Below are positions 1 through 64,000 of a DNA stretch of 64,000 bases, piece after piece (position 1 is the first letter of the stretch; the number at the start of each line of letters is the position of its first letter). The stretch is from Pseudoxanthomonas broegbernensis. Its GTDB lineage: Bacteria; Pseudomonadota; Gammaproteobacteria; Xanthomonadales; Xanthomonadaceae. Position numbers and translations under genes: made by a program. A model generated the notes under the pieces. It saw only the letters and a list, made by a program, of their open reading frames with translations, was not told the DNA's origin and made no database searches. Location of the stretch: positions 558,001 to 622,000 of the forward strand of contig NZ_JACHGU010000001.1 in NCBI RefSeq assembly GCF_014202435.1, written 5' to 3'.

Positions 1-370
1 GACCCTGGCTCTGCGCGACCTGGCCGCGCGCGAGGCGCGCGGCGAGATCCCGGACCTGCGGCGGATGTCGCTCATGCACCAGGACGAGATCGTCGCCGCG
101 TTGGTGCCGGTGCGCGGCATCGGCCGCTGGACGGTGGAGATGATGCTCATGTTCCGCCTCGGCCGCCCGGATGTGCTGCCGGTGGACGACCTGGGCATCC
201 GCAAGGGCGCGCAGAAGGTGGACCGGCTGGAGGCCATGCCCATGCCGAGGGAACTGGCCGCGCGTGGCGAGAAGTGGGGGCCGTACCGCACCTACGCCAG
301 CCTGTACCTGTGGAAGATCGCCGACTTGGCCGGCGCGGCGAAGGCGGCCACCCCGCGCTCGCAGGAATGA
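1..370 (+). CDS. alkA: DNA-3-methyladenine glycosylase II (AlkA-like), C-terminal part
   Basis: The reading frame is already open at base 2 and runs to TGA at 368-370, so only the last ~122 residues are in the window. They carry the helix-hairpin-helix and Gly/Pro-Asp signature of the HhH-GPD base-excision glycosylases: the hairpin VRGIGRWTVEMM is followed by VLPVDDLGIRKG, whose first Asp corresponds to the catalytic Asp of AlkA. Known family role: removal of alkylated purines from DNA. The N-terminal half lies upstream, so I cannot tell whether this is a plain AlkA or an Ada-AlkA fusion. A dispersed intergenic repeat follows the stop. Confidence 0.85.
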   Translation, partial: TLALRDLAAREARGEIPDLRRMSLMHQDEIVAALVPVRGIGRWTVEMMLMFRLGRPDVLPVDDLGIRKGAQKVDRLEAMPMPRELAARGEKWGPYRTYASLYLWKIADLAGAAKAATPRSQE

Positions 371-376
371 CCTCTC

Positions 377-440
377 TTCTCGTAGGAGTGTAGGAGCCGG
401 TCTTGCGGCGCCGCCTGGGTATACAGCCCGTCTTCGGCCC
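377..440. repeat. Dispersed TAGGAGCCG-type intergenic repeat, copy 1
   Basis: Just after the glycosylase stop the sequence reads tcgtaggag, then tgtaggagccggtcttgcgg, then an imperfect inverted partner ending in cgtcttcggcccacg. The same TAG(G/A)AGCCGAC-type core with a distal inverted partner recurs at 14581 and 38078, each time only between genes. This fits the REP-like intergenic repeats common in xanthomonads, but assignment to a named family needs a genome-wide search. The rest of 371-529 holds no other recognisable feature. Confidence 0.45.
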
Positions 441-529
441 ACGAGGCGGTGCGGCCGATGCTGCGCCGCCTCCAGCGTCCGCCAGGCCGACACAGCGCTT
501 CGATGCCGGCGTCGGCCATGCCGCCCGGG

Positions 530-1351
530 TCAGCCACCGCGGTAGCGCCAGTGCCAGGGTTCGTAGACGATGCCATGGGCGTTGTCGCGGGGATAGCTGA
601 GGGCGAAGCCATGGCCGCCGGCATGCGCCTGCAGCCAGGCGAACGCGGCGGTGCGCTCGAACGATTCCTCCGCCGGCGGTTCGCCGGGCGTGCCGATGTC
701 CAGCGCGTCGCCGCCGTGGTGCTCGCTGTAGCCCGGCGCCGCATTGACCTGGAGGATGTCCGGCACGCACTGGCCGCGCGCGATCTTCCGCTCGAAGATG
801 CCCAACTGGTAGTCGTGGCTGCGGTAGCCGGAGATCGCGTCCAGCGCCACGCCCTCGCCGCCGGCCGCGCGCCGCATCGCCTCCCATGCCCGTGACGCGC
901 CCAGGGTCAGCCATAGCGGGCGCCGCCAGCGGTCGAAGCCGGCGAAGGCCAGCCAGTCCGGCTCGGCGACCCGCGGCAGGGCGGTGCGCGCGGCATACGT
1001 TTGGGCGTCGATGCCCAGCGCCTGCAGGCGTTCGTGCAGGCGCAGCACGGGAAGCTCGGCCGGCGGCGGGGGCGGGCCGCGGCGGACGGAGGGCGCCTGG
1101 TGCGCGTCCAGCGCATCCAGCGCGGCGTCGATGCCCGGTTCGCGTGCGAGCCGTGGCACCAGTGCGAGCAGGCCGTCGTCCCGCGCGGCAGCCAGATAGC
1201 GGCCGTCGCGCTTGCGCCGCAGCACCAGGCGGGCGCGTGCCAGCGCCCGCGCATCGGCGTTGCCGCGCGCGCGCAGCAGCGCGCAGGGCCACAGTTCGAT
1301 CTCGGGCGTGTTGAGCAGCCGCGTGCGCAGCCGGACCGGAGGCAGGTGCAT
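530..1351 (-). CDS. M15 family D-alanyl-D-alanine carboxypeptidase (VanY-like)
   Basis: 273 residues. The C-terminal ~110 residues form an M15B zinc peptidase domain: SGYRSHDYQ near 174-182, the zinc motif SEHHGGDALDIG with His211 and Asp218, and the closing EPWHWRY with catalytic Glu264 and metal ligand His267. The family trims D-Ala-D-Ala termini of peptidoglycan stem peptides. The first ~150 residues are Arg/Leu-rich and not recognised; no clear signal peptide is visible, so export is uncertain. It reads towards the glycosylase gene and lies 9 bp downstream of the PH-like membrane protein gene, so co-transcription is plausible. Confidence 0.85.
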   Translation of the reverse strand: MHLPPVRLRTRLLNTPEIELWPCALLRARGNADARALARARLVLRRKRDGRYLAAARDDGLLALVPRLAREPGIDAALDALDAHQAPSVRRGPPPPPAELPVLRLHERLQALGIDAQTYAARTALPRVAEPDWLAFAGFDRWRRPLWLTLGASRAWEAMRRAAGGEGVALDAISGYRSHDYQLGIFERKIARGQCVPDILQVNAAPGYSEHHGGDALDIGTPGEPPAEESFERTAAFAWLQAHAGGHGFALSYPRDNAHGIVYEPWHWRYRGG

Positions 1352-1360
1352 GCGCGCAGC

Positions 1361-1954
1361 TTAGTGGCGCGTGCGTGCGTCCGCCAGTTCGCGCAGGCGC
1401 GCGAGCAGGGCCGCCGGGTCGCGCGGTTCGATCAGCAGGTCGGCGCGTCCATGGGTGGGCAGCCACAGCTTGCGGCGCCCGTCCTGGAGGGCGACGAAGG
1501 CGCGGCGCCGGTTGCCCAGGCGGAACCAGCCGGCGCGAAAACCCGGCAGGGTCATGGTGTTGTTGCACCACAGGCTGGGGCGCAGCTCGACCCGTTCGTC
1601 CAGGTCGACCACCCGTGCCCGCGCCAGGTCCAGTTCCGCCAGCGGGACGCGGTGCCGGTAGAACGCCGACCATACCTTCAGGCCGTCGCCGTCGAGCGCG
1701 ATCCCCTGCCGGTTCATCATCATGGCCAGGAACCGCCATAGCACCGTCAGCACCACCAGCGCGCCGCCGAGGTGGACCGCGATGGTCAGCGCCGGGCCGC
1801 CGGCCACCAGCACGATGGTGCCGTCCCGCACCGCCAACGGCACGGCGGTGGCGACGAACGCGAGGGGCATGCCGACGCACAGCCAGAACAGCCAGCGCCG
1901 GCTGCGCGCGCCGGGTGCGGCCGGTTGCAGGCGCGGATCGTCCAGGGCGGTCAT
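1361..1954 (-). CDS. Membrane protein with C-terminal PH-like domain
   Basis: 197 residues. Two hydrophobic segments (about residues 20-42 and 57-77) are followed by a soluble domain of beta-rich character, with 'LDGDGLKVWSAFYRHRVPL' and a closing 'LLIEPRDPAALLARL' that resemble bacterial PH-like domains (inference from pattern only). The ATG was chosen because it overlaps the stop of the upstream CPBP protease gene in an ATGA junction (1951-1954); the frame stays open further upstream but inside that gene. Translational coupling suggests the two membrane proteins work together. Specific function unknown. Confidence 0.75.
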   Translation of the reverse strand: MTALDDPRLQPAAPGARSRRWLFWLCVGMPLAFVATAVPLAVRDGTIVLVAGGPALTIAVHLGGALVVLTVLWRFLAMMMNRQGIALDGDGLKVWSAFYRHRVPLAELDLARARVVDLDERVELRPSLWCNNTMTLPGFRAGWFRLGNRRRAFVALQDGRRKLWLPTHGRADLLIEPRDPAALLARLRELADARTRH

Positions 1955-2757
1955 GGCGCGGTTCCGGGCAGCAGGACGGGGGCGAGGACGTGCAGCACCA
2001 GGTCGGCGGCGAAGTGGGCGAGCATCGCCATCTCGATCCCACGCTTCCAGTACAGCCAGCCGAAGACCATGCCGCCGACGCCGTTGAGCAACAGGGTGCG
2101 CGCGACCACGGCCGCGTCCAGGCCCCACACGTGCGCGGCCGCAGGCAGGTGGCCGGCGCCGAACAGCAGGGCGGCCACCGCGATGGCGACCCAATAGGCC
2201 GATGGCGGCGGCGCACCGCGCCGGCGCGCCACCACCCACACCAGCAGCGTCATCAGGAACAGGCGCAGTTGCAGTTCCTCGGCGATGCCGCCGTAGAACG
2301 AGGCGAGCAGGCCATTGAGCGCGGAGGCGCCGGCCGTGGCCTGGGCAGGCGGATGGACCGCCGGCGGCAGGAAGCCGTCGACCAGCGCCGACAGGCCGAG
2401 GATCGCGGCGCCGGCCGCCATGCCCAGCAGCATGGTCTGCAGCGGCCGCAGCCGCGCCCAGTCCGGAAGCGTCCGCAGCACCAGCCAGGCGCGCAGCACC
2501 GGGCTGCCGAGGCCGACGCGATGGCCCATGCGCAGGCCCAGCCAGGACAGCAGTCCCAGCAGCACCAGCGCCTGCGCGGCCTGCATCGCGACCACGACGC
2601 CCAACGGCAGCGGCAGCCGCGCGAAGCGCTCGGGCATCAGTTGCATCAGATAGGGCACCACCGCCGCGACCGACAGCGCGGCCAGCGCGCCCCAGGCGGC
2701 GGCCAGCTTGAGGTCCTGCAATGCGGAGGAAGGCGGGGACGAGGGCGGTGCGCTCAT
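1951..2757 (-). CDS. CPBP family intramembrane glutamic endopeptidase
   Basis: 268 residues, strongly hydrophobic with about eight membrane segments. It carries the three CPBP/Abi signatures in order: EELQLR (Glu160, Glu161, Arg165), FGAGH (Phe199, His203) and HFAAD (His248, Asp252), so the active site looks intact. Members cleave or process membrane-embedded substrates, the best known being prenylated-protein CAAX processing in eukaryotes and bacteriocin immunity in bacteria; the substrate here is unknown. Its stop overlaps the start of the PH-like partner. The gap up to the DUF4177 gene (2758-2893) shows nothing recognisable. Confidence 0.85.
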   Translation of the reverse strand: MSAPPSSPPSSALQDLKLAAAWGALAALSVAAVVPYLMQLMPERFARLPLPLGVVVAMQAAQALVLLGLLSWLGLRMGHRVGLGSPVLRAWLVLRTLPDWARLRPLQTMLLGMAAGAAILGLSALVDGFLPPAVHPPAQATAGASALNGLLASFYGGIAEELQLRLFLMTLLVWVVARRRGAPPPSAYWVAIAVAALLFGAGHLPAAAHVWGLDAAVVARTLLLNGVGGMVFGWLYWKRGIEMAMLAHFAADLVLHVLAPVLLPGTAP

Positions 2758-2893
2758 GAGGGCCGGTGCATGGACGGGGGTCAGGGAATGCGGCGGGTGC
2801 CGGTCGGGGCCGGTGCGCGTCGCCGCGGGGATCGGGCCGCGGGCATGCGCCAGGCCCTTCGGGTGGGGTGGAAGCCCGGGCGGCGTGGCCGCG

Positions 2894-3073
2894 TCATGCC
2901 GGCCGCCTGAAGACCACCATCATCGCTGCGGTCGGCCCCGACGCGACGACCTGCACCAGTTCCCAGCCGGAGGCCGCCTGGCGGTCGAGCAGCGCCTGCA
3001 GGTCCTCGGGTTTGTGGCTGCCGAGCATGCTCGGCTTCAGGCTCGCCACGTGGTATCGCCAACGGTCGCTCAT
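2894..3073 (-). CDS. DUF4177 domain protein (small)
   Basis: 59 residues. The pattern matches DUF4177: WRYHVASLKPSMLGSHKPED, then a GWELVQVV core around residues 36-43, and a terminal MMVVFRRP strand. Starting at ATG 3073 makes a clean ATGA overlap with the stop of the ribbon-helix-helix gene, so the two are translationally coupled. It is the last gene of the SPFH operon. DUF4177 proteins are small, probably beta-rich, and of unknown biochemical role; the repeated pairing with SPFH proteins suggests an accessory of a membrane platform (inference). Confidence 0.8.
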   Translation of the reverse strand: MSDRWRYHVASLKPSMLGSHKPEDLQALLDRQAASGWELVQVVASGPTAAMMVVFRRPA

Positions 3074-3249
3074 GCTTCGTCCTCCTGTTCGTGTCCCGGC
3101 CTGGGCAGGCGCCCGGCCTTGCGCAGTGCGTCGCGCAGCACGTATTCGATCTGGGCGTTGAGGCTGCGCAGCTCGTCGTCGGCCCAGCGCTGCGCGGCGG
3201 CCAGGACCTGGGCGTTGATGCGCAGCGGATAGGCTTTTTTCTCGGCCAT
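3070..3249 (-). CDS. Arc-family ribbon-helix-helix DNA-binding protein
   Basis: 59 residues. KKAYPLRINAQVLAAAQRWA fits the beta strand and first helix of an Arc/MetJ ribbon-helix-helix fold, followed by the second helix LRSLNAQIEYVLRDALRKAG; a short acidic tail ends the protein. Such proteins bind DNA as dimers at short repeated or inverted boxes. It sits third in the SPFH operon, 2 bp after the small membrane-protein gene and overlapping the DUF4177 gene. The promoter of the same operon contains GATATC half-sites, so autoregulation is the natural reading (inference). Confidence 0.8.
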   Translation of the reverse strand: MAEKKAYPLRINAQVLAAAQRWADDELRSLNAQIEYVLRDALRKAGRLPRPGHEQEDEA

Positions 3250-3251
3250 CG

Positions 3252-3527
3252 TCAGCGCCTCCGGTCGCCGCGGCGCAGGTGCAGCAGCAGCGACACGCCC
3301 AGCGCGTTGACCGCCACCACCAGTGCGAGCACCACCGCGGCGGTGCGGCCCTGGTCGCCGCGGGCCCAGTACAGGCCGCATGCGCCCAGGAACAGCGCCA
3401 GCGCGATCAGCGCCCAGCGCAGGGCGACGCCGCGCACGTGCGGGCCGCCGCCGCGCGCGTACCAGCCGGCCGCCCCCAGCGCGGGCAACCCGGACAGCGC
3501 GACCAGCAGCGGCACCAGCGCTTCCAT
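3252..3527 (-). CDS. Small three-TM membrane protein of the SPFH operon
   Basis: 91 residues with three hydrophobic stretches (about 4-23, 36-54 and 63-83), ending in a basic LRRGDRRR tail that should stay in the cytoplasm. No family recognised. It lies between the SPFH gene (9 bp upstream) and the ribbon-helix-helix gene (2 bp downstream), so it belongs to the same transcript and may form part of the same membrane assembly. Confidence 0.7.
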   Translation of the reverse strand: MEALVPLLVALSGLPALGAAGWYARGGGPHVRGVALRWALIALALFLGACGLYWARGDQGRTAAVVLALVVAVNALGVSLLLHLRRGDRRR

Positions 3528-3536
3528 TCCCGCGCC

Positions 3537-4415
3537 TCAGTACAGCGAGCCGGCGTTGACCACCGGCTGGGTGCCGCGGTCGGCGCACAGCACCACCAGC
3601 AGGTTGCTGACCATCTGCGCGCGGCGCTCCTCGTCCAGGTGCACCACGCCGTTCTTCTGCAGTTCGGACAGGGCCATCTCGACCATGCCCACCGCGCCGG
3701 CCACGATCCGGGTGCGCGCGGCGATCACCGCATTGGCCTGCTGCCGCTGCAGCATCGCCTGGGCGATCTCCGGGGCGTAGGCCAGGTGGCTGATGCGCGC
3801 CTCGATCACTTCCACGCCGGCCGTGCCCAGGCGCTCGGCGATCTGCGCCTGCAGGTGCTCGGAGATTTCCTGCGGGTGGCTGCGCAGCGCGGTCTGGCCG
3901 TCGTCGTGCTGGTCGTAGGGGTAGCTGGAGGCCATCGCCCGCAGCGCCGATTCGGACTGGATGTGGACGAAGCTCTCGTAGTCGTCGACGTTGAACACCG
4001 CCTCGGAGGCATCCACCACCTGCCAAACGATCACCGCGGCGATCTCGATCGGGCTGCCGTCCAGGTCGTTGACCTTGAGCTTGCCGCTCTCGAAGTTGCG
4101 CACGCGCTGGCTGACCTTGCGCTTGGAGTAGAAGGGGTTGTTCCAGCGCAGGCCGGCCTCCTTGACCGTGCCCACGTACTTCCCGAACAGGCTCAGCACC
4201 GCGGCCTGGTTGGGCTGGATGGTGTACAGCCCGGACAGGCTGGCCAGGGCCAGGATGCCGACCGCCAGCGCGCCGATCATCGTCAGCCCGCCGCCTTCGC
4301 CGCGATTCAGGTCCTGGACCCCGGCCACGAACAGCCAGGCGGCACCGGCCGCGACCAGCAGGGCCACGCCGACGACCGGCAGGCCGGAAATGGAACCGAG
4401 GGGGCGTTCTTTCAT
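3537..4415 (-). CDS. SPFH (stomatin/prohibitin) domain membrane protein
   Basis: 292 residues. Two membrane segments near the N-terminus (about 12-32 and 43-65) are followed by an SPFH/Band 7 domain: QPNQAAVLSLFGKYVGTVKE, then FESGKLKVNDLDGSPIEI, and the helical stretch GVEVIEARISHLAYAPEIAQ typical of the end of the domain. A coiled helical tail ends in a conserved-looking TQPVVNAGSLY. SPFH proteins oligomerise at membrane microdomains. ATG 4415 has GGAG 8 nt upstream and lies ~18 nt from the predicted transcription start. It heads a four-gene operon with the small TM protein, the RHH regulator and DUF4177. Confidence 0.9.
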   Translation of the reverse strand: MKERPLGSISGLPVVGVALLVAAGAAWLFVAGVQDLNRGEGGGLTMIGALAVGILALASLSGLYTIQPNQAAVLSLFGKYVGTVKEAGLRWNNPFYSKRKVSQRVRNFESGKLKVNDLDGSPIEIAAVIVWQVVDASEAVFNVDDYESFVHIQSESALRAMASSYPYDQHDDGQTALRSHPQEISEHLQAQIAERLGTAGVEVIEARISHLAYAPEIAQAMLQRQQANAVIAARTRIVAGAVGMVEMALSELQKNGVVHLDEERRAQMVSNLLVVLCADRGTQPVVNAGSLY

Positions 4416-4440
4416 GGCACGTTCTCCAGTTGGTGCATGA

Positions 4441-4468
4441 AAGATATCAATTTGATATCAGATGTCAA
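4441..4468 (-). promoter_or_regulatory. Promoter of the SPFH operon with embedded palindromic operator
   Basis: On the minus strand TTGACA (4463-4468) is separated by 16 nt from TATCTT (4441-4446), a consensus -35 and a fair -10. Between and across them lies GATATC-N5-GATATC (4443-4448 and 4454-4459), with a third related box gatgtca at 4461-4467. Half-sites of this size and spacing suit a ribbon-helix-helix repressor, and such a protein is encoded in the operon itself. Binding would block RNA polymerase directly. The DNA here is strikingly AT-rich for this genome. The rest of 4469-4602 shows nothing else. Confidence 0.75.
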
Positions 4469-4602
4469 CGAGTACGGTGCGCCGGCTGGCCCGGCAAGGC
4501 GCACGGGCACCCGCCGCCGGCCGGGTTGGCAGGCGGCACGGACCCAGGCCGCGCATGGCCCCAAGCGGGGAAACACCGCGGCAATCGCGGGCCGGGGCGC
4601 GG

Positions 4603-5859
4603 CTACGGACCGGAAGACGGCTGCAGTGCGAGGTCGACCCAGACCAGATGGTGGTCGCTGCCGTCGGCGATGGCGGCATCGGGGTCCGACGCCGGCGGCC
4701 AGAACACGCCGCTGCCGCGCACCTCCAGGCCGGTGGAAGGCAGTACGTAGTCCAGCCGCAATGCGCCGGTCCTGGGGCCGAAGTCGCCGGTGACGTGTTC
4801 CGGCGCGCCACGCCGCGCGATGCCGGCGGCGGCGTAGGCGCGCGCGGCCTGCGCGCCGCCGTCCGAGCGCGGCGTGGGCATGCGCAGCACGCGCGGGTGC
4901 TCCAGCAGTTCGACGATGGCCTCGTGGTGGCCGTCGCCGTCGGCCGGGTCGTTGTTGAGGTCGCCTGCGATCACGAAGCGCGCGCCGTCCGCCAGTCCGC
5001 CGCAGACGCCGGCGTCGTCGCACAGCCATCCGTGCGCGCCGGGCGAGATGTATTCGCGCCACAGCCGGATCTCGTCCGCGTTGCGCGCGCCGTTGCGGTC
5101 CTCCGGGCCGTCGAACACCGGCGGGGTGGGGTGGGAGGCCAGCAGGTGCAGGCGGCCGGCGGGCGTATCCACTGGCACGTCCCAGTGCGACTTGGACGAG
5201 AGCCGCAACCGCGGCCACACCGCATCGTCGTGCCAGTAGCCGCCGGTGGCGGGATCGACCGGGCGCCGCGCGCCGGGCATGGCCGCCCAGCGCAGCAGGC
5301 GGAAGCTGCGCGCCTGCGCCGCGTCGATCGGGAAGCGCGACAGCACCAGCATCCCGTACTGGCCCGGGTGCAGGCCGTAGCCCCAGGCATCGTTGCCGCG
5401 GTCGCGGGCGGTATCGCCGTTCCCGCCGTTCCTGCCTGATGCGACCGTCCCGTTGCGGTCCAGGTCCAGGCCGCTGGGCACGCCGGTGTTCACTTCGGCC
5501 AGGTAGCGGTACGGGTAGTGCAGCGCCGCGCCGCCGCCGGCCTGCGGGCGCGCCAGGTAGTCGCGCTGGAACAGGTCCGCGGCGCGTCCCTCGGCGTCGT
5601 AGTCGAACTCGTTGAGCAGCACCAGGTCCGGCCGCACCCGCTGCAGCACCGCGGCGATCTTGCGTGCGCCCTCGTCGCCTCGTCGCAGGCGGCCGACGAG
5701 CCCGCCCGCGGCATCGTCGTAGAGCGAGGCGTTGTAGGTGGCCACGCGCAGGGCCGTGGCGGCGGGCGCGGACGCGGCGGTGGCCGGTTCGCGGCCGGCG
5801 CAGGCGGACAGCATGGTCAGCAGCAGGAAGAGGGACGAGCGGTGGATGGACATGCGCAT
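4603..5859 (-). CDS. Endonuclease/exonuclease/phosphatase family lipoprotein
   Basis: 418 residues. The N-terminus is a lipoprotein signal: basic start, a short Leu-rich core, then the lipobox LSAC with Cys near residue 20. The mature protein has the DNase I-like EEP fold signatures: LRVATYNASLYDD, LLNEFDYD, FVIAGDLNNDPADGDGHHEA and, at the end, GSDHHLVWVDL. These are the usual metal and phosphate-handling positions (Asn, Glu, Asp-Asn, Asp-His). An exported nuclease or phosphodiesterase anchored in the membrane is the likely role; the substrate is not predictable. Two adjacent Met codons (5859 and 5853) could start it. Confidence 0.85.
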   Translation of the reverse strand: MRMSIHRSSLFLLLTMLSACAGREPATAASAPAATALRVATYNASLYDDAAGGLVGRLRRGDEGARKIAAVLQRVRPDLVLLNEFDYDAEGRAADLFQRDYLARPQAGGGAALHYPYRYLAEVNTGVPSGLDLDRNGTVASGRNGGNGDTARDRGNDAWGYGLHPGQYGMLVLSRFPIDAAQARSFRLLRWAAMPGARRPVDPATGGYWHDDAVWPRLRLSSKSHWDVPVDTPAGRLHLLASHPTPPVFDGPEDRNGARNADEIRLWREYISPGAHGWLCDDAGVCGGLADGARFVIAGDLNNDPADGDGHHEAIVELLEHPRVLRMPTPRSDGGAQAARAYAAAGIARRGAPEHVTGDFGPRTGALRLDYVLPSTGLEVRGSGVFWPPASDPDAAIADGSDHHLVWVDLALQPSSGP

Positions 5860-5956
5860 GCCGCGATTCTGGCATGCATGGACGACGGCGATGCTGCGGC
5901 GCCTCGGCCGGCGGAGGCGGGCGGGATCATGGCGATGCCGCCGCCCGCTGGCCCAC

Positions 5957-6697
5957 TCACCACGGGAAGTCGCGCCAGCGCCGCCCGTCGAATGCCTGCA
6001 GCGGATGGAAGCGCCGCTTGTAGTCCATCTTGCCGTGGCCTTCGATCCAGTAGCCCAGGTAGAGATGCGCCAGTCCCTCGCGCCGCGCCCACTCGATCTG
6101 GCGCAGGATCGCCAGCGTGCCCAGCCCGCGCGCGCGCATGTCCGGGTCGAAGAACGTGTAGACCGCCGACAGCGCGGTCGGCGCGCGGTCGGTCACCGCC
6201 ACCGCCAGCAGCCGCCCCGGCGCATCGACGCCGGGCGCCTCGCGCAGCTCCAGGAAGCGGGTGTCCGGCCAGGTACCGAGGAGGAACTGGTCGAACTCGG
6301 CCGTGCCGTGGCCGTCCATGCCGCCATCGCGGTGGCGCGCTTCCAGGTAGCGCTGGTACAGGGCGAAGTGCTCGGCCGTACGCTGCGCCGGGACGATGCG
6401 CGCCTCCACCGTCGCGTTGCGGGCCTCGCACCGACGCTGGCTGCGGTCGGGCGCGAACTCGGCCACCGGGATGCGCACCGCCACGCAGGCCCGGCAATGC
6501 GCGCAGTGCGGCCGGTAGACCAGGTCGCCGGACCGGCGGAAGCCCCAGTCCAGCGCCTGCGGGTAGACCTGCGCCAGGCGCGGGTCGCGCGGGTCCAGCA
6601 CCAGGTCGCGCGCGGCGCGCTCGGGCCAGTAGCCGCAGGCGTGGCCGCCGGTCTGGAACAGGCGCAGGTCGTCGGTCGGGGAAGAGTCGTTGCCCAT
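5957..6697 (-). CDS. bpt: Aspartate/glutamate leucyltransferase (bacterial N-end rule)
   Basis: 246 residues, the normal length for Bpt. It adds Leu from Leu-tRNA to proteins with N-terminal Asp or Glu, marking them for ClpS/ClpAP degradation. Seen: the N-terminal [13 protein letters not shown] motif, the Cys cluster [15 protein letters not shown], and the GNAT-like C-terminal half with [20 protein letters not shown] and [20 protein letters not shown] chose the ATG at 6697 (MGND...) because it gives the family length; the frame is open ten codons further. It is convergent with nothing nearby and ends 97 bp before the EEP lipoprotein start. Confidence 0.95.
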
Positions 6698-6855
6698 GGC
6701 GATGCGGTCGACGGATGCGTGCAGCATAGCGCGCGCCCTCGCAGCGGCTGCGACCGGCTGCCGGCTGAACGGCGGCGCCGGCCCGTCAACGCATGGCGGC
6801 GCCCGGCGTTTTCCCCCACGTGGTCATCGAGTCCACGACTTTCCTGGAGCACACC

Positions 6856-7446
6856 GTGAACAAGACCCCTTCCCTGATCGCCGCCGCGCTGCTGGCCGTC
6901 ACCGCCGGGGCCGCCCTGGCGCAGGCCCCGGCGCCGGATGCGCGCGCGCCCATGCACAAGCCGCTGGACGTCAACAAGGACGGCGTGATCGACCGCGACG
7001 AGGCCGCCGCGCACCCGCGCCTGGCCGAGCGCTTCGACACCCTGGACGCGAACAAGGACGGAAAGCTGGACCGCAGCGAGCTGCGGCGCTCGCCGCGCGG
7101 CCATCACGGCCGCCGCGGTGCGGGCGGCCATCCCTTCGTCCAGCTCGACAAGGACAAGGACGGCCGCATCAGCAAGGCCGAGGCGGCCGCCGATGCGAAG
7201 TTCGCCGAGCGCTTCGAGCGCATGGACGTCAACAAGGACGGCTTCGTCGACCGCGCCGACCGCGAGGCGGCGGCCAAGCAGCGCCGCGACGCGTGGTTCG
7301 AGTCCGCCGACGGCAACGGCGACGGCAGCCTGAGCAAGGCCGAGTACGACGCCGCGCATGCCAAGCGCGCCCAGGCATGGGGCGACCGTCGCGGCCGGGG
7401 CCCGGGCCATGGCCCGGCGTCGGCGAAGGACGCATCGGCGAAGTGA
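6856..7446 (+). CDS. Exported five-EF-hand calcium-binding protein
   Basis: 196 residues from a GTG start at 6856, chosen because GGAG lies 6 nt upstream and the next ~23 residues form a signal peptide ending ALAQ. In-frame ATGs further upstream would put non-hydrophobic residues before the signal. The mature protein has five canonical EF loops: DVNKDGVIDRDE, DANKDGKLDRSE, DKDKDGRISKAE, DVNKDGFVDRAD and DGNGDGSLSKAE, with a His/Arg/Gly-rich linker between the second and third. It probably binds calcium in the periplasm; partner unknown. It is divergent from bpt and convergent with the DUF2007 gene. Confidence 0.85.
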   Translation: MNKTPSLIAAALLAVTAGAALAQAPAPDARAPMHKPLDVNKDGVIDRDEAAAHPRLAERFDTLDANKDGKLDRSELRRSPRGHHGRRGAGGHPFVQLDKDKDGRISKAEAAADAKFAERFERMDVNKDGFVDRADREAAAKQRRDAWFESADGNGDGSLSKAEYDAAHAKRAQAWGDRRGRGPGHGPASAKDASAK

Positions 7447-7457
7447 CGCGGCAGGAG

Positions 7458-7479
7458 GCCACCGGCCTTGGCCGGTGGC
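7458..7479. terminator. Hairpin between convergent genes
   Basis: A perfect 10-bp inverted repeat (gccaccggcc, loop tt, ggccggtggc) fills the 33-bp gap between the convergent EF-hand and DUF2007 genes. There is no T tract on either side, so it is a terminator-like hairpin rather than a textbook intrinsic terminator. The position suggests it serves both transcripts. Confidence 0.5.
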
Positions 7480-7998
7480 TCAGTCCGAGGGCGGCGGCGG
7501 GGGGATGCGCACGCGGATCTCCTCGTCGCCGCTTGCGTCTTGTCCGGCCGGCGCGGGGGCGGCCGGCGGCGGCGAGGCCACGGGCGCTTCGGGCGCAGTG
7601 CCGCGCGTGTCCCGTCCCATCCAGATGACCGCCACCACCGCGGCGATGAGCAGCAGCAGGCCGATGCGCACGCGCCAGGCCCAGCGGCCGCCGCTGCGCC
7701 CGAAGCGTGACAGCGGCGGTTCGATGGCCAGCGCGGCCGCGTTGGCCTGCGGCCGCGTACTCGTCATCAGGCCGGCCTCGCGCAGCAGTTCGCGCGCGCG
7801 CGGCTGGTCCTCGGGCTTGCGTACCCATACCGCCGGCTGCTGCTTGGCGGGCACCGGTTCGGAATAGCTGAACTGGCCCCGGCGGCCGCCGCGATAGGAG
7901 CGCGGCTGGCTGATGTGCACGCCGATGCCCGCCTCCTCCAGCAGCCGGGCGACGCCTTCCACGGTTTCCAGCCGCTGGCTGGTGAATATCTGGCGCAT
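7480..7998 (-). CDS. DUF2007-type 'pathogenicity-like' membrane protein
   Basis: 172 residues. The first ~78 residues, starting MRQIFTSQRLETVEGVARLL and ending in a RARELLREAGL helix, fit the DUF2007 putative signal-transducing domain, as in the proteins called pathogenicity-like in xanthomonads. A single membrane helix follows (about 110-127), then a Pro/Ala-rich tail. The start at 7998 leaves 2 bp to the tesB stop, so it is the second gene of a tesB operon. Function unknown; the name carries no experimental weight here. Confidence 0.75.
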   Translation of the reverse strand: MRQIFTSQRLETVEGVARLLEEAGIGVHISQPRSYRGGRRGQFSYSEPVPAKQQPAVWVRKPEDQPRARELLREAGLMTSTRPQANAAALAIEPPLSRFGRSGGRWAWRVRIGLLLLIAAVVAVIWMGRDTRGTAPEAPVASPPPAAPAPAGQDASGDEEIRVRIPPPPPSD

Positions 7999-8000
7999 GC

Positions 8001-8903
8001 TCAGTCCTTCGCCGAGGCCTTGCCGGCCCCGGGCCGCACGCGGATCAGCCCTTCCTGCGCGGTACTGGCGACCAGCCGGCCGGCGCGGTCGAATACCTGG
8101 CCGCGCGCCAGCCCGCGCGAGCCCTGGCTGCTGGGGCTGTCCAGCGCGTACAGCAGCCATTCGTCGGCGCGGAACGGGCGGTGGAACCACAAGGCGTGGT
8201 CCAGCGAGGCCATCTGCACGTTCGGCGAGTAGTAGCTGATGCCGTGCGGCAGGTTGGCCGTGCCCAGCAGGTGGAAGTCCGAGGCGTAGGCCAGCAGCGC
8301 CTGGTGCAGCTCGAAGGGGATGTCGCCCACGTCCTGGCGCAGGCGGAACCAGATGTACTGGCAGGGCGGCAACCGTGGCGGGGCCAGCTCGTCGCGCGGG
8401 TTCACGTGGCGGAACTCGAACGGTCCGCCGCGCTGCAGCCAGCGCTGCACCTTGGTGGGCAGCGCGGCCATCGCTTCCGGCGACAGCGGCGGCGCGGGGA
8501 CGATCTCCTCCGGCGCGGGCACCTCGGGCATCGACGGCTGGTGCTCGGCGCCGGATTCGGCGTCCTGGAAGGAGACCGCGCAGAAGAAGATCGCCTTGCC
8601 GTGCTGGATCGCGGTGATCCGCCGTACCGAGAAGCTGCCGCCGTCGCGGGTACGGTCCACGTCGTAGACGATGGGGTGTTCGATGTCGCCGGCGCGCAGG
8701 AAGTAGGCATGCAGCGAGTGGGCGCCGCGGCGGCTGTCGAGCGTGGCCTGCGCGGCGGCCAGCGCCTGGCCGAGCACCTGCCCGCCGAACACGTACCGGG
8801 TGCCGATGTCGCGGCTCTGGCCGCGGAACAGGTTGTCCTCCAGCCGCTCCAGGGCGAGCAGGTCGATCAGTTCGGATACCACGGGGCCGAGGGCGGGAGG
8901 CAC
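8001..8903 (-). CDS. tesB: Acyl-CoA thioesterase II
   Basis: 300 residues with the double hot-dog fold pattern of TesB, which hydrolyses medium- and long-chain acyl-CoA. Seen: YVFGGQVLGQALAAA and HSLHAYFLRAGDIEHPIVYDV in the first half, and the catalytic set in the second: Asp in ASLDHALWFH, the Ser/Thr position in SSQGSRGLARG (Ser here, Thr in E. coli) and Gln in AQEGLIRVR. Length matches the family. It is followed after 2 bp by the DUF2007 gene. Confidence 0.93.
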   Translation of the reverse strand: MPPALGPVVSELIDLLALERLEDNLFRGQSRDIGTRYVFGGQVLGQALAAAQATLDSRRGAHSLHAYFLRAGDIEHPIVYDVDRTRDGGSFSVRRITAIQHGKAIFFCAVSFQDAESGAEHQPSMPEVPAPEEIVPAPPLSPEAMAALPTKVQRWLQRGGPFEFRHVNPRDELAPPRLPPCQYIWFRLRQDVGDIPFELHQALLAYASDFHLLGTANLPHGISYYSPNVQMASLDHALWFHRPFRADEWLLYALDSPSSQGSRGLARGQVFDRAGRLVASTAQEGLIRVRPGAGKASAKD

Positions 8904-8989
8904 GAGGGCGGGCCATGGGCGGGAAGGGCCGCCGATTATACCGGCGCGGACCTGGCGGGCTTTCGCGCGGCCGGAAACGTTGTCCGGGG

Positions 8990-9559
8990 CTAGCCGGTCA
9001 GGCGGTGCAGCGGGACTTCGGCCAGCACGCGCGGCCAGGGAAAGCGCGGGCCGGGGTCGAGCTTGCGCCGGACCTGCAGCGAGGGATCGTCGCTGGCCGC
9101 GACGGTCCCGCGGTCCAGGTCCTGGTGGCCGGCGATGTGGCGCAGCGAGGGCAGTTCGGCGGCCAGGCGATGCAGCAGGGCGACGAGCGCATCGATCTGC
9201 ACGTCCGGATAGGCCTCGTCCATGGCTTGGCGGCGCGAATCCAGCCAGTGCGGGTAGCGGCCGGCGTTGACCAGCTCGATGCCGATGGCGCGCGCGTTGT
9301 GGCCGCGCACGTGGTGGGCGATGTGGTCGTCGGGGACGTAGCGCCGCACGCTGCCGTCGCGGTCGATGTAGTAATGGCCGCTGTTGCCGGTGCCGCTGGG
9401 ATAGAGCTTGCGTTCGCCGTATTCGCGCGCCGCCGCCAGGTCGGGCAGTTCGGTGCAGTGGATCACCACCAGGTCCACCTGCTCCAGTGGCCGCGTTTCC
9501 AGGTGCGGCACGTAGGGCAGCGGCGCGTCGACGATGGACAGATCGGGCAAGGGCGGCAT
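8990..9559 (-). CDS. N-acetylmuramoyl-L-alanine amidase, AmpD-like
   Basis: 189 residues with an Amidase_2 domain. Seen: VVIHCTELPD with a zinc-ligand His, SGHYYIDRDGSVRRYVPDD, the HHVRGHNARAIGIELV core, and the C-terminal IAGHQDLDRG ... VRRKLDPGPRFPW region that supplies the second His and the catalytic Lys/Asp. No signal peptide is visible, which favours a cytoplasmic AmpD-type recycling enzyme acting on anhydromuropeptides over an exported hydrolase. It starts at ATG 9559, divergent from the alpha/beta hydrolase gene at 9653. Confidence 0.88.
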   Translation of the reverse strand: MPPLPDLSIVDAPLPYVPHLETRPLEQVDLVVIHCTELPDLAAAREYGERKLYPSGTGNSGHYYIDRDGSVRRYVPDDHIAHHVRGHNARAIGIELVNAGRYPHWLDSRRQAMDEAYPDVQIDALVALLHRLAAELPSLRHIAGHQDLDRGTVAASDDPSLQVRRKLDPGPRFPWPRVLAEVPLHRLTG

Positions 9560-9652
9560 GGGCCGGATGCTAGCATCGGCGCCTGCGGTCGCAGCGGCCG
9601 CACGTGCGGCGGGCGCCGCTACCCAGGGTGGATGGAAGGTCATGGAGGCGGA

Positions 9653-10183
9653 GTGAGCCGGGGTCATTGCATTCTTTCGCACGGGTTCGAGAGCGGCCCG
9701 GACGCGACCAAGGTCGCCGCGCTGGCGCGGGCCGCCGAGGACCTGGGCTGGACGACCGAGCGTCCCGACTACACCGACCTCGATGCGCGCGCCGAGGTGG
9801 GGCGGCTGGGCGACGTGCCCGGCCGCCTGCGGCGCTTGCTGGCCATCGCCGGTGCGGCGGCCGAGCGCGGCGGCCCGGTGGTGCTGGCCGGCTCCAGCCT
9901 GGGGTCGTACGTCTCGGCCCTGGCCTCGCTGCAGGTGCCCACCCGGGCGTTGTTCCTGATGGTGCCGCCCACCCGCATGGGGCCGCTGCCGGCGCTGGAG
10001 GCGGCGCCGGTGCCGATCTCCATCGTCCATGCCTGGCACGACGAGCTGATCCCGGCGGCCGAGGTGGTGGAATGGGCGCGGACGCGTTCGGCGCGGTTGC
10101 TGATGGTCGACGACAGCCATCGCCTGGCCGGGCACGTGGAAACCACGGCGCGCGCCTTCGCGCAGTTGCTCGAATCGCTGTAG
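9653..10183 (+). CDS. Small alpha/beta hydrolase
   Basis: 176 residues from GTG 9653, which has GGAGG 4 nt upstream; an in-frame ATG at 9632 is the alternative. The protein opens directly with a beta strand and oxyanion region CILSHGFESGPD, has the nucleophile elbow LAGSSLGSYVSAL (Ser in GSSLG), the acid in HAWHDELIPA and the catalytic His in VDDSHRLAGH. That is a complete catalytic triad in a minimal hydrolase fold of the type annotated as YqiA/UPF0227-like or generic esterase. Substrate unknown. Confidence 0.8.
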   Translation: MSRGHCILSHGFESGPDATKVAALARAAEDLGWTTERPDYTDLDARAEVGRLGDVPGRLRRLLAIAGAAAERGGPVVLAGSSLGSYVSALASLQVPTRALFLMVPPTRMGPLPALEAAPVPISIVHAWHDELIPAAEVVEWARTRSARLLMVDDSHRLAGHVETTARAFAQLLESL

Positions 10184-10363
10184 GAGGCGACGCCGGCGGG
10201 GCGAATCCGCGCCGGCCCCGGCGTCGCGCGGCGATGGGTGGCCGTGCGCGCGGCCGGGCTGGCTTTGCACGCGCCGATGCCGGACCATTCCCGGCTTGCA
10301 ACGATTCGATCCAGGCCCACCGCGCCGATGCCGGATCCCGCCCCTCCCGCGAGCTCCCTTCCG

Positions 10364-12757
10364 ATGAAGTTCTTCGTTTCCTGCGCCAAGGGCCTGGAAT
10401 ACCTGCTGGCCGACGAGCTGCTCGCGCTGGGCGCGGCGAAGGCGACCGCCACCGTGGCCGGCGCCAATGCCGAGGGCACGCTGGTCGACGCCCAGCGCGC
10501 GGTGCTGTGGTCGCGCCTGGCCAGCCGAGTGCTGTGGCCGCTGGCCGCGTTCGACTGCCCGGACGAGCAGGCGCTGTACGACGGCGCCGCTGCCGTGCCC
10601 TGGCACGCGCACCTGGGCGAGGGCCACACCGTGGCGGTGGACGCGCACGTGTCCGGCGAGGCGATCACCCATGCGCGCTTTGCCGCGCAACGGGTCAAGG
10701 ACGCGGTGGTGGACGGGTTCCGCGCGCAGGGCCTGGCCCGGCCTTCGGTGGACGTGGAGTCGCCGGACCTGCGCCTGAACCTGTCGCTGCGCAAGGGCCG
10801 GGCGACGCTGTCGGTGGACCTGGGTGGCGGCCCGCTGCACCGGCGCGGCTGGCGCGCCGCCCGGCACGAGGCGCCGCTGAAGGAGAACCTGGCCGCGGCG
10901 GTGCTGCTGCGCGGCGGCTGGCCGGCGCTGTACGCCGAAGGCGGCGCATTGCTGGACCCCATGTGCGGCAGCGGCACGCTGCTGATCGAAGGCGCGCTGA
11001 TGGCGGCCGACGTGGCGCCAGGCCTGGGGCGGATGCACGCGCAGGCACCGCCGGACGCGCGGCCGCACGATGCCGACGCCCCGCGTGGCGGCGATGGCGG
11101 GCCGCCCGCCGCCGTCCCGGCTCCGGGCGCGCGCGACCTCCACGGCCTCCGCATGCGGACCGATGCGATCGCCGGCGAAGCGGGTCGCCCCGAGGCGCAC
11201 GCCCCGTGGCAGGCGGCGATGGCGAAGATCGCACCCGCGCCCGTGACGGGCGATGCCGGCCACGTCGAAGAACGCGAAGGCGTGGCGTTGCCGACTCGCT
11301 GGCTCGGCTTCGGCGTCGACGCCTGGAACGCCCTGGTAACCGAGGCGAGGCGCCGCGCCGATGCCGGCCTGGCCGCCTTGCGCCCGGTCTTCCACGGCAG
11401 CGACCTGGATCGGCAGGCGATCGCGGCCGCCCACGCGAACGCACGGGCGGCCGAGGTCGCCGATGCCCTCGTCTTCGCGTCGTGCGACATCGATGCGCTG
11501 CCGGCGTGCGCCGCACCGCGCGGGCTGGTCGTGTGCAATCCCCCCTACGACCGGCGCCTGGCCGCCGATGGCGCGCTGTACCGCCGCCTGGGCACGGCGC
11601 TGCAGCGCGCGGTGCCGGGCTGGCGCGCCAGCCTGCTGTGCGGCGATGCCGACCTGGCCTACGCCACCGGCCTGCGCGCGGCCAGGAAGTACCAGGTGTT
11701 CAACGGTGCGCTGGAATGCGTGCTGATCGTGTGCGATCCGGTGCGGCCGCCGGTGCGCGAGGCGGATGCGCCGCGGGAGCTTTCCGAGGGTGCGCGCATG
11801 GTCGCCAACCGGGTCCAGCGCAACCTGCGCCGGCTGAGGAACTGGCGCGAGGTCGAGCAGGCGGGCTGTTTCCGCGCCTACGATGCGGACATCCCGGAGT
11901 ACGCGGCGGCCATCGACGTATACGCCGAGGACGGCGGCGAGCGGCGCACCTTCCTGCACGTGCAGGAGTACGCGCCGCCGAAGGAGATCCCCGAGGCGGA
12001 CGTGCGCCGACGCCGCAACGAACTGCTGGCCGCCGCGCGCGAGGCCTTCGCCGTGCCGGCCGCGCAGGTGGCGCTGAAGACCCGCGAGCGCGGCAAGGGC
12101 GGCAGCAAGTACGCCCAGGCCAGGACGGGCGGATTCCAGCAACGCGGCGAGCGCTTCGCCGTGCGCGAGAACGGCGCGCGGCTGTGGGTGAACCTGTTCG
12201 ACTACCTGGACACGGGCCTGTTCCTCGACCATCGCCCGTTGCGCCGGCGCATGGCCGCGGAGGCCAAGGGCAGGCGCTTCCTCAACCTGTTCTGCTACAC
12301 CGGCGTGGCCAGCGTGCAGGCGGCGGTGGCCGGCGCGGCCTCCACCACCAGCGTGGACCTGTCCGGCACCTACCTGCAATGGTGCGCGGACAACCTGGCG
12401 CTCAATGGGGTGGCCGGCACGGCGCACCGGCTGGTCCAGGCCGACGCGGTGGCCTGGCTGGAAGCCGAGCGGGCCAGGTACGACGTGATCTTCTGCGACC
12501 CGCCGACCTTCTCCAACTCGGCCCGCGCCGAGGACTTCGACGTGCAGCGCGAGCAGGTGCGCCTGCTGCGCGCGGCGGTGGCCCGGCTGGCGCAGGGCGG
12601 GGCGCTGTACTTCTCCAACAACTTCCGCCGCTTCCGCCTGGACGAGGATGCGGTGGCGCAGTTCGCCCACTGCGAGGAGATCAGCGCCTCGACCATTCCG
12701 CCGGATTTCGAGCGCAATGCGCGCATTCATCGGGCGTGGCGGCTGACGCGCGACTAG
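10364..12757 (+). CDS. rlmKL: Bifunctional 23S rRNA methyltransferase RlmKL (m2G2445 / m7G2069)
   Basis: 797 residues, against 702 in E. coli. The protein begins [19 protein letters not shown]; the ATG at 10364 matches the family start. In order: ferredoxin-like/THUMP region, the RlmL methyltransferase with [16 protein letters not shown] (~200) and the catalytic NPPYD (~392), then the RlmK domain with [11 protein letters not shown] (~645) and [10 protein letters not shown] (~710). The extra length is an in-frame insert of about 85 residues (11033-11289) between APGLGR and LPTRWLGF, rich in Ala, Pro, Gly and Asp and absent from the E. coli protein. The insert falls between conserved motifs, so activity may survive. 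Confidence 0.93.
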
Positions 12758-12969
12758 GCGCCGCTTCGGTGGGGTGCGCGGGGACATTGCGGTAGCGGGC
12801 GCGGGCGCGGCGGGATCGCGGCGGTTGCAGTGCAGCCGTGCCGCCAAAGGCGGGGCATGCCGACTCCGGGAGGAGCCGCGCCGGGCTTCCGCCATCGCCT
12901 GCGGCGGGATGCACCGGCACAATAGCCCGGTGGCGGCACGGCCACGCGACGAATTCGGCAGAGGCATCC

Positions 12970-13461
12970 ATGGCAGACATTCCTCCCTTCCGCATCGGCC
13001 AGGGGTTCGACGTCCACATCTTCGGCGAGGGCGACCACATCATGCTCGGCGGGGTGCGCGTGCCGCACGACTGCGGCGTGGTGGCGCACAGCGATGGCGA
13101 CGTGGCGCTGCATGCGCTGTGCGATGCGGTCCTCGGTGCGCTGGCGCTGGGCGACATCGGCGTGCATTTCCCGCCCACGGATGCGCGCTGGAAGGGCGCG
13201 GACAGCCTGGAGCTGCTGCGCCACTGCGTCGGGCTGGCGGCCGGTCGCGGCTGGCGCCTGGGCAACGCCGACGTGACCGTGATCTGCGAGCGGCCGAAGG
13301 TCGGCCCGCATGCGGCGGCCATGCGTGAACGGATCGCGGACGCCTGCGGGGTGGCGGTCGATGCGGTGGGGGTCAAGGCCACCACCAGCGAGAAGCTGGG
13401 CTTCACCGGGCGCGGCGAGGGCATCGCCGCGCAGGCGGTGGCGCTGATGGTGCGCGCATGA
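12970..13461 (+). CDS. ispF: 2-C-methyl-D-erythritol 2,4-cyclodiphosphate synthase
   Basis: 163 residues, normal for IspF, the MEP-pathway enzyme forming the cyclodiphosphate and releasing CMP. Seen: [13 protein letters not shown] with zinc ligands Asp and His, the third ligand in [25 protein letters not shown], and the C-terminal [20 protein letters not shown]. Its last codons overlap the truD start (ATGA). ispD, the usual upstream partner, is not here: rlmKL precedes it with a 212-bp gap in which I see no gene. The window also holds dxr, the second step of the pathway, at 18.6 kb. Confidence 0.95.
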
Positions 13462-14534
13462 GCGCCGCCGCGGGACGGTGCCCGGCGTTCGGCGCCCCGG
13501 TGCTGTCGGCGCGGATGCGGGTGAGCGTGGAGGATTTCCGGGTCGAGGAAATCGACGGCTTCGAAGCGGGCGGCGAGGGCGAGCACCTGCTGCTGGCCGT
13601 GGAGAAGCGCGGGATGAACACGGTCTTCGCCGCGCGTGCGATCGCGCGCTGGGCCGGCGTGCCGGACCATGCCGTGGGCTATGCCGGGCTCAAGGACCGG
13701 CATGCGGTCGCCCGCCAGCGCTTCAGCGTGCACCTGCCGGGCCGGGAGCCGCCGGACGTGGCGGCGCTGGAGCAGGACGGCCTGCGCGTGCTGGCCCGGT
13801 CCCGGCATCGCCGCAAGCTGCCGCGCGGGGCGCTGGCCGGCAACCGGTTCGTGCTGACGTTGCGCGAGGTGGAAGGCATGCGCGATGCGATCGAGGCGCG
13901 GCTGGCGGCGATCGCCGCGCGTGGCGTGCCCAACCTGTTCGGCGAGCAGCGCTTCGGCCGCGGCGGCGGCAACGTCGGCAAGGCCTTGGCGATGTTCGCC
14001 CAGGGAGGGCGCGGCAAGCGGCCCGGCCGCGAGCAGCGTTCGATGCTGCTGTCGGCGGCGCGGTCGGTCCTGTTCAACCGGGCGCTGGCGGTGCGCGTGG
14101 CCGATGGCCACTGGGAGCGCGGGCTCGAGGGCGAGGTCTGGCTGCTGGCGGGCAGCCGCAGCGTGTTCGGGCCGGAGCCGTGGAGCGAGGCGCTGCAGGC
14201 CCGGCTGGAAGCGTTCGACATCCACCCCAGCGGCCCGCTATGGGGGCGTGGCGAACTGCGCAGCGAAGGCGCGTGCCGCGAACTGGAGCTGGCGGCGCTG
14301 GCCGACGCCGAGTCGCTGGCGCTGCGCGATGGCCTGGAGTGTGCGGGGCTGGAACAGGAGCGCCGTGCGCTGCGGGTGCGGCCGGAGGGGCTGGCCTGGG
14401 AGTGGCCGGAAGCGGGCAGCCTGCGGCTGGCCTTCGCGCTGCCGCCGGGCAGCTATGCCACGGCGGTGCTGGACCAGTTGGGCGAGGTGGTTGACGCGGC
14501 CGATGCAGATGCATCGGGCCTGGCGCCCGCTTAA
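13458..14534 (+). CDS. truD: tRNA pseudouridine(13) synthase
   Basis: 358 residues. TruD converts U13 of tRNA-Glu to pseudouridine. Seen: the N-terminal [39 protein letters not shown], the catalytic Asp in [14 protein letters not shown], and [20 protein letters not shown] in the insertion domain region. It starts inside the ispF stop (ATGA overlap), which is the usual ispF-truD coupling. The stop lies in a short palindrome (gcccgcttaagcgggc) and a second hairpin follows. Confidence 0.95.
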
Positions 14535-14536
14535 GC

Positions 14537-14560
14537 GGGCCGGCTGCGCGCGGCCGGCCC
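14537..14560 (+). terminator. Hairpin after truD
   Basis: gggccggc and gccggccc form an 8-bp stem with an 8-nt loop directly after the truD stop codon. No T tract follows, so this is a possible factor-assisted terminator only. It faces the convergent bamA gene. Confidence 0.35.
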
Positions 14561-14580
14561 CCGCCGTCCTCGCGGGCATC

Positions 14581-14680
14581 TTCCTGTAGAAGCCGACTTC
14601 GGCTGGCGATCCGGCACCGGATTCCGGAATGACCGCACGCCGGTCGCCGGCCCTGCCCGGCCCCTACAAGCGGCCCGCAA
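14581..14680. repeat. Dispersed TAGAAGCCGAC-type intergenic repeat, copy 2
   Basis: Between the convergent truD and bamA genes the sequence reads ctgtagaagccgacttcggctggcg, then after ~55 bp an inverted partner cggcccctacaag. The core matches the elements at 377 and 38078 (TAGGAGCCGAC...GGTCGGCGAC). Such REP-like elements sit at gene ends in xanthomonads. The remainder of 14561-14731 holds nothing else I can support. Confidence 0.5.
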
Positions 14681-14731
14681 TCGCCCGGCCCTTCGACCGT
14701 CCGCGCCGAGGGGCGGCGCGGACGATGCCGG

Positions 14732-17164
14732 TCAGAAGCCGCCGCCGAAGGTGAACTGCAGGCGCTCGATCTCGTCGCCTTCCTTCTTCTTGAACGGGTA
14801 GGCATAGCTGATCGAGATCGGGCCGACCGGGGCGCGCCACAGCAGGGCCACGCCGGCCGAGGCGCGCAGTTCGCCGGCATCGAAGTCGTCGGTGCCGGAG
14901 TAGACGTTGCCGAAGTCGACGAAGGCCGACACGCGCGCGGCCTTGCTGTCGAACAGCTTGGGGAACACCATCTCGATCTGGCCGACGGTCTTGAGCGAGC
15001 CGCCCAGCGGCTGGCCGCGGTAGCCGCCCAGCGCTTCGGAACGCGGGCCCAGGGTGTTGTCGCGGAAGCCGCGCACCGAGCGCGTGCCGCCGGCGTAGAA
15101 GTTCTCGAAGAACGGCAGGCCCGTGGCGGTGACCGTCCGCGTGTAGTCCGGCGAGGTGGTCAGGCAGGGATTGCTGGCGCCCGGGGTCGGGTTTTCCTGG
15201 GTGGGCATGGTCCAGCAGATGTCGCGGACGATGTCGTTGCCGTAGCTGTCGCCGTAGCCCAGGTCCAGGCCGGTGCGCAGCACGAACGCCGGGCTGAGCC
15301 GCCAGTACCTGGAGACTTCGTAGTTGAGCTTGTAGTACTCCACCGTGGAGCCGGGCAGGGTGGTCTCCAGGCCCACGCGCTGGTACGTGCCGCGGGTGGG
15401 CATGAAGAAGTCGTTGCGGGTGTCGCGCGCCCAGCCCAGCTCGCTGCGCCAGGCGTGGAAGGTGCGCCGGCCGATCGCGTGGACGTAGTCGACGATCGCC
15501 GCCGGCGTGTAGCCCGAGTAGGTCTGGATCTGGTTGCTGTCGATGCCGAACAGCAGCGAGATGGTGCTGTTCTCGGTGATCGGCAGGCCCAGCACGGCCT
15601 GCGCGGCGGCGTTGGTGCTGTTGTACTGGGCGGTGTTGAAGTCCGAGTAGTCCAGCTCGCGCCACCACAGGTTGTAGCCCAGCGACATGCCCTCGTCGGT
15701 GAAGAACGGGTTGATGTAGGAGAAGGCGTAGCGCTGCAGGTAGTCGCTGCGCTGCGCCTCCACCGAGACCCGGTTGCCGCCGCCGAGGAAGTTGTTCTGC
15801 GAGAGCTGGATCGAGGTGGTCATGCCGGCCAACTGCGAGTAGCCCAGGCCGAACACGAAGCTGCCGGAGGTGGTCTCCTTGACGTTGTAGACCACGTCCA
15901 CCTGGTCGCCGGTGCCGGGCACGGCCGGCGTCTCCACTTCCACCGTCTCGAAGTAGCCCAGGCGCTGCAGGCGGATCTTGGAGCGGTCGATGGCCGCCTG
16001 CGAGTACCAACTGTTCTCGAACTGGCGCATCTCGCGGCGCAGCACCTCGTCGGAGGTGCGGGTGTTGCCCTTGAACAGGATCCGGCGCACGTTCACGCGC
16101 GGGCCGGGCAGCACCTGCAGGTTGATCGCGACGGTGCGGTCCTCCCGGTTGGGGGTGGGCACCGGATTGACCCGGGCGAAGGCGTAGCCGATGTTGCTGA
16201 GGGTGTTGGTGATCCCGTCGGAGGTGATTTCCAGCAGCGCGCGCGAGAACGTGTTGCCGGGCTTGGGGATGACCATCCGCTCGACCTGCTCCTGCGGCAG
16301 GATGGTGTCGCCGGTCACCTTGATCTCGGAGATCGTGTAGATCTCGCCCTCGGTGATGCTGGCGGTGAGGTACATGTCCCGCTTGTCGGGGCTGATCGAG
16401 ACCTGGGTGGAGTCGATGTTGAAGTCGATGTAGCCGCGGTCCAGGTACCAGGAGTTGAGCTTCTCCATGTCGCCGGAGAGCTTCTCCTTGGAGTACTGGT
16501 CATCGCGCCGGTACCAGGACATCCAGGTGCTGGCGCGCGACTCCCAGGTGTCGAGGATGTCCTCGTTCTGGAAGTTCTCGCTACCGATCAGGTTGACGTG
16601 GCGGATCTTGGCCGCCTTGCCTTCCTTGATGTCGATGGTCACGTCCACGCGGTTGCGGTCCAGTTGGCTGACGCTGGGCGTGATCTGGACGTTGTACTTG
16701 CCGCGGTTGTTGTACTGGCGGTTCAGCTCCTGGGTCACCCGGTCCAGGCTCAGGCGGTCGAAGGTCTCGCCCTCGGCCAGGCCGATGTCCTGCAGGCCCT
16801 TGAGCAGGTCGTCGCTCTTGATGTCCTTGTTGCCGTTGACCGTGAGCTTGTTGATCGCCGGGCGCTCGACCACGGTCACCACCAGGATGTCGCCCTGGCG
16901 CTCCAGGCGCACGTCCTCGAAGAAGCCGGTGCGGTACAGCGCGCGGATGGTGTCGCCGGCCTCCACCTGGTTCATGACCTCGCCGCGTTCCACCGGCAGG
17001 TAGGTGAACACGGTGCCGGCGGCGATGCGCTGCAGGCCGTCGATACGGATGTCGCGGACGGTGAACGGCTCCACCGTTTGCGCCAGCGCCGGCAGGCCAT
17101 AGGTCGAGGCCAGCGTCGAGGCGAGGGCGAGGGCCAGCAGGCGGCGAACGGGGAATCGCGTCAT
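14732..17164 (-). CDS. bamA: Outer membrane protein assembly factor BamA
   Basis: 810 residues. A signal peptide (MTRFPVRRLLALALAS..., ending ALAQ) precedes five POTRA domains, opening with FTVRDIRIDGLQRIAAGTVF, then the 16-strand barrel with the VRGFRDNTLGPRSEALGG lock loop and a C-terminal FTFGGGF ending in the aromatic residue typical of outer-membrane barrels. BamA folds and inserts outer-membrane proteins. It follows rseP with a 62-bp gap. In many proteobacteria ompH/skp and lpxD come next; here the cluster ends and truD converges from the other side. Confidence 0.97.
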   Translation of the reverse strand: MTRFPVRRLLALALASTLASTYGLPALAQTVEPFTVRDIRIDGLQRIAAGTVFTYLPVERGEVMNQVEAGDTIRALYRTGFFEDVRLERQGDILVVTVVERPAINKLTVNGNKDIKSDDLLKGLQDIGLAEGETFDRLSLDRVTQELNRQYNNRGKYNVQITPSVSQLDRNRVDVTIDIKEGKAAKIRHVNLIGSENFQNEDILDTWESRASTWMSWYRRDDQYSKEKLSGDMEKLNSWYLDRGYIDFNIDSTQVSISPDKRDMYLTASITEGEIYTISEIKVTGDTILPQEQVERMVIPKPGNTFSRALLEITSDGITNTLSNIGYAFARVNPVPTPNREDRTVAINLQVLPGPRVNVRRILFKGNTRTSDEVLRREMRQFENSWYSQAAIDRSKIRLQRLGYFETVEVETPAVPGTGDQVDVVYNVKETTSGSFVFGLGYSQLAGMTTSIQLSQNNFLGGGNRVSVEAQRSDYLQRYAFSYINPFFTDEGMSLGYNLWWRELDYSDFNTAQYNSTNAAAQAVLGLPITENSTISLLFGIDSNQIQTYSGYTPAAIVDYVHAIGRRTFHAWRSELGWARDTRNDFFMPTRGTYQRVGLETTLPGSTVEYYKLNYEVSRYWRLSPAFVLRTGLDLGYGDSYGNDIVRDICWTMPTQENPTPGASNPCLTTSPDYTRTVTATGLPFFENFYAGGTRSVRGFRDNTLGPRSEALGGYRGQPLGGSLKTVGQIEMVFPKLFDSKAARVSAFVDFGNVYSGTDDFDAGELRASAGVALLWRAPVGPISISYAYPFKKKEGDEIERLQFTFGGGF

Positions 17165-17226
17165 GTCACATCCGGTGGAGGAGCTTTGGGGCAGGTGGGG
17201 CGGGCTGGAGCCGGGAGTGGAGTGTG

Positions 17227-18588
17227 TCATCGCGGCAGCAAGCCCAGTATGTCGTTGTAGAAGGCCAGTCCCATCAGCCCGGCCAGCAACGCCAGGCCTA
17301 CGTACTGCCCGGCGGCCATCGCGCGTTCGCTCAGCGGGCTGCCCTTGACCAACTCGATAAGGTAATACAGCAGGTGACCGCCGTCCAAGATCGGGATGGG
17401 CAGCAGGTTGATGATGGCCAGGCTCAGCGACAGCAGGGCCAGGAAATACAGGAACCAGTCGGCGCCGCGCTTGGCCGAGGCGTTGGCGGCCCGGGCGATG
17501 GTCACCGGGCCGGACAGGTTGTCCCTGACCGAGGCGTCGCCGGTCAGCATCCGCCGGATCATCCCCAGCGAGTCGGAGGCCAGCCGGCCGGTCTCGCGCA
17601 GCGCGGCCGGGATCGCGGCCACGGGGCCGAAGCGCTGCACGGCGTCGTACTCGGGCGCCTGCGGGGCGGACATGGCGATGCCCAGTTCCCAGGTGCCGGC
17701 GCGGCGGGGGTCGGTGCTGGGCCGCGGCCGCAGCTCCAGGGCCAGGCGCTCGCCCGCGCGCTCCACCTCGACCATGCCCTCGCCGCCGCGCTCGCCCAGG
17801 GCCTGGACCAGCGGGGCGACCCGGTCGGCCGCGTCCACGCGCTGGCCGTCGATGGCCAGGATCAGGTCGCCCGGCAGCAGCACGCCGGCGGCGGCGGCGT
17901 CCTCGCGCACGCTGTCGACCAGCGCCGGGGCCAGCAGGAAACGCCAGGCGAAGCCGGCCTGCTCGGGGATGCGGCGCTCGTCCAGGCCGGCCGGCAACCG
18001 TGACAGGCGCAGGGTGCGCACCGCCTCGCGGCCGGCGGCGTCCTCGCTGCGGACCTGGATGTCGCGGCGGTCCAGCGCCGGCGCGGCCATCGCCATGGCG
18101 ACCTCGGTCCAGGTGGCGACCGGGCGGCCGGCGATCTCGACCAGACGGTCGCCCGGCTGGAAGCCGGCCTCGGCCGCGATGCCGGCGCTGCGCCCGACCA
18201 CCGGGGCGTAGTCCTGGCGGCCGACGATGAACATCGCCCACAGCAGCGCCACGCACAGCAGCAGGTTGGCGGCCGGCCCGGCGACGACGATGGCGATGCG
18301 GCGCCATACGTTCTGGCGGTTGAACGCATGCGCCTGGCGGTGGGCCGGCACGTCGGCCTCGCGCTCGTCGAGCATCTTCACGTAGCCGCCCAGGGGGATG
18401 GCGGCGATGGCGAACTCGGTGCCGGCGCGGTTGCGGCGCGACCACAGCGGGCGCCCGAAGCCGATCGAGAAGCGCAGCACGTCCACGCCGCAGCGGCGGG
18501 CGACCCAGTAATGGCCGTACTCGTGGAAGGTGACCAGCAGGCCCAGGCTCACCGCCAGCCACCAGATGGAACCGATGAGATCAGCCAT
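17227..18588 (-). CDS. rseP: RIP metalloprotease RseP (site-2 protease)
   Basis: 453 residues. The zinc site TFHEYGHYWVARR lies in the first membrane segment (HExxH, residues ~22-26) and the third ligand is in NLLPIPILDGGHLLYYLIEL near the C-terminus. Two PDZ regions sit between, with GFQPGDRLVEIAGRPV and LLPGDLILAIDGQRVD as recognisable carboxylate-binding loops. RseP cleaves anti-sigma factor RseA within the membrane to release sigma-E, and clears signal peptides. It lies between dxr and bamA, the standard order, with a 30-bp gap to dxr. Confidence 0.96.
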   Translation of the reverse strand: MADLIGSIWWLAVSLGLLVTFHEYGHYWVARRCGVDVLRFSIGFGRPLWSRRNRAGTEFAIAAIPLGGYVKMLDEREADVPAHRQAHAFNRQNVWRRIAIVVAGPAANLLLCVALLWAMFIVGRQDYAPVVGRSAGIAAEAGFQPGDRLVEIAGRPVATWTEVAMAMAAPALDRRDIQVRSEDAAGREAVRTLRLSRLPAGLDERRIPEQAGFAWRFLLAPALVDSVREDAAAAGVLLPGDLILAIDGQRVDAADRVAPLVQALGERGGEGMVEVERAGERLALELRPRPSTDPRRAGTWELGIAMSAPQAPEYDAVQRFGPVAAIPAALRETGRLASDSLGMIRRMLTGDASVRDNLSGPVTIARAANASAKRGADWFLYFLALLSLSLAIINLLPIPILDGGHLLYYLIELVKGSPLSERAMAAGQYVGLALLAGLMGLAFYNDILGLLPR

Positions 18589-18618
18589 GGCCGGTGGAGT
18601 CCGTTCGGGCGGTGGCGC

Positions 18619-19818
18619 TCATGCAGCGGGGCTCCCAGGGGGGGACGAATCGATCCGGTGGCGGGTACGCCGGCGTGCGTCCGCGTCCGCCGCCAGCAGC
18701 GCCTCCAGCGAATCGGCCGGTGCGGCGGGCAGGGCGGCGAGGGCGTCCTCGACCAGCTCAGGGATGGCTAGGAAACCGATCCGGCCCTGAAGAAAGGCTG
18801 AAACCGCTTCCTCGTTGGCCGCGTTGAGCACCGCCGGGGCGGTGCCGCCGGCCGCCAGGGCCTCGCCGGCCAGGCGCAGGCAGGGGAAGGCGTCCAGGTC
18901 CGGAGCCTCGAATTCGAGCCGCCCCTGGGCCAGCAGGTCCAGCCCGGTCACGCCCGAGTCGATCCGCTCCGGCCAGCCCAGGCCCACCGCCAGCGCGGTG
19001 CGCATGTCCGGCAGGCCGAGCTGGGCCAGGGTGGAGCCGTCCACGTACTCGACCAGCGCATGGACCAGGCTCTGCGGGTGCACCAGCACGCCGATGCGCG
19101 CCGGCGGCAGGCCGAACAGGTGGTGGGCCTCGATCACCTCCAGGCCCTTGTTCATCAGCGTGGCCGAGTCCACCGAGATCTTCGGGCCCATCGACCACTT
19201 CGGGTGCGCCACCGCCTGGGCCGGGGTGACCCGTGCCAGGCGAGCGCGGTCCCAGCCGCGGAACGGCCCGCCGGAGGCGGTCAGCACGATCCGGCGCACG
19301 TCGCCGGCGCGGCACGCCTGCAGGCACTGGAACACCGCGCTGTGCTCGCTGTCGATCGGCACCACCTGGGCGCCGGAACGGCGGGTGGCGGCCATCACCA
19401 ACTCGCCGGCCAGCACCAGCGATTCCTTGTTGGCCAGCAGCAGGCGCTTGCCGGCGCGCGCGGCGGCCAGGGTCGAGCCCAGCCCGGCGGCGCCGACGAT
19501 GGCGGCGACCACGGTGTCGCATTCCGGGCCGGCGGCCAGCGCCTGCAGCGCGTCCGGGCCGGCATGGGCATGGGTGGGCAGGCCGGCGTCGCGCAGGCCG
19601 TCGCGCAGGCGCGGCCAGGCGGCCGGATCGGCGACCGCCGCATGGTCCGGCCGATGGGTGATGCACAGCTTCACCAGGGCCTCGGCGTTGCTTCCCGCGG
19701 CCAGCACGCTGGCGCGCAAGCGCCCGCGGTGGCGGGCGATCACGTCCAGCGCCGAGGCGCCGATCGAGCCGGTGGCACCGAGCACGGCGACCTGGCGCAT
19801 GTCCGCGGTGGGCTGCAT
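18619..19818 (-). CDS. dxr: 1-deoxy-D-xylulose 5-phosphate reductoisomerase
   Basis: 399 residues. Dxr makes 2-C-methyl-D-erythritol 4-phosphate, the committed step of the MEP isoprenoid pathway. Seen: NADPH motif [44 protein letters not shown] (metal-binding Asp/Glu), TASGGPFR, and the flexible active-site loop with [20 protein letters not shown]. The start is ambiguous: ATG 19818 (used, 8 bp after the cdsA stop) or ATG 19800, which would give the more usual [12 protein letters not shown]; neither has a strong ribosome site. Confidence 0.96.
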
Positions 19819-19826
19819 GTCCAGTC

Positions 19827-20690
19827 TCAGAAACCGAGGATGTCCTTGCCGATGGCGAACACCGGCAAGGCGGCGAGCACGCCGTCGATGCGGTCGAGCA
19901 CGCCGCCGTGGCCCGGGATCAGGTCGCCGGAATCCTTCACCCCGGCCTGGCGCTTGAGCAGGCTCTCGACCAGGTCGCCGACGATGGATGCCAGCACCGC
20001 GGCCACCGCGGCCAGCGCCAGCGCCGGCAGTTGGCCGGGGCCCGCACCGGCGAGGATGCCGAAGCCCACCGCGGCGGCCAGGCCCGCGGTCAGCCCGCCG
20101 AGTGCGCCCTCCACCGTCTTGTTCGGGCTGATGGTCGGCGCCAGCTTGCGCCGGCCCCAGCGCCGCCCGGCGAAATAGGCGCCCGAGTCGGCGGCCCAGA
20201 CCAGCGCCAGCGCCGCCAGCAGCCAGCGATGCGCGCGCGGGTCGCCGCCGCCGGCCAGGGCGGCGAAGTTGTCCGAATGGATCAGGCACAGCGCGCACCA
20301 GGCCGAGACCGCGGCCAGGGTGCCGGCGCCCAGCTTGAAGGCGCGCGTCCAGGAGCGGTGGTTGCCGCTCACGCCCGGCCGCCACAGCCACAGCAGGGCC
20401 AGTGCCCAGCCCAGCACCCCGGCCAGGGTGGCGATCTGGAACAGCGCCGGGGAGAACCCGCTCTCGCCGCGTGAGGCCCAGACCAGCAGCACCATCAGCA
20501 GCAGGGTCAGCAGCAGCAGCACCGTGCGCGACAGGCTGTCGTCGATGCCGGCCAGCTTCAGCCACTCCCACAGGCCCGCCAGTACCACCGCCGCGGCCAG
20601 CGCGGCCATCCACGGAGTGGGCAGCAGGAGGATGGCCGCGATCGCGGCCGGCGCCATCATCAGCGCCGCGATGACGCGGGTACGGGTCAT
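19827..20690 (-). CDS. cdsA: Phosphatidate cytidylyltransferase
   Basis: 287 residues with eight or so membrane segments. CdsA makes CDP-diacylglycerol, the precursor of all phospholipid head groups. The family signature is present near the C-terminus as [20 protein letters not shown] followed by [16 protein letters not shown]. The ATG at 20690 overlaps the uppS stop (ATGA), so translation is coupled; the frame is open further upstream but only as part of uppS in another phase. Confidence 0.96.
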
Positions 20691-21445
20691 GCCGGGGTCT
20701 CCATGGCGGCGATCTGCGCGCTGGTCAGGCCGAAGCGGCGCTCGCGCCCGGCGTAGTCGTCCAGCGCGCGCTGCAGCAGCCCGGCGTCGACGTCGGGCCA
20801 CAGCGTCTCGGTGAACCACAATTCGGTATAGGCCAGTTGCCAGAGCAGGAAGTTGCTGATCCGGCAGTCGCCGCCGGTGCGGATGAACAGGTCCGGCGGC
20901 GGCAGGTCGGCCAGGGCCACGTGCGCGGCCACGGCGGCCTGGTCGATGCGCTCAGGATCCAGGCGGCCGGCGGCGGCCTCGCGGGCCAGCGCCCGGGCCG
21001 CGGCGGCGATGTCCTGGCGTCCGCCGTAGCTGGCGGCGATGTTCAGGTGCAGGCGCCCGTTGCCGGCGGTCTGCGCCTCGGCCGTGGCCATGCGCGCGCG
21101 GATCGGGTCGACGAAGCGCTCGCGCTCGCCGATGAAGCGCACCCGCACGCCGCGCCGGTGCAGTTCGTCGACCTCGCGTTCCAGCGCGTTGAGGAACAGC
21201 TTCATCAGCGCGCCCACTTCCTCTTCCGGCCGGCCCCAGTTCTCGCTGGAGAAGGCGAACAGGGTCAGCGCGCCGATGCCGCGCTGCAGGCAGAAGTCGA
21301 TGGTCAGGTTGACCGCGCGGGCGCCGGCGCGGTGCCCGACCACGCGCGGCCTGCGCCGCTGCTGTGCCCAGCGGCCGTTGCCATCCATGACGATGGCCAG
21401 GTGCTGCGGGACTGCGGGGCGGGCGGGGGCGGGCATGGCCGTCAT
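20687..21445 (-). CDS. uppS: Undecaprenyl diphosphate synthase
   Basis: 252 residues. UppS condenses isopentenyl units to the C55 carrier lipid used for peptidoglycan and O-antigen. Seen: [20 protein letters not shown] (pyrophosphate-binding Asp and Asn-Gly-Arg), [20 protein letters not shown], and [20 protein letters not shown] with the conserved Arg residues. ATG 21445 is 17 bp after the frr stop; a second Met three codons on is possible. Together with dxr in the same operon this couples isoprenoid precursor supply to carrier-lipid synthesis. Confidence 0.96.
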
Positions 21446-21462
21446 GCGCAGGACTGACCGCT

Positions 21463-22020
21463 TCAGACCGCCATCAGTTCCTGTTCCTTGGCCTTGACCA
21501 CCTCGTCCACGTCCTTGATCGCCTTGTCGGTGATCTTCTGGATCTCGTCCTCGGTACGGCGGACCTCGTCCTCGGTGACCTGCTTTTCCTTGAGCAGGTC
21601 CTTGACCTGCTGGTTGGCGTCGCGGCGGACGTTGCGGACGGCGACCTTGGCGTCCTCGCCCTCGCTGTGCACGACCTTGGTCAGGTCGCGGCGGCGCTCC
21701 TCGGTCAGGGCCGGCAGGTTGAGGCGGATGGTGGTGCCGGCGGTGTTCGGGGTCAGGCCCAGGTCCGAGGCCAGGATCGCTTTCTCGACCGGGCCGACCA
21801 TGCTCTTGTCCCACGGGGTGATGACCAGCGAGCGGGCGTCGGAGACGGCCACCGCCGCCACCTGCGACAACGGCACCTCGCTGCCGTACGCGCTGACCCG
21901 GATCGTCTCGACCAGGCCGGTGGAGGCGCGACCGGTGCGGATCTTGACCAGGTTGTGGCGCAGAGCCTCGATGCTCTTGGCCATGCGGGCCTGCGCGTCT
22001 TGCTTGATTTGGTTGAGCAT
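21463..22020 (-). CDS. frr: Ribosome recycling factor
   Basis: 185 residues from [10 protein letters not shown], exactly the E. coli length; an ATG five codons earlier is less likely. RRF splits post-termination ribosomes with EF-G. Seen: [37 protein letters not shown], and [15 protein letters not shown], all diagnostic. It lies between pyrH and uppS, separated from pyrH by 179 bp of GC-rich sequence in which I see no gene. Confidence 0.97.
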
Positions 22021-22199
22021 CGCCGTGGCTTCCATCTTTTCGCCTGAATCGGCCGATTATACGGATATTGCCGGGTGCGGCCCGCCGCGCCGTGCCCGGG
22101 ACGACGCCGGCGGGAAAGGCGGAAAGGGCTTCGCCGCCGCCCGCAGGCGCGGCCGGGCGGGAGCGCGTATGCCGGGCGCCGGGGGCGCCGGGGGCGCCG

Positions 22200-22922
22200 T
22201 CAGTGGCGGCCGCGGACCAGGGTGCCGATGTTGGCGCCCTGCAGGATGCGCATCAGGTTGCCCGGCACCGAGACGTCGTAGACCCGCAGCGGGATGCCAT
22301 GGTCGCGGCACAGGGCGAAGGCGGCGGTGTCCATCACCTGCAGGCCGCGGGCGATGACCTCGTCGTGGTCCAGTTCCTCGAAGCGCACCGCGTCGGGGAA
22401 CTTCTTCGGGTCGCGGTCGTAGACGCCGTCGACCTTGGTCGCCTTGAGCAGCAGGTCGGCGTCGATCTCGATCGCGCGCAGGGCGGCGGCCGAGTCGGTG
22501 GTGAAGAAGGGGTTGCCGGTGCCGGCGGCGAAGATCGCGATGCGGCCCTTCTCCAGGTGGCGCACGGCGCGGCGGCGGATGTAGTCCTCGCACACGTCGT
22601 TGATCTTGATCGCGCTCATCACCCGGACCTTGCCGCCCAGCTTCTCCAGCGCGTCCTGCATGGCCAGCGCGTTGATCACCGTGGCCAGCATGCCCATCTG
22701 ATCGCCGGTCACCCGGTCCATGCCGCCGGCGGCCAGGCCGGCGCCGCGGAAGATGTTGCCGCCGCCGATCACCAGGGCGATCTCCGCGCCGGCCTCGCGC
22801 GCCTCGATCACCTCGCCGGCGACGCGGCCGATCACCCCCGGGTCGATGCCGTAGTCCTCGGCCCCCATCAACGCCTCGCCCGAGAGTTTCAGCAAGACGC
22901 GGCGGTGGGCGAGCTGGGACAT
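22200..22922 (-). CDS. pyrH: UMP kinase
   Basis: 240 residues. PyrH phosphorylates UMP to UDP. Seen: [72 protein letters not shown] and [18 protein letters not shown], the standard amino-acid-kinase fold motifs. The ATG at 22922 gives the family N-terminus. The HDOD-GGDEF gene lies 91 bp upstream on the same strand, where tsf would directly precede in most relatives. Confidence 0.97.
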
Positions 22923-23013
22923 GTGGGGCCTCTGCGGGTGCGGAAAACCTGCGAATTCTAGCGGAAACCGCCTGCGTCCGCGCCGCCGGGCGCGCGGCGG
23001 CGCCGGTGCCGCC

Positions 23014-24501
23014 TCACTGCCCGTGCTGGCTGACCCGGTTGCGGCCCTCGCGCTTGGCGCCGTAGAGGGCGTCGTCGGCCGCCTGCAGCAGGCTGCGCGC
23101 ATCGCTGAACTCGTTGGCCGCGCTGTCGTGGGTGGCCACGCCGGCGGAGAAGGTCACGTACAGCGACTGGCCGTCGACCACGGCCATCGGCAGGCGCGCC
23201 ACCTCCTCCAGGATGCGCTGCAGCACGCGGGTGGCGGCGGCCTCGTTGGAGTGGCTGAGCACGACCAGGAACTCCTCGCCGCCGTAGCGGGCGATCAGGT
23301 CGGTGCTGCGCAGCATGCGCTGCAGGGTCTGGGCGAACTGGCGCAGCACCTGGTCGCCGACCAGGTGGCCGTGCTGGTCGTTGATGCGCTTGAAGTCGTC
23401 CAGGTCGACGAAGGCGATCGACAGCGGGTGCTGCAGGGCCACGGCGGTGGCGAACTCGCGCTCGAGCACCTCCTCCATCTGCAGGCGGTTGTAGACCCCG
23501 GTCAGCGGGTCGCGGCGCGACTGCTCGGTCAGCCGGCGCATGCGCTCCTCGGAGACCTGGGCGTCGTGGCGGGCCTGGGTGGCCTCCTGGATCTCGCGCA
23601 GGTTGCGCAGGATCAGCAGCTCCTTGGCGTGGTCGGAGATGGCCTGCAGGTGCTCGGGGCGGCTGATGCGCACCTCGAACAGGGCGCTGATCTCCGGCAG
23701 CGCGGCGGCGATCTGCACCAGCAGGTCGTCCAGCGCCTCGGTGCCGCGGCCGGTGCAGGCGCGCACCGGCGCCAGGGTGCGCTCGCGCAGGCGGCCATCC
23801 GGGTCGGCGGGCGCCAGCCACAGGTCGGCGACCACTCCGGAGGCGTGCACGCAGCGCTGGAAGGCGTCTTCCGGCGTCGATTCGCTGGCGGCAATGGCGT
23901 CGACCAGGTAGGAAGGCAGCCGCCACTGCCGCGCCAGCCAGGTGCCGACCTCGGCGTGGTCGGCGCCCAGCACCTCGCGCTCCAGCTCCAGCAGCGCGTC
24001 GTTGTCGGCGGCGCGGGCGCAAAGCGCGGCGTATTCGTCGGGCACCGCCTGCAGCAGCGCCAGGCGGCCGATGTCCTGCAGCAGGCCGGCCAGCATCAGG
24101 TCCTCGGCGCGCTGCACCCCGGCCGGGGTGCCCAGCAGGCGCGCGGCCAGCGCGGCCAGGACGCTGCGCCGCCACACGCGCTCCTGCTCGTGGGCGGTGC
24201 CGTTGTGCCCGCGCAGGCCCTGGACCAGCGAGAAGCCCAGGGCCAGGCTCAAGGTCGCGTTGAGGCCGAGCATGGTCATCGCCTGGGCGAGGTTGTCGAC
24301 CCGGCGGCGGCCGGCGTACAGCGGGGAGTTGGCCACCCGCAGCAGGCGCGCGCTCAGCGCCGCGTCCATGCTGATGATGTGCGCGGTGGCGCCCAGGTCG
24401 GCGTTCGGATCCTGGGCCAGCTCGATGATCTGCAGCGCAACGCCGGGCGGCGAGGGCAGATTGCGGCAGTGCAGGAGGCTGGCTTCTAGTTCCGGTCGCA
24501 T
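23014..24501 (-). CDS. HDOD-GGDEF regulatory protein (probable diguanylate cyclase)
   Basis: 495 residues. The first ~240 residues form an HDOD domain, recognisable by [40 protein letters not shown] and [14 protein letters not shown]. The C-terminal ~165 residues form a GGDEF domain with [39 protein letters not shown] and the active-site loop [12 protein letters not shown], so cyclic di-GMP synthesis is expected. No RxxD inhibitory site is obvious before the GGEEF loop. No membrane segment is seen. The gene sits between a tsf terminator and pyrH, so it probably has its own promoter within 24502-24610. Confidence 0.88.
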
Positions 24502-24610
24502 CACGCTGCGGGTCAGATCCGATGCCCGGAGTATGCAGGCAAATGCGTTGCGCGGTAAGCGCCCGCCGCCATCGGCGCGGCGCGGTTTCCGTTTTCGGGG
24601 AAAGAGCGCC

Positions 24611-24645
24611 GGAAAAAGGAAAGCCGCGGCGGGCCGCGGCTTTCC
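24611..24645 (-). terminator. Intrinsic terminator of rpsB-tsf
   Basis: On the minus strand a 12-bp perfect stem (ggaaagccgcgg and its complement, 24618-24629 with 24634-24645) closes a 4-nt loop and is followed by five T residues (24613-24617 on the plus strand are A). It lies 30 bp after the tsf stop codon. This separates rpsB-tsf from the downstream HDOD-GGDEF gene. Confidence 0.85.
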
Positions 24646-24674
24646 GGATGACATCCGCGCGGCGGGCGCGCGGA

Positions 24675-25553
24675 TCAGGCCAGGCCGGCCTGCTTCATCA
24701 CCTCGGAGGCGAAATCGTCCTCCTTCTTCTCGATGCCCTCGCCCACGGCCAGGCGGTCGAAGCGCACGACCTCGGCGCCGGCCGCCTTCAGCGCGGCCTC
24801 GACGGTCTGGTTGGTGTCCAGCACGTAGGGCTGGCCGTACAGGGTGACCTCGTTGACGATCTTGGCGATCTTGCCGGAGATGATCTTCTCCAGGATGTCG
24901 GCCGGCTTGGCCTTGTCCTTGTCGGACATCTTGGCCAGCTCGATCTCCTTCTCCTTGGCGATGAAGTCGGCGGGCACGTCGGAGGCCCTGACGTGCGGCG
25001 GGTTCATCGCCGCCACGTGCATGGCGATGCCGCGGGCCAGCTCGGCGTCGCCGCCCTTGAGCTCGACCAGCACGCCGATGCGGCCGCCATGGACGTAGGA
25101 CGCCACGTTCTGCGCGCTGTCGATGCGCGCCAGGCGGCGCAACTGCACGTTCTCGCCGACCTTGGCGATGACCGCCGCGCGGGTTTCCTCAATGGTCTCG
25201 CCGGAGGCCAGTTTGGCCGACTTCAGCGCTTCGACGTCGGCGGCGCCGGAAGCCAGCGCGGCCTGGGCGACGGTATCGACGAACGCAAGGAAGTTGGCGT
25301 CCTTGGCCACGAAGTCGGTCTCGGAGTTGATCTCCACCAGCACGGCCTTGCCGCCGTCCTGGGCCACGGCGATACGGCCGTCGGCGGCGACCCGGCCGGC
25401 CTTCTTGTCGGCCTTGGCCAGGCCGGACTTGCGCAGCCACTCGGCGGCGGCGTCGATGTCGCCGTTGTTCTCGGTCAGTGCCTTCTTGCACTCCATCATG
25501 CCGGCGCCGGTGCGCTCGCGCAGTTCCTTGACCAGGGAAGCAGTGATTTCCAC
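24675..25553 (-). CDS. tsf: Translation elongation factor Ts
   Basis: 292 residues. EF-Ts recycles EF-Tu by GDP release. Seen: [20 protein letters not shown], the tripartite N-terminal UBA-like part, [14 protein letters not shown] (the TDFV loop that contacts EF-Tu), and GVQ-equivalent core repeats through to a C-terminal [18 protein letters not shown]. It follows rpsB after 169 bp and is closed by an intrinsic terminator, as is usual for the rpsB-tsf unit. Confidence 0.97.
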
Positions 25554-25722
25554 GGGAATACCTCGTTAATGGGATGAAGGTGGCTCCGCTGCGCGGAGCG
25601 GGGCGGGCGGTGTGCCGCGCGCGGGACGGCGCGCGGGGTCCGGCCCGGCCCGGAGCGGACGGGGGCGCTTGGCGCCGGCCGTGCGCGGGGGGAGGCGGCC
25701 GCGCGCGGCGGCCGCCGGGGCA

Positions 25723-26547
25723 TCACTCGGCGGCGGGGGCGGCGACCTCGCCGTCCTCGGGCGCCTTCTTGGCCGCGGCCTTCTTGGCCGGTGCGCGGCG
25801 CGGGGCCTTGCCCTCGCCCTCGCCCTCGCCGAAATCGCTTTCGGTCACGTTGGCGGCGTGCGGGGCGGCGGCCTTGCCTTCCAGCACGGCGTCGGCGGCG
25901 GCGCGGGCGTAGAGCTGCACGGCGCGGATGGCGTCGTCGTTGCCGGGGATGGCGTAGTCGACCAGGGCCGGGTCGTAGTTGGTGTCGACCACCGCGATCA
26001 CCGGGATGCCCAGCTTGCGGGCTTCCTTGATCGCGATGTCCTCGTGGCCGATGTCGATCACGAACAGGGCGTCGGGCAGGCGGTTCATGTCCTTGATGCC
26101 GCCCAGCGAGGCTTCGAGCTTGTCGCGCTCGCGGCGCAGGCCCAGCACTTCGTGCTTGACCAGCTTCTCGAAGGTGCCGTCGGTCTCGGCCGCTTCCAGT
26201 TCCTTCAGGCGCGCCACCGACTGCTTGACGGTGCGGAAGTTGGTCAGGGTGCCGCCCAGCCAGCGCTGGGTCATGTACGGCATGCCGCAGCGCTCGGCCT
26301 CTTCCTTCATGGCTTCGCGCGCGCTGCGCTTGGTGCCCAGGAACAGGATGGTGCCGCGCTTCTGGGCGATGGCCGAGATGAAGTTCATCGCGTCGGAGAA
26401 CAGCGGGACGGTCTTCTCCAGGTTGATGATGTGGATCTTGCCGCGGGCGCCGAAGATGTACGGAGCCATCTTCGGGTTCCAGTATCGGGTCTGGTGGCCG
26501 AAGTGGACGCCGGCTTCCAGCATCTGGCGCATGGTGATCTGGGGCAT
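25723..26547 (-). CDS. rpsB: 30S ribosomal protein S2 with extended basic/acidic tail
   Basis: 274 residues against 241 in E. coli. The S2 core is standard: [57 protein letters not shown] and [13 protein letters not shown]. The extra length is a C-terminal tail of ~40 residues with alternating acidic (DFGEGEGEG) and Lys/Ala-rich ([13 protein letters not shown]) segments. ATG 26547 has AGGAG nine nt upstream. A good promoter lies ~260 nt upstream, leaving a long 5' leader. Confidence 0.97.
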
Positions 26548-26837
26548 TGCTTGAAACTCCTGGCGGTGGAACCGCGCCCGCGGCCGTTGCGTTCGGCGCC
26601 TGCGGGACGTGCGGCCATGGCGGCGCGCAGCGACGGTTCCGGGGTTGGGCCTCCCTGGCGCTTCCGTGTCCGAACCCGCTTCCAGAAACTGCGGGCACCC
26701 CGGCACGGGGGATGGCGTCAGGTGTGTATTCGCCGGACCGGGACGGACGCCCGGAACTCCGCGCCCGGCGTGGGCGGCCCCGGCGAGGGGGCGGGCAGAG
26801 CCGGGGGAGTATAGCGGCCGTGGCGGGTCGGGGGCAA
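26548..26837 (-). promoter_or_regulatory. rpsB promoter and long 5' leader
   Basis: On the minus strand TTGCCC (26832-26837), an 18-nt spacer and TATACT (26808-26813) form a plausible sigma-70 promoter, immediately after the stop of the fimbrial chaperone gene. Transcription from about 26800 would give a leader of ~250 nt before rpsB. S2 is known to autoregulate rpsB-tsf through the mRNA leader in Gammaproteobacteria, so this leader may hold that site; I did not resolve its structure. No other gene is seen in the interval. Confidence 0.6.
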
Positions 26838-26857
26838 AGCCCGGCGGCGCGGGCGAT

Positions 26858-27610
26858 TCAGCGGCCGCCCAGGCGGTCCGGCGCCGGGACCAGGACCACC
26901 GGCCGGCCGTCGACGTCGGCCTGGAAGCGCCCATAGGGCGGGTCCCCGGCATCGGCGGGCATGGGCCAGTGCTTGTAGCGCCCGGCCAGGACGTAGCCGG
27001 CCAGGTTGGGTGCGAGCGGATGCACGCGCCCGCCGGCGCCGATGAAGGCCAGCTCGGCGATGCGGGCGTGGCGGTCGCCGGTGTTGTCCAGGCGCAGCAT
27101 GCGCCGGCCGCCGGCATCGTCCTCGACCCGGGCGCTGAGCCGGGCGCCGAGGGGCGGGGCGGCGGTGGGCACGAAGACCGGGAGGGAATAGCGCAGCAGC
27201 GGCGTTGCCGGGGCATCGGCCGGCGGGGCGGCGGCCGGCAGTTCGTCCACCACCAGGCGGTAGCTGGACTCCACCGCCGGGTCGAGGTCGGTCAGTCTCA
27301 GCACCCGCACCAGTTGTCGTTGTTGCGGCGGGATTTCCAGCAATGGCGGGCTCACCGCCAGGTCGCGGGTGGGGGCCAGCACCTCGCGCCCGTCCACCTG
27401 GGTCCAGGCGAAGATCCGCGCCTGCGCATGCATCGGTGCCTGGCCGGTGTTGCTCAGCCACAGGACCGCCGCCGCCTCGCCCGCCTGCAAAGTCAGCGAC
27501 ACCGGTGCGATGCGCAGGTCGCCGCCGGTCGCCGGAGCGGCGGCCAGGCACGTGGCCAGGGCCAGCAGCGATGCCAGGGATGCCGGCCATGCCATCGCCG
27601 CACGCGCCAT
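26858..27610 (-). CDS. Periplasmic fimbrial chaperone (second copy of the locus)
   Basis: 250 residues with a signal peptide (cleavage near [10 protein letters not shown]). The mature part has the PapD-like immunoglobulin pattern: [44 protein letters not shown] with the usual basic position, and [13 protein letters not shown]. It resembles the other chaperone of this locus (31483-32286) in layout and motifs. Chaperones of this class hold pilin subunits by donor-strand complementation until the usher takes them. ATG 27610 overlaps the stop of the small upstream protein (ATGA). It closes the fimbrial operon. Confidence 0.88.
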
Positions 27611-27915
27611 CAGAACACGATGGTGGTGACCCGCGCGGGGTCCACCGGGCCACCGTCGGGCACCGGCATCCGCGCCGGATCGCCATCCGAAGTGGCGGTC
27701 GTGGGGACCGGTGCCGCATCCGGGGCCGCCGCGGGGGCGACGAGATAGGGCGTTCCCGCGGAGCAGGCGACGCTCGGGGCGGCGCCGGCGGACGTGCGCA
27801 CGTCGCAGCGGTCCAGCAGGGTGATGCCCACCCGGACGGTCCGGCTGCTGGATGCCTCGACACCGGCCATCCCGAGCAGCAGGAGGGCCAGGACCAGGGG
27901 CTTGCACGCGCGCAT
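27610..27915 (-). CDS. Small exported protein, possible truncated spore-coat-U pilin
   Basis: 101 residues. A signal peptide (MRACKPLVLALLLLGMAGVEA) precedes SRTVRVGITLLDRCDV, which looks like the first strand and Cys of a spore-coat-U pilin domain, but the rest is a Pro/Ala-rich tail and lacks the remaining strands. It may be a shortened minor subunit or a decayed pilin. It is coupled to the chaperone gene by an ATGA overlap and lies 158 bp after the two-domain tip subunit gene, so it is part of the fimbrial operon. Confidence 0.65.
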   Translation of the reverse strand: MRACKPLVLALLLLGMAGVEASSSRTVRVGITLLDRCDVRTSAGAAPSVACSAGTPYLVAPAAAPDAAPVPTTATSDGDPARMPVPDGGPVDPARVTTIVF

Positions 27916-28073
27916 CGGCGAGTTCCTCGGCCGGTCGGGGGAACCGGCTGTCAGCCACGCTGTCGGCGCGGGACCGGGAAAGTTGAGGCCGGCGGCCGCT
28001 TTCGGCCCGCACCGTGTGCCCAACTGTGCGGCGGGTCACGCATGGGCCGCGTGTAGGCGGCCGCTTCGCCGGA

Positions 28074-29099
28074 TCAGTAGGTCAGGGTGACCGTCACCGT
28101 GTCCGAGTAGGTGCCCGGCATCGCCTCGGGCTGGGGCGGGACCCGGCCGTGGACCGTCAGCGTCTGCGCCTGGCCGGTGCCGGTGCCGCCCTGGTCGGCG
28201 CCCTGGGCGTTGTCCCAGACCAAGCCGTGGCCGGGGTCCTGGTAGAGCTCGTAGGCCAGGTGCCCGCCCGGTCCGGCCATGCGGCGGACCGGGCCGGCGG
28301 CATGGCTGCCGGCGCCCAGGCCCACCCTCCAGGCCGCGTTGACCGGGCAGCGCAACTGGATGGAGGAGGTGGCGGTGCGCGCCGTCGCCAGCGAGGCCAC
28401 GTAGCCGAAGTCCATGACGGTGGAAGCGACGATGGTGCAGGCATTGGCGAAGCTGGCCACCACGCCGCTGGAGCTGAAGCCCACGTTCGCGCCGCCGGCG
28501 ACGAGGCAGTCGCTTGCCGGCGGCGGGGCGATGGCGCTCTGGCGGAAGCGGACGATGCCGTTGACGCCCTGTTCCTGGTAGCCGCCGGCGGGCAGGTTCT
28601 GCCCGGCCGGCACCCGGCCGTACACGGGGATGCTGCGGGTGACGCTGGTGCCGGGAGCGACCTGGTCGGTCCAGCTATGGACGGGAAAGCCGCCGCCGAG
28701 CGGGCCGAGCACCTGGGTGCGGGCCGGGTCGGCGTACAGGTCGTAGCTCATGTACGCCGGGCTGGAGTAGTTGAACATCCGCCGCGGCGCGACCGTGCCC
28801 CATTGGCCCGGATTGGCGAAGACGCACACCCGCAGGTAGGCGGTGTCCTGGGTGCCGTTCTGGCAGGTGTAGCTGAGTCCGCTGGACTGGGCATCCGTGT
28901 GCCCGGCCGGGGTGACGGCGCCGAAGTCCAGGTGCAATGCGCCTCCCGTCCAGCAACTCTGCGCCACGGCCATCCGCGCGGGCGCCAGGCCCAGCAGCGC
29001 CGCACAGAGCACGGCCGCCGCCAGAGCGGCGATGGGCCTCGGGCCGGCGGGCGGGCGCCGGGTCCATCCGTCGGCGAGGGATCGCGCGTTCACCGGCAT
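28074..29099 (-). CDS. Two-domain spore coat U fimbrial subunit (probable tip)
   Basis: 341 residues: signal peptide ending near MAVAQ-SCW, then two spore-coat-U type pilin domains, each beginning with a Cys-containing strand (SCWTGGALHLDFGAV and SDCLVAGGANVGFSS) and the second ending YSDTVTVTLTY, the usual C-terminal strand. Double-domain subunits of this kind are usually placed at the fibre tip. ATG 29099 overlaps the usher stop by 10 bp. Export and assembly would depend on the usher, which appears frameshifted here. Confidence 0.85.
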   Translation of the reverse strand: MPVNARSLADGWTRRPPAGPRPIAALAAAVLCAALLGLAPARMAVAQSCWTGGALHLDFGAVTPAGHTDAQSSGLSYTCQNGTQDTAYLRVCVFANPGQWGTVAPRRMFNYSSPAYMSYDLYADPARTQVLGPLGGGFPVHSWTDQVAPGTSVTRSIPVYGRVPAGQNLPAGGYQEQGVNGIVRFRQSAIAPPPASDCLVAGGANVGFSSSGVVASFANACTIVASTVMDFGYVASLATARTATSSIQLRCPVNAAWRVGLGAGSHAAGPVRRMAGPGGHLAYELYQDPGHGLVWDNAQGADQGGTGTGQAQTLTVHGRVPPQPEAMPGTYSDTVTVTLTY

Positions 29100-31532
29100 T
29101 CCAGTTCCCCGAGTTCGACCCAGCCGCGGTCGGGCAGCGTGTCGGGCAGCGCCGCGCTGCACGCAGCGGGGCCTTCGCCGGCCCGCAGGCGCGCCGCGAC
29201 GGGCGGGTCCTGCAGGTACACCAGGCCATCGTAGCCGACCACCGTGTCCGCCACCGCCTCGCCCGCGCCCGGCGCCTCCACGCCGACCACGGTGCCGGGT
29301 GGCAGCCATTCCCCGTCGCGGCCGCGCAGGGCCAGTTGCACCGACGCCGTGCGCCGCATCGGGAACAGCGCCAGCATGCCGCTGCGGCTCTCCGGCACGG
29401 CGTCCATGCCGGTGCGCTCGATGTGCATGTCGGCCGGCAACTGCAGCGGGTCGATCGACAACCGGTTGCGCTGCCAGGCATTGAGCCGCGTGACCAGCAG
29501 CAGGCCGTCGCGGTCGGTCTGCCCGATCGGGCGGTTCTCCAGCATGACCGGCACCCCGGCCACGCCCTGGGTGGACACCAGCGCGAACGCGTCCTCCACC
29601 CGGCGCAGCGCGAACAGGCGATGCCGCATCAGCAACAGGCCGCCGTTGGCGCTGGCGTAGCCCTGGGTGGCCCCGTCGCTCCCGTCCGCGCCGCGCCAGT
29701 GGGTCAGGCCGGCGCTCCATTGCCCATGGCTGCCCAACTGGGTGAGCTGGGCCTGGGCGCCCGGGCGGTCGCCCAGCGTGGCCTGCGCGCGCCAGCCCCA
29801 GCCGCCTTCGTCGCTGGGCACGGCGCGGTTGGCCTCCAGCGCCAGGCTGCGCAGGTCGCCGGTGCGGTGCGCCGAGGCCGAGGTGGACAGGTGGCGGTCC
29901 AGGGGCATCGACCAGTACAGCGAGGCGCTGTCGCCGCGCGCGCCGTCCAGGTCGCGGCTGAAGCCGAGGTTGAGGCTACCGTAGCGGCGCAACTGCTGCG
30001 ACCAGCTCAGGCTCAGGTAGCGCGAGGCGGGCAGTCCCGGATATTCCTGGCGCAGGTAGCTGCTGCCGACCTGGCCATAGGGCAGGCCCACGCCGATGAA
30101 GATGCGGTCGCTGCGCAGCGGCAGTGGCGTGCCTTCCAGGCTGGCCGCGTCGCGGAAGCCCTCGCTGCGGCGCAGCGAGGCCAGGTTCACGCTGAAGGCG
30201 CGGGAGATCCACTGGTAGCCGATGCCGCGTTGGCGTCCTTCCTGGCCCGCGTGGCGGCTGGCGGCCAGGGCCAGGTCGAGTACGCCGCCGTGCTCGCCCA
30301 GCCGCAGCACGCCGCCGGCGCCGGCCATGCGCAGGTCCGCGACGGTTTCGAAGTGGCCCTCCAGCGTGGCCAGCCGGTTCAGGCCGTAGCGCCCGGTGGC
30401 GCTGGCCATCGGCTCGCTGGCGTAGGCCGACGAGCGCAGGCCGTAGTCGCGGCGCACCTTGCCCAGTTCCAGCGACCAGTCGCCCAGCCCCGCCTGCAGC
30501 AGTTGCGGCGCGTTGTACAGGGAGAATCCGATCACGCGGCTCTGGCCGTTGATGTCGGTGATCACCATCTGCGCCTGGCCCGCGCCGTTGAGCGTGGGCA
30601 CGCTGTCGATCTGGAACTGCCCCGGCCGCACCTGCCGGCTGGACTGGCGGATGCCGTCGATGAACAGGTCCACGGTCGACGGCAGCGCCGCTTCGCCGGC
30701 GAACGATGCCAGCGGCGCGGTGACCCGGTAGGGCTGCAGGGCGAAGTTGCGCGAGACGCGCACGCCGCCGATACGGGTCGGGCGGGTCCAGGCCAGCGCG
30801 CCGGTGATCGCGTCGCCCACGGCCAGCGAGACCATGCTGTCGGGGAAGTCGAGCTGCCAGGAGGTGTCCAGGCGCACGCCGTCGCGCCGGTCGTCGTGGC
30901 CGCTGGCCTGCACGCTGCGGCCGACCGCGCTGGTGCTCCAGGTGCCGGCGCCCAGCCCGAACAGGCGCAGCTCGCTCCAGCCGCTGAAGCTGCGGTGGTC
31001 CCCGTCGCCCTGGGCGTACAGGTCGTAGTTCAACAGCAGTCCGCGCGCGCGCGCCCGGGTCGGCCCGCGGGCGCTCAGGCTGCTCGAAGCCGATCCTCGT
31101 GTCGCCGGACAGCGACCCCACCGGGACCCACAGGGCGATGCGCTGGCGCGCGGCGTCGTACTCGGCACGCAGGCCGGGGATGCGTTGCAGCGGCACCATC
31201 CCGGCGGCCCGGTCGCCGCCCGGCCAGGCCAGGCCAAGGCCGCGCAGGGTTTCGGCGCTGGCGAAGAAGGCGCCGTCGTCCAGCACGAAGCGCGCCAACT
31301 GGCCGCTGGCGAACTGGTTGACGGAGACTTCTAGGAACAGCTCCTGCCCCGTCGCGGACGCCTCGTCTCCGTCCGCGCCCGCGGGCAGGGACGTCGCGCT
31401 CGACCCGGCGGCCACCGCCGAAGGCACGCCGTCCTGGCCCGCCGCCAGGGCGGGCAGAGGCGACGCGCAGGCGGCGGCCAGGCTAGCGGCCAGCGCCGTC
31501 CAGCGGCAGCGGCCGCGCATCCGGGTCGTCAT
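29090..31532 (-). pseudogene. Fimbrial outer-membrane usher, frameshifted near residue 160
   Basis: The N-terminal part (from ATG 31532, with GAGG 9 nt upstream) encodes a signal peptide and the usher N-domain through VPVGSLSGDTRIGFEQPERP. From about 31055 downwards the family sequence continues in another frame: ARARGLLLNYDLYAQGDGDH, then NGQSRVIGFSLYNAPQLLQ and the plug/barrel to the stop at 29090. Frame 1 meets frame 2 inside a (CG)n tract at 31042-31054; adding one CG unit restores a single frame of ~814 codons. So the gene is either off by slippage (phase variation), a fixed pseudogene, or a sequencing error. It overlaps the chaperone gene upstream by 50 bp. Confidence 0.85.
31042..31054. 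repeat. (CG)6 dinucleotide tract at the usher frameshift
   Basis: cgcgcgcgcgcgc, six and a half CG units, lies exactly where the usher coding frame changes. Loss of one unit from a seven-unit ancestral state explains the observed shift. Short dinucleotide tracts of this type are known slippage sites in phase-variable surface genes, but this tract is short and the genome is GC-rich, so chance is not excluded. Confidence 0.7.
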
Positions 31533-32286
31533 TGAATCTCGCCTCGAGGGTCTGATCCGGCGCAAGCGGATGGGAGACCGGCAGCGGCCAGCTCATCGTC
31601 TGGCCGGCCAGCACGTAGCCGAGCAGCCCCTGGTTGAGCGCGCGCGCGCCGCCGTCGGCGGCCACCAGGACGAGCTGGCTCAGCTTGGCCCGGCGCGTGC
31701 CGGCGTTGCTCGCCACCAGGCGGCTGCCGCCGGGCGCGGGCTCCAGCGCGAAACGCAGCGATGCCGGGCCGGTTCCCGGGAGGGACGCCTGCGCGGCGGG
31801 CACCGCCGGTGCCGGCCCGGCCGGTTCCAGGAACACGGGAATGGAATAGCGCAGCAGGAACTGGAGACCGGCCGGCCTGGCTTGCGCTGCCGCCGGGGGC
31901 AATTCGTCCACCAGCAGGCGGTAGGACCGCTCCGTGGGCGCCGGCCCCGGCTGCAGCCGCACCACGCGCACCATCTGCTGCGCGCCCGGGGCGATCTCCA
32001 GCGTGGCTGGGCTGGCGACCAGGTCGCGCGTGGGCGCCAGCCGGTCCTCGCCGCCATCCTGCGACCAGGCATGTACGCGCACCTGCGCGCGCAGCGGGTG
32101 CTGCCCGCTGTTGCTGAGCCAGATCGCCTGCGCCTGCTGGGCCTGCGCGAACTCCAGCAGGATCGGCGACACCTGCAGGTCGGCGGCGCGCGCGCCCACG
32201 CCGGCTCCGGACAGGGCCAGGCAGGCCGCCAGCAGCAAGGCCCTGCGGCGCACCGGCACCGCAGGGCCGGGGAACGGTCCTGCCAT
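31483..32286 (-). CDS. Periplasmic fimbrial chaperone (first copy of the locus)
   Basis: 267 residues, signal peptide ending near GARA-ADLQVSP. Chaperone pattern: LQVSPILLEFAQAQQAQAIW, SNSGQHPLRAQVRV, LEIAPGAQQMVRVVRLQPG and ERSYRLLVDELPPA. It lies between the major pilin gene and the usher, the standard order of spore-coat-U type chaperone-usher loci. The 3' end overlaps the usher start by 50 bp. A long Pro/Ala-rich linker (about 150-180) sits between the two immunoglobulin-like domains. Confidence 0.9.
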   Translation of the reverse strand: MAGPFPGPAVPVRRRALLLAACLALSGAGVGARAADLQVSPILLEFAQAQQAQAIWLSNSGQHPLRAQVRVHAWSQDGGEDRLAPTRDLVASPATLEIAPGAQQMVRVVRLQPGPAPTERSYRLLVDELPPAAAQARPAGLQFLLRYSIPVFLEPAGPAPAVPAAQASLPGTGPASLRFALEPAPGGSRLVASNAGTRRAKLSQLVLVAADGGARALNQGLLGYVLAGQTMSWPLPVSHPLAPDQTLEARFNDDPDARPLPLDGAGR

Positions 32287-32309
32287 CCTGGTCACGCGTC
32301 CGGGGGCCT

Positions 32310-32810
32310 TCAGAAGGTCAGGGTGACGGTGACGTCGTCGGCGTAGCTGCCGGCCGGCTCGTTGCCGACCAGGGTGGCACGGGCGTTCACCGTGTGATCG
32401 ACCTGGTACGCACCGCCCAGGCCGGCGCCGATGCCGGTGACCGCCTGTCCGCCGCTGCCCCACACGGTGGTGAAGCCGCCCGGCTGGTAGAGCTGGTAGG
32501 CGATGGTCTCGCTGCCCCCGTCCCGGGTCATGCGACGGGCGGCGGTATCGCCGGCATCGCCGCCGTCCAGTTCCAGGGTGTAGTCGGTGCCGTTGGTGCA
32601 CTGCACGGAGATGGTGCCGGTCTTGTCCACCGTGCCGGCGGTCGGGGTGGCCGGATCGAACAGGATGTCGGTCGCGGTCAGCACGTTGCAGGTCTCGTTG
32701 ATGGTGATCCTGACCTCGAACTGGTCGGTGGCCGTTGCGGCGGCGGCGCTGCCCGCGAAACCGGCGGCGGTCAGGGCGGCGATGGCCAGGGACAGCTTGA
32801 ACTGCTTCAT
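32310..32810 (-). CDS. Spore coat U domain major fimbrial subunit
   Basis: 166 residues. Signal peptide MKQFKLSLAIAALTAAGFAG... ending AAAA, then one pilin domain: FEVRITINETCNVLTATDIL, IRVQC-like ISVQCTNGTDYTLELDGGD, and the C-terminal YADDVTVTLTF strand. Two Cys residues can form the single disulphide of the family. GGAG lies 8 nt before the ATG. It is the first gene of the fimbrial operon, downstream of an AT-rich regulatory region. Confidence 0.9.
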   Translation of the reverse strand: MKQFKLSLAIAALTAAGFAGSAAAATATDQFEVRITINETCNVLTATDILFDPATPTAGTVDKTGTISVQCTNGTDYTLELDGGDAGDTAARRMTRDGGSETIAYQLYQPGGFTTVWGSGGQAVTGIGAGLGGAYQVDHTVNARATLVGNEPAGSYADDVTVTLTF

Positions 32811-33137
32811 CGGGTGCTCCGTTGGTTGGAGAGTGTATTGCGGGGGATGCGGCTCGCCAGACGCAGGAGCAGGAACCGTGCCAACTCTATGACGCCATAG
32901 ATCCCTCTCACCGGCGAGAAAAACTAGCGGGTTTCATATTCGTGAATACACGATTTATGACGAAGTAGACAAGATTTGACGAACACAGTGCGCATAAATT
33001 GACGCATTGCGTCACATTTCCGGCGCGCTGGAAGCTAAGGTTTTCCGACAGAATGGAATATGAATACGATAGTGTCGAATTTCCGGCTGAGCCCGGCGCG
33101 CGTTCAGCCAGGCGCCGTGATCGGCGATAATCCGGAG
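32811..33137. promoter_or_regulatory. AT-rich divergent regulatory region between the fimbrial operon and map
   Basis: This 327-bp interval is far more AT-rich than its surroundings between ~32920 and 33060. For the pilin (minus strand) TTGTCT (32967-32972), 18 nt, TATTCA (32943-32948) is a possible promoter. Three TGACG boxes follow one another: tgacga at 32958 and 32977, and a perfect palindrome TGACGCA-T-TGCGTCA at 33000-33014. An inverted ctatg-acgc-catag lies at 32887-32900. For map, GATAAT at 33125-33130 is close enough to the ATG to suggest a leaderless transcript. No coding sequence is evident. Confidence 0.55.
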
Positions 33138-33914
33138 ATGAGCCTGCACCTGAAGACCCCCGCCGAAATCGAACAGATGCGCATCGCCGGCCGCCTGGCC
33201 GCCGAAGTGCTGGAAATGATCGCCCCGCATGTGAAGCCGGGCGTGACCACCGAGGAGCTGGACCGGCTTTGCCACGACCACATCGTCGGCGTGCAGGGCG
33301 CGGTGCCGGCCAACGTCGGCTATCGCGGCTATCCGAAGACCGTGTGCACCTCGGTCAACAACGTCATCTGCCACGGCATCCCCAACGAGGGGAAGGTGCT
33401 GAAGGAAGGCGACATCCTCAACATCGACGTCACCGTCATCAAGGACGGCTGGCACGGCGACACCAGCCGCATGTACTACGTCGGCGCCCCGTCGGTGATG
33501 GCCAAGCGCCTGGTGGAGGCGACCTTCGAGGCGATGTGGCGCGGCATCCGTGCGGTCAGGCCAGGTGCCACCCTGGGCGACGTCGGTCACGCCATCCAGG
33601 AGTACGCCGAGAGCCAGCGCTTCTCGGTAGTGCGCGAGTACTGCGGCCACGGCATCGGCAAGGTCTACCACGACGAGCCGCAGGTGCTGCACTACGGCCG
33701 GCCCGGCGCCGGCCTGGTACTTGAGCCCGGCATGACCTTCACCATCGAGCCGATGATCAACGAGGGCACCCGCTACACCCGGGTGCTGCCCGATGGCTGG
33801 ACCGTGGTGACCAAGGACCGCAAGCTCTCGGCGCAGTGGGAGCACATGGTGGCCGTGACCGAGGACGGCGTGGACGTGCTGACGCTGGCCCCGGGCCAGT
33901 CGCCGCCCGCGTGA
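33138..33914 (+). CDS. map: Methionine aminopeptidase, type I
   Basis: 258 residues from MSLHLKTPAEIEQM, which aligns with the E. coli start. Map removes the initiator Met. Seen: GYRGYPKTVCTSVNNVICHG with the active-site His, NIDVTVIKDGWHGDTSRMYY (two metal-binding Asp), EYCGHGIGKVYHDEPQVLHY (His ligand), TFTIEPMI (Glu) and SAQWEHMVAVTEDG (Glu). No Shine-Dalgarno sequence at a good distance is visible: ggag abuts the ATG and a GATAAT -10-like box ends 7 nt before it, so the mRNA may be leaderless. The stop overlaps the glnD GTG start. Confidence 0.96.
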   Translation: MSLHLKTPAEIEQMRIAGRLAAEVLEMIAPHVKPGVTTEELDRLCHDHIVGVQGAVPANVGYRGYPKTVCTSVNNVICHGIPNEGKVLKEGDILNIDVTVIKDGWHGDTSRMYYVGAPSVMAKRLVEATFEAMWRGIRAVRPGATLGDVGHAIQEYAESQRFSVVREYCGHGIGKVYHDEPQVLHYGRPGAGLVLEPGMTFTIEPMINEGTRYTRVLPDGWTVVTKDRKLSAQWEHMVAVTEDGVDVLTLAPGQSPPA

Positions 33915-36567
33915 ACGCCGGCACGGGCCTGGCGCCGGCGGGCGCGGCGGTCGACGCCGCCAGCGATGCCGCTTGGGCCCTGCGGGCCCGCGAGAATCTG
34001 GCCCAGGTCGATGCCCGCCTGGCGCGGCGCTACGGCCCCAAGGCCGCCATCGACCGATTGCTGGCGCTGCGCGCGCGCGCGGTGGACGAAGTGCTGCGTG
34101 CGGCCTGGGCGCGCTGCGTGCCGGCGGGTGCGCCGCTGGCGCTGTTCGCGGTCGGCGGCTACGGCCGCGGCGAGCTGTTCCCGCGCTCGGACATCGACCT
34201 GCTGGTGCTGGCCGAGCCGGACGCGCAGCGGGCGCAACAGGCCGGGCTGTCGCGGTTCTGCGCCCTGGTCTGGGACGTGGGGCTGCCGGTCGGCCACGCG
34301 GTGCGGTCGGCCGGGGAATGCACCGCGGCCGCGGCCGGCGACCAGACCATCCTCACCGCGCTGATCGAGTCACGCCCGCTGGTGGCCGATGCCGCCGCGC
34401 AGGCGGCGCTGGCCGCGGCGGTCGCGCCGGAGCGGGTCTGGCCGCCGCGCGATTTCTTCGAGGCCAAGCGCGGGGAACTGCACGCACGGCACCAGCGCTA
34501 CGGCGATACTTCCGACAACCTGGAACCGAACATCAAGGACGGCCCGGGTGGCCTGCGCGACCTGCACACGCTGGGCTGGATGGCGCTGCGCGCGTTCGGC
34601 GTGCATGGCCTGGACGCGGTGGTCGGCCTGGGCCACCTCGGCCCGGACGAAGCCGCGGCGCTGGCCCGCGAACGCCGCGCCCTGGGCCGGCTGCGCTTCG
34701 GCCTGCACCTGGTCGCCGGGCGGCCGGAGGAGCGCCTGCGCTTCGACTACCAGAAGGCGCTGGCGCAGCGCCTGGGCCTGGCCGACGACGCGCACAGCCT
34801 GGGCGTGGAAAAGATGATGCAGGGCTTCTATCGCAGCGCGGCGATCGTGCGCCGGATCAGCGACCGGCTGCTGCAGCGCTTCGAGGAAACGTTCGAGGGC
34901 GAGGCCGTGCCGGAGCCGATCGACCCGGATTTCGCCCTGCTGCGCGGCTACCTGGCGGCCTCGGCGTCGTACTGGCCCGAGGGCGACCTGCGCGAGGTGC
35001 TGGCGCTGTTCGCCACCTGGGCGGCGCATCCGCGGGTGCGCGGGCTGCACTCGCGCACCGCGCGCGCGCTGGCCGAATCGCTGCCGAGGCTGCCGCCGTA
35101 CGCCACCGCCGGCCCGGCCGCGCGCGCGCGCTTCATGGCCCTGCTGCGCGGGCCGCGCGCGGTGGAAACCCTGACCCGGATGGCACGCCTGGGCGTGCTG
35201 GGCCAGTACCTGCCGGCCTTCGCCCGGGTGTCCGGGCGGATGCAGTTCGACCTGTTCCACGCCTATACGGTCGACCAGCACACGCTGATGGTGCTGCGCA
35301 ACCTGGCCGGTTTCGGCAGCGGCGTGGCCGACGAGCGCTTCTCCATCGCCCACGGCGTCTGGCCGCGCCTGCGCAAGCCGGAGCTGCTGCTGCTGGCCGG
35401 CCTGTTCCACGACATCGCCAAGGGCCGCGGCGGCGACCACTCCGAACTGGGCGCGGTCGATGCGCGCGAGTTCTGCGTCGCGCACGGCCTGAGCGAGGCC
35501 GACACCGGGCTGGTCGCCTGGCTGGTGGAGCAGCACCTGCGCATGTCCACGACCGCGCAGAAGCAGGACATCTCCGACCCGGACGTGGTCCATGCCTTCG
35601 CCCGCCTGGTCGGCGACCGCGACCGGCTGGACTATCTCTACCTGCTCACCTGCGCCGACATCGCCGGCACCAGCCCCGAGCTGTGGAACGCGTGGAAGGA
35701 CCGCCTGCTGGCCGACCTCTACCTGGCCACCCGGCGCGTGCTGCGCGCGGGCCTGGAGGTGCCGGTGGACGCCGAGGCGCGCGAGGCCGAGGCGCGCGAG
35801 GGCGCGCGTGCGCTGCTGCGCGGGCAGGGCTTCGGCGAGGACGTGGTCGCGCGCCAGTTCGCGCAGATGCCCGACGAGAGCTTCCTGCGCTTCCGGCCCG
35901 AGCAACTGGCCTGGCAGGCCGCCTCGCTGGTGCGGGTGCGGCCGGGCGATACCCGGGTGGCCGTGCGCCGGATCGGCGGCGAAGACGGCGAGCACGGCGC
36001 CGCCCTGGAGGTGTTCGTGCATTCGCCCGACCGCGACGGCCTGTTCGCCGCCATCGTCGCCACCCTGGACCGCCACGGCTACGGCGTGCACCAGGCGCGG
36101 GTGCTGATGGGGCCGAACGGCACCGTGTTCGATACCTTCGAGGTGCTGCCCGCCGACCGCTTCGCCAGCGGCGACCCGGCGCAACTGGAGGAGGCGCTGT
36201 GCACGGCGCTGGCCGGCGCGCTGGACCAGGTGCGCGCGCCGCGCCGGGTGGTGCCGCGGCAGTTGCGGCACTTCCGCTTCCCGCCGCGGGCCGAGTTCAA
36301 CCTCAGCGCCGACGGCCGCCGCAGCCTGTTCAGCCTGGTCTGCCCGGACCGCCCGGGCCTGCTGGCCGAGGTGACCCAGGCCCTGCGTGCCTGCCGCCTG
36401 CGTGTGCACGACGCGCGCATCGCCACCTTCGGCGAGCGCGCCGAGGACCTGTTCCAGATCACCGACGAACACGACCAGCCGCTGGACGAAGCCGCGCAGC
36501 AGGCGCTGCGCGCCGAACTGCGCGCGCGGCTGGATCCTGACAACCCAACGAACGGAGCCGCCTGCTG

Positions 36568-36568
<1 letters not shown>
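33911..36568 (+). CDS. glnD: [Protein-PII] uridylyltransferase / uridylyl-removing enzyme
   Basis: 885 residues. GlnD senses glutamine and uridylylates or deuridylylates PII. Domains in order: nucleotidyltransferase with [20 protein letters not shown] (~81-98), GlnD PII-UTase region with [21 protein letters not shown] hydrolase with [19 protein letters not shown] (~497), and two ACT domains near 690-770 ([18 protein letters not shown]) and 800-880 ([20 protein letters not shown]). GTG 33911 was chosen for its GTGA overlap with the map stop. It is followed by dapD in a TGATG overlap. Confidence 0.96.
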
Positions 36569-37461
<893 letters not shown>

Positions 37462-37696
37462 GGGAGCGCGCCGGGCGGCCCTTGGCGGGCCCGCGTTGCG
37501 AACGCCCGGCCATGGGCGAGCGCGGTACGCTTGCGTTGCATCGCCTCGCGTACCGGGTGAACGCCGCCGGCGATCCGGCGTACGCATGGGGCATCGGCGC
37601 GGCCTCGCATGCCGGACAGGTACCCGGCGCGCCGGAGCCAGGGAAGCCGGCATGGCCGGACCATGGACGGCAACGTCTCGACAGGAGCATTCGCGG

Positions 37697-38050
37697 ATGA
37701 CCACCACCCTCTACGGACTGAAGAACTGCGACACCTGCAGGAAGGCGACGAAATGGCTGGACCGCTTCGGCGTGCCCCACGCCTTCGTCGACTACCGCCA
37801 GGACAAGCCCTCGCCGGAAACCCTGGTGGAATGGGCGGACAAGGCCGGCGGCTTCGACGCCCTGGTCAACAAGTCCTCCACCACCTGGCGGCAACTACCG
37901 GACAACCGCAAGGCGCCGGGCAGCCAGGCCGAGTGGAAGCTGCTGCTGCGCGAGCACCCGCAGTTGATCCGCCGCCCGGTGGTGGTGATGGCCGACGGCG
38001 GCTTCAGCCAGGGTTTTTCCGACAACGGCTTCAAGAAGCTGTTCGCCTGA
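37697..38050 (+). CDS. ArsC/Spx family reductase-like protein (YffB type)
   Basis: 117 residues. TTLYGLKNCDTCRKATKWLD carries the thioredoxin-fold Cys motif (CDTC) of the ArsC/Spx family, and NKSSTTWRQLPDN plus LIRRPVVVMADGGFSQGF complete the domain. AGGAG lies 9 nt before the ATG. In xanthomonads this protein sits between dapD and dapE, as here, but no link to lysine synthesis has been shown to my knowledge; it is probably a glutathione- or thiol-dependent oxidoreductase. Confidence 0.85.
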   Translation: MTTTLYGLKNCDTCRKATKWLDRFGVPHAFVDYRQDKPSPETLVEWADKAGGFDALVNKSSTTWRQLPDNRKAPGSQAEWKLLLREHPQLIRRPVVVMADGGFSQGFSDNGFKKLFA

Positions 38051-38073
38051 CGGCCGCGGAGGCCGGCCGCCGC

Positions 38074-38165
38074 TCTTCCCGCAGGAGCCGACGTCGGGTC
38101 GGCGACGCGGGGTATCGTCGCCCCGGGAACGTCGCCGGCGCTGGCGGTCCCCTACAGTTGCCGCC
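38074..38165. repeat. Dispersed TAGGAGCCGAC-type intergenic repeat, copy 3
   Basis: cgcaggagccgacgtcgggtcggcgacgcgg followed after ~55 bp by the inverted partner ggtcccctacag. It is the most complete of the three copies and shows the core CAGGAGCCGACGTC-GGGTCGGCGACG. Located between the ArsC-like gene and dapE. The rest of 38051-38344 contains TACAAT at 38309-38314, a possible -10 for dapE without a clear -35. Confidence 0.55.
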
Positions 38166-38344
38166 GCCACCGCCGCTACTTCCTTCGAGGCCGGCGCGCG
38201 CGCCGGCGATCCTTCGATGGGACGATGAAGTGGACGCCGGTTTCCCGACGCGGCACGCCGCCGGCTGACTACGGCCGCTGCGGGCCTCATCGGGCCGGTG
38301 GCGTCGCCTACAATGCCATGGCCCCCTCCTTGCGCCGACCGCCG

Positions 38345-39472
38345 ATGAGCGACGTGCTTGACCTGGCGTGCGAGCTGATCGCGCGTGCCTCCGTGACGCC
38401 CGACGACGCGGGCTGCCAGGCGCTGGTCGCCGCGCGGCTGGAACGTGCCGGCTTCGCCTGCGAGCACCTGCGCCATGGCCAGGTGCACAACCTCTGGGCC
38501 ACCCACGGTGCCGGCGCGCCGGTACTGGTGCTGCTGGGCCACACCGACGTGGTGCCGCCGGGGCCGCGCGCGGACTGGACCAGCGACCCCTTCGCCCCCG
38601 AGGTCCGCGACGGCGTGCTGTACGGCCGCGGCGCGGCCGACATGAAGTCGGGCGTGGCCGCGTTCGTGGTGGCCGCCGAGCGCTTCGCCGCCGCCTATCC
38701 CCGGCATGGCGGCACCCTGGCGCTGCTGCTGACTTCCGACGAGGAAGGCGACGCGATCGAGGGCGTGCGCAAGGTCGCCGACACCTTCCGCGAGCGCGGC
38801 CAGCGCATCGACTGGTGCATCACCGGCGAGCCGTCCTCCACCGCCAGGCTGGGCGACCTGCTGCGCGTGGGCCGCCGCGGCAGCCTCTCCGGCACGCTGA
38901 CGGTCAGGGGCGTGCAAGGCCACGTGGCCTATCCGCACAAGGCGCGCAACCCCATCCACCAGGCCGCGCCCGCGTTGGCCGAGCTGGCGGGGCGGGTCTG
39001 GGACGAGGGCTACGAGAGCTTCCCGCCCACCAGCCTGCAGATCAGCAACATCCACGCCGGCACCGGCGCGGGCAACGTCATCCCCGGCGAGCTGCAGGTG
39101 CTGTTCAACCTGCGCTACAACCCGAACTGGAACGCCGAAGGGCTGGAAGCGGAGATCGCCGCCCTGCTGGACCGGCACGGGCTGGAATACGGCCTGCGCT
39201 GGCACCGCAGCGGCGAGCCCTTCTACACCCCCGAAGGCCGCTTGCGCGCGGTCGCGCGGGACGTGCTGGGCCGGTTCGCCGGCGCGCCCCCGGAAGAAAG
39301 CACCGGCGGCGGCACCTCCGACGCGCGCTTCATCGCGCCGCTGGGCGCGCAGTGCATCGAGGTCGGGCCGGTCAACGCCAGCATCCACCAGGTCGACGAG
39401 CACGTACGCGTGGACGATCTGCGGGCACTGCCCGACCTCTATTTCCAGTTGATCGCCGAACTGCTGGCCTGA
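38345..39472 (+). CDS. dapE: Succinyl-diaminopimelate desuccinylase
   Basis: 375 residues, normal for DapE, the zinc amidohydrolase that frees LL-DAP. Seen: [14 protein letters not shown] (His and Asp ligands), [17 protein letters not shown] (bridging Asp), [16 protein letters not shown] (catalytic Glu and ligand), [21 protein letters not shown] in the dimerisation domain, and the closing [17 protein letters not shown]. The start [19 protein letters not shown] matches the family. The propeller-GGDEF gene begins 2 bp after its stop. Confidence 0.95.
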
Positions 39473-39474
39473 GC

Positions 39475-42450
39475 ATGCGCTCCCCGGGCGCCACCTCCAG
39501 CCGCCGGGCGCCCGGCCCGGGAGCCCGCGGCCACGGCGGGGGCCGCTGGCGTCGCCTGCCATGGGCGCTGTTCGGGCTGTGGCTGGCGCTGCAGGCGCAT
39601 CCGGCCTTCCCGCAAGCGCATGGCCTGCCCCTGATGCGCCATTTCGCCGCTGGCGATCTCCCGGCCGCGCCTAGCTATTCCGACGTCGTGGTCGATGCGC
39701 AGGGCACGCTCTATGCCGGCAGCAAGGAGGGCGTGATGGTGCTGCGCAGCGGCACCTGGGAGCTGTTCGAGCTGCCGCGCAAGGCGGCGGTGTTCTCGCT
39801 GCTGATGGCCACGGACGGCAGGCTCTACGTGGGCGGTCCCGGCGTGCTGGGCGAACTGCACCGGGAGGACGACGGCAGCCTGCGTTTCGAGGACCTGCTG
39901 GCACGCTTCTCGGGCGGCGGCCAGGCACCGCCGGCCGGCGAATTCTACGGGCTCGTCGAGACCGCGCGCGGGGTGTACTTCAGGGACGCGGCCACCCTGT
40001 TCCTGCTCGAGCGCGGCGGCGGCGCATGGCGCCATCCCCTGCCGCGCGGGCTGGGACAGCGGTTCTTCGCCGTCGGCGACGATGCCCTGTATGGCCGCAT
40101 CGACGGCATCGGCCTGTGCCGGATCGAGGATGGCGTGCCCGTTGCGGTGCCGGGCGCGGAGGCCTTCGTGCGGTCGCGCATCACCGGCATCTGGCCGCAT
40201 GCCGATGGTCTGCTGATCGCTTCCGACGAGGGCTTCCACCTGGGCGATGCCCACGGCGTGCGTCGGCTGTCCACGGACGCCGACGCCGCTTTCGCCGCGC
40301 ACACGCCGTATTCCAGTCTCCGCCTGGCCGATGGCAGCCTGGCGTTCGGCGGCTATGACGGCACCTTGATGCGGTTTTCGCCGGACCTGCGCCTGGTCGA
40401 TCGTTTCGTGCCGGCGCCGGGCGGGCTCGACGGATTCGCCATGGACCGCGAAGGCGGGCTGTGGACCGTGGGCGAGGCCGGCCTGACCCGCCTGCGCCTG
40501 CCTTCGCCCTGGACGGTGTACGACCGCCGCCACGGCCTGGAGAACCGCCTCTTCGACAGCGCCTGGTACGACGGTGCGTTGTGGGTGGCCACCCTGGGCG
40601 TGCTTCGCGCCGAACCCGCCCGGCAGGGCGGCGCGCCGCGCTTCGCGCCGCAACCGTGGACCGATACCGAGCTGGAGGCCTTCGCCCTGGAGGGGACCGC
40701 CGCCGGCCTGCTGATCGGCGACCGGCTCGGCCTGATGGTGCTCGACCCCGGGGCGGACAGGCCGCGCCGGTTGCTCGGCCCGCAGCGCTACGCGGGAATC
40801 CACACCCTGGTGCGCTCGGCTTCCGGTCCGGAGCAGGTGCTGGCGCTGGGCGGACGGGAGGCGGCGTGGCTGGTGCTGCGCGAAGGGCGCTGGCAGGTGG
40901 GCGCCCGGTGGGAGCCGCTGATCGGCGAACCCAGCGGCCTGCACTGGACCGCGCCGGAAGAGGTGTGGATCGGCGACGCGCGCGGCGGCGCGCACCGCTG
41001 GCGCTTCGACCCGGCCACGGGAGAGCTGCGCGAGCGCCGCCATTTCGGCCCCGCCCAGGGCCTGGCGGCCGACCCGGAACTGGGCACGCACCTGTTCCGG
41101 ATGGAGGGTGTGCTCTACGCGGTATCGGGCGCCCGCGTGCAACGCCTCGAAGGCGAGCGCTTCGTCGCCGCCGAACTGCCGGTACTGCCCGGCCTGCGGC
41201 GGCCGTGGGAACTGGAAAGCGCCGATACCGCGATCGGCAGCTTCGCCTGGACCTCGCGCCAGCTCTGGCGGCGCCGCGCCACCGAGGGGGAGTTCCGCCT
41301 GCTGCACGTGAGCGCGAGCCGGGTGCCCGGCTATGCCGCGCTCAAGCTGCAGGGCGACGGCCAACTGCGCCTGGTCGCCCGCGACAGCCTGCTGCAGTTC
41401 GACCCGGGCATCGAGGACCTGCCGCCACCGCCTCTGCTGGCGCGGCTGGACCGGATCCGGCTGCATCCGCCGGACCGCGCGTCTTCGCTGCTGCCGCTTG
41501 CACCGGGGCAGGTGCAGGTCCTGCCGCCCGGGTCCGGGCTGGGCCTGCGCTTCGGCCTGGCGACGATGGAGCCGGACGTCGAGTTCCGCTTCCGCATGCC
41601 CGGCTACAACGACGCGTGGTCGGGCTGGGACGACAACCGCGAGCTGGGCTACCGCCGGCTGCCGCCGGGCGACTACACGTTCCAGTTGCAGGCCCGCATC
41701 CGCGGCGGGCGCGAGGCCGAGCCGCTGCACTACCGGCTGCGGGTGGCGCCTTTCTGGTACGAGCGCGGCTGGGTGCGGGCGCTGTTCTGGATCGCCGGGC
41801 TGCTGGCGGTCGTGCTTGCGGCATGGCTGCGCAACCGCCGCACCAACGCGCGCAACCGCGAGCTGGAGCGCAAGATCGCCGAGCGCACCATGGAACTGGA
41901 AGCGGCCAACCGCCGGCTCACCGAACTGGCCATCGTCGACGGGCTGACCGGCATCGCCAACCGCCACGCGATGGAGCGCGCGCTGGAACGCGGATGGCAG
42001 CGCTGCCGCGAGCGCGGCGAGCCGCTGGCGGTGGTGATGTCGGACGTGGACCGCTTCAAGGAATTCAACGACAGCCACGGCCACCGGGCCGGCGACGAGC
42101 AGTTGCGGCGCGTGGCACGGGTCTTCGATGCCGAAGTGGTCGGCATCGACGAGGTCGCCGCGCGCTACGGCGGCGAGGAATTCGTGCTGATCCTGCCCGG
42201 CCTGGCGCTGGAAGCGGCGATGGCGCGGGCCGAGCGGGTGCGGCGGCGGGTGGAACGGGTCACCGCCGAGGCCGGCCTGCCGAGCAGCATCAGCCTGGGC
42301 GTGGCGGTGACGGTGCCGGTGGCGGGCATCGACCCGGCGATGCTGATGCATTGCGCCGACCAGGCGCTGTACCGGGCCAAGCGCAATGGCCGCAACCGGG
42401 TCCAGGCGGCCAGCGACGAGGACATGTCCGCCCTGTCGGGTGCCCCCTGA
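39475..42450 (+). CDS. Exported beta-propeller / Y_Y_Y sensor with GGDEF domain
   Basis: 991 residues. An N-terminal hydrophobic segment (~30-48) acts as signal or anchor. Next come ~640 residues of two-component-regulator-type propeller repeats, such as GTLYAGSKEGVMVLRSGTWE and GLWTVGEAGLTRL, then a Y_Y_Y-like beta domain (~680-750, WSGWDDNRELGYRRLPPGDY). One membrane helix (~760-783), a coiled stretch, and a C-terminal GGDEF domain follow, with VDGLTGIANRHAMERAL, MSDVDRFKEFNDSHGHRAGD and [12 protein letters not shown]. The active site looks intact, so it should make cyclic di-GMP in response to a periplasmic signal. Starting 2 bp after dapE it is probably co-transcribed with it. Confidence 0.88.
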   Translation: MRSPGATSSRRAPGPGARGHGGGRWRRLPWALFGLWLALQAHPAFPQAHGLPLMRHFAAGDLPAAPSYSDVVVDAQGTLYAGSKEGVMVLRSGTWELFELPRKAAVFSLLMATDGRLYVGGPGVLGELHREDDGSLRFEDLLARFSGGGQAPPAGEFYGLVETARGVYFRDAATLFLLERGGGAWRHPLPRGLGQRFFAVGDDALYGRIDGIGLCRIEDGVPVAVPGAEAFVRSRITGIWPHADGLLIASDEGFHLGDAHGVRRLSTDADAAFAAHTPYSSLRLADGSLAFGGYDGTLMRFSPDLRLVDRFVPAPGGLDGFAMDREGGLWTVGEAGLTRLRLPSPWTVYDRRHGLENRLFDSAWYDGALWVATLGVLRAEPARQGGAPRFAPQPWTDTELEAFALEGTAAGLLIGDRLGLMVLDPGADRPRRLLGPQRYAGIHTLVRSASGPEQVLALGGREAAWLVLREGRWQVGARWEPLIGEPSGLHWTAPEEVWIGDARGGAHRWRFDPATGELRERRHFGPAQGLAADPELGTHLFRMEGVLYAVSGARVQRLEGERFVAAELPVLPGLRRPWELESADTAIGSFAWTSRQLWRRRATEGEFRLLHVSASRVPGYAALKLQGDGQLRLVARDSLLQFDPGIEDLPPPPLLARLDRIRLHPPDRASSLLPLAPGQVQVLPPGSGLGLRFGLATMEPDVEFRFRMPGYNDAWSGWDDNRELGYRRLPPGDYTFQLQARIRGGREAEPLHYRLRVAPFWYERGWVRALFWIAGLLAVVLAAWLRNRRTNARNRELERKIAERTMELEAANRRLTELAIVDGLTGIANRHAMERALERGWQRCRERGEPLAVVMSDVDRFKEFNDSHGHRAGDEQLRRVARVFDAEVVGIDEVAARYGGEEFVLILPGLALEAAMARAERVRRRVERVTAEAGLPSSISLGVAVTVPVAGIDPAMLMHCADQALYRAKRNGRNRVQAASDEDMSALSGAP

Positions 42451-42494
42451 GCCGGCCGGGGCGGCCCGTAGGGGGTCGATTGCGGCCGCAACTG

Positions 42495-42524
42495 TTGCGC
42501 GGCGGCGCCGGAATGCGGTAGTTT
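42495..42524 (+). promoter_or_regulatory. Promoter of the asnB leader
   Basis: TTGCGC (42495-42500), an 18-nt spacer and TAGTTT (42519-42524) make a plausible promoter. Transcription would start about 42530-42532, i.e. at or one base before the ATG of the leader peptide, so the leader is probably translated from a leaderless mRNA; there is indeed no Shine-Dalgarno sequence in front of that ATG. Confidence 0.6.
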
Positions 42525-42531
42525 CGCCCGT

Positions 42532-42630
42532 ATGCCGTTTTCCTGCGCCAGCGCCGCCAACGTCAACAACCGCAACAATCTGCGCGCGAACAATCGTGCG
42601 CGGCCGATGCGGGTGCGCGACCAGGGATAA
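42532..42630 (+). CDS. Asn-rich leader peptide of asnB
   Basis: 32 codons, ATG 42532 to TAA 42628-42630. Seven of the twelve residues at positions 10-21 are Asn (N-V-N-N-R-N-N-L-R-A-N-N), using both AAC and AAT. Asn is not otherwise clustered like this in neighbouring genes. The gene lies directly after the promoter and before a terminator-antiterminator pair and asnB, the exact layout of the trp, his and ilv leaders. Its role would be to let ribosome stalling at Asn codons report on Asn-tRNA charging. Too short for routine gene calls. Confidence 0.85.
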   Translation: MPFSCASAANVNNRNNLRANNRARPMRVRDQG

Positions 42631-42668
42631 AGCAGGAAGCCCGGTAGTCGAACAACCCGCATCGGCCG
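42601..42668 (+). promoter_or_regulatory. Antiterminator pairing of the asnB attenuator
   Basis: cggccgatgcgggt (42601-42614, inside the leader peptide, codons 24-28) is perfectly complementary over 14 bp to acccgcatcggccg (42655-42668). That second strand contains the whole 5' arm and loop of the terminator. The two structures are therefore mutually exclusive, and the antiterminator is the longer. Ribosomes stalled on Asn codons 10-16 would leave 42601-42614 free; ribosomes that reach the stop codon would interfere with it. Confidence 0.8.
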
Positions 42669-42682
42669 ATGCGGGTTTTTTT
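42654..42682 (+). terminator. Terminator hairpin of the asnB attenuator
   Basis: aacccgcatc (42654-42663), loop ggcc, gatgcgggtt (42668-42677) form a perfect 10-bp stem followed by five more T residues: an intrinsic terminator located 53 nt before the asnB start codon and in front of it, not behind a gene. It shares its 5' arm with the antiterminator. Confidence 0.9.
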
Positions 42683-42734
42683 GTGCCCCGGCACCGGCCG
42701 CCCCGACAACAAACCACCACCCAGGAGTCCCTCC

Positions 42735-44444
42735 ATGTGTTCGATCTTCGGCATCTTCGGCCTGCAGCCGGGCGATGACCTGCAGGCGCTGCGCCGGCAG
42801 TCGCTGGACCTGTCGCAGCGGCAGCGCCACCGCGGCCCGGACTGGAGCGGCGTGTACGTCGACGACGGCGCGATCCTGGTGCACGAACGCCTGGCCATCG
42901 TCGACCCGGCCGGGGGCTCGCAGCCGCTGGTTTCCGAGGACGGCCAACTGGCGCTGGCGGTCAACGGCGAGATCTACAACCACAAGCGCCTGAAGGGCGA
43001 GCTGCAGCGGCCGTATGCGTTCCGCACCGAGTCGGACTGCGAGGCCATCAACGCCCTCTACCGGGAGAGCGATGCCGACGGGAGCGGTCCGGCCGCCTTC
43101 CTCAACCGGCTCAACGGCATCTTCGCCTTCGCCCTGTGGGACAAGGCCAAGGGCCGGGCGATCGTCGCCCGCGACCCGATCGGCGTGGTGCCGCTGTACT
43201 GGGGCCACGACAAGGAAGGCCGCCTGCGCGTGGCCTCGGAGATGAAGGCGCTGGTGGACGACTGCGCCGACGTGGCCCAGTTCCCGCCGGGCCACTGGTA
43301 CGACACCGCCACCGACCAGTTGACGAAGTACTACGAGCGTCCATGGCGCGACTACGCCGCGGTGGAAGGGGTGGAGGTCCCGCCGACCGAGCTGCGCGAG
43401 GCGTTCGAGGCGGCCGTGCACCGCCAGTTGATGACCGACGTGCCCTACGGCGTGCTGCTGTCCGGTGGCCTGGATTCCTCGCTGGTGGCGGCGGTGGCCG
43501 CGCGCTACGCCCGCCACCGCATCGAGGAGGACGACAAGGCCGAGGCCTGGTGGCCGCGGCTGCACTCCTTCGCCATCGGCCTGAAGGGCTCGCCGGACCT
43601 GGCCGCCGCGCAGATCGCGGCCGATGCGCTGGGCACCGTGCACCACGGCTTCGAGTACACCTTCGAGGAAGGCCTGGACGCGGTGCCGGAGGTGATCCGC
43701 CACGTCGAGACCTACGACGTCACCACCATCCGCGCCTCCACCCCGATGTTCCTGCTGGCGCGCCGGATCAAGGCCATGGGCGTGAAGATGGTGCTGTCCG
43801 GCGAGGGCAGCGACGAGATCTTCGGCGGCTACCTGTACTTCCACAAGGCGCCCAACGCGCGCGAGTTCCACGAGGAGCTGATCCGCAAGCTCGACGCGCT
43901 CAACAACTACGACTGCCTGCGCGCCAACAAGTCGATGATGGCCTGGGGCGTGGAACCGCGCGTGCCGTTCCTGGACCGCGAGTTCCTCGACGTGGCCATG
44001 CGCATGGACGCCAAGTTCAAGATGGTCGACAAGAACCGCAGCGACGCCCAGCGGATGGAGAAGGGCGTGCTGCGCCAGGCCTTCGACGGCTACCTGCCCG
44101 AGTCGATCCTGTGGCGGCAGAAGGAGCAGTTCAGCGACGGCGTGGGCTACGGCTGGATCGACGGGCTCAAGGCGCACGCCGAGGCGCAGGTGAGCGACCG
44201 CGAGCTGGCCGCGGCCGACAAGCGCTTCCCGGTGAACCCGCCGCAGACCAAGGAAGCCTACTTCTACCGCAGCGTGTTCGAGCGCTTCTATCCCACCCCG
44301 GCCGCGGCCGAGACGGTGCCGGGCGGCAAGTCGATCGCCTGCTCCTCGCCGGCGGCGATCGCCTGGGATGCCAGCTTCGCCAGCATGGCCGATCCCTCCG
44401 GCCGCGCGGTGGCCGGCGTGCACGAGCAGGCACTGGCGGGCTGA
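42735..44444 (+). CDS. asnB: Asparagine synthase B (glutamine-hydrolysing)
   Basis: 569 residues. The mature N-terminus is Cys2 (MCSIFGIFGL), the nucleophile of the Ntn glutaminase domain; RHRGPDWSG, RLAIVDPAGGSQPL and AVNGEIYNHKRLK complete it. The synthetase domain has the ATP-pyrophosphatase loop YGVLLSGGLDSSLVAAV and VLSGEGSDEIFGGYLYFHK. It converts Asp, Gln and ATP to Asn, Glu and AMP. AGGAG lies 7 nt before the ATG. It is preceded by an Asn-codon attenuator, and followed by a strong hairpin. Its position after the dap genes fits shared use of aspartate. Confidence 0.97.
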   Translation: MCSIFGIFGLQPGDDLQALRRQSLDLSQRQRHRGPDWSGVYVDDGAILVHERLAIVDPAGGSQPLVSEDGQLALAVNGEIYNHKRLKGELQRPYAFRTESDCEAINALYRESDADGSGPAAFLNRLNGIFAFALWDKAKGRAIVARDPIGVVPLYWGHDKEGRLRVASEMKALVDDCADVAQFPPGHWYDTATDQLTKYYERPWRDYAAVEGVEVPPTELREAFEAAVHRQLMTDVPYGVLLSGGLDSSLVAAVAARYARHRIEEDDKAEAWWPRLHSFAIGLKGSPDLAAAQIAADALGTVHHGFEYTFEEGLDAVPEVIRHVETYDVTTIRASTPMFLLARRIKAMGVKMVLSGEGSDEIFGGYLYFHKAPNAREFHEELIRKLDALNNYDCLRANKSMMAWGVEPRVPFLDREFLDVAMRMDAKFKMVDKNRSDAQRMEKGVLRQAFDGYLPESILWRQKEQFSDGVGYGWIDGLKAHAEAQVSDRELAAADKRFPVNPPQTKEAYFYRSVFERFYPTPAAAETVPGGKSIACSSPAAIAWDASFASMADPSGRAVAGVHEQALAG

Positions 44445-44450
44445 GTGGCG

Positions 44451-44485
44451 CGCCACGGCCCGCCGCGATGCGGGCCGTGGCGTTT
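44451..44485 (+). terminator. Terminator-like hairpin after asnB
   Basis: A perfect 12-bp stem, cgccacggcccg (44451-44462) with cgggccgtggcg (44471-44482), and an 8-nt loop, followed by three T residues. It starts 6 nt after the asnB stop and separates asnB from the RidA-like gene. Confidence 0.65.
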
Positions 44486-44522
44486 CCCGATGGAGCCGCC
44501 CCACACATCCATGGAGATTCCG

Positions 44523-44948
44523 ATGCGCATGCGCGCCCTGTTGCTGCTTGGTCTGTTGGCCGGTTCATCCGTTGTCGCCGCCGAGGTCCCGCTGGAGCGG
44601 CATTCCCTGGGGAGTTGGGAGGCCGACATCGGCTATGCGGGCGCGGTCCGCGATGGCGATACGCTGCACATCTCCGGCATCGCCTGCGAGGGCGCGGACA
44701 TGCAGGCCGCGGTGCAGGCCTGCTACCGCGAACTGAGCGGCATCCTGCAGCGCTTCGGCGCCGACAGCAGCCAGGTGGTGAAGGAAACCCTCTACACCAC
44801 CGACATGGACGCGCTGATCGAGGCGATCCCGGACCGCAAGACGTTCTTCGCCGATGCCCGCTACCCGGCCGCGACCTGGGTGCAGGTCGCCCGCCTGTTC
44901 GGCCCCGGACACCTGCTGGAAGTGGAGTGGACCGTGCGCCTGCGCTGA
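44523..44948 (+). CDS. Exported RidA/YjgF-family protein
   Basis: 141 residues. A signal peptide (MRMRALLLLGLLAGSSVVAA) precedes a YjgF/RidA-type domain: DTLHISGIACEGADMQAAVQ, LQRFGADSSQVVKETLYTTD, FFADARYPAATWVQVARLFG and a final LLEVEWTVRL strand. RidA proteins normally deaminate reactive enamines in the cytoplasm; this one appears periplasmic, so the usual role may not apply. GGAG lies 6 nt before the chosen ATG. The active-site Arg of true RidA is not obvious (FG replaces the usual PR/AR context), which points to an Rid subfamily of unknown role. Confidence 0.75.
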   Translation: MRMRALLLLGLLAGSSVVAAEVPLERHSLGSWEADIGYAGAVRDGDTLHISGIACEGADMQAAVQACYRELSGILQRFGADSSQVVKETLYTTDMDALIEAIPDRKTFFADARYPAATWVQVARLFGPGHLLEVEWTVRLR

Positions 44949-45034
44949 GGCGGTGGTCTTCCGGCGTTACGCCGGCGCTTGCGCGGTGCGGCTGCCACTG
45001 GCGCCTCGGTTCGGGGTCGGCAGCTTTTGCAAGG

Positions 45035-45694
45035 TCATGGGTGGGGTTTGCGTCGGCGGGAACGGCGGCGGGCGGCGGGCTTGGCAGGGGGCATGCGGCA
45101 TTCGCGCACGGCGGTGCGCAGCAGCCACAGGCCACAGCCCAGCAGGACCAGGCCGGTGCCGCACAGCCACCACGTCCAGTGCGAACCGCCGCGTTCCAGC
45201 ACCGCCTGCGCGGGCGCGGCCGGGTTCACGTAGGCGGTGAGGTCGGCGCCCGCGGGGTAGGTGCGTCGCAGCCAGTCGTCGGTGCCGTCGCGGTCGCTGC
45301 TGGTCAAGGGGCGCAGGGCGATGCGGTGGCCGGTCCGGGTTTGTCCCGCATGGCGGTATTCGTAGCGCACCTCGGGACGCCAGCCGGGGCGGCTTGAGCG
45401 CGGCTGCATCACTTCGACCAGATCGCTGCGGACGATGCGCGCCGGCACCGGCTGCCATTGCCAGGTCTGCCCGGCACGTACCGCGTCGGTGCCATGCATG
45501 GCGGCCAGCAGCAGGCCGAGCAGGGCCAGCCCCAGCGCGAACGGCAGCATCGCCAGCGCGAGGGGGTCGCGCCCGCCACACAACGGTCGCAGCAGCGCAT
45601 CGGGCAGCAGCGTCGCCAGCAGGCCGCTGCCGAGCAGCGCCAGCGGCACGGCGGCCATGGCCAGTGACAGCCAGGCGGGGACGGCCATTGGCAT
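45035..45694 (-). CDS. DUF3592-type membrane protein
   Basis: 219 residues: two hydrophobic segments at the N-terminus (about 8-32 and 42-66), an extracytoplasmic domain matching DUF3592 (VRYEYRHAGQTRTGHRIAL and AGADLTAYVNPAAPAQAVLE), a third membrane segment (~175-193) and a very basic tail. ATG 45694 shares its last base with the first base of the upstream stop (TGATG on the minus strand). Function unknown. It is convergent with the RidA-like gene. Confidence 0.75.
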   Translation of the reverse strand: MPMAVPAWLSLAMAAVPLALLGSGLLATLLPDALLRPLCGGRDPLALAMLPFALGLALLGLLLAAMHGTDAVRAGQTWQWQPVPARIVRSDLVEVMQPRSSRPGWRPEVRYEYRHAGQTRTGHRIALRPLTSSDRDGTDDWLRRTYPAGADLTAYVNPAAPAQAVLERGGSHWTWWLCGTGLVLLGCGLWLLRTAVRECRMPPAKPAARRRSRRRKPHP

Positions 45695-46167
45695 CAGTGG
45701 CCGTCGCGCATGCAGCGGACCGACTTGCTGAACAGCACCGGCGTGTCGGCCACGTCCAGCCGGAAGGCGTTGCCGCTATCGAAGTCCAGCCCGCTGGCGG
45801 CGCGGCCGTCGCGGTTGGAGGACCAGTAGCCGTGGTCCTGGTCGCTGTCTTGCAGGATTCTCAGATAGGCCAGTGGATCGCTTTCATCGTCGGCCGGATC
45901 GGCGAAGCCGCCGATGGCATGGCGGTGGCGGTACGGCACGGTCCGTTCCCCGGCGGTGGGCAGCCGGCAGTCGTCGCGGCCGTGCGTGGCGGCGCGTGCG
46001 CACCCCTGCGTGGCCGCGTCCCAGGCCGTCCGCTCGGGGGCGTCGGCGCGTTCGTGGCGCAGCGCCAGACACGGCCACGGCACCGTGCTGCCGGTGGCGG
46101 TGACCAGCGGCGCCGTCGCCAGAGGGGCGGCGATGCACGGGAACCACGGCGGGCGGAATGCGGGCAT
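45694..46167 (-). CDS. Hypothetical protein, possibly exported
   Basis: 157 residues from ATG 46167. The first ~30 residues (MPAFRPPWFPCIAAPLATAP...) are weakly signal-like. The rest has four Cys residues and a GYWSSNRDGRAASGLDFDSG segment; no family recognised. An upstream in-frame ATG at 46203 would place the start inside palindrome A, so the shorter form is preferred. It is translationally coupled to the DUF3592 gene (TGATG) and divergent from the Sel1 protein gene, with palindrome A in between. Confidence 0.5.
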   Translation of the reverse strand: MPAFRPPWFPCIAAPLATAPLVTATGSTVPWPCLALRHERADAPERTAWDAATQGCARAATHGRDDCRLPTAGERTVPYRHRHAIGGFADPADDESDPLAYLRILQDSDQDHGYWSSNRDGRAASGLDFDSGNAFRLDVADTPVLFSKSVRCMRDGH

Positions 46168-46200
46168 GCCGGCACCGTTCCATGCCGGCGTGCGGCCTGC

Positions 46201-46220
46201 CATCCCACAGATGCGGGATG
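46201..46220. promoter_or_regulatory. Palindrome A (candidate operator)
   Basis: catcccaca-ga-tgcgggatg: 9-bp arms with one mismatch and a 2-nt spacer. It lies between two divergent genes, 77 nt before the Sel1 gene ATG and 33 nt before the start of the minus-strand hypothetical gene. Same motif as palindromes B (48119) and C (53941). Confidence 0.6.
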
Positions 46221-46297
46221 GTGACGATGTACCTGCAAGACCATGCTCGCCGGCGAGTGGGGCGCGCCAGCCCCGGTGCCGAGTGGAGGCAGTGCGC

Positions 46298-47233
46298 ATG
46301 ATGATTCATCACCGGACAGGAAAAGCGGCCGCACTGGCGCTGGCCGTGCTGCTGGCCCTGCCGTCCTGGGCGGCGGCGCAATCGTTTGCAAAGGCCGATT
46401 CGTGGGAAGGCGCGGAGCGGTGGCTGACGCCGGACCAGCAGGCACGCTACGAACTCTATCTGGGTGAAACCGAGGCCGCAAAAACCGGCGGCGGCATGAC
46501 CGGCCAGGGCGCCGGCGACGTGCTGTACCGGTTGGCGCTGTCGGCCTATGCGGACGGGGAGTACGCGCTTGCGGCGGCGGTGGCCGAGCAGGCGGTCAGG
46601 AACGGCAAGGTGAAGGAGGGGACGAAGTTCCTCGGGACGCTTTACTTCAGCGACCGCCTGGGCCGGGAAAACCGCTCCAACGCGATTCCGTGGTTCATCC
46701 GTTCGGCCGGCCAGGGCGATGCCGACTCGATGCACGCATTGGGTTCGCTGTACCACATGGCGCTCGGCTTGGACGAGGCCGCCAAGTGGTACGGCAAGGC
46801 CGCCGCGCTGGGCCATGCCGAGTCGAAGAAGGCGCTGGAAGCGATGATCGCCGATGGCAGCTACAAGCCCGATACCGGCGAGCGCGACTTCGACAACGCC
46901 GAAATGGACCGCAAGCTCGGCTCGATGCCCAAGGCCTTTGCCGGCTACCTGCGCGCCGCGCAGAAGGGGCACGTGCAGGCCATGTACAACGTCGGCTTCA
47001 TGTACGAGGAGGGGCATGGCATCGAGGCGCGTCCGGTGGATGCCGTGCTCTGGTACAACCGCGCCGCCGGGCGTGGCCACGTCAAGGCCATGACCAAACT
47101 GGGTTTGGCCTACGTCGGCGGCGGGGGCGTGGGCAAGGACGTGGCCGAGGGCCGCAAGTGGCTGCAACGCGCCGCCGCCGCTGGCGACCCGCAGGCGGCG
47201 ATGAGCCTGGCGGTGATGGAGGGCGGGCAATGA
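46298..47233 (+). CDS. Exported Sel1-repeat protein
   Basis: 311 residues. Signal peptide ending SWAAAQ, then a helical protein with Sel1-like repeats: FLGTLYFSD...AIPWFIRSAGQGD, ALGSLYHMALGLDEAAKWYG, NVGFMYEEGHGIEARPVDAV and KLGLAYVGGGGVGKDVAEGR. Sel1 proteins act as scaffolds in signalling and envelope complexes; the partner is unknown. GGAGG lies 8 nt before ATG 46298 (a second ATG follows directly). It is the first of a plus-strand run of four or five exported proteins and has palindrome A upstream. Confidence 0.8.
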   Translation: MMIHHRTGKAAALALAVLLALPSWAAAQSFAKADSWEGAERWLTPDQQARYELYLGETEAAKTGGGMTGQGAGDVLYRLALSAYADGEYALAAAVAEQAVRNGKVKEGTKFLGTLYFSDRLGRENRSNAIPWFIRSAGQGDADSMHALGSLYHMALGLDEAAKWYGKAAALGHAESKKALEAMIADGSYKPDTGERDFDNAEMDRKLGSMPKAFAGYLRAAQKGHVQAMYNVGFMYEEGHGIEARPVDAVLWYNRAAGRGHVKAMTKLGLAYVGGGGVGKDVAEGRKWLQRAAAAGDPQAAMSLAVMEGGQ

Positions 47234-47279
47234 GCCGGTCCCTCACGATCGCCGGCCAACGCCGCAACGGGGAAACGCC

Positions 47280-48050
47280 ATGAATAGGACCGGGACGTCC
47301 ATCGCCTGCCTGATGCTGCTCGCGGCCTTGCCGGACGCACGGGCGCAAGCCGCGCCGGCCGATCCCGCGCTGGAGGCCTACGTTTCGCTGGAACGGATGC
47401 TGGCCTTGAACGGGCGCTGCCACTGGCTGGCGGGCAACACGCTGGAATACCGGGGCTTGAGCAACACCCGCGACGAGCGGCTGGCGTGGCTGACGGCCTC
47501 CGGCAAGGTGCTGGCGGCGAGCCTTGCGGTCCAGAACCTGCCGCAGGTGGTTGCCGGCCTGCCGTCCTGCACCGGCAAGGAGGGCGAAGCCCTGGGCCGG
47601 CAGATACGCGGCATTGCCGGGCAAGTGGCCGTGCAGTGGATCCTGCGTGCGTACATCCTGCAAAGCCCGCAATTTCCGGACCGGGACCTGCGCCGTGACG
47701 CGAACCCCTCCGCGGACGCGACCGACCCGCAAGGGCGTCCGCATTGGTTCCACGGCCTGAGCTTGCTGGGCGGCGAGAGGGAAAAACTGAGCGCCGTTGT
47801 GCTCGGGTTGCAGAACCCCGCGCAGCACGGCCCGCAGGAGATCGCCTGGGTGGAAGCGCAGCAGAAGCAGGCATTGGCCGACGCGCTGCGCTGGGGGCGC
47901 TTCTCCTGCAAGCCGTGGAAGGGCGGCATCTACCACGACGCCGGCACTTGCCCGGCGATACCGATGGAAGACAGGCAATACCGCGACTACGCGCAGCACT
48001 GGGGAACGCTGGTCAACGACATGGCGATGGCCGTGTCCTATCGGGATTGA
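47280..48050 (+). CDS. Hypothetical exported protein
   Basis: 256 residues with a signal peptide (cleavage near DARAQ-A). The mature part is helical with four Cys residues (GRCHWLAG, PSCTGKEG, FSCKPWKG, GTCPAIP) that could form two disulphides, fitting a periplasmic location. No family recognised. It starts 46 bp after the Sel1 gene and is likely in the same transcript. Confidence 0.7.
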   Translation: MNRTGTSIACLMLLAALPDARAQAAPADPALEAYVSLERMLALNGRCHWLAGNTLEYRGLSNTRDERLAWLTASGKVLAASLAVQNLPQVVAGLPSCTGKEGEALGRQIRGIAGQVAVQWILRAYILQSPQFPDRDLRRDANPSADATDPQGRPHWFHGLSLLGGEREKLSAVVLGLQNPAQHGPQEIAWVEAQQKQALADALRWGRFSCKPWKGGIYHDAGTCPAIPMEDRQYRDYAQHWGTLVNDMAMAVSYRD

Positions 48051-48118
48051 CCGGGCCGAATGTGATGTGCGCACGGGACACTGGAATGAAGGCCGGGGCG
48101 GCGCATGGAAGGTGCCGC

Positions 48119-48138
48119 CATCCCGCATCTGCGGGATG
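48119..48138. promoter_or_regulatory. Palindrome B (candidate operator, perfect)
   Basis: catcccgca-tc-tgcgggatg: perfect 9-bp arms with a 2-nt spacer, 113 nt before the ATG at 48252. Not followed by a T tract, so not a terminator in form, although it also lies 69 nt after the stop of the preceding gene. Nothing else is seen in 48051-48251. Confidence 0.65.
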
Positions 48139-48251
48139 GCGGACCCGGCGTGATTCCCCCAGCCTTTCGCCGTGATTTGTATCTGCTTCATCGCCCATGC
48201 GGCGGGGCAGGCCCAGGGTTGTCCGTATCCCACCAATGAAGGCGCAGCGCG

Positions 48252-48980
48252 ATGAAAACCGGGAAATTCCATGTGGCGGTGCTGTTGGCGGCCGTCTTGT
48301 CGGCGGCGGGCGCTGCCGTGGCGCAGGACGTGATCGACGAAACCGGTCCGGCCCGGCGCGAGGCGCTTGGCGCCAGGCGCACCGGCGAGGCCTTGTGGCC
48401 GGTGCCGCCGAAGGCGCAATGGGGACAGGTGATCGAGCAGAAGGGCAAGAACATCTGGAAGGACGCGGTGTACACCGACCGCGAGGGGCGCTGGCAACTG
48501 GTCTATCCGTCCACCATGACGGACTTCTATGGCGACAGCCTTTCCCGCGAGCGCATGTACCGCTATCCCGGCCAGCCGCATATTTCCTGTGGTATCGGCT
48601 ACAAGCCCCGCGTGTTCGAGAACCTCGGCGAGGATGCGCCGGTGCTCGCGCCGCAGGCGCTGGCCGAGCGCCGCGACGAACTGGTGGCGCTGATGGGCGA
48701 GGAAGGCGCAGCGGCAACCCAGGTGCAGATGATCGCGCTGCCTTCGCCGGCGGGTGCCTCGGGCACGCCGGTGCAGGCGATCATGTTCGACCAGCGCGGC
48801 AGGCTGCTGGAGCCGCTGGGCGTGGAGCGCGAGGTGGTGATGCGCAGCCTGCTGGTCAGCGACGGCGAGGATCTGGTGCATGCATTCTGCACCGCGCATG
48901 CGGGCCAGAAGGGCTGGGTGGAAAAGCACGTGCCGCTGGCGCTGCGCCTGACCGAGCTGGCGCGGGAGGCCGGGGAATGA
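48252..48980 (+). CDS. Hypothetical exported protein
   Basis: 242 residues. Signal peptide ending AAVAQ-DV. The mature protein begins DETGPARREALGARRTGEAL and includes WQLVYPSTMTDFYGDSLSRE and a Cys pair far apart (HISCGIGYK and HAFCTAHAG). No family recognised. Its stop overlaps the start of the next gene (ATGA), and palindrome B lies upstream, so 48252-49828 (and probably 50465) looks like one transcription unit. Confidence 0.7.
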   Translation: MKTGKFHVAVLLAAVLSAAGAAVAQDVIDETGPARREALGARRTGEALWPVPPKAQWGQVIEQKGKNIWKDAVYTDREGRWQLVYPSTMTDFYGDSLSRERMYRYPGQPHISCGIGYKPRVFENLGEDAPVLAPQALAERRDELVALMGEEGAAATQVQMIALPSPAGASGTPVQAIMFDQRGRLLEPLGVEREVVMRSLLVSDGEDLVHAFCTAHAGQKGWVEKHVPLALRLTELAREAGE

Positions 48981-49828
48981 GCCGCGCCGGTTGCGCAAGG
49001 CTGTTGCTGGCGCTCGCGGTGCTGGCGGGCAGCGCCACCGCGCATGCGCAGCAGGCAACCGACAGCCTGGAAAAGCTGGCGATCCGCAGCATGAACATCT
49101 GCCTGTCCTCGGCGGCGGGTGGCGATCTCCACCGGCTTGCCAGTGCGCAGGGCTACGATTTCTATACCCACACCTATTCCCGCCGCATTGGCGATCGCTG
49201 GACGTTCTTCCGCGCATTCCCGGTGCAGACCGGCCAACAAGGCCAACCGGGGTATTCCTGCCGCATGACGGTGATGCGGCCGCGCCCGCTCGCCAGCGAT
49301 CCGGTCAGGTTCAGCCAGCCCGGCCCGGTGTTCGGGGATGTCGAACACGTGATGGAACGGCTCACCAGCGGCCCGGTTGCCTTCGGCAATCCGTTCGGCG
49401 TGTTCTACCTGCGACAGAACCACCCGGATCGACCGGGCCATCGGCGTACACAGTTGCAGCGCCTGACCGGCGACACCATCGAGATCATCTACCTGGAGGA
49501 AAGCCACTTCGCCTTCGAGATGTTCTACGTCCGCGGGCCGAGGGGGAAGGTCGGCAGGCAGGAGATGATCGATGCGGCCACCGATCCGGGGATCAATGCG
49601 GCGATCCACGAGCAGATCACCTGGGAAGCGCGCAATGACCACTGCGCGCGGCAGCGCGGTGGATGCCCGCCGGCACAGCCACTGCCGCGCGAACGGCAGA
49701 CGGCGCAGGCCTCCCCGTCCGGTGGCGTGTTCCTGCGCAACAGCGGCCCCGGCGCACGGGCGCTTTCGTCCCTGGAGCAGGATTACTACGCCAACAAGGG
49801 CTATGTGATCGTGCCGGGTACGCGGTGA
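48977..49828 (+). CDS. Hypothetical exported protein
   Basis: 283 residues from an ATG overlapping the previous stop. Signal peptide ending TAHAQ-QA. Features: MNICLSSAAGGDLHRLASAQ, a TIEIIYLEESHFAFEMFYVR strand pair, four Cys in total including CARQRGGC, and a C-terminal LEQDYYANKGYVIVPG. No family recognised. It shares layout (signal peptide, few Cys, ~250 residues) with its two upstream neighbours but no obvious sequence similarity. Confidence 0.7.
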   Translation: MSRAGCARLLLALAVLAGSATAHAQQATDSLEKLAIRSMNICLSSAAGGDLHRLASAQGYDFYTHTYSRRIGDRWTFFRAFPVQTGQQGQPGYSCRMTVMRPRPLASDPVRFSQPGPVFGDVEHVMERLTSGPVAFGNPFGVFYLRQNHPDRPGHRRTQLQRLTGDTIEIIYLEESHFAFEMFYVRGPRGKVGRQEMIDAATDPGINAAIHEQITWEARNDHCARQRGGCPPAQPLPRERQTAQASPSGGVFLRNSGPGARALSSLEQDYYANKGYVIVPGTR

Positions 49829-49859
49829 ATCGCGAATCCCGCGAAAGGACGGGCAGGCG

Positions 49860-50465
49860 ATGATGAACGAATCTAGCGGGATTGCAGCCAGGAAATACCT
49901 GGTTCCGGCGGCATGCGCGCTGGCGTTCGGATGGCTGGCATCGACACAGGCGCTGGCGCAGAAGAAGCCCCGATCCGAGGCGCCGGATGCATCGTCGGAG
50001 CAGTTGCGGCAGGCGCGGGCGCAGGAGGCCGGTTGCGCCATGCCCGCTTCCCCGCCGACGCGCAGCGCGATGGCGCCGGGGGCGCTGGAACGGTTGCAGG
50101 CCCGCTTCGAGCAGGCCGAAGCCGCGCGTACCGGCAGCACCTCTCCCGATGCCGTGATCCACGGCCATGGCGGCCTCTACCCCCATGCGTCGATGGCGGG
50201 CATCGCCAAGGCCGCGCATGTGCTGGCCGGGGCGTATGACCGGCAGGCCGATGCCGCTGCCGCGAAGGGTCTTGATCCCTCGCTCGTCCGGAAACGGGGC
50301 CATGACGCCCTCGCCAGGGCCGCCGCGCTGGGATTGGACGCGGCGCAGTACGAACTGGCGCTGGCGTGCGCCACGCCGTTCCCGGCGCAGGCGCGGCAAT
50401 GGATGCACAAGGCCGCCGACCAGGGCCATGCGCCGGCCCGGCAGTGGCTGCAACGCAATCCGTGA
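49860..50465 (+). CDS. Exported protein with Sel1-like C-terminal helices
   Basis: 201 residues. Signal peptide (cleavage near TQALAQ-KK), a low-complexity stretch, then helices ending AAALGLDAAQYELALACATP and ARQWMHKAADQGHAPARQWL, the latter a good Sel1-type repeat. It closes the plus-strand run that began with another Sel1 protein at 46298, and is convergent with the membrane gene at 50490. Role unknown. Confidence 0.7.
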   Translation: MMNESSGIAARKYLVPAACALAFGWLASTQALAQKKPRSEAPDASSEQLRQARAQEAGCAMPASPPTRSAMAPGALERLQARFEQAEAARTGSTSPDAVIHGHGGLYPHASMAGIAKAAHVLAGAYDRQADAAAAKGLDPSLVRKRGHDALARAAALGLDAAQYELALACATPFPAQARQWMHKAADQGHAPARQWLQRNP

Positions 50466-50489
50466 CCCGGCCGGCCTCCTGCGTGCGAC

Positions 50490-51161
50490 TCAACGCACCG
50501 TCGTTTCGCGCTGCCGGCGCCCCGCGCCCCACAGCGGTGACAACAGCGACAGCACGAACAAGGTGGCGATGCACTTGGCGGCAAGCAGCAGCCGCAGGCG
50601 CTTGCGGTGGGTGCGGCGCAGGTCGGCCTGCACGGCACTCAACGGCGTTTGCAGCAGCGATTGGATCCAGTAACGGCCATCGCGGCCGGTGCGGCCCAAT
50701 GCCAGCACCGGGTCGCCGTCGTGGAAGCCACGGCTGCTGCGGTCCCAGTTGTCGAACAGGCCGGGTTCGATGCGTGGGGCATGGTCGAGCCGGTAGCTGT
50801 CGGCGGCGATGGCGATGTGCCGGCCGTCCCAGTGCAAGCGCAGCGGCGGGCGGTATTGCGCCACGGTCACCACACGCATCGCCTTGCCGCCACGGCCCAC
50901 GTCGCGAAGGGTGCGGTGGACGTGGATGTCGCGGCCCTGCCATGGGCGCGGCGGCGTGTCGCCGGGCAAGTGCACGGTGCCGGCCAGCAGGAAGGGCGTG
51001 TCTGCCGGCAGGGTCTCCAGGGCCGCGGTGTTGGCGGGCTGCACGGTGGCGGCGGGCAGCGGTGTGGGCGCGAGGGGCATCCAATGCCACAGCCCGAACA
51101 GTGCCACGGCCGCCGGCAGCAACCAGAAACCGTCGATGCTGCGATGGCCGACCGTGCTCAC
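50490..51161 (-). CDS. Membrane protein with GIDE-like domain (tentative)
   Basis: 223 residues from GTG 51161, chosen because it overlaps the upstream stop (GTGA). One membrane helix near the N-terminus (~10-26) and one at the C-terminus (~193-212) flank a soluble domain: TPFLLAGTVHLPGDTPPRPW, RDIHVHRTLRDVGR, RHIAIAADSYRLDHAPRI, FHDGDPVLALGRTGRDG. The topology and the '...GDPV...GR...DG' pattern recall GIDE/MULAN-type membrane proteins, but this is a weak match. Last gene of a three-gene minus-strand operon of membrane proteins. Confidence 0.6.
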   Translation of the reverse strand: MSTVGHRSIDGFWLLPAAVALFGLWHWMPLAPTPLPAATVQPANTAALETLPADTPFLLAGTVHLPGDTPPRPWQGRDIHVHRTLRDVGRGGKAMRVVTVAQYRPPLRLHWDGRHIAIAADSYRLDHAPRIEPGLFDNWDRSSRGFHDGDPVLALGRTGRDGRYWIQSLLQTPLSAVQADLRRTHRKRLRLLLAAKCIATLFVLSLLSPLWGAGRRQRETTVR

Positions 51162-51784
51162 GGCGGCGTGTCGGCCGGGTGGCGATCGAGGATTTCCCGC
51201 GCCTGTGGCGAAGCCGGCAATTGCCAGCGCTGCGCCAGGCGGCGGGTGAACTGCCAGTCGACCAGGTGCACGCGGCCACCGCTGTGCCGGACGACGACCG
51301 GGTGGTAGCCGGTGCTCCCGCGCACGCGATAGGGCTGCACGTCGACGCGCAGTGCATCCTGCCGCGCGAGGCTGCGGAAATAGAAGCCGTACAGCCGGAC
51401 TTCGGCATGGTCGTCGCTGGCCGCCAGCCGCTGGCTGCCGATCGCCCAGGCGGTTGCGCCGCTGACGGGCAGCGCCAGCAGGCAGAACGCCAGGTAAGCG
51501 CCGTTGAGCCGGGAGCGGCCCCTGCATGCGCGCGCCGCGCCGGCCAGTGCGGCGGCGAACACGATGGCCGCAGGCGCCAGCGCGGTGCCTGGGCGCAGCG
51601 CCTGCAGCCGCCATGGGTGGCCGGGCCATGATTGCCAATACAGGCAGTGCGGCGTCCATTCGCGCATGCACAGCCACAACAGCGCGGCGGCGGCCAGCCA
51701 CACCGCCACGCGCAGGTCGGCCAGGTGCCGCCAGTGCGGCCGCTCGACCCCCGTTGCTTGCAGGCGTGGCCGGCCGTGGTTCAT
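51158..51784 (-). CDS. Hypothetical membrane protein
   Basis: 208 residues. Three hydrophobic stretches in the first ~120 residues are followed by a soluble domain with LYGFYFRSLARQDALRVDVQ and RVHLVDWQFTRRLAQRW. No family recognised. Start overlaps the upstream stop (ATGA at 51781-51784) and its own stop overlaps the next start, so all three genes are translationally coupled and probably encode one complex. Confidence 0.65.
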   Translation of the reverse strand: MNHGRPRLQATGVERPHWRHLADLRVAVWLAAAALLWLCMREWTPHCLYWQSWPGHPWRLQALRPGTALAPAAIVFAAALAGAARACRGRSRLNGAYLAFCLLALPVSGATAWAIGSQRLAASDDHAEVRLYGFYFRSLARQDALRVDVQPYRVRGSTGYHPVVVRHSGGRVHLVDWQFTRRLAQRWQLPASPQAREILDRHPADTPP

Positions 51785-52500
51785 TCCGCCACCGGCGTGC
51801 GGCGCAGGCGCGGCCACCGCCACGGGAAGAAATACACGGCGTAAACCGCCAGATAGGCCCACATGCCGCCGATGCCGGCAAACACGGCGCAGGCGAAGAA
51901 GAAAATCAGCAGGTGCAGGCGGATGACGTTGCGGTAGGGCGCGGCCATGCGCGCGTCGGGCGCGACGGGGCCTGCATCGCGGCCGGTGGCCGGGGACGGG
52001 GCAAGCAGCCGCCCGCGTTCGGCCACCAGCGCCAGCGGCACGAACCCCCCGCCCTGGCGCAGCACGGCCAGGTATTCGTCCAGCCTCGGCATCGGGCTGC
52101 GGGTGAGCGGGTCGCCGCCATCGATGGGGAAGAACATGTTGAGGAAAACGGAGTGGCCCCAGTGGAAGCCGCCGAAATGCAGGCTGAAGAACGCCAGCAG
52201 GAACAGCCCGTATAGCAGTGCCAGCGGCGTGGCCAGGCGCGCCAGCGGGGCGCGGGCGGACGGCGGGACAGCGTGCGCGCCGCCGGCAAGCCCGCCGCGC
52301 AGCGACTGCCGCGTGGCGCCGGCGGTGGCGAGGATGCCGGCGACGATGGAGACGTAGCCCACCGCCAGGCTGGACAGCCACAGGCTCCATACCAGCGTGC
52401 GCGTGTCCCAGCCGTTCCACCACGCCCAGCCGATGCCTGCGGCGAAGGCCAGCAGGTCGGGCAGGCAGCGTGCGCGGGAGTGGCCGCGGGGCGCGTCCAT
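51781..52500 (-). CDS. Multi-pass membrane protein, DUF6498-like
   Basis: 239 residues with about five membrane segments. LLAFFSLHFGGFHWGHSVFL and the early WNGWDTRTLVWSLWLSS resemble the conserved core of DUF6498 membrane proteins (pattern-based, moderate certainty). The C-terminus ends with a two-helix hairpin FAGIGGMWAYLAVYAVYFFP. First intact gene of the three-gene membrane operon; a frameshifted remnant lies just upstream. Confidence 0.6.
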   Translation of the reverse strand: MDAPRGHSRARCLPDLLAFAAGIGWAWWNGWDTRTLVWSLWLSSLAVGYVSIVAGILATAGATRQSLRGGLAGGAHAVPPSARAPLARLATPLALLYGLFLLAFFSLHFGGFHWGHSVFLNMFFPIDGGDPLTRSPMPRLDEYLAVLRQGGGFVPLALVAERGRLLAPSPATGRDAGPVAPDARMAAPYRNVIRLHLLIFFFACAVFAGIGGMWAYLAVYAVYFFPWRWPRLRRTPVAE

Positions 52501-52518
52501 GGGGCAGGCGATCCCGGG

Positions 52519-52658
52519 TTATGGCTTGCTGTAGATCACCGGCACCATGCCTTCCCTCGGGAAGCTGAGGTCGAGCTTGCGCCCGTCGCCGGTGCGCCCC
52601 CAGTGGCGCATGCCGTGCAGGGGCCGGGTATTGCCGGCGGACGATAACGGAAGGTCAT
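52519..52658 (-). pseudogene. Small frameshifted gene remnant
   Basis: ATG 52658 has an excellent ribosome site (AGGGAG, 6 nt upstream) and begins MTFRYRPPA, but that frame then turns into a Gly/Ala/Thr/Ser run. In the neighbouring frame the sequence reads like real protein to the stop at 52519: RPLHGMRHWGRTGDGRKLDL and SFPREGMVPVIYSKP. A single indel near 52630 would join them into a protein of ~46 residues. No family recognised; could be a decayed gene or a sequencing error. The gap 52659-52838 shows nothing else. Confidence 0.45.
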
Positions 52659-52838
52659 GGGTGTGCTCCCTGGAGGGATGGGTGTCGCGCGCGCCGGCTT
52701 CGGTCGGTGCCGGGCATGGGACAGGTACGCCATGCCCTCACGAAGCCGCATCGAGCGGGGCCGTGCATCCGCTCCGGTGCGATGGCGGCGATGGGCGGGC
52801 GGCGTTCCATGGCGGTGTCTCCGGAAGGGCGCGGCGGG

Positions 52839-53873
52839 TCAGTCGCCGCGCGCTTGCCGCAAAGCGTCGATCAGGGCGGTATTGGCCTCGCCCAGCAGCC
52901 GTTCGCTGATGCCGCGGTAGCGCTCCGGGTCGGCGTGGATCTGCAGGTCCTTGCGCGAGAAGCCGCGGCCACTGAGCAGCCCGGACACCGCGCCCAGGGC
53001 GTTGACGCCACCTTTGGTCACGTCCTCGGTGCGGCCATAGGCCTGTTGCGAATGCACCGCCTGGCCGAGGGTGATGCTGCCGTTCGCATGGGGGCAATAG
53101 CCCTTGCACTGGCTGCCCTTCAAGGTGGCGTAGCCGATGCCGCTGCCCGCGCGCACCGACAGGCCCTGGCCCATCGACACTTCCGCATCGCCGCCCAGCA
53201 CCTGGGTCTTGCCGCTGCTGTCGGCATTGAGGAAGTCGAGGTAGTAGGTCACGCTCATCACCCCGGCCTGCTGTTCGCGGATGATGGCGGGCCATACCTG
53301 CACGGCGCTGGAGGCATTGAAGCCGGAGAAGGCCGAGCCGGCGCCGGTATCGCCCGGCAGCATCGTCAGCTTTGCGCCGGTGGGGGCGAACATCAGCAGC
53401 TTGCCCTGGTCGGCATCGAGCGCCGCCGGGCTGGATACGCCGGCCAGCTTGCCGTAAGCGCCGTATTCCACGTCGCGCGCTTCCAGCACGGTCAGGCCGG
53501 CGGCTTTCAGCTTCTCCAGGAAATCGGCATGGGCCGCATCGGTGATGGCCTGCCAGACCTCGTTGTCCAGCCCGCTCAAGGTGCCGTGCATGGCGGCCGA
53601 GGCGGAGCTCTTGCCAAACAGCGAACTGCTTTGCGCCGACGCCTTCACTTCCTGGCCGAAGGCCACGCGGAACGAAGCGACGACCACCTTGTCCTCGCCG
53701 GCGAAGTACTTGTCGCCCGTGGTCTGCACCTGCTGCTGCGCCACGCCGAAGGCGCCGCGCTGGGTCTTGGGCTTGGACGCATGGACACCGCCGATGCCGG
53801 CCAGCAGCGTGGCGGCCAGCACCAGGCCGGCGACGGGTTTGCAGCGGGAATGGACGTGCTCGGCATGCGGCAT
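52839..53873 (-). CDS. Hypothetical exported protein
   Basis: 344 residues from ATG 53873 (AGGAG 8 nt upstream). Signal peptide ending GGVHAS-K. The mature part is rich in small residues: VVVASFRVAFGQEVKASAQS, a SGLDNEVWQAITDAAHADFL helix, LAGVSSPAALDADQGKLLMF, and a single CKGYC motif near 266-270 that could be a disulphide or metal site. No family recognised. Palindrome C lies 67 nt before the ATG, and the LuxR-type regulator gene ends 194 bp upstream. Confidence 0.75.
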   Translation of the reverse strand: MPHAEHVHSRCKPVAGLVLAATLLAGIGGVHASKPKTQRGAFGVAQQQVQTTGDKYFAGEDKVVVASFRVAFGQEVKASAQSSSLFGKSSASAAMHGTLSGLDNEVWQAITDAAHADFLEKLKAAGLTVLEARDVEYGAYGKLAGVSSPAALDADQGKLLMFAPTGAKLTMLPGDTGAGSAFSGFNASSAVQVWPAIIREQQAGVMSVTYYLDFLNADSSGKTQVLGGDAEVSMGQGLSVRAGSGIGYATLKGSQCKGYCPHANGSITLGQAVHSQQAYGRTEDVTKGGVNALGAVSGLLSGRGFSRKDLQIHADPERYRGISERLLGEANTALIDALRQARGD

Positions 53874-53940
53874 GGCGTGGCTCCTGCGGCGATGGAAATG
53901 GCCGTTGCAGGAGATGGTGCGGGCGCAATGGGGCGGGAAC

Positions 53941-53960
53941 CATCCCGCAGATGGGGGATG
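53941..53960. promoter_or_regulatory. Palindrome C (candidate operator)
   Basis: catcccgca-ga-tgggggatg: 9-bp arms with one mismatch and a 2-nt spacer. It lies in the 194-bp gap between the exported-protein gene it precedes and the end of the response-regulator gene. Same motif as palindromes A and B. The rest of 53874-54067 shows no coding signal. Confidence 0.6.
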
Positions 53961-54067
53961 CGCGGGGCGCCATGCGTCCGCTTCGCGTAGCGCGGGGCTT
54001 GCCCCACTGGAGCCTTGCCGGGAAAGCCACTCGCCGAGCAAGCCCGCACCGCGAAAAGCGGCTCCGG

Positions 54068-54730
54068 TCAGCGCGGCGACGCCACCAATCCCAATCTCGC
54101 CGCTTCCAGCGCCGCTTCGGCGCGGCTGTTGACGTTGAGCTTGCGGTAGATGCTCTTCAGGTGGTCGGACACGGTGTGGCGGCTGATCCGCAGTTTCTCG
54201 GCCAGTTCCGGCAGGCGGCAGCCCTTGCTGACCAGCACCAGCACTTCGCGCTCGCGCGCGGTGAGTTTCTCGGCCTCGGCGCTGGCCGGGGCCGGCGGTT
54301 CGGCGAAGCTGCGCAGCAGGCGGCGGGCGATGGACGGGGAGAGCGGCGGTTCGCCGCGCAGGATGCCGTCCAGCGCCGCGCCCAGCCGTTCCTCGGGCTG
54401 GTCCTTGAGCAGGTAGCCGTGCGCGCCGGCGCGCAGGGCCGGGAACACGTGGGCGTCGTCGGCGAACAGGGTGGTGACGACGATGGTGCAGGCCGGGTGC
54501 TGGCGCGACAGGCGGGCAATGAGTTCCACGCCGCTTCCGTCGGGCAGGCCGAGGTCCACCAGCGCCAGTTGCGGCGATGGGCCGTCGTCCAGGTGGCGAT
54601 GGCCCGCCGCCAAGGTGGCGGCATGGGCCACTTGCACACCGGCAAAGCGCTGGCACAGCAGCGCCGTCAGCCAGTCGGCCACTTCGGGCAGGTCTTCCAG
54701 CAGCAGGGCGTGGCGCGGGATGCCGTTCAT
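54068..54730 (-). CDS. NarL/LuxR-family response regulator
   Basis: 220 residues. Receiver domain with the phosphoacceptor in LALVDLGLPDGSG, Thr in IVVTTLF and the invariant Lys in GYLLKDQ; C-terminal LuxR helix-turn-helix LTAREREVLVLVSKGCRLPE with KLRISRHTVSDHLKSIYRKL. It should bind DNA as a dimer at palindromes of about 18-20 bp. Its ATG overlaps the histidine kinase stop (ATGA), so the pair is co-produced. It is the only transcription factor encoded near the three matching palindromes at 46.2, 48.1 and 53.9 kb. Confidence 0.92.
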   Translation of the reverse strand: MNGIPRHALLLEDLPEVADWLTALLCQRFAGVQVAHAATLAAGHRHLDDGPSPQLALVDLGLPDGSGVELIARLSRQHPACTIVVTTLFADDAHVFPALRAGAHGYLLKDQPEERLGAALDGILRGEPPLSPSIARRLLRSFAEPPAPASAEAEKLTAREREVLVLVSKGCRLPELAEKLRISRHTVSDHLKSIYRKLNVNSRAEAALEAARLGLVASPR

Positions 54731-55449
54731 TGTGCGATGTTCCCCGGCGCGGCGGCGTTCGCCCATCCCGTCGATGCGGGGGTGTCGCCGCCGGGCAGCG
54801 GGAAGCGCAGGCGTACCTTGGTGCCGCCGAGGGTGCCGGCCTGCCAACTGATGTCGCCGTGCAACTGGCTGGCGCGGGCCTGCATGCTGCGGGTGCCGCG
54901 CCCGTGGCCGATGCGGGCCGGGTCGAAGCGGCCGTCGTCGGTCACCTCGAACACCAACTGGTCGCCGGCCACGTCGACGACCACCCGCAGGGCGTGCGGA
55001 TGGGCGTGGCGCAGGGCGTTGGTGATCGACTCGCGGCCGATGCGGAACAGGTGCATGGCCTGGGCCGGGTCGAGCGCTGGGTCGGGCAGCTCGTCGGCCT
55101 GTTGCCAGTCCAGGTCGATGCCGCGCGTTTGCAGGCGCTGCTCGGCTTCCTCGCGCAGTTGCGCCAGCACTTCCAGCAGGGTGCCTTCCACGCCGCGCTC
55201 GCGGGCGAGGATGGCGCGCAGGTCCTGCAGGATTTCGCGCACCCGTTGCTGTTCGGCGGGCGGCACGCGGTGCAGCAGGGTGAGCAGTTGGCTGCCGACG
55301 TCGTCGTGCAGGTCGTCGTGGATGCGGCGGCGCTCGGCTTCGACCGCGCGGGCGATGTCCAGTTGCCGTTGCAGGTCGGCCAGGTGCGCTTCGCTGGCGG
55401 CGGGGCGCGGCGGGCGCAGCCGTTGCAGCCAGCGTTTCATGGCGCACAT
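54727..55449 (-). CDS. Soluble histidine kinase, HisKA_3 type, without sensor domain
   Basis: 240 residues. No membrane segment or sensory domain: after ~20 residues the protein goes straight into a coiled helix and the HisKA_3 box RRIHDDLHDDVGSQLL, with the phosphoacceptor His, then a HATPase_c domain with FRIGRESITNALRHAHPHAL (N box), VTDDGRFDP and GHGRGTRSMQARASQL. It must receive its signal from another protein. Two starts are possible, 55449 (MCAMKR) or 55440 (MKRWLQ); a perfect palindrome covers both. It follows the Ser/Thr kinase gene after that gene's terminator. Confidence 0.88.
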   Translation of the reverse strand: MCAMKRWLQRLRPPRPAASEAHLADLQRQLDIARAVEAERRRIHDDLHDDVGSQLLTLLHRVPPAEQQRVREILQDLRAILARERGVEGTLLEVLAQLREEAEQRLQTRGIDLDWQQADELPDPALDPAQAMHLFRIGRESITNALRHAHPHALRVVVDVAGDQLVFEVTDDGRFDPARIGHGRGTRSMQARASQLHGDISWQAGTLGGTKVRLRFPLPGGDTPASTGWANAAAPGNIAQ

Positions 55450-55461
55450 CCATGTGCGCCA
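55440..55461. promoter_or_regulatory. Perfect palindrome over the histidine kinase start
   Basis: tggcgcacat-cc-atgtgcgcca, 10-bp perfect arms with a 2-nt spacer, covers the region of both possible start codons. In mRNA it would form a stable hairpin over the initiation region; in DNA it could be an operator. Architecture (arms plus 2-nt spacer) is like palindromes A-C but the sequence differs. Confidence 0.6.
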
Positions 55462-55483
55462 CCCTTCGGGCGGATTCGCCTTG

Positions 55484-55507
55484 AAAAACGGCTGTCCTGC
55501 CGTTTTT
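55484..55507 (-). terminator. Intrinsic terminator after the Ser/Thr kinase gene
   Basis: aaaaacggc (55484-55492), 6-nt loop, gccgttttt (55499-55507). On the minus strand the stem directly follows the kinase stop codon and ends in a five-T run. The A/T flanks make it potentially bidirectional. It separates the kinase gene from the two-component pair, so these would need a promoter of their own in the short gap or depend on read-through. Confidence 0.65.
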
Positions 55508-57886
55508 TCATGCGCTGCCCCCGGCGGCGATCAGGCGTTGGCGGTTCTTCTGCACGCGCGCGTGCTCGGGGCCGAGGCGGGCTTCCAGCACGGCTTGCGC
55601 CTTGCGCAGTTCGCGCAGGGCGTCGGCGTTGCGTCCGGCGTGGGTGAGGATTTCGCCGTAGTTGCTGCGGAAGATGCCGACGTAGGGATGGTCGTCGCCG
55701 AGCGCGCCGGCCGCCGCCTCCACCACCGCGCGCATCGTCGCCGTCGCTTCGCCGTGCTTGCCGCGCTTGGACAGCAGCATGGCGAGGTTGCTGCGCGGGG
55801 CCAGGCGTTCGGGGTGCACGTCGCCGCCCTGCGCGTCGAGGGTGGCGACGATGGTGCGCAACTGCGCTTCGGCTTCGTCCAGCCGGCCCAGGTCCTCCAG
55901 CGCGTAGGCGCGCTGGTTCATTGCCATCAGCGTGCGCGGGGCGTCGGCGCCGAAGCGTTCGCCGGTGGCGGCCACCAGCGTGTCCAGCAGCGGGCCGGCT
56001 TCTTCCAGCGCGCCGCGCTGGATCAGCAGGGCGCTGAGGTTGTTCAGCGTGACCAGGCTGCTGGGGTGGCGCTCGCCGAGGCTTTCGCGGCGCGCGGCCC
56101 AGGTCTGGCGGTAGATCGCTTCGGCCTCCTCGGTGCGGCCCAGCCGGTCGAGGATGCCGCCGAGCTGGTTGTGCGAGTACAGCGTCAGCGGGTGGCCGGC
56201 GCCGAGCGCGGCTAGGCGCCGGTCGTACACGTCGCGCGCCAGCGGTTCGGCGGCGGCGAAATCGCCCCGGTACTTGAGCAGCGCGGCGTGGTTGTGCAGC
56301 GCCGAGAGCGTGGCCGGGGCGTCGGTGCCCAGCGCGGCGCGGGCGCGGGCGACGGTCCGTTCGGAGACGGCGAAGGCATCATCGATGCGGCCGAGGCTTT
56401 CCAGGTGCGAGCCAAGTGCGATGCCGGCCTCCACTTCGCCGTTGGCGTCGCCGGTGGCGCGGGCGTCGTCCAGCAGGGCGCGCAGCAGGGTCTCGGCGGC
56501 GTCGGGATCGGCCTCGGCCTTGGCGCGCGCGGCCTCGATGGCAACGGCCAGCGTGGCGGGCGCGCGTGCGCCGTGCAGTTGCGCGGCCAGCGCCTGCGCC
56601 TCGTCCAGGCGCGGGCCTGCCAGTGCCGGCTCGCCCAGGTGCAGCAGCGCGGTGCCGAGGGTGCGCGCCAGCGAGTGCCGTACTTCCGCGGGCAGCGTGG
56701 CGGCGCGGCTCTGGTAGCCGGCATTGGTGGTGGCCAGCCATTCGCGCACGCGGATGTCGCTGCCGGCCCCGTGTTCCGGGTCGGCCGAGAGCAGCATGTC
56801 GGTGAGGAAGGCGTTGACGCTGTCGCGTTCGGCGAGGCGCAGTTCGGCGTTGCGGCGGGCGTCGGCCTCGGCCAGGGCCATGCGGGTGGAGACCGCGGTG
56901 GCCGCCACCAGGGTCGCGGCCACCGCGGCCACGGCCCAGGACAGGGCGCGGTGGCGGCGCACGAACAGCCGCAGCACGCGCCAGGCGCCGGGCGGGGCGG
57001 CCTCGACCGGGCGGCCCTCCAGCCAGCGGCGCAGGTCGTCGGCCAGCTCGGCGGCCGAGCCGTAGCGGTCGGCCGGGTCGTGGGCGATGGCCTTCATCGC
57101 CACCGTCTCCAGCTCGCCCCGGGCCGCCGGGGCGATGCGGCCCAGCGGCACCGGATCGCGCGTGGCGACGATCCGCATCGCCGCGACCACCGAGGTGGCC
57201 TCGGCCAGGCCCGGGTACGGCAGCGCGCCGCCGAGCAACTCGTAGGCGATCACGCCCAGCGCGTAGACGTCCCAGCGCGGGTCGGTCGCGGCGCTGCCGT
57301 CGAGCTGTTCGGGGCTCATGTAGGGCAGGGTGCCCAGCACCGCGCCGGCGGCGGTCATGCGGGTCAGGTCGCCGCGCTCCAGGGCGGCGGCGATGCCGAA
57401 GTCGATGATGTGCGGGCGGTCCTGGGCATCGACCAGGATGTTGGACGGCTTGAGGTCGCGGTGGATCACTCCGCGCGTATGGGCGAAGTGCACCGCGCGG
57501 CACAGCGATTCGAGCAGGCGCACCCGCTGCGCCGGTGCGGGCGCGGCGGCGGCCCAGGCGTTGAGCGGGCGGCCTTCCACGTACTCCATCGCCAGCCACG
57601 GCACCGGGCCGGTGGGGCCGTCGACCGTGCCCGAGTCGTACAGCCGGGCGATGCCGGGGTGTTCGAGCATGGCCAGCAGCTCCACCTCGCGGCGGAAGCG
57701 CTGCTGCAGTTCGCCGCCGGCCAGGCTGCCGTTGAGGATCTTCAGCGCCACCGTGCGCTGCGGCTCGGCCTGGCGCGCCAGCCATACCGTGCCGTGGCCG
57801 CCCGCGCCCAGCGGCGACAGCCGCTCGAAGCGGCCGAACCTGCCGCCGCCCTGTACCGCCTCCCCGTCGACCATGGCGATCCGCAT
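55508..57886 (-). CDS. Membrane Ser/Thr protein kinase with TPR repeats
   Basis: 792 residues. Kinase domain of PknB type at the N-terminus: glycine loop LGAGGHGTVWLARQ, Lys in VALKILNG, catalytic loop VIHRDLKPSNILVD, DFGIAAALE, and activation segment LGTLPYMSPEQLDG; all key residues are present. One membrane helix (~335-355, SWAVAAVAATLVAATAVS) follows, then ~430 residues of TPR-type helices (LSALHNHAALLKYRGDFAAA, LYSHNQLGGILDRLGRTEEA, LVTLNNLSALLIQRGALEEA). The TPR part should lie in the periplasm. Start 57886 (MRIAMV) or 57874 (MVDGEA). Lies just upstream of the histidine kinase-regulator pair. Confidence 0.9.
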   Translation of the reverse strand: MRIAMVDGEAVQGGGRFGRFERLSPLGAGGHGTVWLARQAEPQRTVALKILNGSLAGGELQQRFRREVELLAMLEHPGIARLYDSGTVDGPTGPVPWLAMEYVEGRPLNAWAAAAPAPAQRVRLLESLCRAVHFAHTRGVIHRDLKPSNILVDAQDRPHIIDFGIAAALERGDLTRMTAAGAVLGTLPYMSPEQLDGSAATDPRWDVYALGVIAYELLGGALPYPGLAEATSVVAAMRIVATRDPVPLGRIAPAARGELETVAMKAIAHDPADRYGSAAELADDLRRWLEGRPVEAAPPGAWRVLRLFVRRHRALSWAVAAVAATLVAATAVSTRMALAEADARRNAELRLAERDSVNAFLTDMLLSADPEHGAGSDIRVREWLATTNAGYQSRAATLPAEVRHSLARTLGTALLHLGEPALAGPRLDEAQALAAQLHGARAPATLAVAIEAARAKAEADPDAAETLLRALLDDARATGDANGEVEAGIALGSHLESLGRIDDAFAVSERTVARARAALGTDAPATLSALHNHAALLKYRGDFAAAEPLARDVYDRRLAALGAGHPLTLYSHNQLGGILDRLGRTEEAEAIYRQTWAARRESLGERHPSSLVTLNNLSALLIQRGALEEAGPLLDTLVAATGERFGADAPRTLMAMNQRAYALEDLGRLDEAEAQLRTIVATLDAQGGDVHPERLAPRSNLAMLLSKRGKHGEATATMRAVVEAAAGALGDDHPYVGIFRSNYGEILTHAGRNADALRELRKAQAVLEARLGPEHARVQKNRQRLIAAGGSA

Positions 57887-58111
57887 TCCCCCGAGTGCTG
57901 GCGCATTGTAGGAGCAAATCCGCCGTTTCCGCGCCATCCCCGTGCCGCCCCCGACCGGTGTCCACCCAAGGCCGCCGGGGCCGGCGCAGCGCTCGCGCAG
58001 CCCCGGCCGGAACGCGGCCCCGCGATTGCGATTGCAAGTGATTCCGATTGAAACATCGCCGCGACCGTTGCGGCACACTGCATGCCGGAATCACCCGCGG
58101 AGTCTGCGACC

Positions 58112-58600
58112 ATGAAAGGCCACCCCGACGTCATCGAATGCCTCAAGGAACTGCTGCGCGGGGAGCTGGCCGCGCGCGACCAGTATTTCCTGCACTCGCG
58201 CCGCTACGAGGACCAGGGCCTGAAGGCGCTGTACGCGCGCATGGACCACGAGATGCAGGAGGAAACCGAGCACGCCGACGCGATCCTGCGCCGGATCCTG
58301 TTCCTGGAGGGCGACCCGGACATGCGCCCGCATCCCTTCACTCCGGGCAAGACGGTGTTGGAGATGCTGGAGGCCGACCTGGAGGTCGAGTACCGGGTCC
58401 GGGCCAACCTCGCCGCGGCGATGAAGCTGTGCGAGGACCGGCAGGACTATGTGAGCCGCGACATGCTGCTGGTCCAGCTCAAGGACACCGAGGAAGACCA
58501 TGCCTGGTGGCTGGAGCAGCAACTGGGCCTGATCAAGCGCATCGGCCTGGAGAACTACCAGTTGTCGAAGATCGACGGCGGCGCGCCGGCCCACGGCTGA
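58112..58600 (+). CDS. bfr: Bacterioferritin, heme-ligand Met52 replaced by Thr
   Basis: 162 residues. The start at 58112 ([15 protein letters not shown]) aligns with E. coli Bfr numbering without gaps through the first 60 residues. Ferroxidase ligands are conserved: Glu18, Glu51, His54, and in the second half the Glu of LALE-equivalent LEVEY and the Glu/His of [11 protein letters not shown]. The position of the axial heme ligand Met52 is Thr (EETEHAD against E. coli DEMKHAD). So iron oxidation and storage are expected but heme binding at the subunit interface is doubtful. Upstream (58020-58055) three cgattg units stand in the divergent gap with the kinase gene. Confidence 0.93.
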
Positions 58601-58653
58601 GCCGCCCGGCGGCGGCGCGCGCCGCATCGTCCGCCGCGCGTCGCCCGGGCGGG

Positions 58654-60897
58654 CTACTGCACCTCCAGCCCGTCCACCTTCTGCCACCCGCGCGGCAGCA
58701 ATCCACCGCGGGTGGCGCGCGTTCCGAGGTAGGGCTCCAGGTCCTTGAACGACAGCGACATGGTGCGCTGGCCGCTGCGTACCTGCAGGGTCTGCCCCGG
58801 CGCGACCGCGGCGATGGCCACCACCCGCTCGGTGCCGAGCCTGGCCTTGGGGATGTCGATCAGCTTGTTGCCCTTGCCCTTGTCCAGCTCCGGCAGTTCG
58901 CCGGCGGGGATCGCCAGCAGGTGGCCGGCGCTGGTGACCGCGACGATGCGGTCCGCCTCCACGCTGGATAGCGCCGCCGGCTGCAGCACGCGCGCGTTCG
59001 GGGTGAGGTTGAGCATGGCCTTGCCGGCCTTGTGGCGGCCGGTCAGGTTCTCGAAGCGGGTGACGAAGCCGTAGCCGTGCGAGGACGCCAGCACGAAGCG
59101 GCTATCGCCGTCGCCGCTGGCCAGCGCCTGGAAGCTCGCCCCGGCGGCCGGCGCGAAGCGCCCGGTCAGCGGCTCGCCGTTGCCGCGCGCCGAGGGCAGG
59201 CCGTGCACGATGGTGGAATAGCTGCGGCCCTGCGAATCGAGGAAGGCCACCTGCTGGGTGCTGCGGCTGCGCACCGCCGCCAGCAGCGCGTCGCCGTCGC
59301 GGTAGGACAGGCCGGCCGCATCGATGTCGTGGCCCTTGGCCGCGCGCACCCAGCCCTTCTCCGACAGCACCACGGTCATCGGCTCGCTGGGCACCAGCTC
59401 GGTCTGGTCGATGGCGTGCGCGGCCCCGCGCAGCACCAGCGGCGAGCGGCGCGCGTCGCCGAACTTCTTCGCGTCGGCCAGCAGTTCCTCCTTGACCAGC
59501 TTCTTCAGCTTCGCCGGGCTGCCCAGGATGGCCAGTAGGCGCTCCAGTTCCTTGGCCAGCTCGTCCTGCTCGCCGCGGATCTTCATTTCCTCCAGCCGCG
59601 CGAGCTGCTTGAGCCGGGTGTCGAGGATGTAGTCGGCCTGTTCCTCGCTCAGGCCGAAGCGGGCGATCAGCGCCGCCCGGGGCTCGTCCTCGGTGCGGAT
59701 GATGCGGATCACCTCGTCCAGGTTGAGGAAGGCCACCAGCAGGCCCTCCAGCAGGTGCAAGCGGCGCTCGACCTTCTCCTGGCGGTGCTTCAGCCGGCGG
59801 GTGACGGTGTTGGTGCGGAACGTCAGCCATTCCTGCAGCAGCGTCTTCAGGCTCTTCACCGCCGGGCGGCCGTCCAGGCCGATCACGTTGAGGTTGACCC
59901 GGTAGCTCTTCTCCAGGTCGGTGGTGACGAACAGGTGGCCCATCAATTGTTCGGCGTCCACCCGGCTGGAGCGCGGCACCAGCACCACCCGCACCGGGTT
60001 GGCGTGGTCGGACTCGTCGCGGATGTCCTCCAGCCACGGCAGCTTCTTGGCCCGCATCTGCGCGGCGATCTGCTCGATCACCTTGGACGGGGACACCTGG
60101 TAGGGCAGGGCGGTGACGACGAAGTTGCCGTTCTCCTTTTGCCAGGTGGCGCGGGCGCGCACGCTGCCCAGGCCGGTCTCGTACATCGCGCGCAGCTCGG
60201 CCGGGGGGGTGATGATCTCCGCGCTGGTCGGGTAGTCCGGGCCGCGCACGTGCTCGCACAGGTCGGCGACGCTGGCTTGCGGGTCGTCGATCAGGCGCAC
60301 GCAGGCGCTGACGATCTCGCCCAGGTTGTGCGGCGGCACGTCGGTGGCCATGCCGACCGCGATGCCGGTGGTGCCGTTGAGCAGCAGGTGCGGCAGCCGT
60401 GCCGGCATCCAGCCCGGCTCCTCCAGGGTGCCGTCGAAGTTGGGGTTCCAGTCCACCGTGCCGTGGGCCAGCTCGCCCAGCAGCACCTCGGCGATGGGGG
60501 TGAGCTTGGACTCGGTGTAGCGCATGGCCGCGAACGACTTGGGGTCGTCCGTGGAACCGAAGTTGCCCTGGCCCTCGATCAGCGGGTAGCGGTAGGAGAA
60601 CGGCTGGGCCATCAGCACCAGCGCCTCGTAGCAGGCGCTGTCGCCGTGCGGATGGTACTTGCCGATGACGTCGCCCACGGTACGCGCGGACTTCTTCGGC
60701 TTGGAGGCAGCGTTCAACCCCAGCTCGCTCATCGCGTAGACGATGCGCCGCTGCACCGGCTTGAGCCCGTCGCCGACGAAGGGCAGGGCGCGGTCCAGGA
60801 CCACGTACATCGAGTAGTCCAGGTAGGCGCGCTCGGCGTACTCGCGCAGCGGGATCTGTTCGAAGCCGTGGAAGGAGGGGGGGAGGGTGTCGGTCAT
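58654..60897 (-). CDS. parC: DNA topoisomerase IV subunit A
   Basis: 747 residues. ParC decatenates daughter chromosomes with ParE. Seen: [20 protein letters not shown], the quinolone-resistance region [20 protein letters not shown] with Ser and Glu in the sensitive (wild-type) state, the catalytic Tyr in [10 protein letters not shown], and [17 protein letters not shown]. The C-terminal beta-pinwheel repeats (e.g. [13 protein letters not shown]) are those of ParC. Convergent with bfr; GC-rich hairpin-forming sequence fills the 53-bp gap. Confidence 0.97.
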
Positions 60898-60969
60898 GGG
60901 CGAAGCGGAGGCCGGGAATGCGTGGCCTGCGATTCTACCCGCCGCGGCCTGGCCGGCCGCGGCGGCGTT

Positions 60970-61467
60970 TCAGCTCATCGCGGACGGCGCGTCGTAGGGA
61001 AGCCGCTTCGCGCCGGCCTCCTCCATCGCCCTGAGGGTCTCGGGGAGCATGGTGTCGTCCTCGTCGATCAGGATCAGGATGTTGCCGGCGTCGATCTGTT
61101 TCTCGAAGCGCCTGCGCACCGGGTCCTGGACCCCCGCGCCCATCAGGGACGCCGCCAGCCCGCCGATGGCCGCGCCCACCCCGGTGCCCAGCAGCACCGC
61201 CAGCGGGCCGGCGCCGTGCACGGCCATCACGATCAAGGACGCGGCCAGGCCCAGGATGCCGCCCCCGGCGACGCCGCGGAGGGCGGCCGGGATGAAGTCG
61301 CTGTCCGCCATCTTCCTGCGGTCGTGGATCTGGCGGGCCTCGATGTCGGACCGGGCCACGACATGGATGTCGTCGTCGGGAGTGCCGTGGGCGAGCGCGG
61401 CGCGCACGGCCCGGTGGGCCTGCGCCATGTCGGCGGTCAGGAAGACGTGTCGGTGCCTGGTAGCCAT
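60970..61467 (-). CDS. Glycine-zipper membrane protein (DUF1269-like)
   Basis: 165 residues from ATG 61467 (AGGAG 7 nt upstream). A soluble N-terminal part (RHRHVFLTADMAQAHRAV ... DDDIHVVARSDIEARQI) is followed by two Gly-rich hydrophobic segments (AGGGILGLAASLIVMAVH and GTGVGAAIGGLAASLMGAGV) and a C-terminal strand NILILIDEDD. The layout is that of DUF1269-type proteins, often linked to stress responses; role unknown. The 290 bp up to the ABC1 kinase gene (61468-61758) show no gene. Confidence 0.7.
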   Translation of the reverse strand: MATRHRHVFLTADMAQAHRAVRAALAHGTPDDDIHVVARSDIEARQIHDRRKMADSDFIPAALRGVAGGGILGLAASLIVMAVHGAGPLAVLLGTGVGAAIGGLAASLMGAGVQDPVRRRFEKQIDAGNILILIDEDDTMLPETLRAMEEAGAKRLPYDAPSAMS

Positions 61468-61758
61468 GGGATATCTCCTGCTTCCTCGCCGAGGGGCGGC
61501 GCTCGCCAGGCCCGGCCTGCGCCGATGGCGCCGCCCGGACCGCCGGTGCGAACGGCTGCGATCCCGCAGCCGGAACGATGTCCGCGACGGCCGATATCGA
61601 TTGGGCCACACGGCCCGTGGAGGCGGGATCACGCCACCGTGCACGCACCGTAAAGGCGCCCGGGCGCGGGGTGGCGGCGCGCACCGGTGTGCCGGCGATG
61701 CGAGCCCGGGGCTTCCTCGTTTCCCGGGTGGATCGATCGCGGTTCCCGGCGGCGCCCG

Positions 61759-63450
61759 CTACCGCGGCCCGTGTTCCTCGCGGGCCCGTGCCCGGTGGTC
61801 GCTCAGCAGCGAGCTGGCGACGATCCCGCACCCCAGCCCGACGCCCAGCAGGAAGAACAGCAGCGCCAGCAGCGGGTACCCGAGCAGCGTATGCGTGGCC
61901 GGAACCCGCATGATCAGCGCCGAGGCCATGATCAGCGATGCGGCGATGACACCCACGGCGATGCGGTTGGCGATCTTCTGCAGGTTCTCCATCAGCCGCG
62001 AGTTCTCCAGCCCGGTCAGCCGGACCTGGAACCGGTTCTCGGCCACCAGCGAGAGGATGTCGGAAAGCTTGCGCGGCCCGTCGCGCAGCAGCGACTGCAC
62101 CTCCATCAGCTCGCTGGCCAGGTTGGGCGAGGACAGCGACTTGCGCAGCCGGGCGCGCATGACGTGCTGCAACTGGTCCTCCACCACCCGCTGGGTGTCC
62201 AGGCTGGGGGAGAGGTAGTGGCACGCCGTGTCCAGGTTGAGCAGTGCCTTGCCCAGCAGGCTCAGTTCCGGCGAGGTGCGCAACCCGCAGCGCGTGCCGA
62301 TGCGGACCAGTTCCAGCACGGTGCGCCCTTCGGACATCGAGCCGCGGTGCGCGGCGTAGCGCGAGATGAGCTGGCCGACCTCGCGCATGTAGCGCGGCTC
62401 GTCGTAGTCCTCCAGGCGCACGCCCAGGGCGATGCTCTCCTCGGCCACCTGCTCGCCGCGTCCGTCCACCGCGGCGAACAGCAGCTTGAGCAGGCGGTCG
62501 CGCTGCTTGGGCGGCACGTTGGCGACCATGCCCAGGTCGAAGATCGCCAGCCTGCCGTCGTCGGTCACCCGCAGGTTGCCGGGATGCGGGTCGGCGTGGA
62601 TCTCGCCGTGCACGAACACCTGGTCCAGGAACGCGCGCAGCAGCTCCTCGGCCAGCGGCGTCATCGACTGCTCGGTGCGGCGCAGGCCCGGGATCTCGTC
62701 CACGCGCACCCCGCCCGCCCGTTCCATCGTCAGCACCCGGCGCGCGGTGTAGTCCCAGTACGGCTGCGGTACCCACAGGCGCGGGAAGTGGCGCATGTGC
62801 GCGCGGAAGCGTTCCAGGTTCTCCGCCTCGGCCACGTAGTCCAGCTCGGCCATGAGCGTGCGCGAGAACTCGTCCAGCCACTCGGCGAAGTGCACGTGCC
62901 GGCCGATCCGGGTGAACCGGTCCGCCGCGCCGGCGAAGCCGCGCAGCAGGTCCAGGTCGCCGAGCAGGCGCTGGGCGACGTCGGGGCGCTGCACCTTGAC
63001 CGCGACCGCGCGCCCGTCGCGAAGGGTGGCGGCATGCACCTGCGCCAGCGAGGCGCAGCCTAGCGGCCGCTCGTCGAAATCGGCGAACGCCTTGCCGATG
63101 CGCACTCCCAGTTCGGCCTCCACCTGCGCGCGGATGAGCGGGAACGGCACCGCCGCCACGTTCTCCTGCATCCGTTCCAGGGCCTCGGCGTAGGCGGGCG
63201 GCACGATGTCCGGGCGCGTGGACAGCATCTGCCCGAGCTTGACGAAGGTCGGACCCATGGCCTCGAGCTCGTTGGCGAACTCGGCCGGGCTTCCTTCTCC
63301 CGCGGACTCGACCTCGGTGGGCGCGGAAATGGACAGGCCGGAGAACACGCCGGAATTCCGGTAGCGGAACAGGAAGCGGAGGATGGCGCCGCGCCGCGCC
63401 ATCTTCCCGGGTGCGTTGCCGGTGGCGACGGAATGTGCTTCGGAGTCCAT
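61759..63450 (-). CDS. ABC1/UbiB-family atypical kinase
   Basis: 563 residues from ATG 63450 (GAGGA 6 nt upstream). Family motifs: GPTFVKLGQMLSTRPDIVPP (KxGQ), LGCASLAQVHAATLRDGRAV (Ala-rich loop), VAVKVQRPDV (Lys), HGEIHADPHPGNLRV (HADPHPGN loop) and LAIFDLGMVANV (DLG instead of DFG). Two membrane helices close the protein (about 510-555). UbiB-type proteins are needed for ubiquinone synthesis in Proteobacteria, but this gene is not next to ubiE/ubiJ, so it may be one of the additional ABC1 paralogues found in many genomes. Confidence 0.88.
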   Translation of the reverse strand: MDSEAHSVATGNAPGKMARRGAILRFLFRYRNSGVFSGLSISAPTEVESAGEGSPAEFANELEAMGPTFVKLGQMLSTRPDIVPPAYAEALERMQENVAAVPFPLIRAQVEAELGVRIGKAFADFDERPLGCASLAQVHAATLRDGRAVAVKVQRPDVAQRLLGDLDLLRGFAGAADRFTRIGRHVHFAEWLDEFSRTLMAELDYVAEAENLERFRAHMRHFPRLWVPQPYWDYTARRVLTMERAGGVRVDEIPGLRRTEQSMTPLAEELLRAFLDQVFVHGEIHADPHPGNLRVTDDGRLAIFDLGMVANVPPKQRDRLLKLLFAAVDGRGEQVAEESIALGVRLEDYDEPRYMREVGQLISRYAAHRGSMSEGRTVLELVRIGTRCGLRTSPELSLLGKALLNLDTACHYLSPSLDTQRVVEDQLQHVMRARLRKSLSSPNLASELMEVQSLLRDGPRKLSDILSLVAENRFQVRLTGLENSRLMENLQKIANRIAVGVIAASLIMASALIMRVPATHTLLGYPLLALLFFLLGVGLGCGIVASSLLSDHRARAREEHGPR

Positions 63451-63734
63451 GCCTGTCCTCGATCCCGGGGCGATCCGGATTGTCCACCGCACGTCCGTGA
63501 CCGGGGGATGAAGCCCATGGCCCGCACGCGCGGCCGCCACGCGCAATTCACGCGCTTGTTAGACCGGCGTGGATTCGGCGCGCCGCGCTCGTCATGGGAA
63601 ACGAATCCGCCCGCCCGGACGATGCTCGCGAGGCGGCCCAGGTGCGCCTGGCAGTGCGGCGCGCGTTTACGGACGCACCTGCCCACGGACGCGCGCCACG
63701 CCCCGCAATCCAGTATTCGAGGGAGGTCGACAGG

Positions 63735-64000
63735 ATGGGTCTTCTGCTGGCGGAAGCGAGGCAATCGATCGTGCCGGGCACCGTGGCCGGCGGCTTGCGG
63801 GCAGTGGCCGTGCTCCGTCCCGGCAAGGGCGGGGATGCCTCCGCCCACGAGGTCGCGACCGTGCGGTTCGCCGCCGCGCGCATCGCCGCGCTGCTCGGGC
63901 TGGACTATGCGCAGGCCGGGCGGCGGGCCGCGGGCAATGGCGGCGAATGCTACTGGCTGCCCCTGTCCACGCTGTCGCGCGAGCAGGCGGCGGCGGCCGG
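63735..64000 (+). CDS. Hypothetical protein, cut by the window end
   Basis: An open frame from ATG 63735 runs 88 codons to the window end. GGGAGG lies 7 nt before the ATG. The visible part begins MGLLLAEARQSIVPGTVAGG and includes a RFAAARIAALLGLDYAQAGR helix and ECYWLPLSTLSREQA. No family recognised and the shadow frames are also open, so certainty is limited. The interval 63451-63734 upstream holds no other signal I can support. Confidence 0.45.
   Translation, partial: MGLLLAEARQSIVPGTVAGGLRAVAVLRPGKGGDASAHEVATVRFAAARIAALLGLDYAQAGRRAAGNGGECYWLPLSTLSREQAAAA

What the first reader, a model, noticed from the sequence alone, without database searches (positions are those of the whole stretch)
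42495..42740. Complete Asn-codon transcription attenuator in front of asnB
Seen directly: a promoter (42495-42524) starts transcription at the ATG of a 32-codon leader peptide (42532-42630) with seven Asn codons among codons 10-21. A 14-nt strand inside the leader (42601-42614) is perfectly complementary to 42655-42668. That second strand overlaps the 5' arm of a 10-bp terminator hairpin with a T tract (42654-42682), and asnB begins at 42735. This is the full logic of the trp/his/ilv attenuators applied to asparagine: low Asn-tRNA(Asn) stalls the ribosome, lets the antiterminator form and allows asnB expression. I know of attenuation by this mechanism for several amino-acid operons but not as a described system for an asparagine synthetase in this group. 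The leader also seems to be translated from a leaderless mRNA, which would be unusual.
Basis: partly seen in the sequence, partly recalled or inferred. Interest (0 to 1): 0.92.

Follow-up and report, generated by a model that had tools for sequence, protein, structure and literature searches.

The report
Asparagine-sensing attenuator controlling asparagine synthase gene
In front of a gene that makes asparagine, these bacteria carry a tiny asparagine-rich reading frame and an RNA switch that should turn the gene on only when asparagine runs short; it is the classic attenuation logic, here for an amino acid for which we found no earlier description.

Summary
The window holds a 32-codon leader ORF (42532-42630) with seven Asn codons, an intrinsic terminator (42654-42677 plus T tract), and a perfect 14-nt antiterminator pairing (42601-42614 with 42655-42668). 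asnB follows at 42735. An Asn-rich leader stands before asnB in 76 of 78 related loci with enough upstream sequence, plus the window. In these 77, the antiterminator pairing beats 95% of codon shuffles in 57, and 71 have a -10-like site 6-7 nt before the leader ATG, as for a leaderless start. Leader tail and terminator change together between lineages. In the window's folding model a stalled ribosome gives the antiterminator and a ribosome at the stop codon gives the terminator; at full equilibrium this holds in only 20 of 77 loci, so many would need a kinetic switch. Leader Asn codons are AAT in 46%, against 12% in asnB, a bias other codons do not show. The genome has asparaginyl-tRNA synthetase, no GatB or AsnA found, but two further asparagine-synthase-like proteins. 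The mechanism is a known kind and leaderless attenuators have precedents; new are the amino acid and the lineage. Leader translation, the 5' end and the response to asparagine remain inferred.

The parts
42488..42498 (.). GCAACTGTTGC palindrome overlapping the -35 element; possible operator
   Evidence: present at -42 to -44 from the leader ATG in 19 of 77 loci; function not tested
42495..42500 (+). -35 element TTGCGC
   Evidence: TTGC 17-19 nt before the -10-like site in 74 of 77 leaders
42519..42524 (+). -10-like element TAGTTT, 7 nt before the leader ATG, so the start of transcription is predicted at or next to the A of ATG (leaderless)
   Evidence: -10-like site to ATG 6 or 7 nt in 71 of 77 leaders; promoter score >=8.5 at 75 of 77 leader ATGs against 99 of 8399 other ATGs, starts having been chosen with that score
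42532..42630 (+). leader peptide ORF, 32 codons, seven Asn
   Evidence: Asn-rich leader in 76 of 78 related loci plus the window
42559..42594 (+). stretch with the seven regulatory Asn codons (AAC x5, AAT x2)
42582..42601 (+). local hairpin with the last two Asn codons in or beside its loop; candidate strand 1:2 or pause hairpin
   Evidence: 8-bp hairpin in the minimum-energy and centroid folds; role inferred
42601..42614 (+). strand 2: 5' arm of the antiterminator, inside the leader ORF (codons for RPMR)
   Evidence: 100% complementary to 42655-42668; duplex -29.4 kcal/mol against -15.0 mean of codon shuffles
42655..42668 (+). strand 3: 3' arm of the antiterminator, overlapping the terminator 5' arm
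42654..42682 (+). intrinsic terminator: stem-loop 42654-42677 and T tract
   Evidence: in relatives a loose scan finds a hairpin with T-rich tail in 77 of 77, a stricter one in 75 of 77, none in L061 and L069
42723..42727 (+). AGGAG Shine-Dalgarno sequence of asnB
   Evidence: seen; SD-like 4-mer before asnB in 65 of 77 loci
42735..44444 (+). asnB, glutamine-hydrolysing asparagine synthase, 569 aa
   Evidence: NF006949 equivalog match

Best explanation
This is a ribosome-mediated transcription attenuator that reads charged tRNA(Asn) and controls asnB. RNA polymerase starts at or beside the ATG of the leader, and a ribosome translates it at once. When Asn-tRNA is scarce the ribosome stalls on the Asn codons; strand 2 (42601-42614) is free and pairs with strand 3 (42655-42668), the terminator cannot form, and asnB is transcribed. 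When Asn-tRNA is plentiful the ribosome runs through strand 2 to the stop codon, part of strand 2 is covered, strand 3 pairs with strand 4, and transcription ends before asnB. Shown here: anatomy, conservation, correlated change, and the switch in folding models of the window. Inferred: translation of the leader, the leaderless 5' end, and the response to asparagine.
For: Asn-rich leader before asnB in 76 of 78 loci (80 less L035 and L078, which are cut off too close to asnB), plus the window; 66 of 77 leaders have 5 or more Asn per 14 codons against 2 of 6967 other short ORFs. Strand 2:3 duplex beats 95% of codon shuffles in 57 of 77 loci. With the partner fixed at stop-9, 34 Lysobacter/Rhodanobacteraceae-type loci give 79% Watson-Crick pairs against 21-60% in twelve slid registers; one pair is C-G in 28 and T-A in 6, no mismatch. 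Window: P(terminator) 0.00-0.03 with the ribosome on any Asn codon, 1.00 at the stop. Before strand 4 is made, antiterminator P>=0.5 at the median stall in 77 of 77 and <0.5 at the stop in 65 of 77; observed mean 0.960 against 0.589 for codon shuffles, 53 of 77 loci at or under 0.05. AAT is 46% of leader Asn codons against 12% in asnB, other NNY codons 18.5% against 15.9% (75 of 77 loci). Own genome: AsnRS present, GatB and AsnA not found.
Against: At full equilibrium the switch appears in only 20 of 77 loci; in 33 of 34 Lysobacter/Rhodanobacteraceae-type loci the terminator stays favoured even with a stalled ribosome, so a kinetic antiterminator must be assumed there. In 20 of 77 the duplex does not beat 95% of codon shuffles. 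In 12 of 77 strand 3 still pairs upstream with a ribosome at the stop. In the window the stop lies 14 nt beyond strand 2, so a ribosome there covers only its end. Without a ribosome the window gives mixed results: antiterminator in the minimum-energy fold, terminator P 0.86 in a shorter stretch. Two other proteins of the genome pass the broad asparagine synthase model TIGR01536, so AsnB need not be the only source of asparagine. The loci are related, so counts are not independent. There are no expression data.
Confidence: 0.92

Rival explanations
1. The leader ORF and hairpin serve another signal: the terminator controls asnB through an RNA-binding protein, a riboswitch or a T-box, and the Asn richness is incidental.
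For: At equilibrium the terminator dominates at the median stall in 57 of 77 loci, and a possible operator overlaps the promoter in 19 of 77.
Against: No Rfam family reaches its gathering score in the window; permissive hits are far below cut-off and include no T-box. Asn richness is far beyond background and Asn-specific in codon use.
Confidence: 0.04
2. A constitutive attenuation or small-RNA arrangement: the terminated leader RNA or the leader peptide acts in trans, as reported for S. meliloti trpL, and control of asnB in cis is secondary.
For: A predicted leaderless, terminated leader transcript with a precedent for trans action (PMC7298713, passages). Part of the peptide tail recurs: RPMR in 23 of 77 leaders, NRARPMR in 19.
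Against: The recurring tail is explained by strand 2: where the terminator differs, the peptide tail differs with it. The gene downstream makes the very amino acid that is encoded.
Confidence: 0.08
3. The mechanism holds but the mRNA is not leaderless: an upstream start gives a short 5' UTR.
For: In 13 of 77 loci an SD-like 4-mer lies before the leader, within or beside the -10-like site. No strict sigma-70 match exists in the window. The candidate L128 has 25 nt between its -10-like site and ATG.
Against: TTGC, spacer and 6-7 nt distance to ATG recur across three kinds of -10-like site; 64 of 77 lack an SD-like 4-mer before the leader.
Confidence: 0.15

Closest known systems
Ribosome-mediated attenuators of amino-acid operons (E. 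coli trp, his, leu, ilv, thr, phe leaders; recalled)
   Same: short leader with codons of the product amino acid, mutually exclusive antiterminator and terminator, gene of the same amino acid downstream
   Different: amino acid is asparagine; the gene behind it is asnB; strand 2 lies inside the last codons of the leader, its fitted core partner at stop-9 in 45 of 77 loci; predicted leaderless
Sinorhizobium meliloti trpL attenuator (PMC7298713, passages)
   Same: RNA starts with the ATG of the leader ORF; ribosome-dependent attenuation
   Different: Trp codons, trpE(G) target, Alphaproteobacteria
Corynebacterium glutamicum ilvBNC attenuator (PMC11857589, passages)
   Same: leader discussed as a leaderless mRNA, terminator and antiterminator hairpins
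   Different: branched-chain amino acids, Actinobacteria
T-box control of asparagine genes in Firmicutes (recalled)
   Same: senses charging of tRNA(Asn)
   Different: direct tRNA binding, no leader peptide; no T-box match here

Membership tests
ribosome-mediated transcription attenuator | short ORF rich in codons of the regulated amino acid | tested here: met
   7 Asn of 32 codons in the window; Asn-rich leader in 76 of 78 related loci, 66 of 77 with 5 or more Asn per 14 codons against 2 of 6967 background ORFs
ribosome-mediated transcription attenuator | intrinsic terminator between leader and structural gene | tested here: met
   window; relatives: 75 of 77 by a stricter scan, 77 of 77 by a looser one
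ribosome-mediated transcription attenuator | antiterminator that excludes the terminator and is conserved | tested here: met
   window; relatives: 57 of 77 loci beat 95% of codon shuffles, 20 do not; register tests
ribosome-mediated transcription attenuator | outcome depends on ribosome position | tested here: met
   by folding models only: window; pre-strand-4 model 65 of 77; full equilibrium only 20 of 77
ribosome-mediated transcription attenuator | downstream gene makes the encoded amino acid | tested here: met
   asparagine synthase B by family model
ribosome-mediated transcription attenuator | leader is translated and termination responds to the amino acid | not testable with these tools
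   needs RNA and reporter experiments
leaderless leader mRNA | 5' end at the start codon | tested here: inconclusive
   spacing of the -10-like site supports it in 71 of 77; no 5' end was mapped
T-box | match to the T-box covariance model | tested here: not met
   0 Rfam matches at gathering score in 64 kb; no T-box among 12 weak matches in 42400-42800
known Rfam amino-acid leader (Leu, His, Trp, Thr and others) | match at the family's gathering score | tested here: not met
   0 matches; the only amino-acid leader among weak matches is Leu_leader, 13.2 bits against 50 needed

The most novel reading that the evidence does not exclude
A lineage-wide, asparagine-specific, leaderless attenuator class whose leader is enriched in the wobble-read codon AAU, so that it reports not only the charging of tRNA(Asn) but also its decoding quality, for example the queuosine state of its GUU anticodon.
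Probability: 0.12. Interest if true: 0.75.

Novelty: new member of a known kind. Interest (0 to 1): 0.6.

Why it matters
If confirmed it adds asparagine to the amino acids read by leader-peptide attenuation and gives a simple explanation for control of asnB in Xanthomonadaceae and Rhodanobacteraceae. It offers a natural series of 77 variants in which leader tail, terminator and stop position evolved together, good for testing kinetic against equilibrium models of attenuation and initiation on leaderless leaders. It also gives a seed for a new Rfam-type family.

Tried and rejected
T-box or other known RNA family: no match at gathering score, weak hits only. A second copy of the element in the genome: only the asnB copy matches the leader-tail pattern exactly; three other places match with 2-3 mismatches, one of them the asnB terminator itself. 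An Asn-rich leader before asnS: no short ORF with 4 or more Asn per 14 codons in the 4353 bases of L147. Equilibrium folding as a universal proof: it fails in 57 of 77 loci. MAFFT alignment for pair counting: two groups were aligned apart (66 of 77 loci), and in A2 the terminators of sub-groups are out of register, so register-anchored counts were scripted instead. In one search, 8 of the 43 first-group loci were dropped for irregular registers (L021, L037, L040, L048, L061, L066, L069, L081); registers of the other 35 were fitted, those of the 34 second-group loci were fixed at the value most frequent in the fitted set. In one search, L052 and L076 were dropped for doubtful start codons. Presence outside the group (judged by eye on the best frame and hairpin within 420 nt): none of 21 upstream regions from outside the order has an Asn-rich ORF with a terminator behind it, though L109 has 5 Asn in 14 codons without a terminator; 31 of 32 from other families of the order have none.

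Full report
What is there. The window carries a leader ORF at 42532-42630, MPFSCASAANVNNRNNLRANNRARPMRVRDQG, with seven Asn codons. A terminator hairpin lies at 42654-42677 with a T tract. Strand 2 at 42601-42614 is fully complementary to 42655-42668, which overlaps the terminator's 5' arm. The nearest AsnB relative is from Pseudoxanthomonas (92% identity), so the window is probably from that genus.

Conservation. Two are cut off too close to asnB to judge (L035, L078). Of the other 78, 76 have an Asn-rich leader ORF ending 82-280 nt before asnB; L045 and L055 do not, and their record titles (a Holophagales MAG, a Rhodococcus contig) are odd for their sequence. Counts below are for these 76 plus the window, 77 in all. 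Leaders were picked as the most Asn-rich frame of up to 420 nt, and start codons by a promoter score, so both choices favour the pattern; the controls are. There, 66 of 77 leaders but 2 of 6967 other short ORFs have 5 or more Asn in 14 codons (58 and 0 at 6 or more); the other 11 leaders have 3 or 4, a level that 78 background ORFs also reach. A promoter score of 8.5 or more is met by 75 of 77 leader ATGs and by 99 of 8399 other ATGs.

Pairing. The leader tail imitates the 3' arm of the terminator, and it changes when the terminator changes. Tails encoding RPMR go with CCCGCATCGG-type terminators, PRAGD with GCCCGC, PQAGD with GCCTGC, WRARA with GGCCCGCC. The duplex beats 95% of codon shuffles in 57 of 77 loci and 99% in 37; in 20 it does not. 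In 34 loci of the second group the register was fixed at stop-9: 79% Watson-Crick against 21-60% for slides of 1-6 nt either way. One column is C-G in 28 and T-A in 6 with no mismatch; those six are Lysobacter-like and may be one event. Permuting strand 2 among these loci gives 0.748 on average and at most 0.784 in 2000, against 0.794 observed. In 35 of 43 loci of the first group (register fitted) it is 90% against at most 50% for slides; permutation mean 0.879, maximum 0.896, observed 0.904. Permutation does not correct for relatedness.

Switch. With RNA downstream of the ribosome folded to equilibrium, the window gives terminator probability 0.00-0.03 for stalls at any of the seven Asn codons and 1.00 at the stop. 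Over all loci the terminator forms at the stop in 77 of 77, but gives way at the median stall in only 20 of 77, and in 1 of 34 of the second group. Before strand 4 is made, strand 3 pairs with the leader (P>=0.5 at the median stall) in 77 of 77 and loses that with a ribosome at the stop in 65 of 77. The window gives 1.00 at every stall and 0.27 at the stop. Such pairing is common by chance in GC-rich RNA: codon shuffles give 0.589 on average against 0.960, with 53 of 77 loci at or under 0.05. So the switch is kinetic in much of the group, if it works there. The footprint used (18 nt upstream to 12 nt downstream of the first base of the stop codon) is my assumption.

Codon choice. AAT makes up 46% of leader Asn codons and 12% of those in asnB; for other NNY codons the T share is 18.5% and 15.9% (75 of 77 loci). 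The share is higher in the leader than in asnB in 73 of 77 loci. Slower reading of AAT by the GUU anticodon would sharpen the response; that is inference. A tgt homologue is present, so queuosine in this tRNA is possible.

Leaderless start. TTGC, a spacer of 17-18 nt as a rule, a -10-like hexamer and 6-7 nt to ATG recur with three kinds of -10-like site. Thirteen loci are ambiguous because an SD-like 4-mer lies there, as AGGA in CAGGAT. Leaderless attenuator leaders are known: S. meliloti trpL (PMC7298713, passages) and C. glutamicum ilvBNC (PMC11857589, passages).

Physiology. In the window's genome AsnRS is found, GatB and AsnA are not. Free asparagine charged by AsnRS should therefore set the level of Asn-tRNA. 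AsnB is the only full-length close match in the genome, but two further proteins pass the broad asparagine synthase model TIGR01536 while failing the AsnB equivalog; whether they supply asparagine is unknown. In 299 genomes of the order, 216 have AsnB at E<=1e-100 and 58 have a GatB match, with no overlap.

Range. In further genomes the leader is present in 8 of 8 regions taken from two other genera of the family (g178, g180) and from family f166. It is not seen in 31 of 32 regions of families f168, f169, f171, f173 and f174, with one candidate, L128, nor in any of 21 regions outside the order. It looks like an invention of the Xanthomonadaceae and Rhodanobacteraceae lineage.

Literature. Ten searches of the open-access library listed no asparagine attenuator; I saw titles and abstract openings only, and searches listed 15 of 84, 30 of 71 and 10 of 12. 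A genome-wide survey of premature terminators has no asnB or asparagine in its main text (PMC2965389, word counts and passages). Subscription papers and supplements were not available, so 'undescribed' is limited to this.

Verdict. A new member of a known kind, with strong comparative support and no experimental support yet.

Noticed in passing
42488-42498: GCAACnGTTGC palindrome across the -35 region of the leader promoter, at -42 to -44 from ATG in 19 of 77 loci; 5 other loci have TTTC..GAAA-type palindromes at -51 to -54. Possible operator for a transcription factor.
   Followed up: partly
299 genomes of the order, G handles: AsnB (216 of 299, E<=1e-100) and GatB (58 of 299) were never found in the same genome.
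   Followed up: partly
L128 (last 260 bases before asnB): A genome of another family (f171) has MFAIYNTINTTNNRLLRSAGSF followed by a GC-rich terminator before asnB; 25 nt lie between its -10-like site and ATG, so it would not be leaderless. Independent origin or relic.
   Followed up: partly
L002:73-2013 and L003:1114-3402: Two further asparagine-synthase-like proteins in the window's genome pass TIGR01536 and resemble, below cut-off, the XrtA/PEP-CTERM amidotransferase model.
   Followed up: partly
38225-42450: A dapE-like gene (38225-39472) is followed by a long ORF ending in a GGDEF-like domain before asnB; in L038, and by a similar out-of-frame peptide in L019, the dapE end lies close before the leader. 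Names recalled from sequence, not searched.
   Followed up: no
L045, L055: Two asnB loci without the leader come from records labelled Holophagales and Rhodococcus though their AsnB is 80% and 74% identical to the window's; mislabelled or transferred DNA.
   Followed up: no
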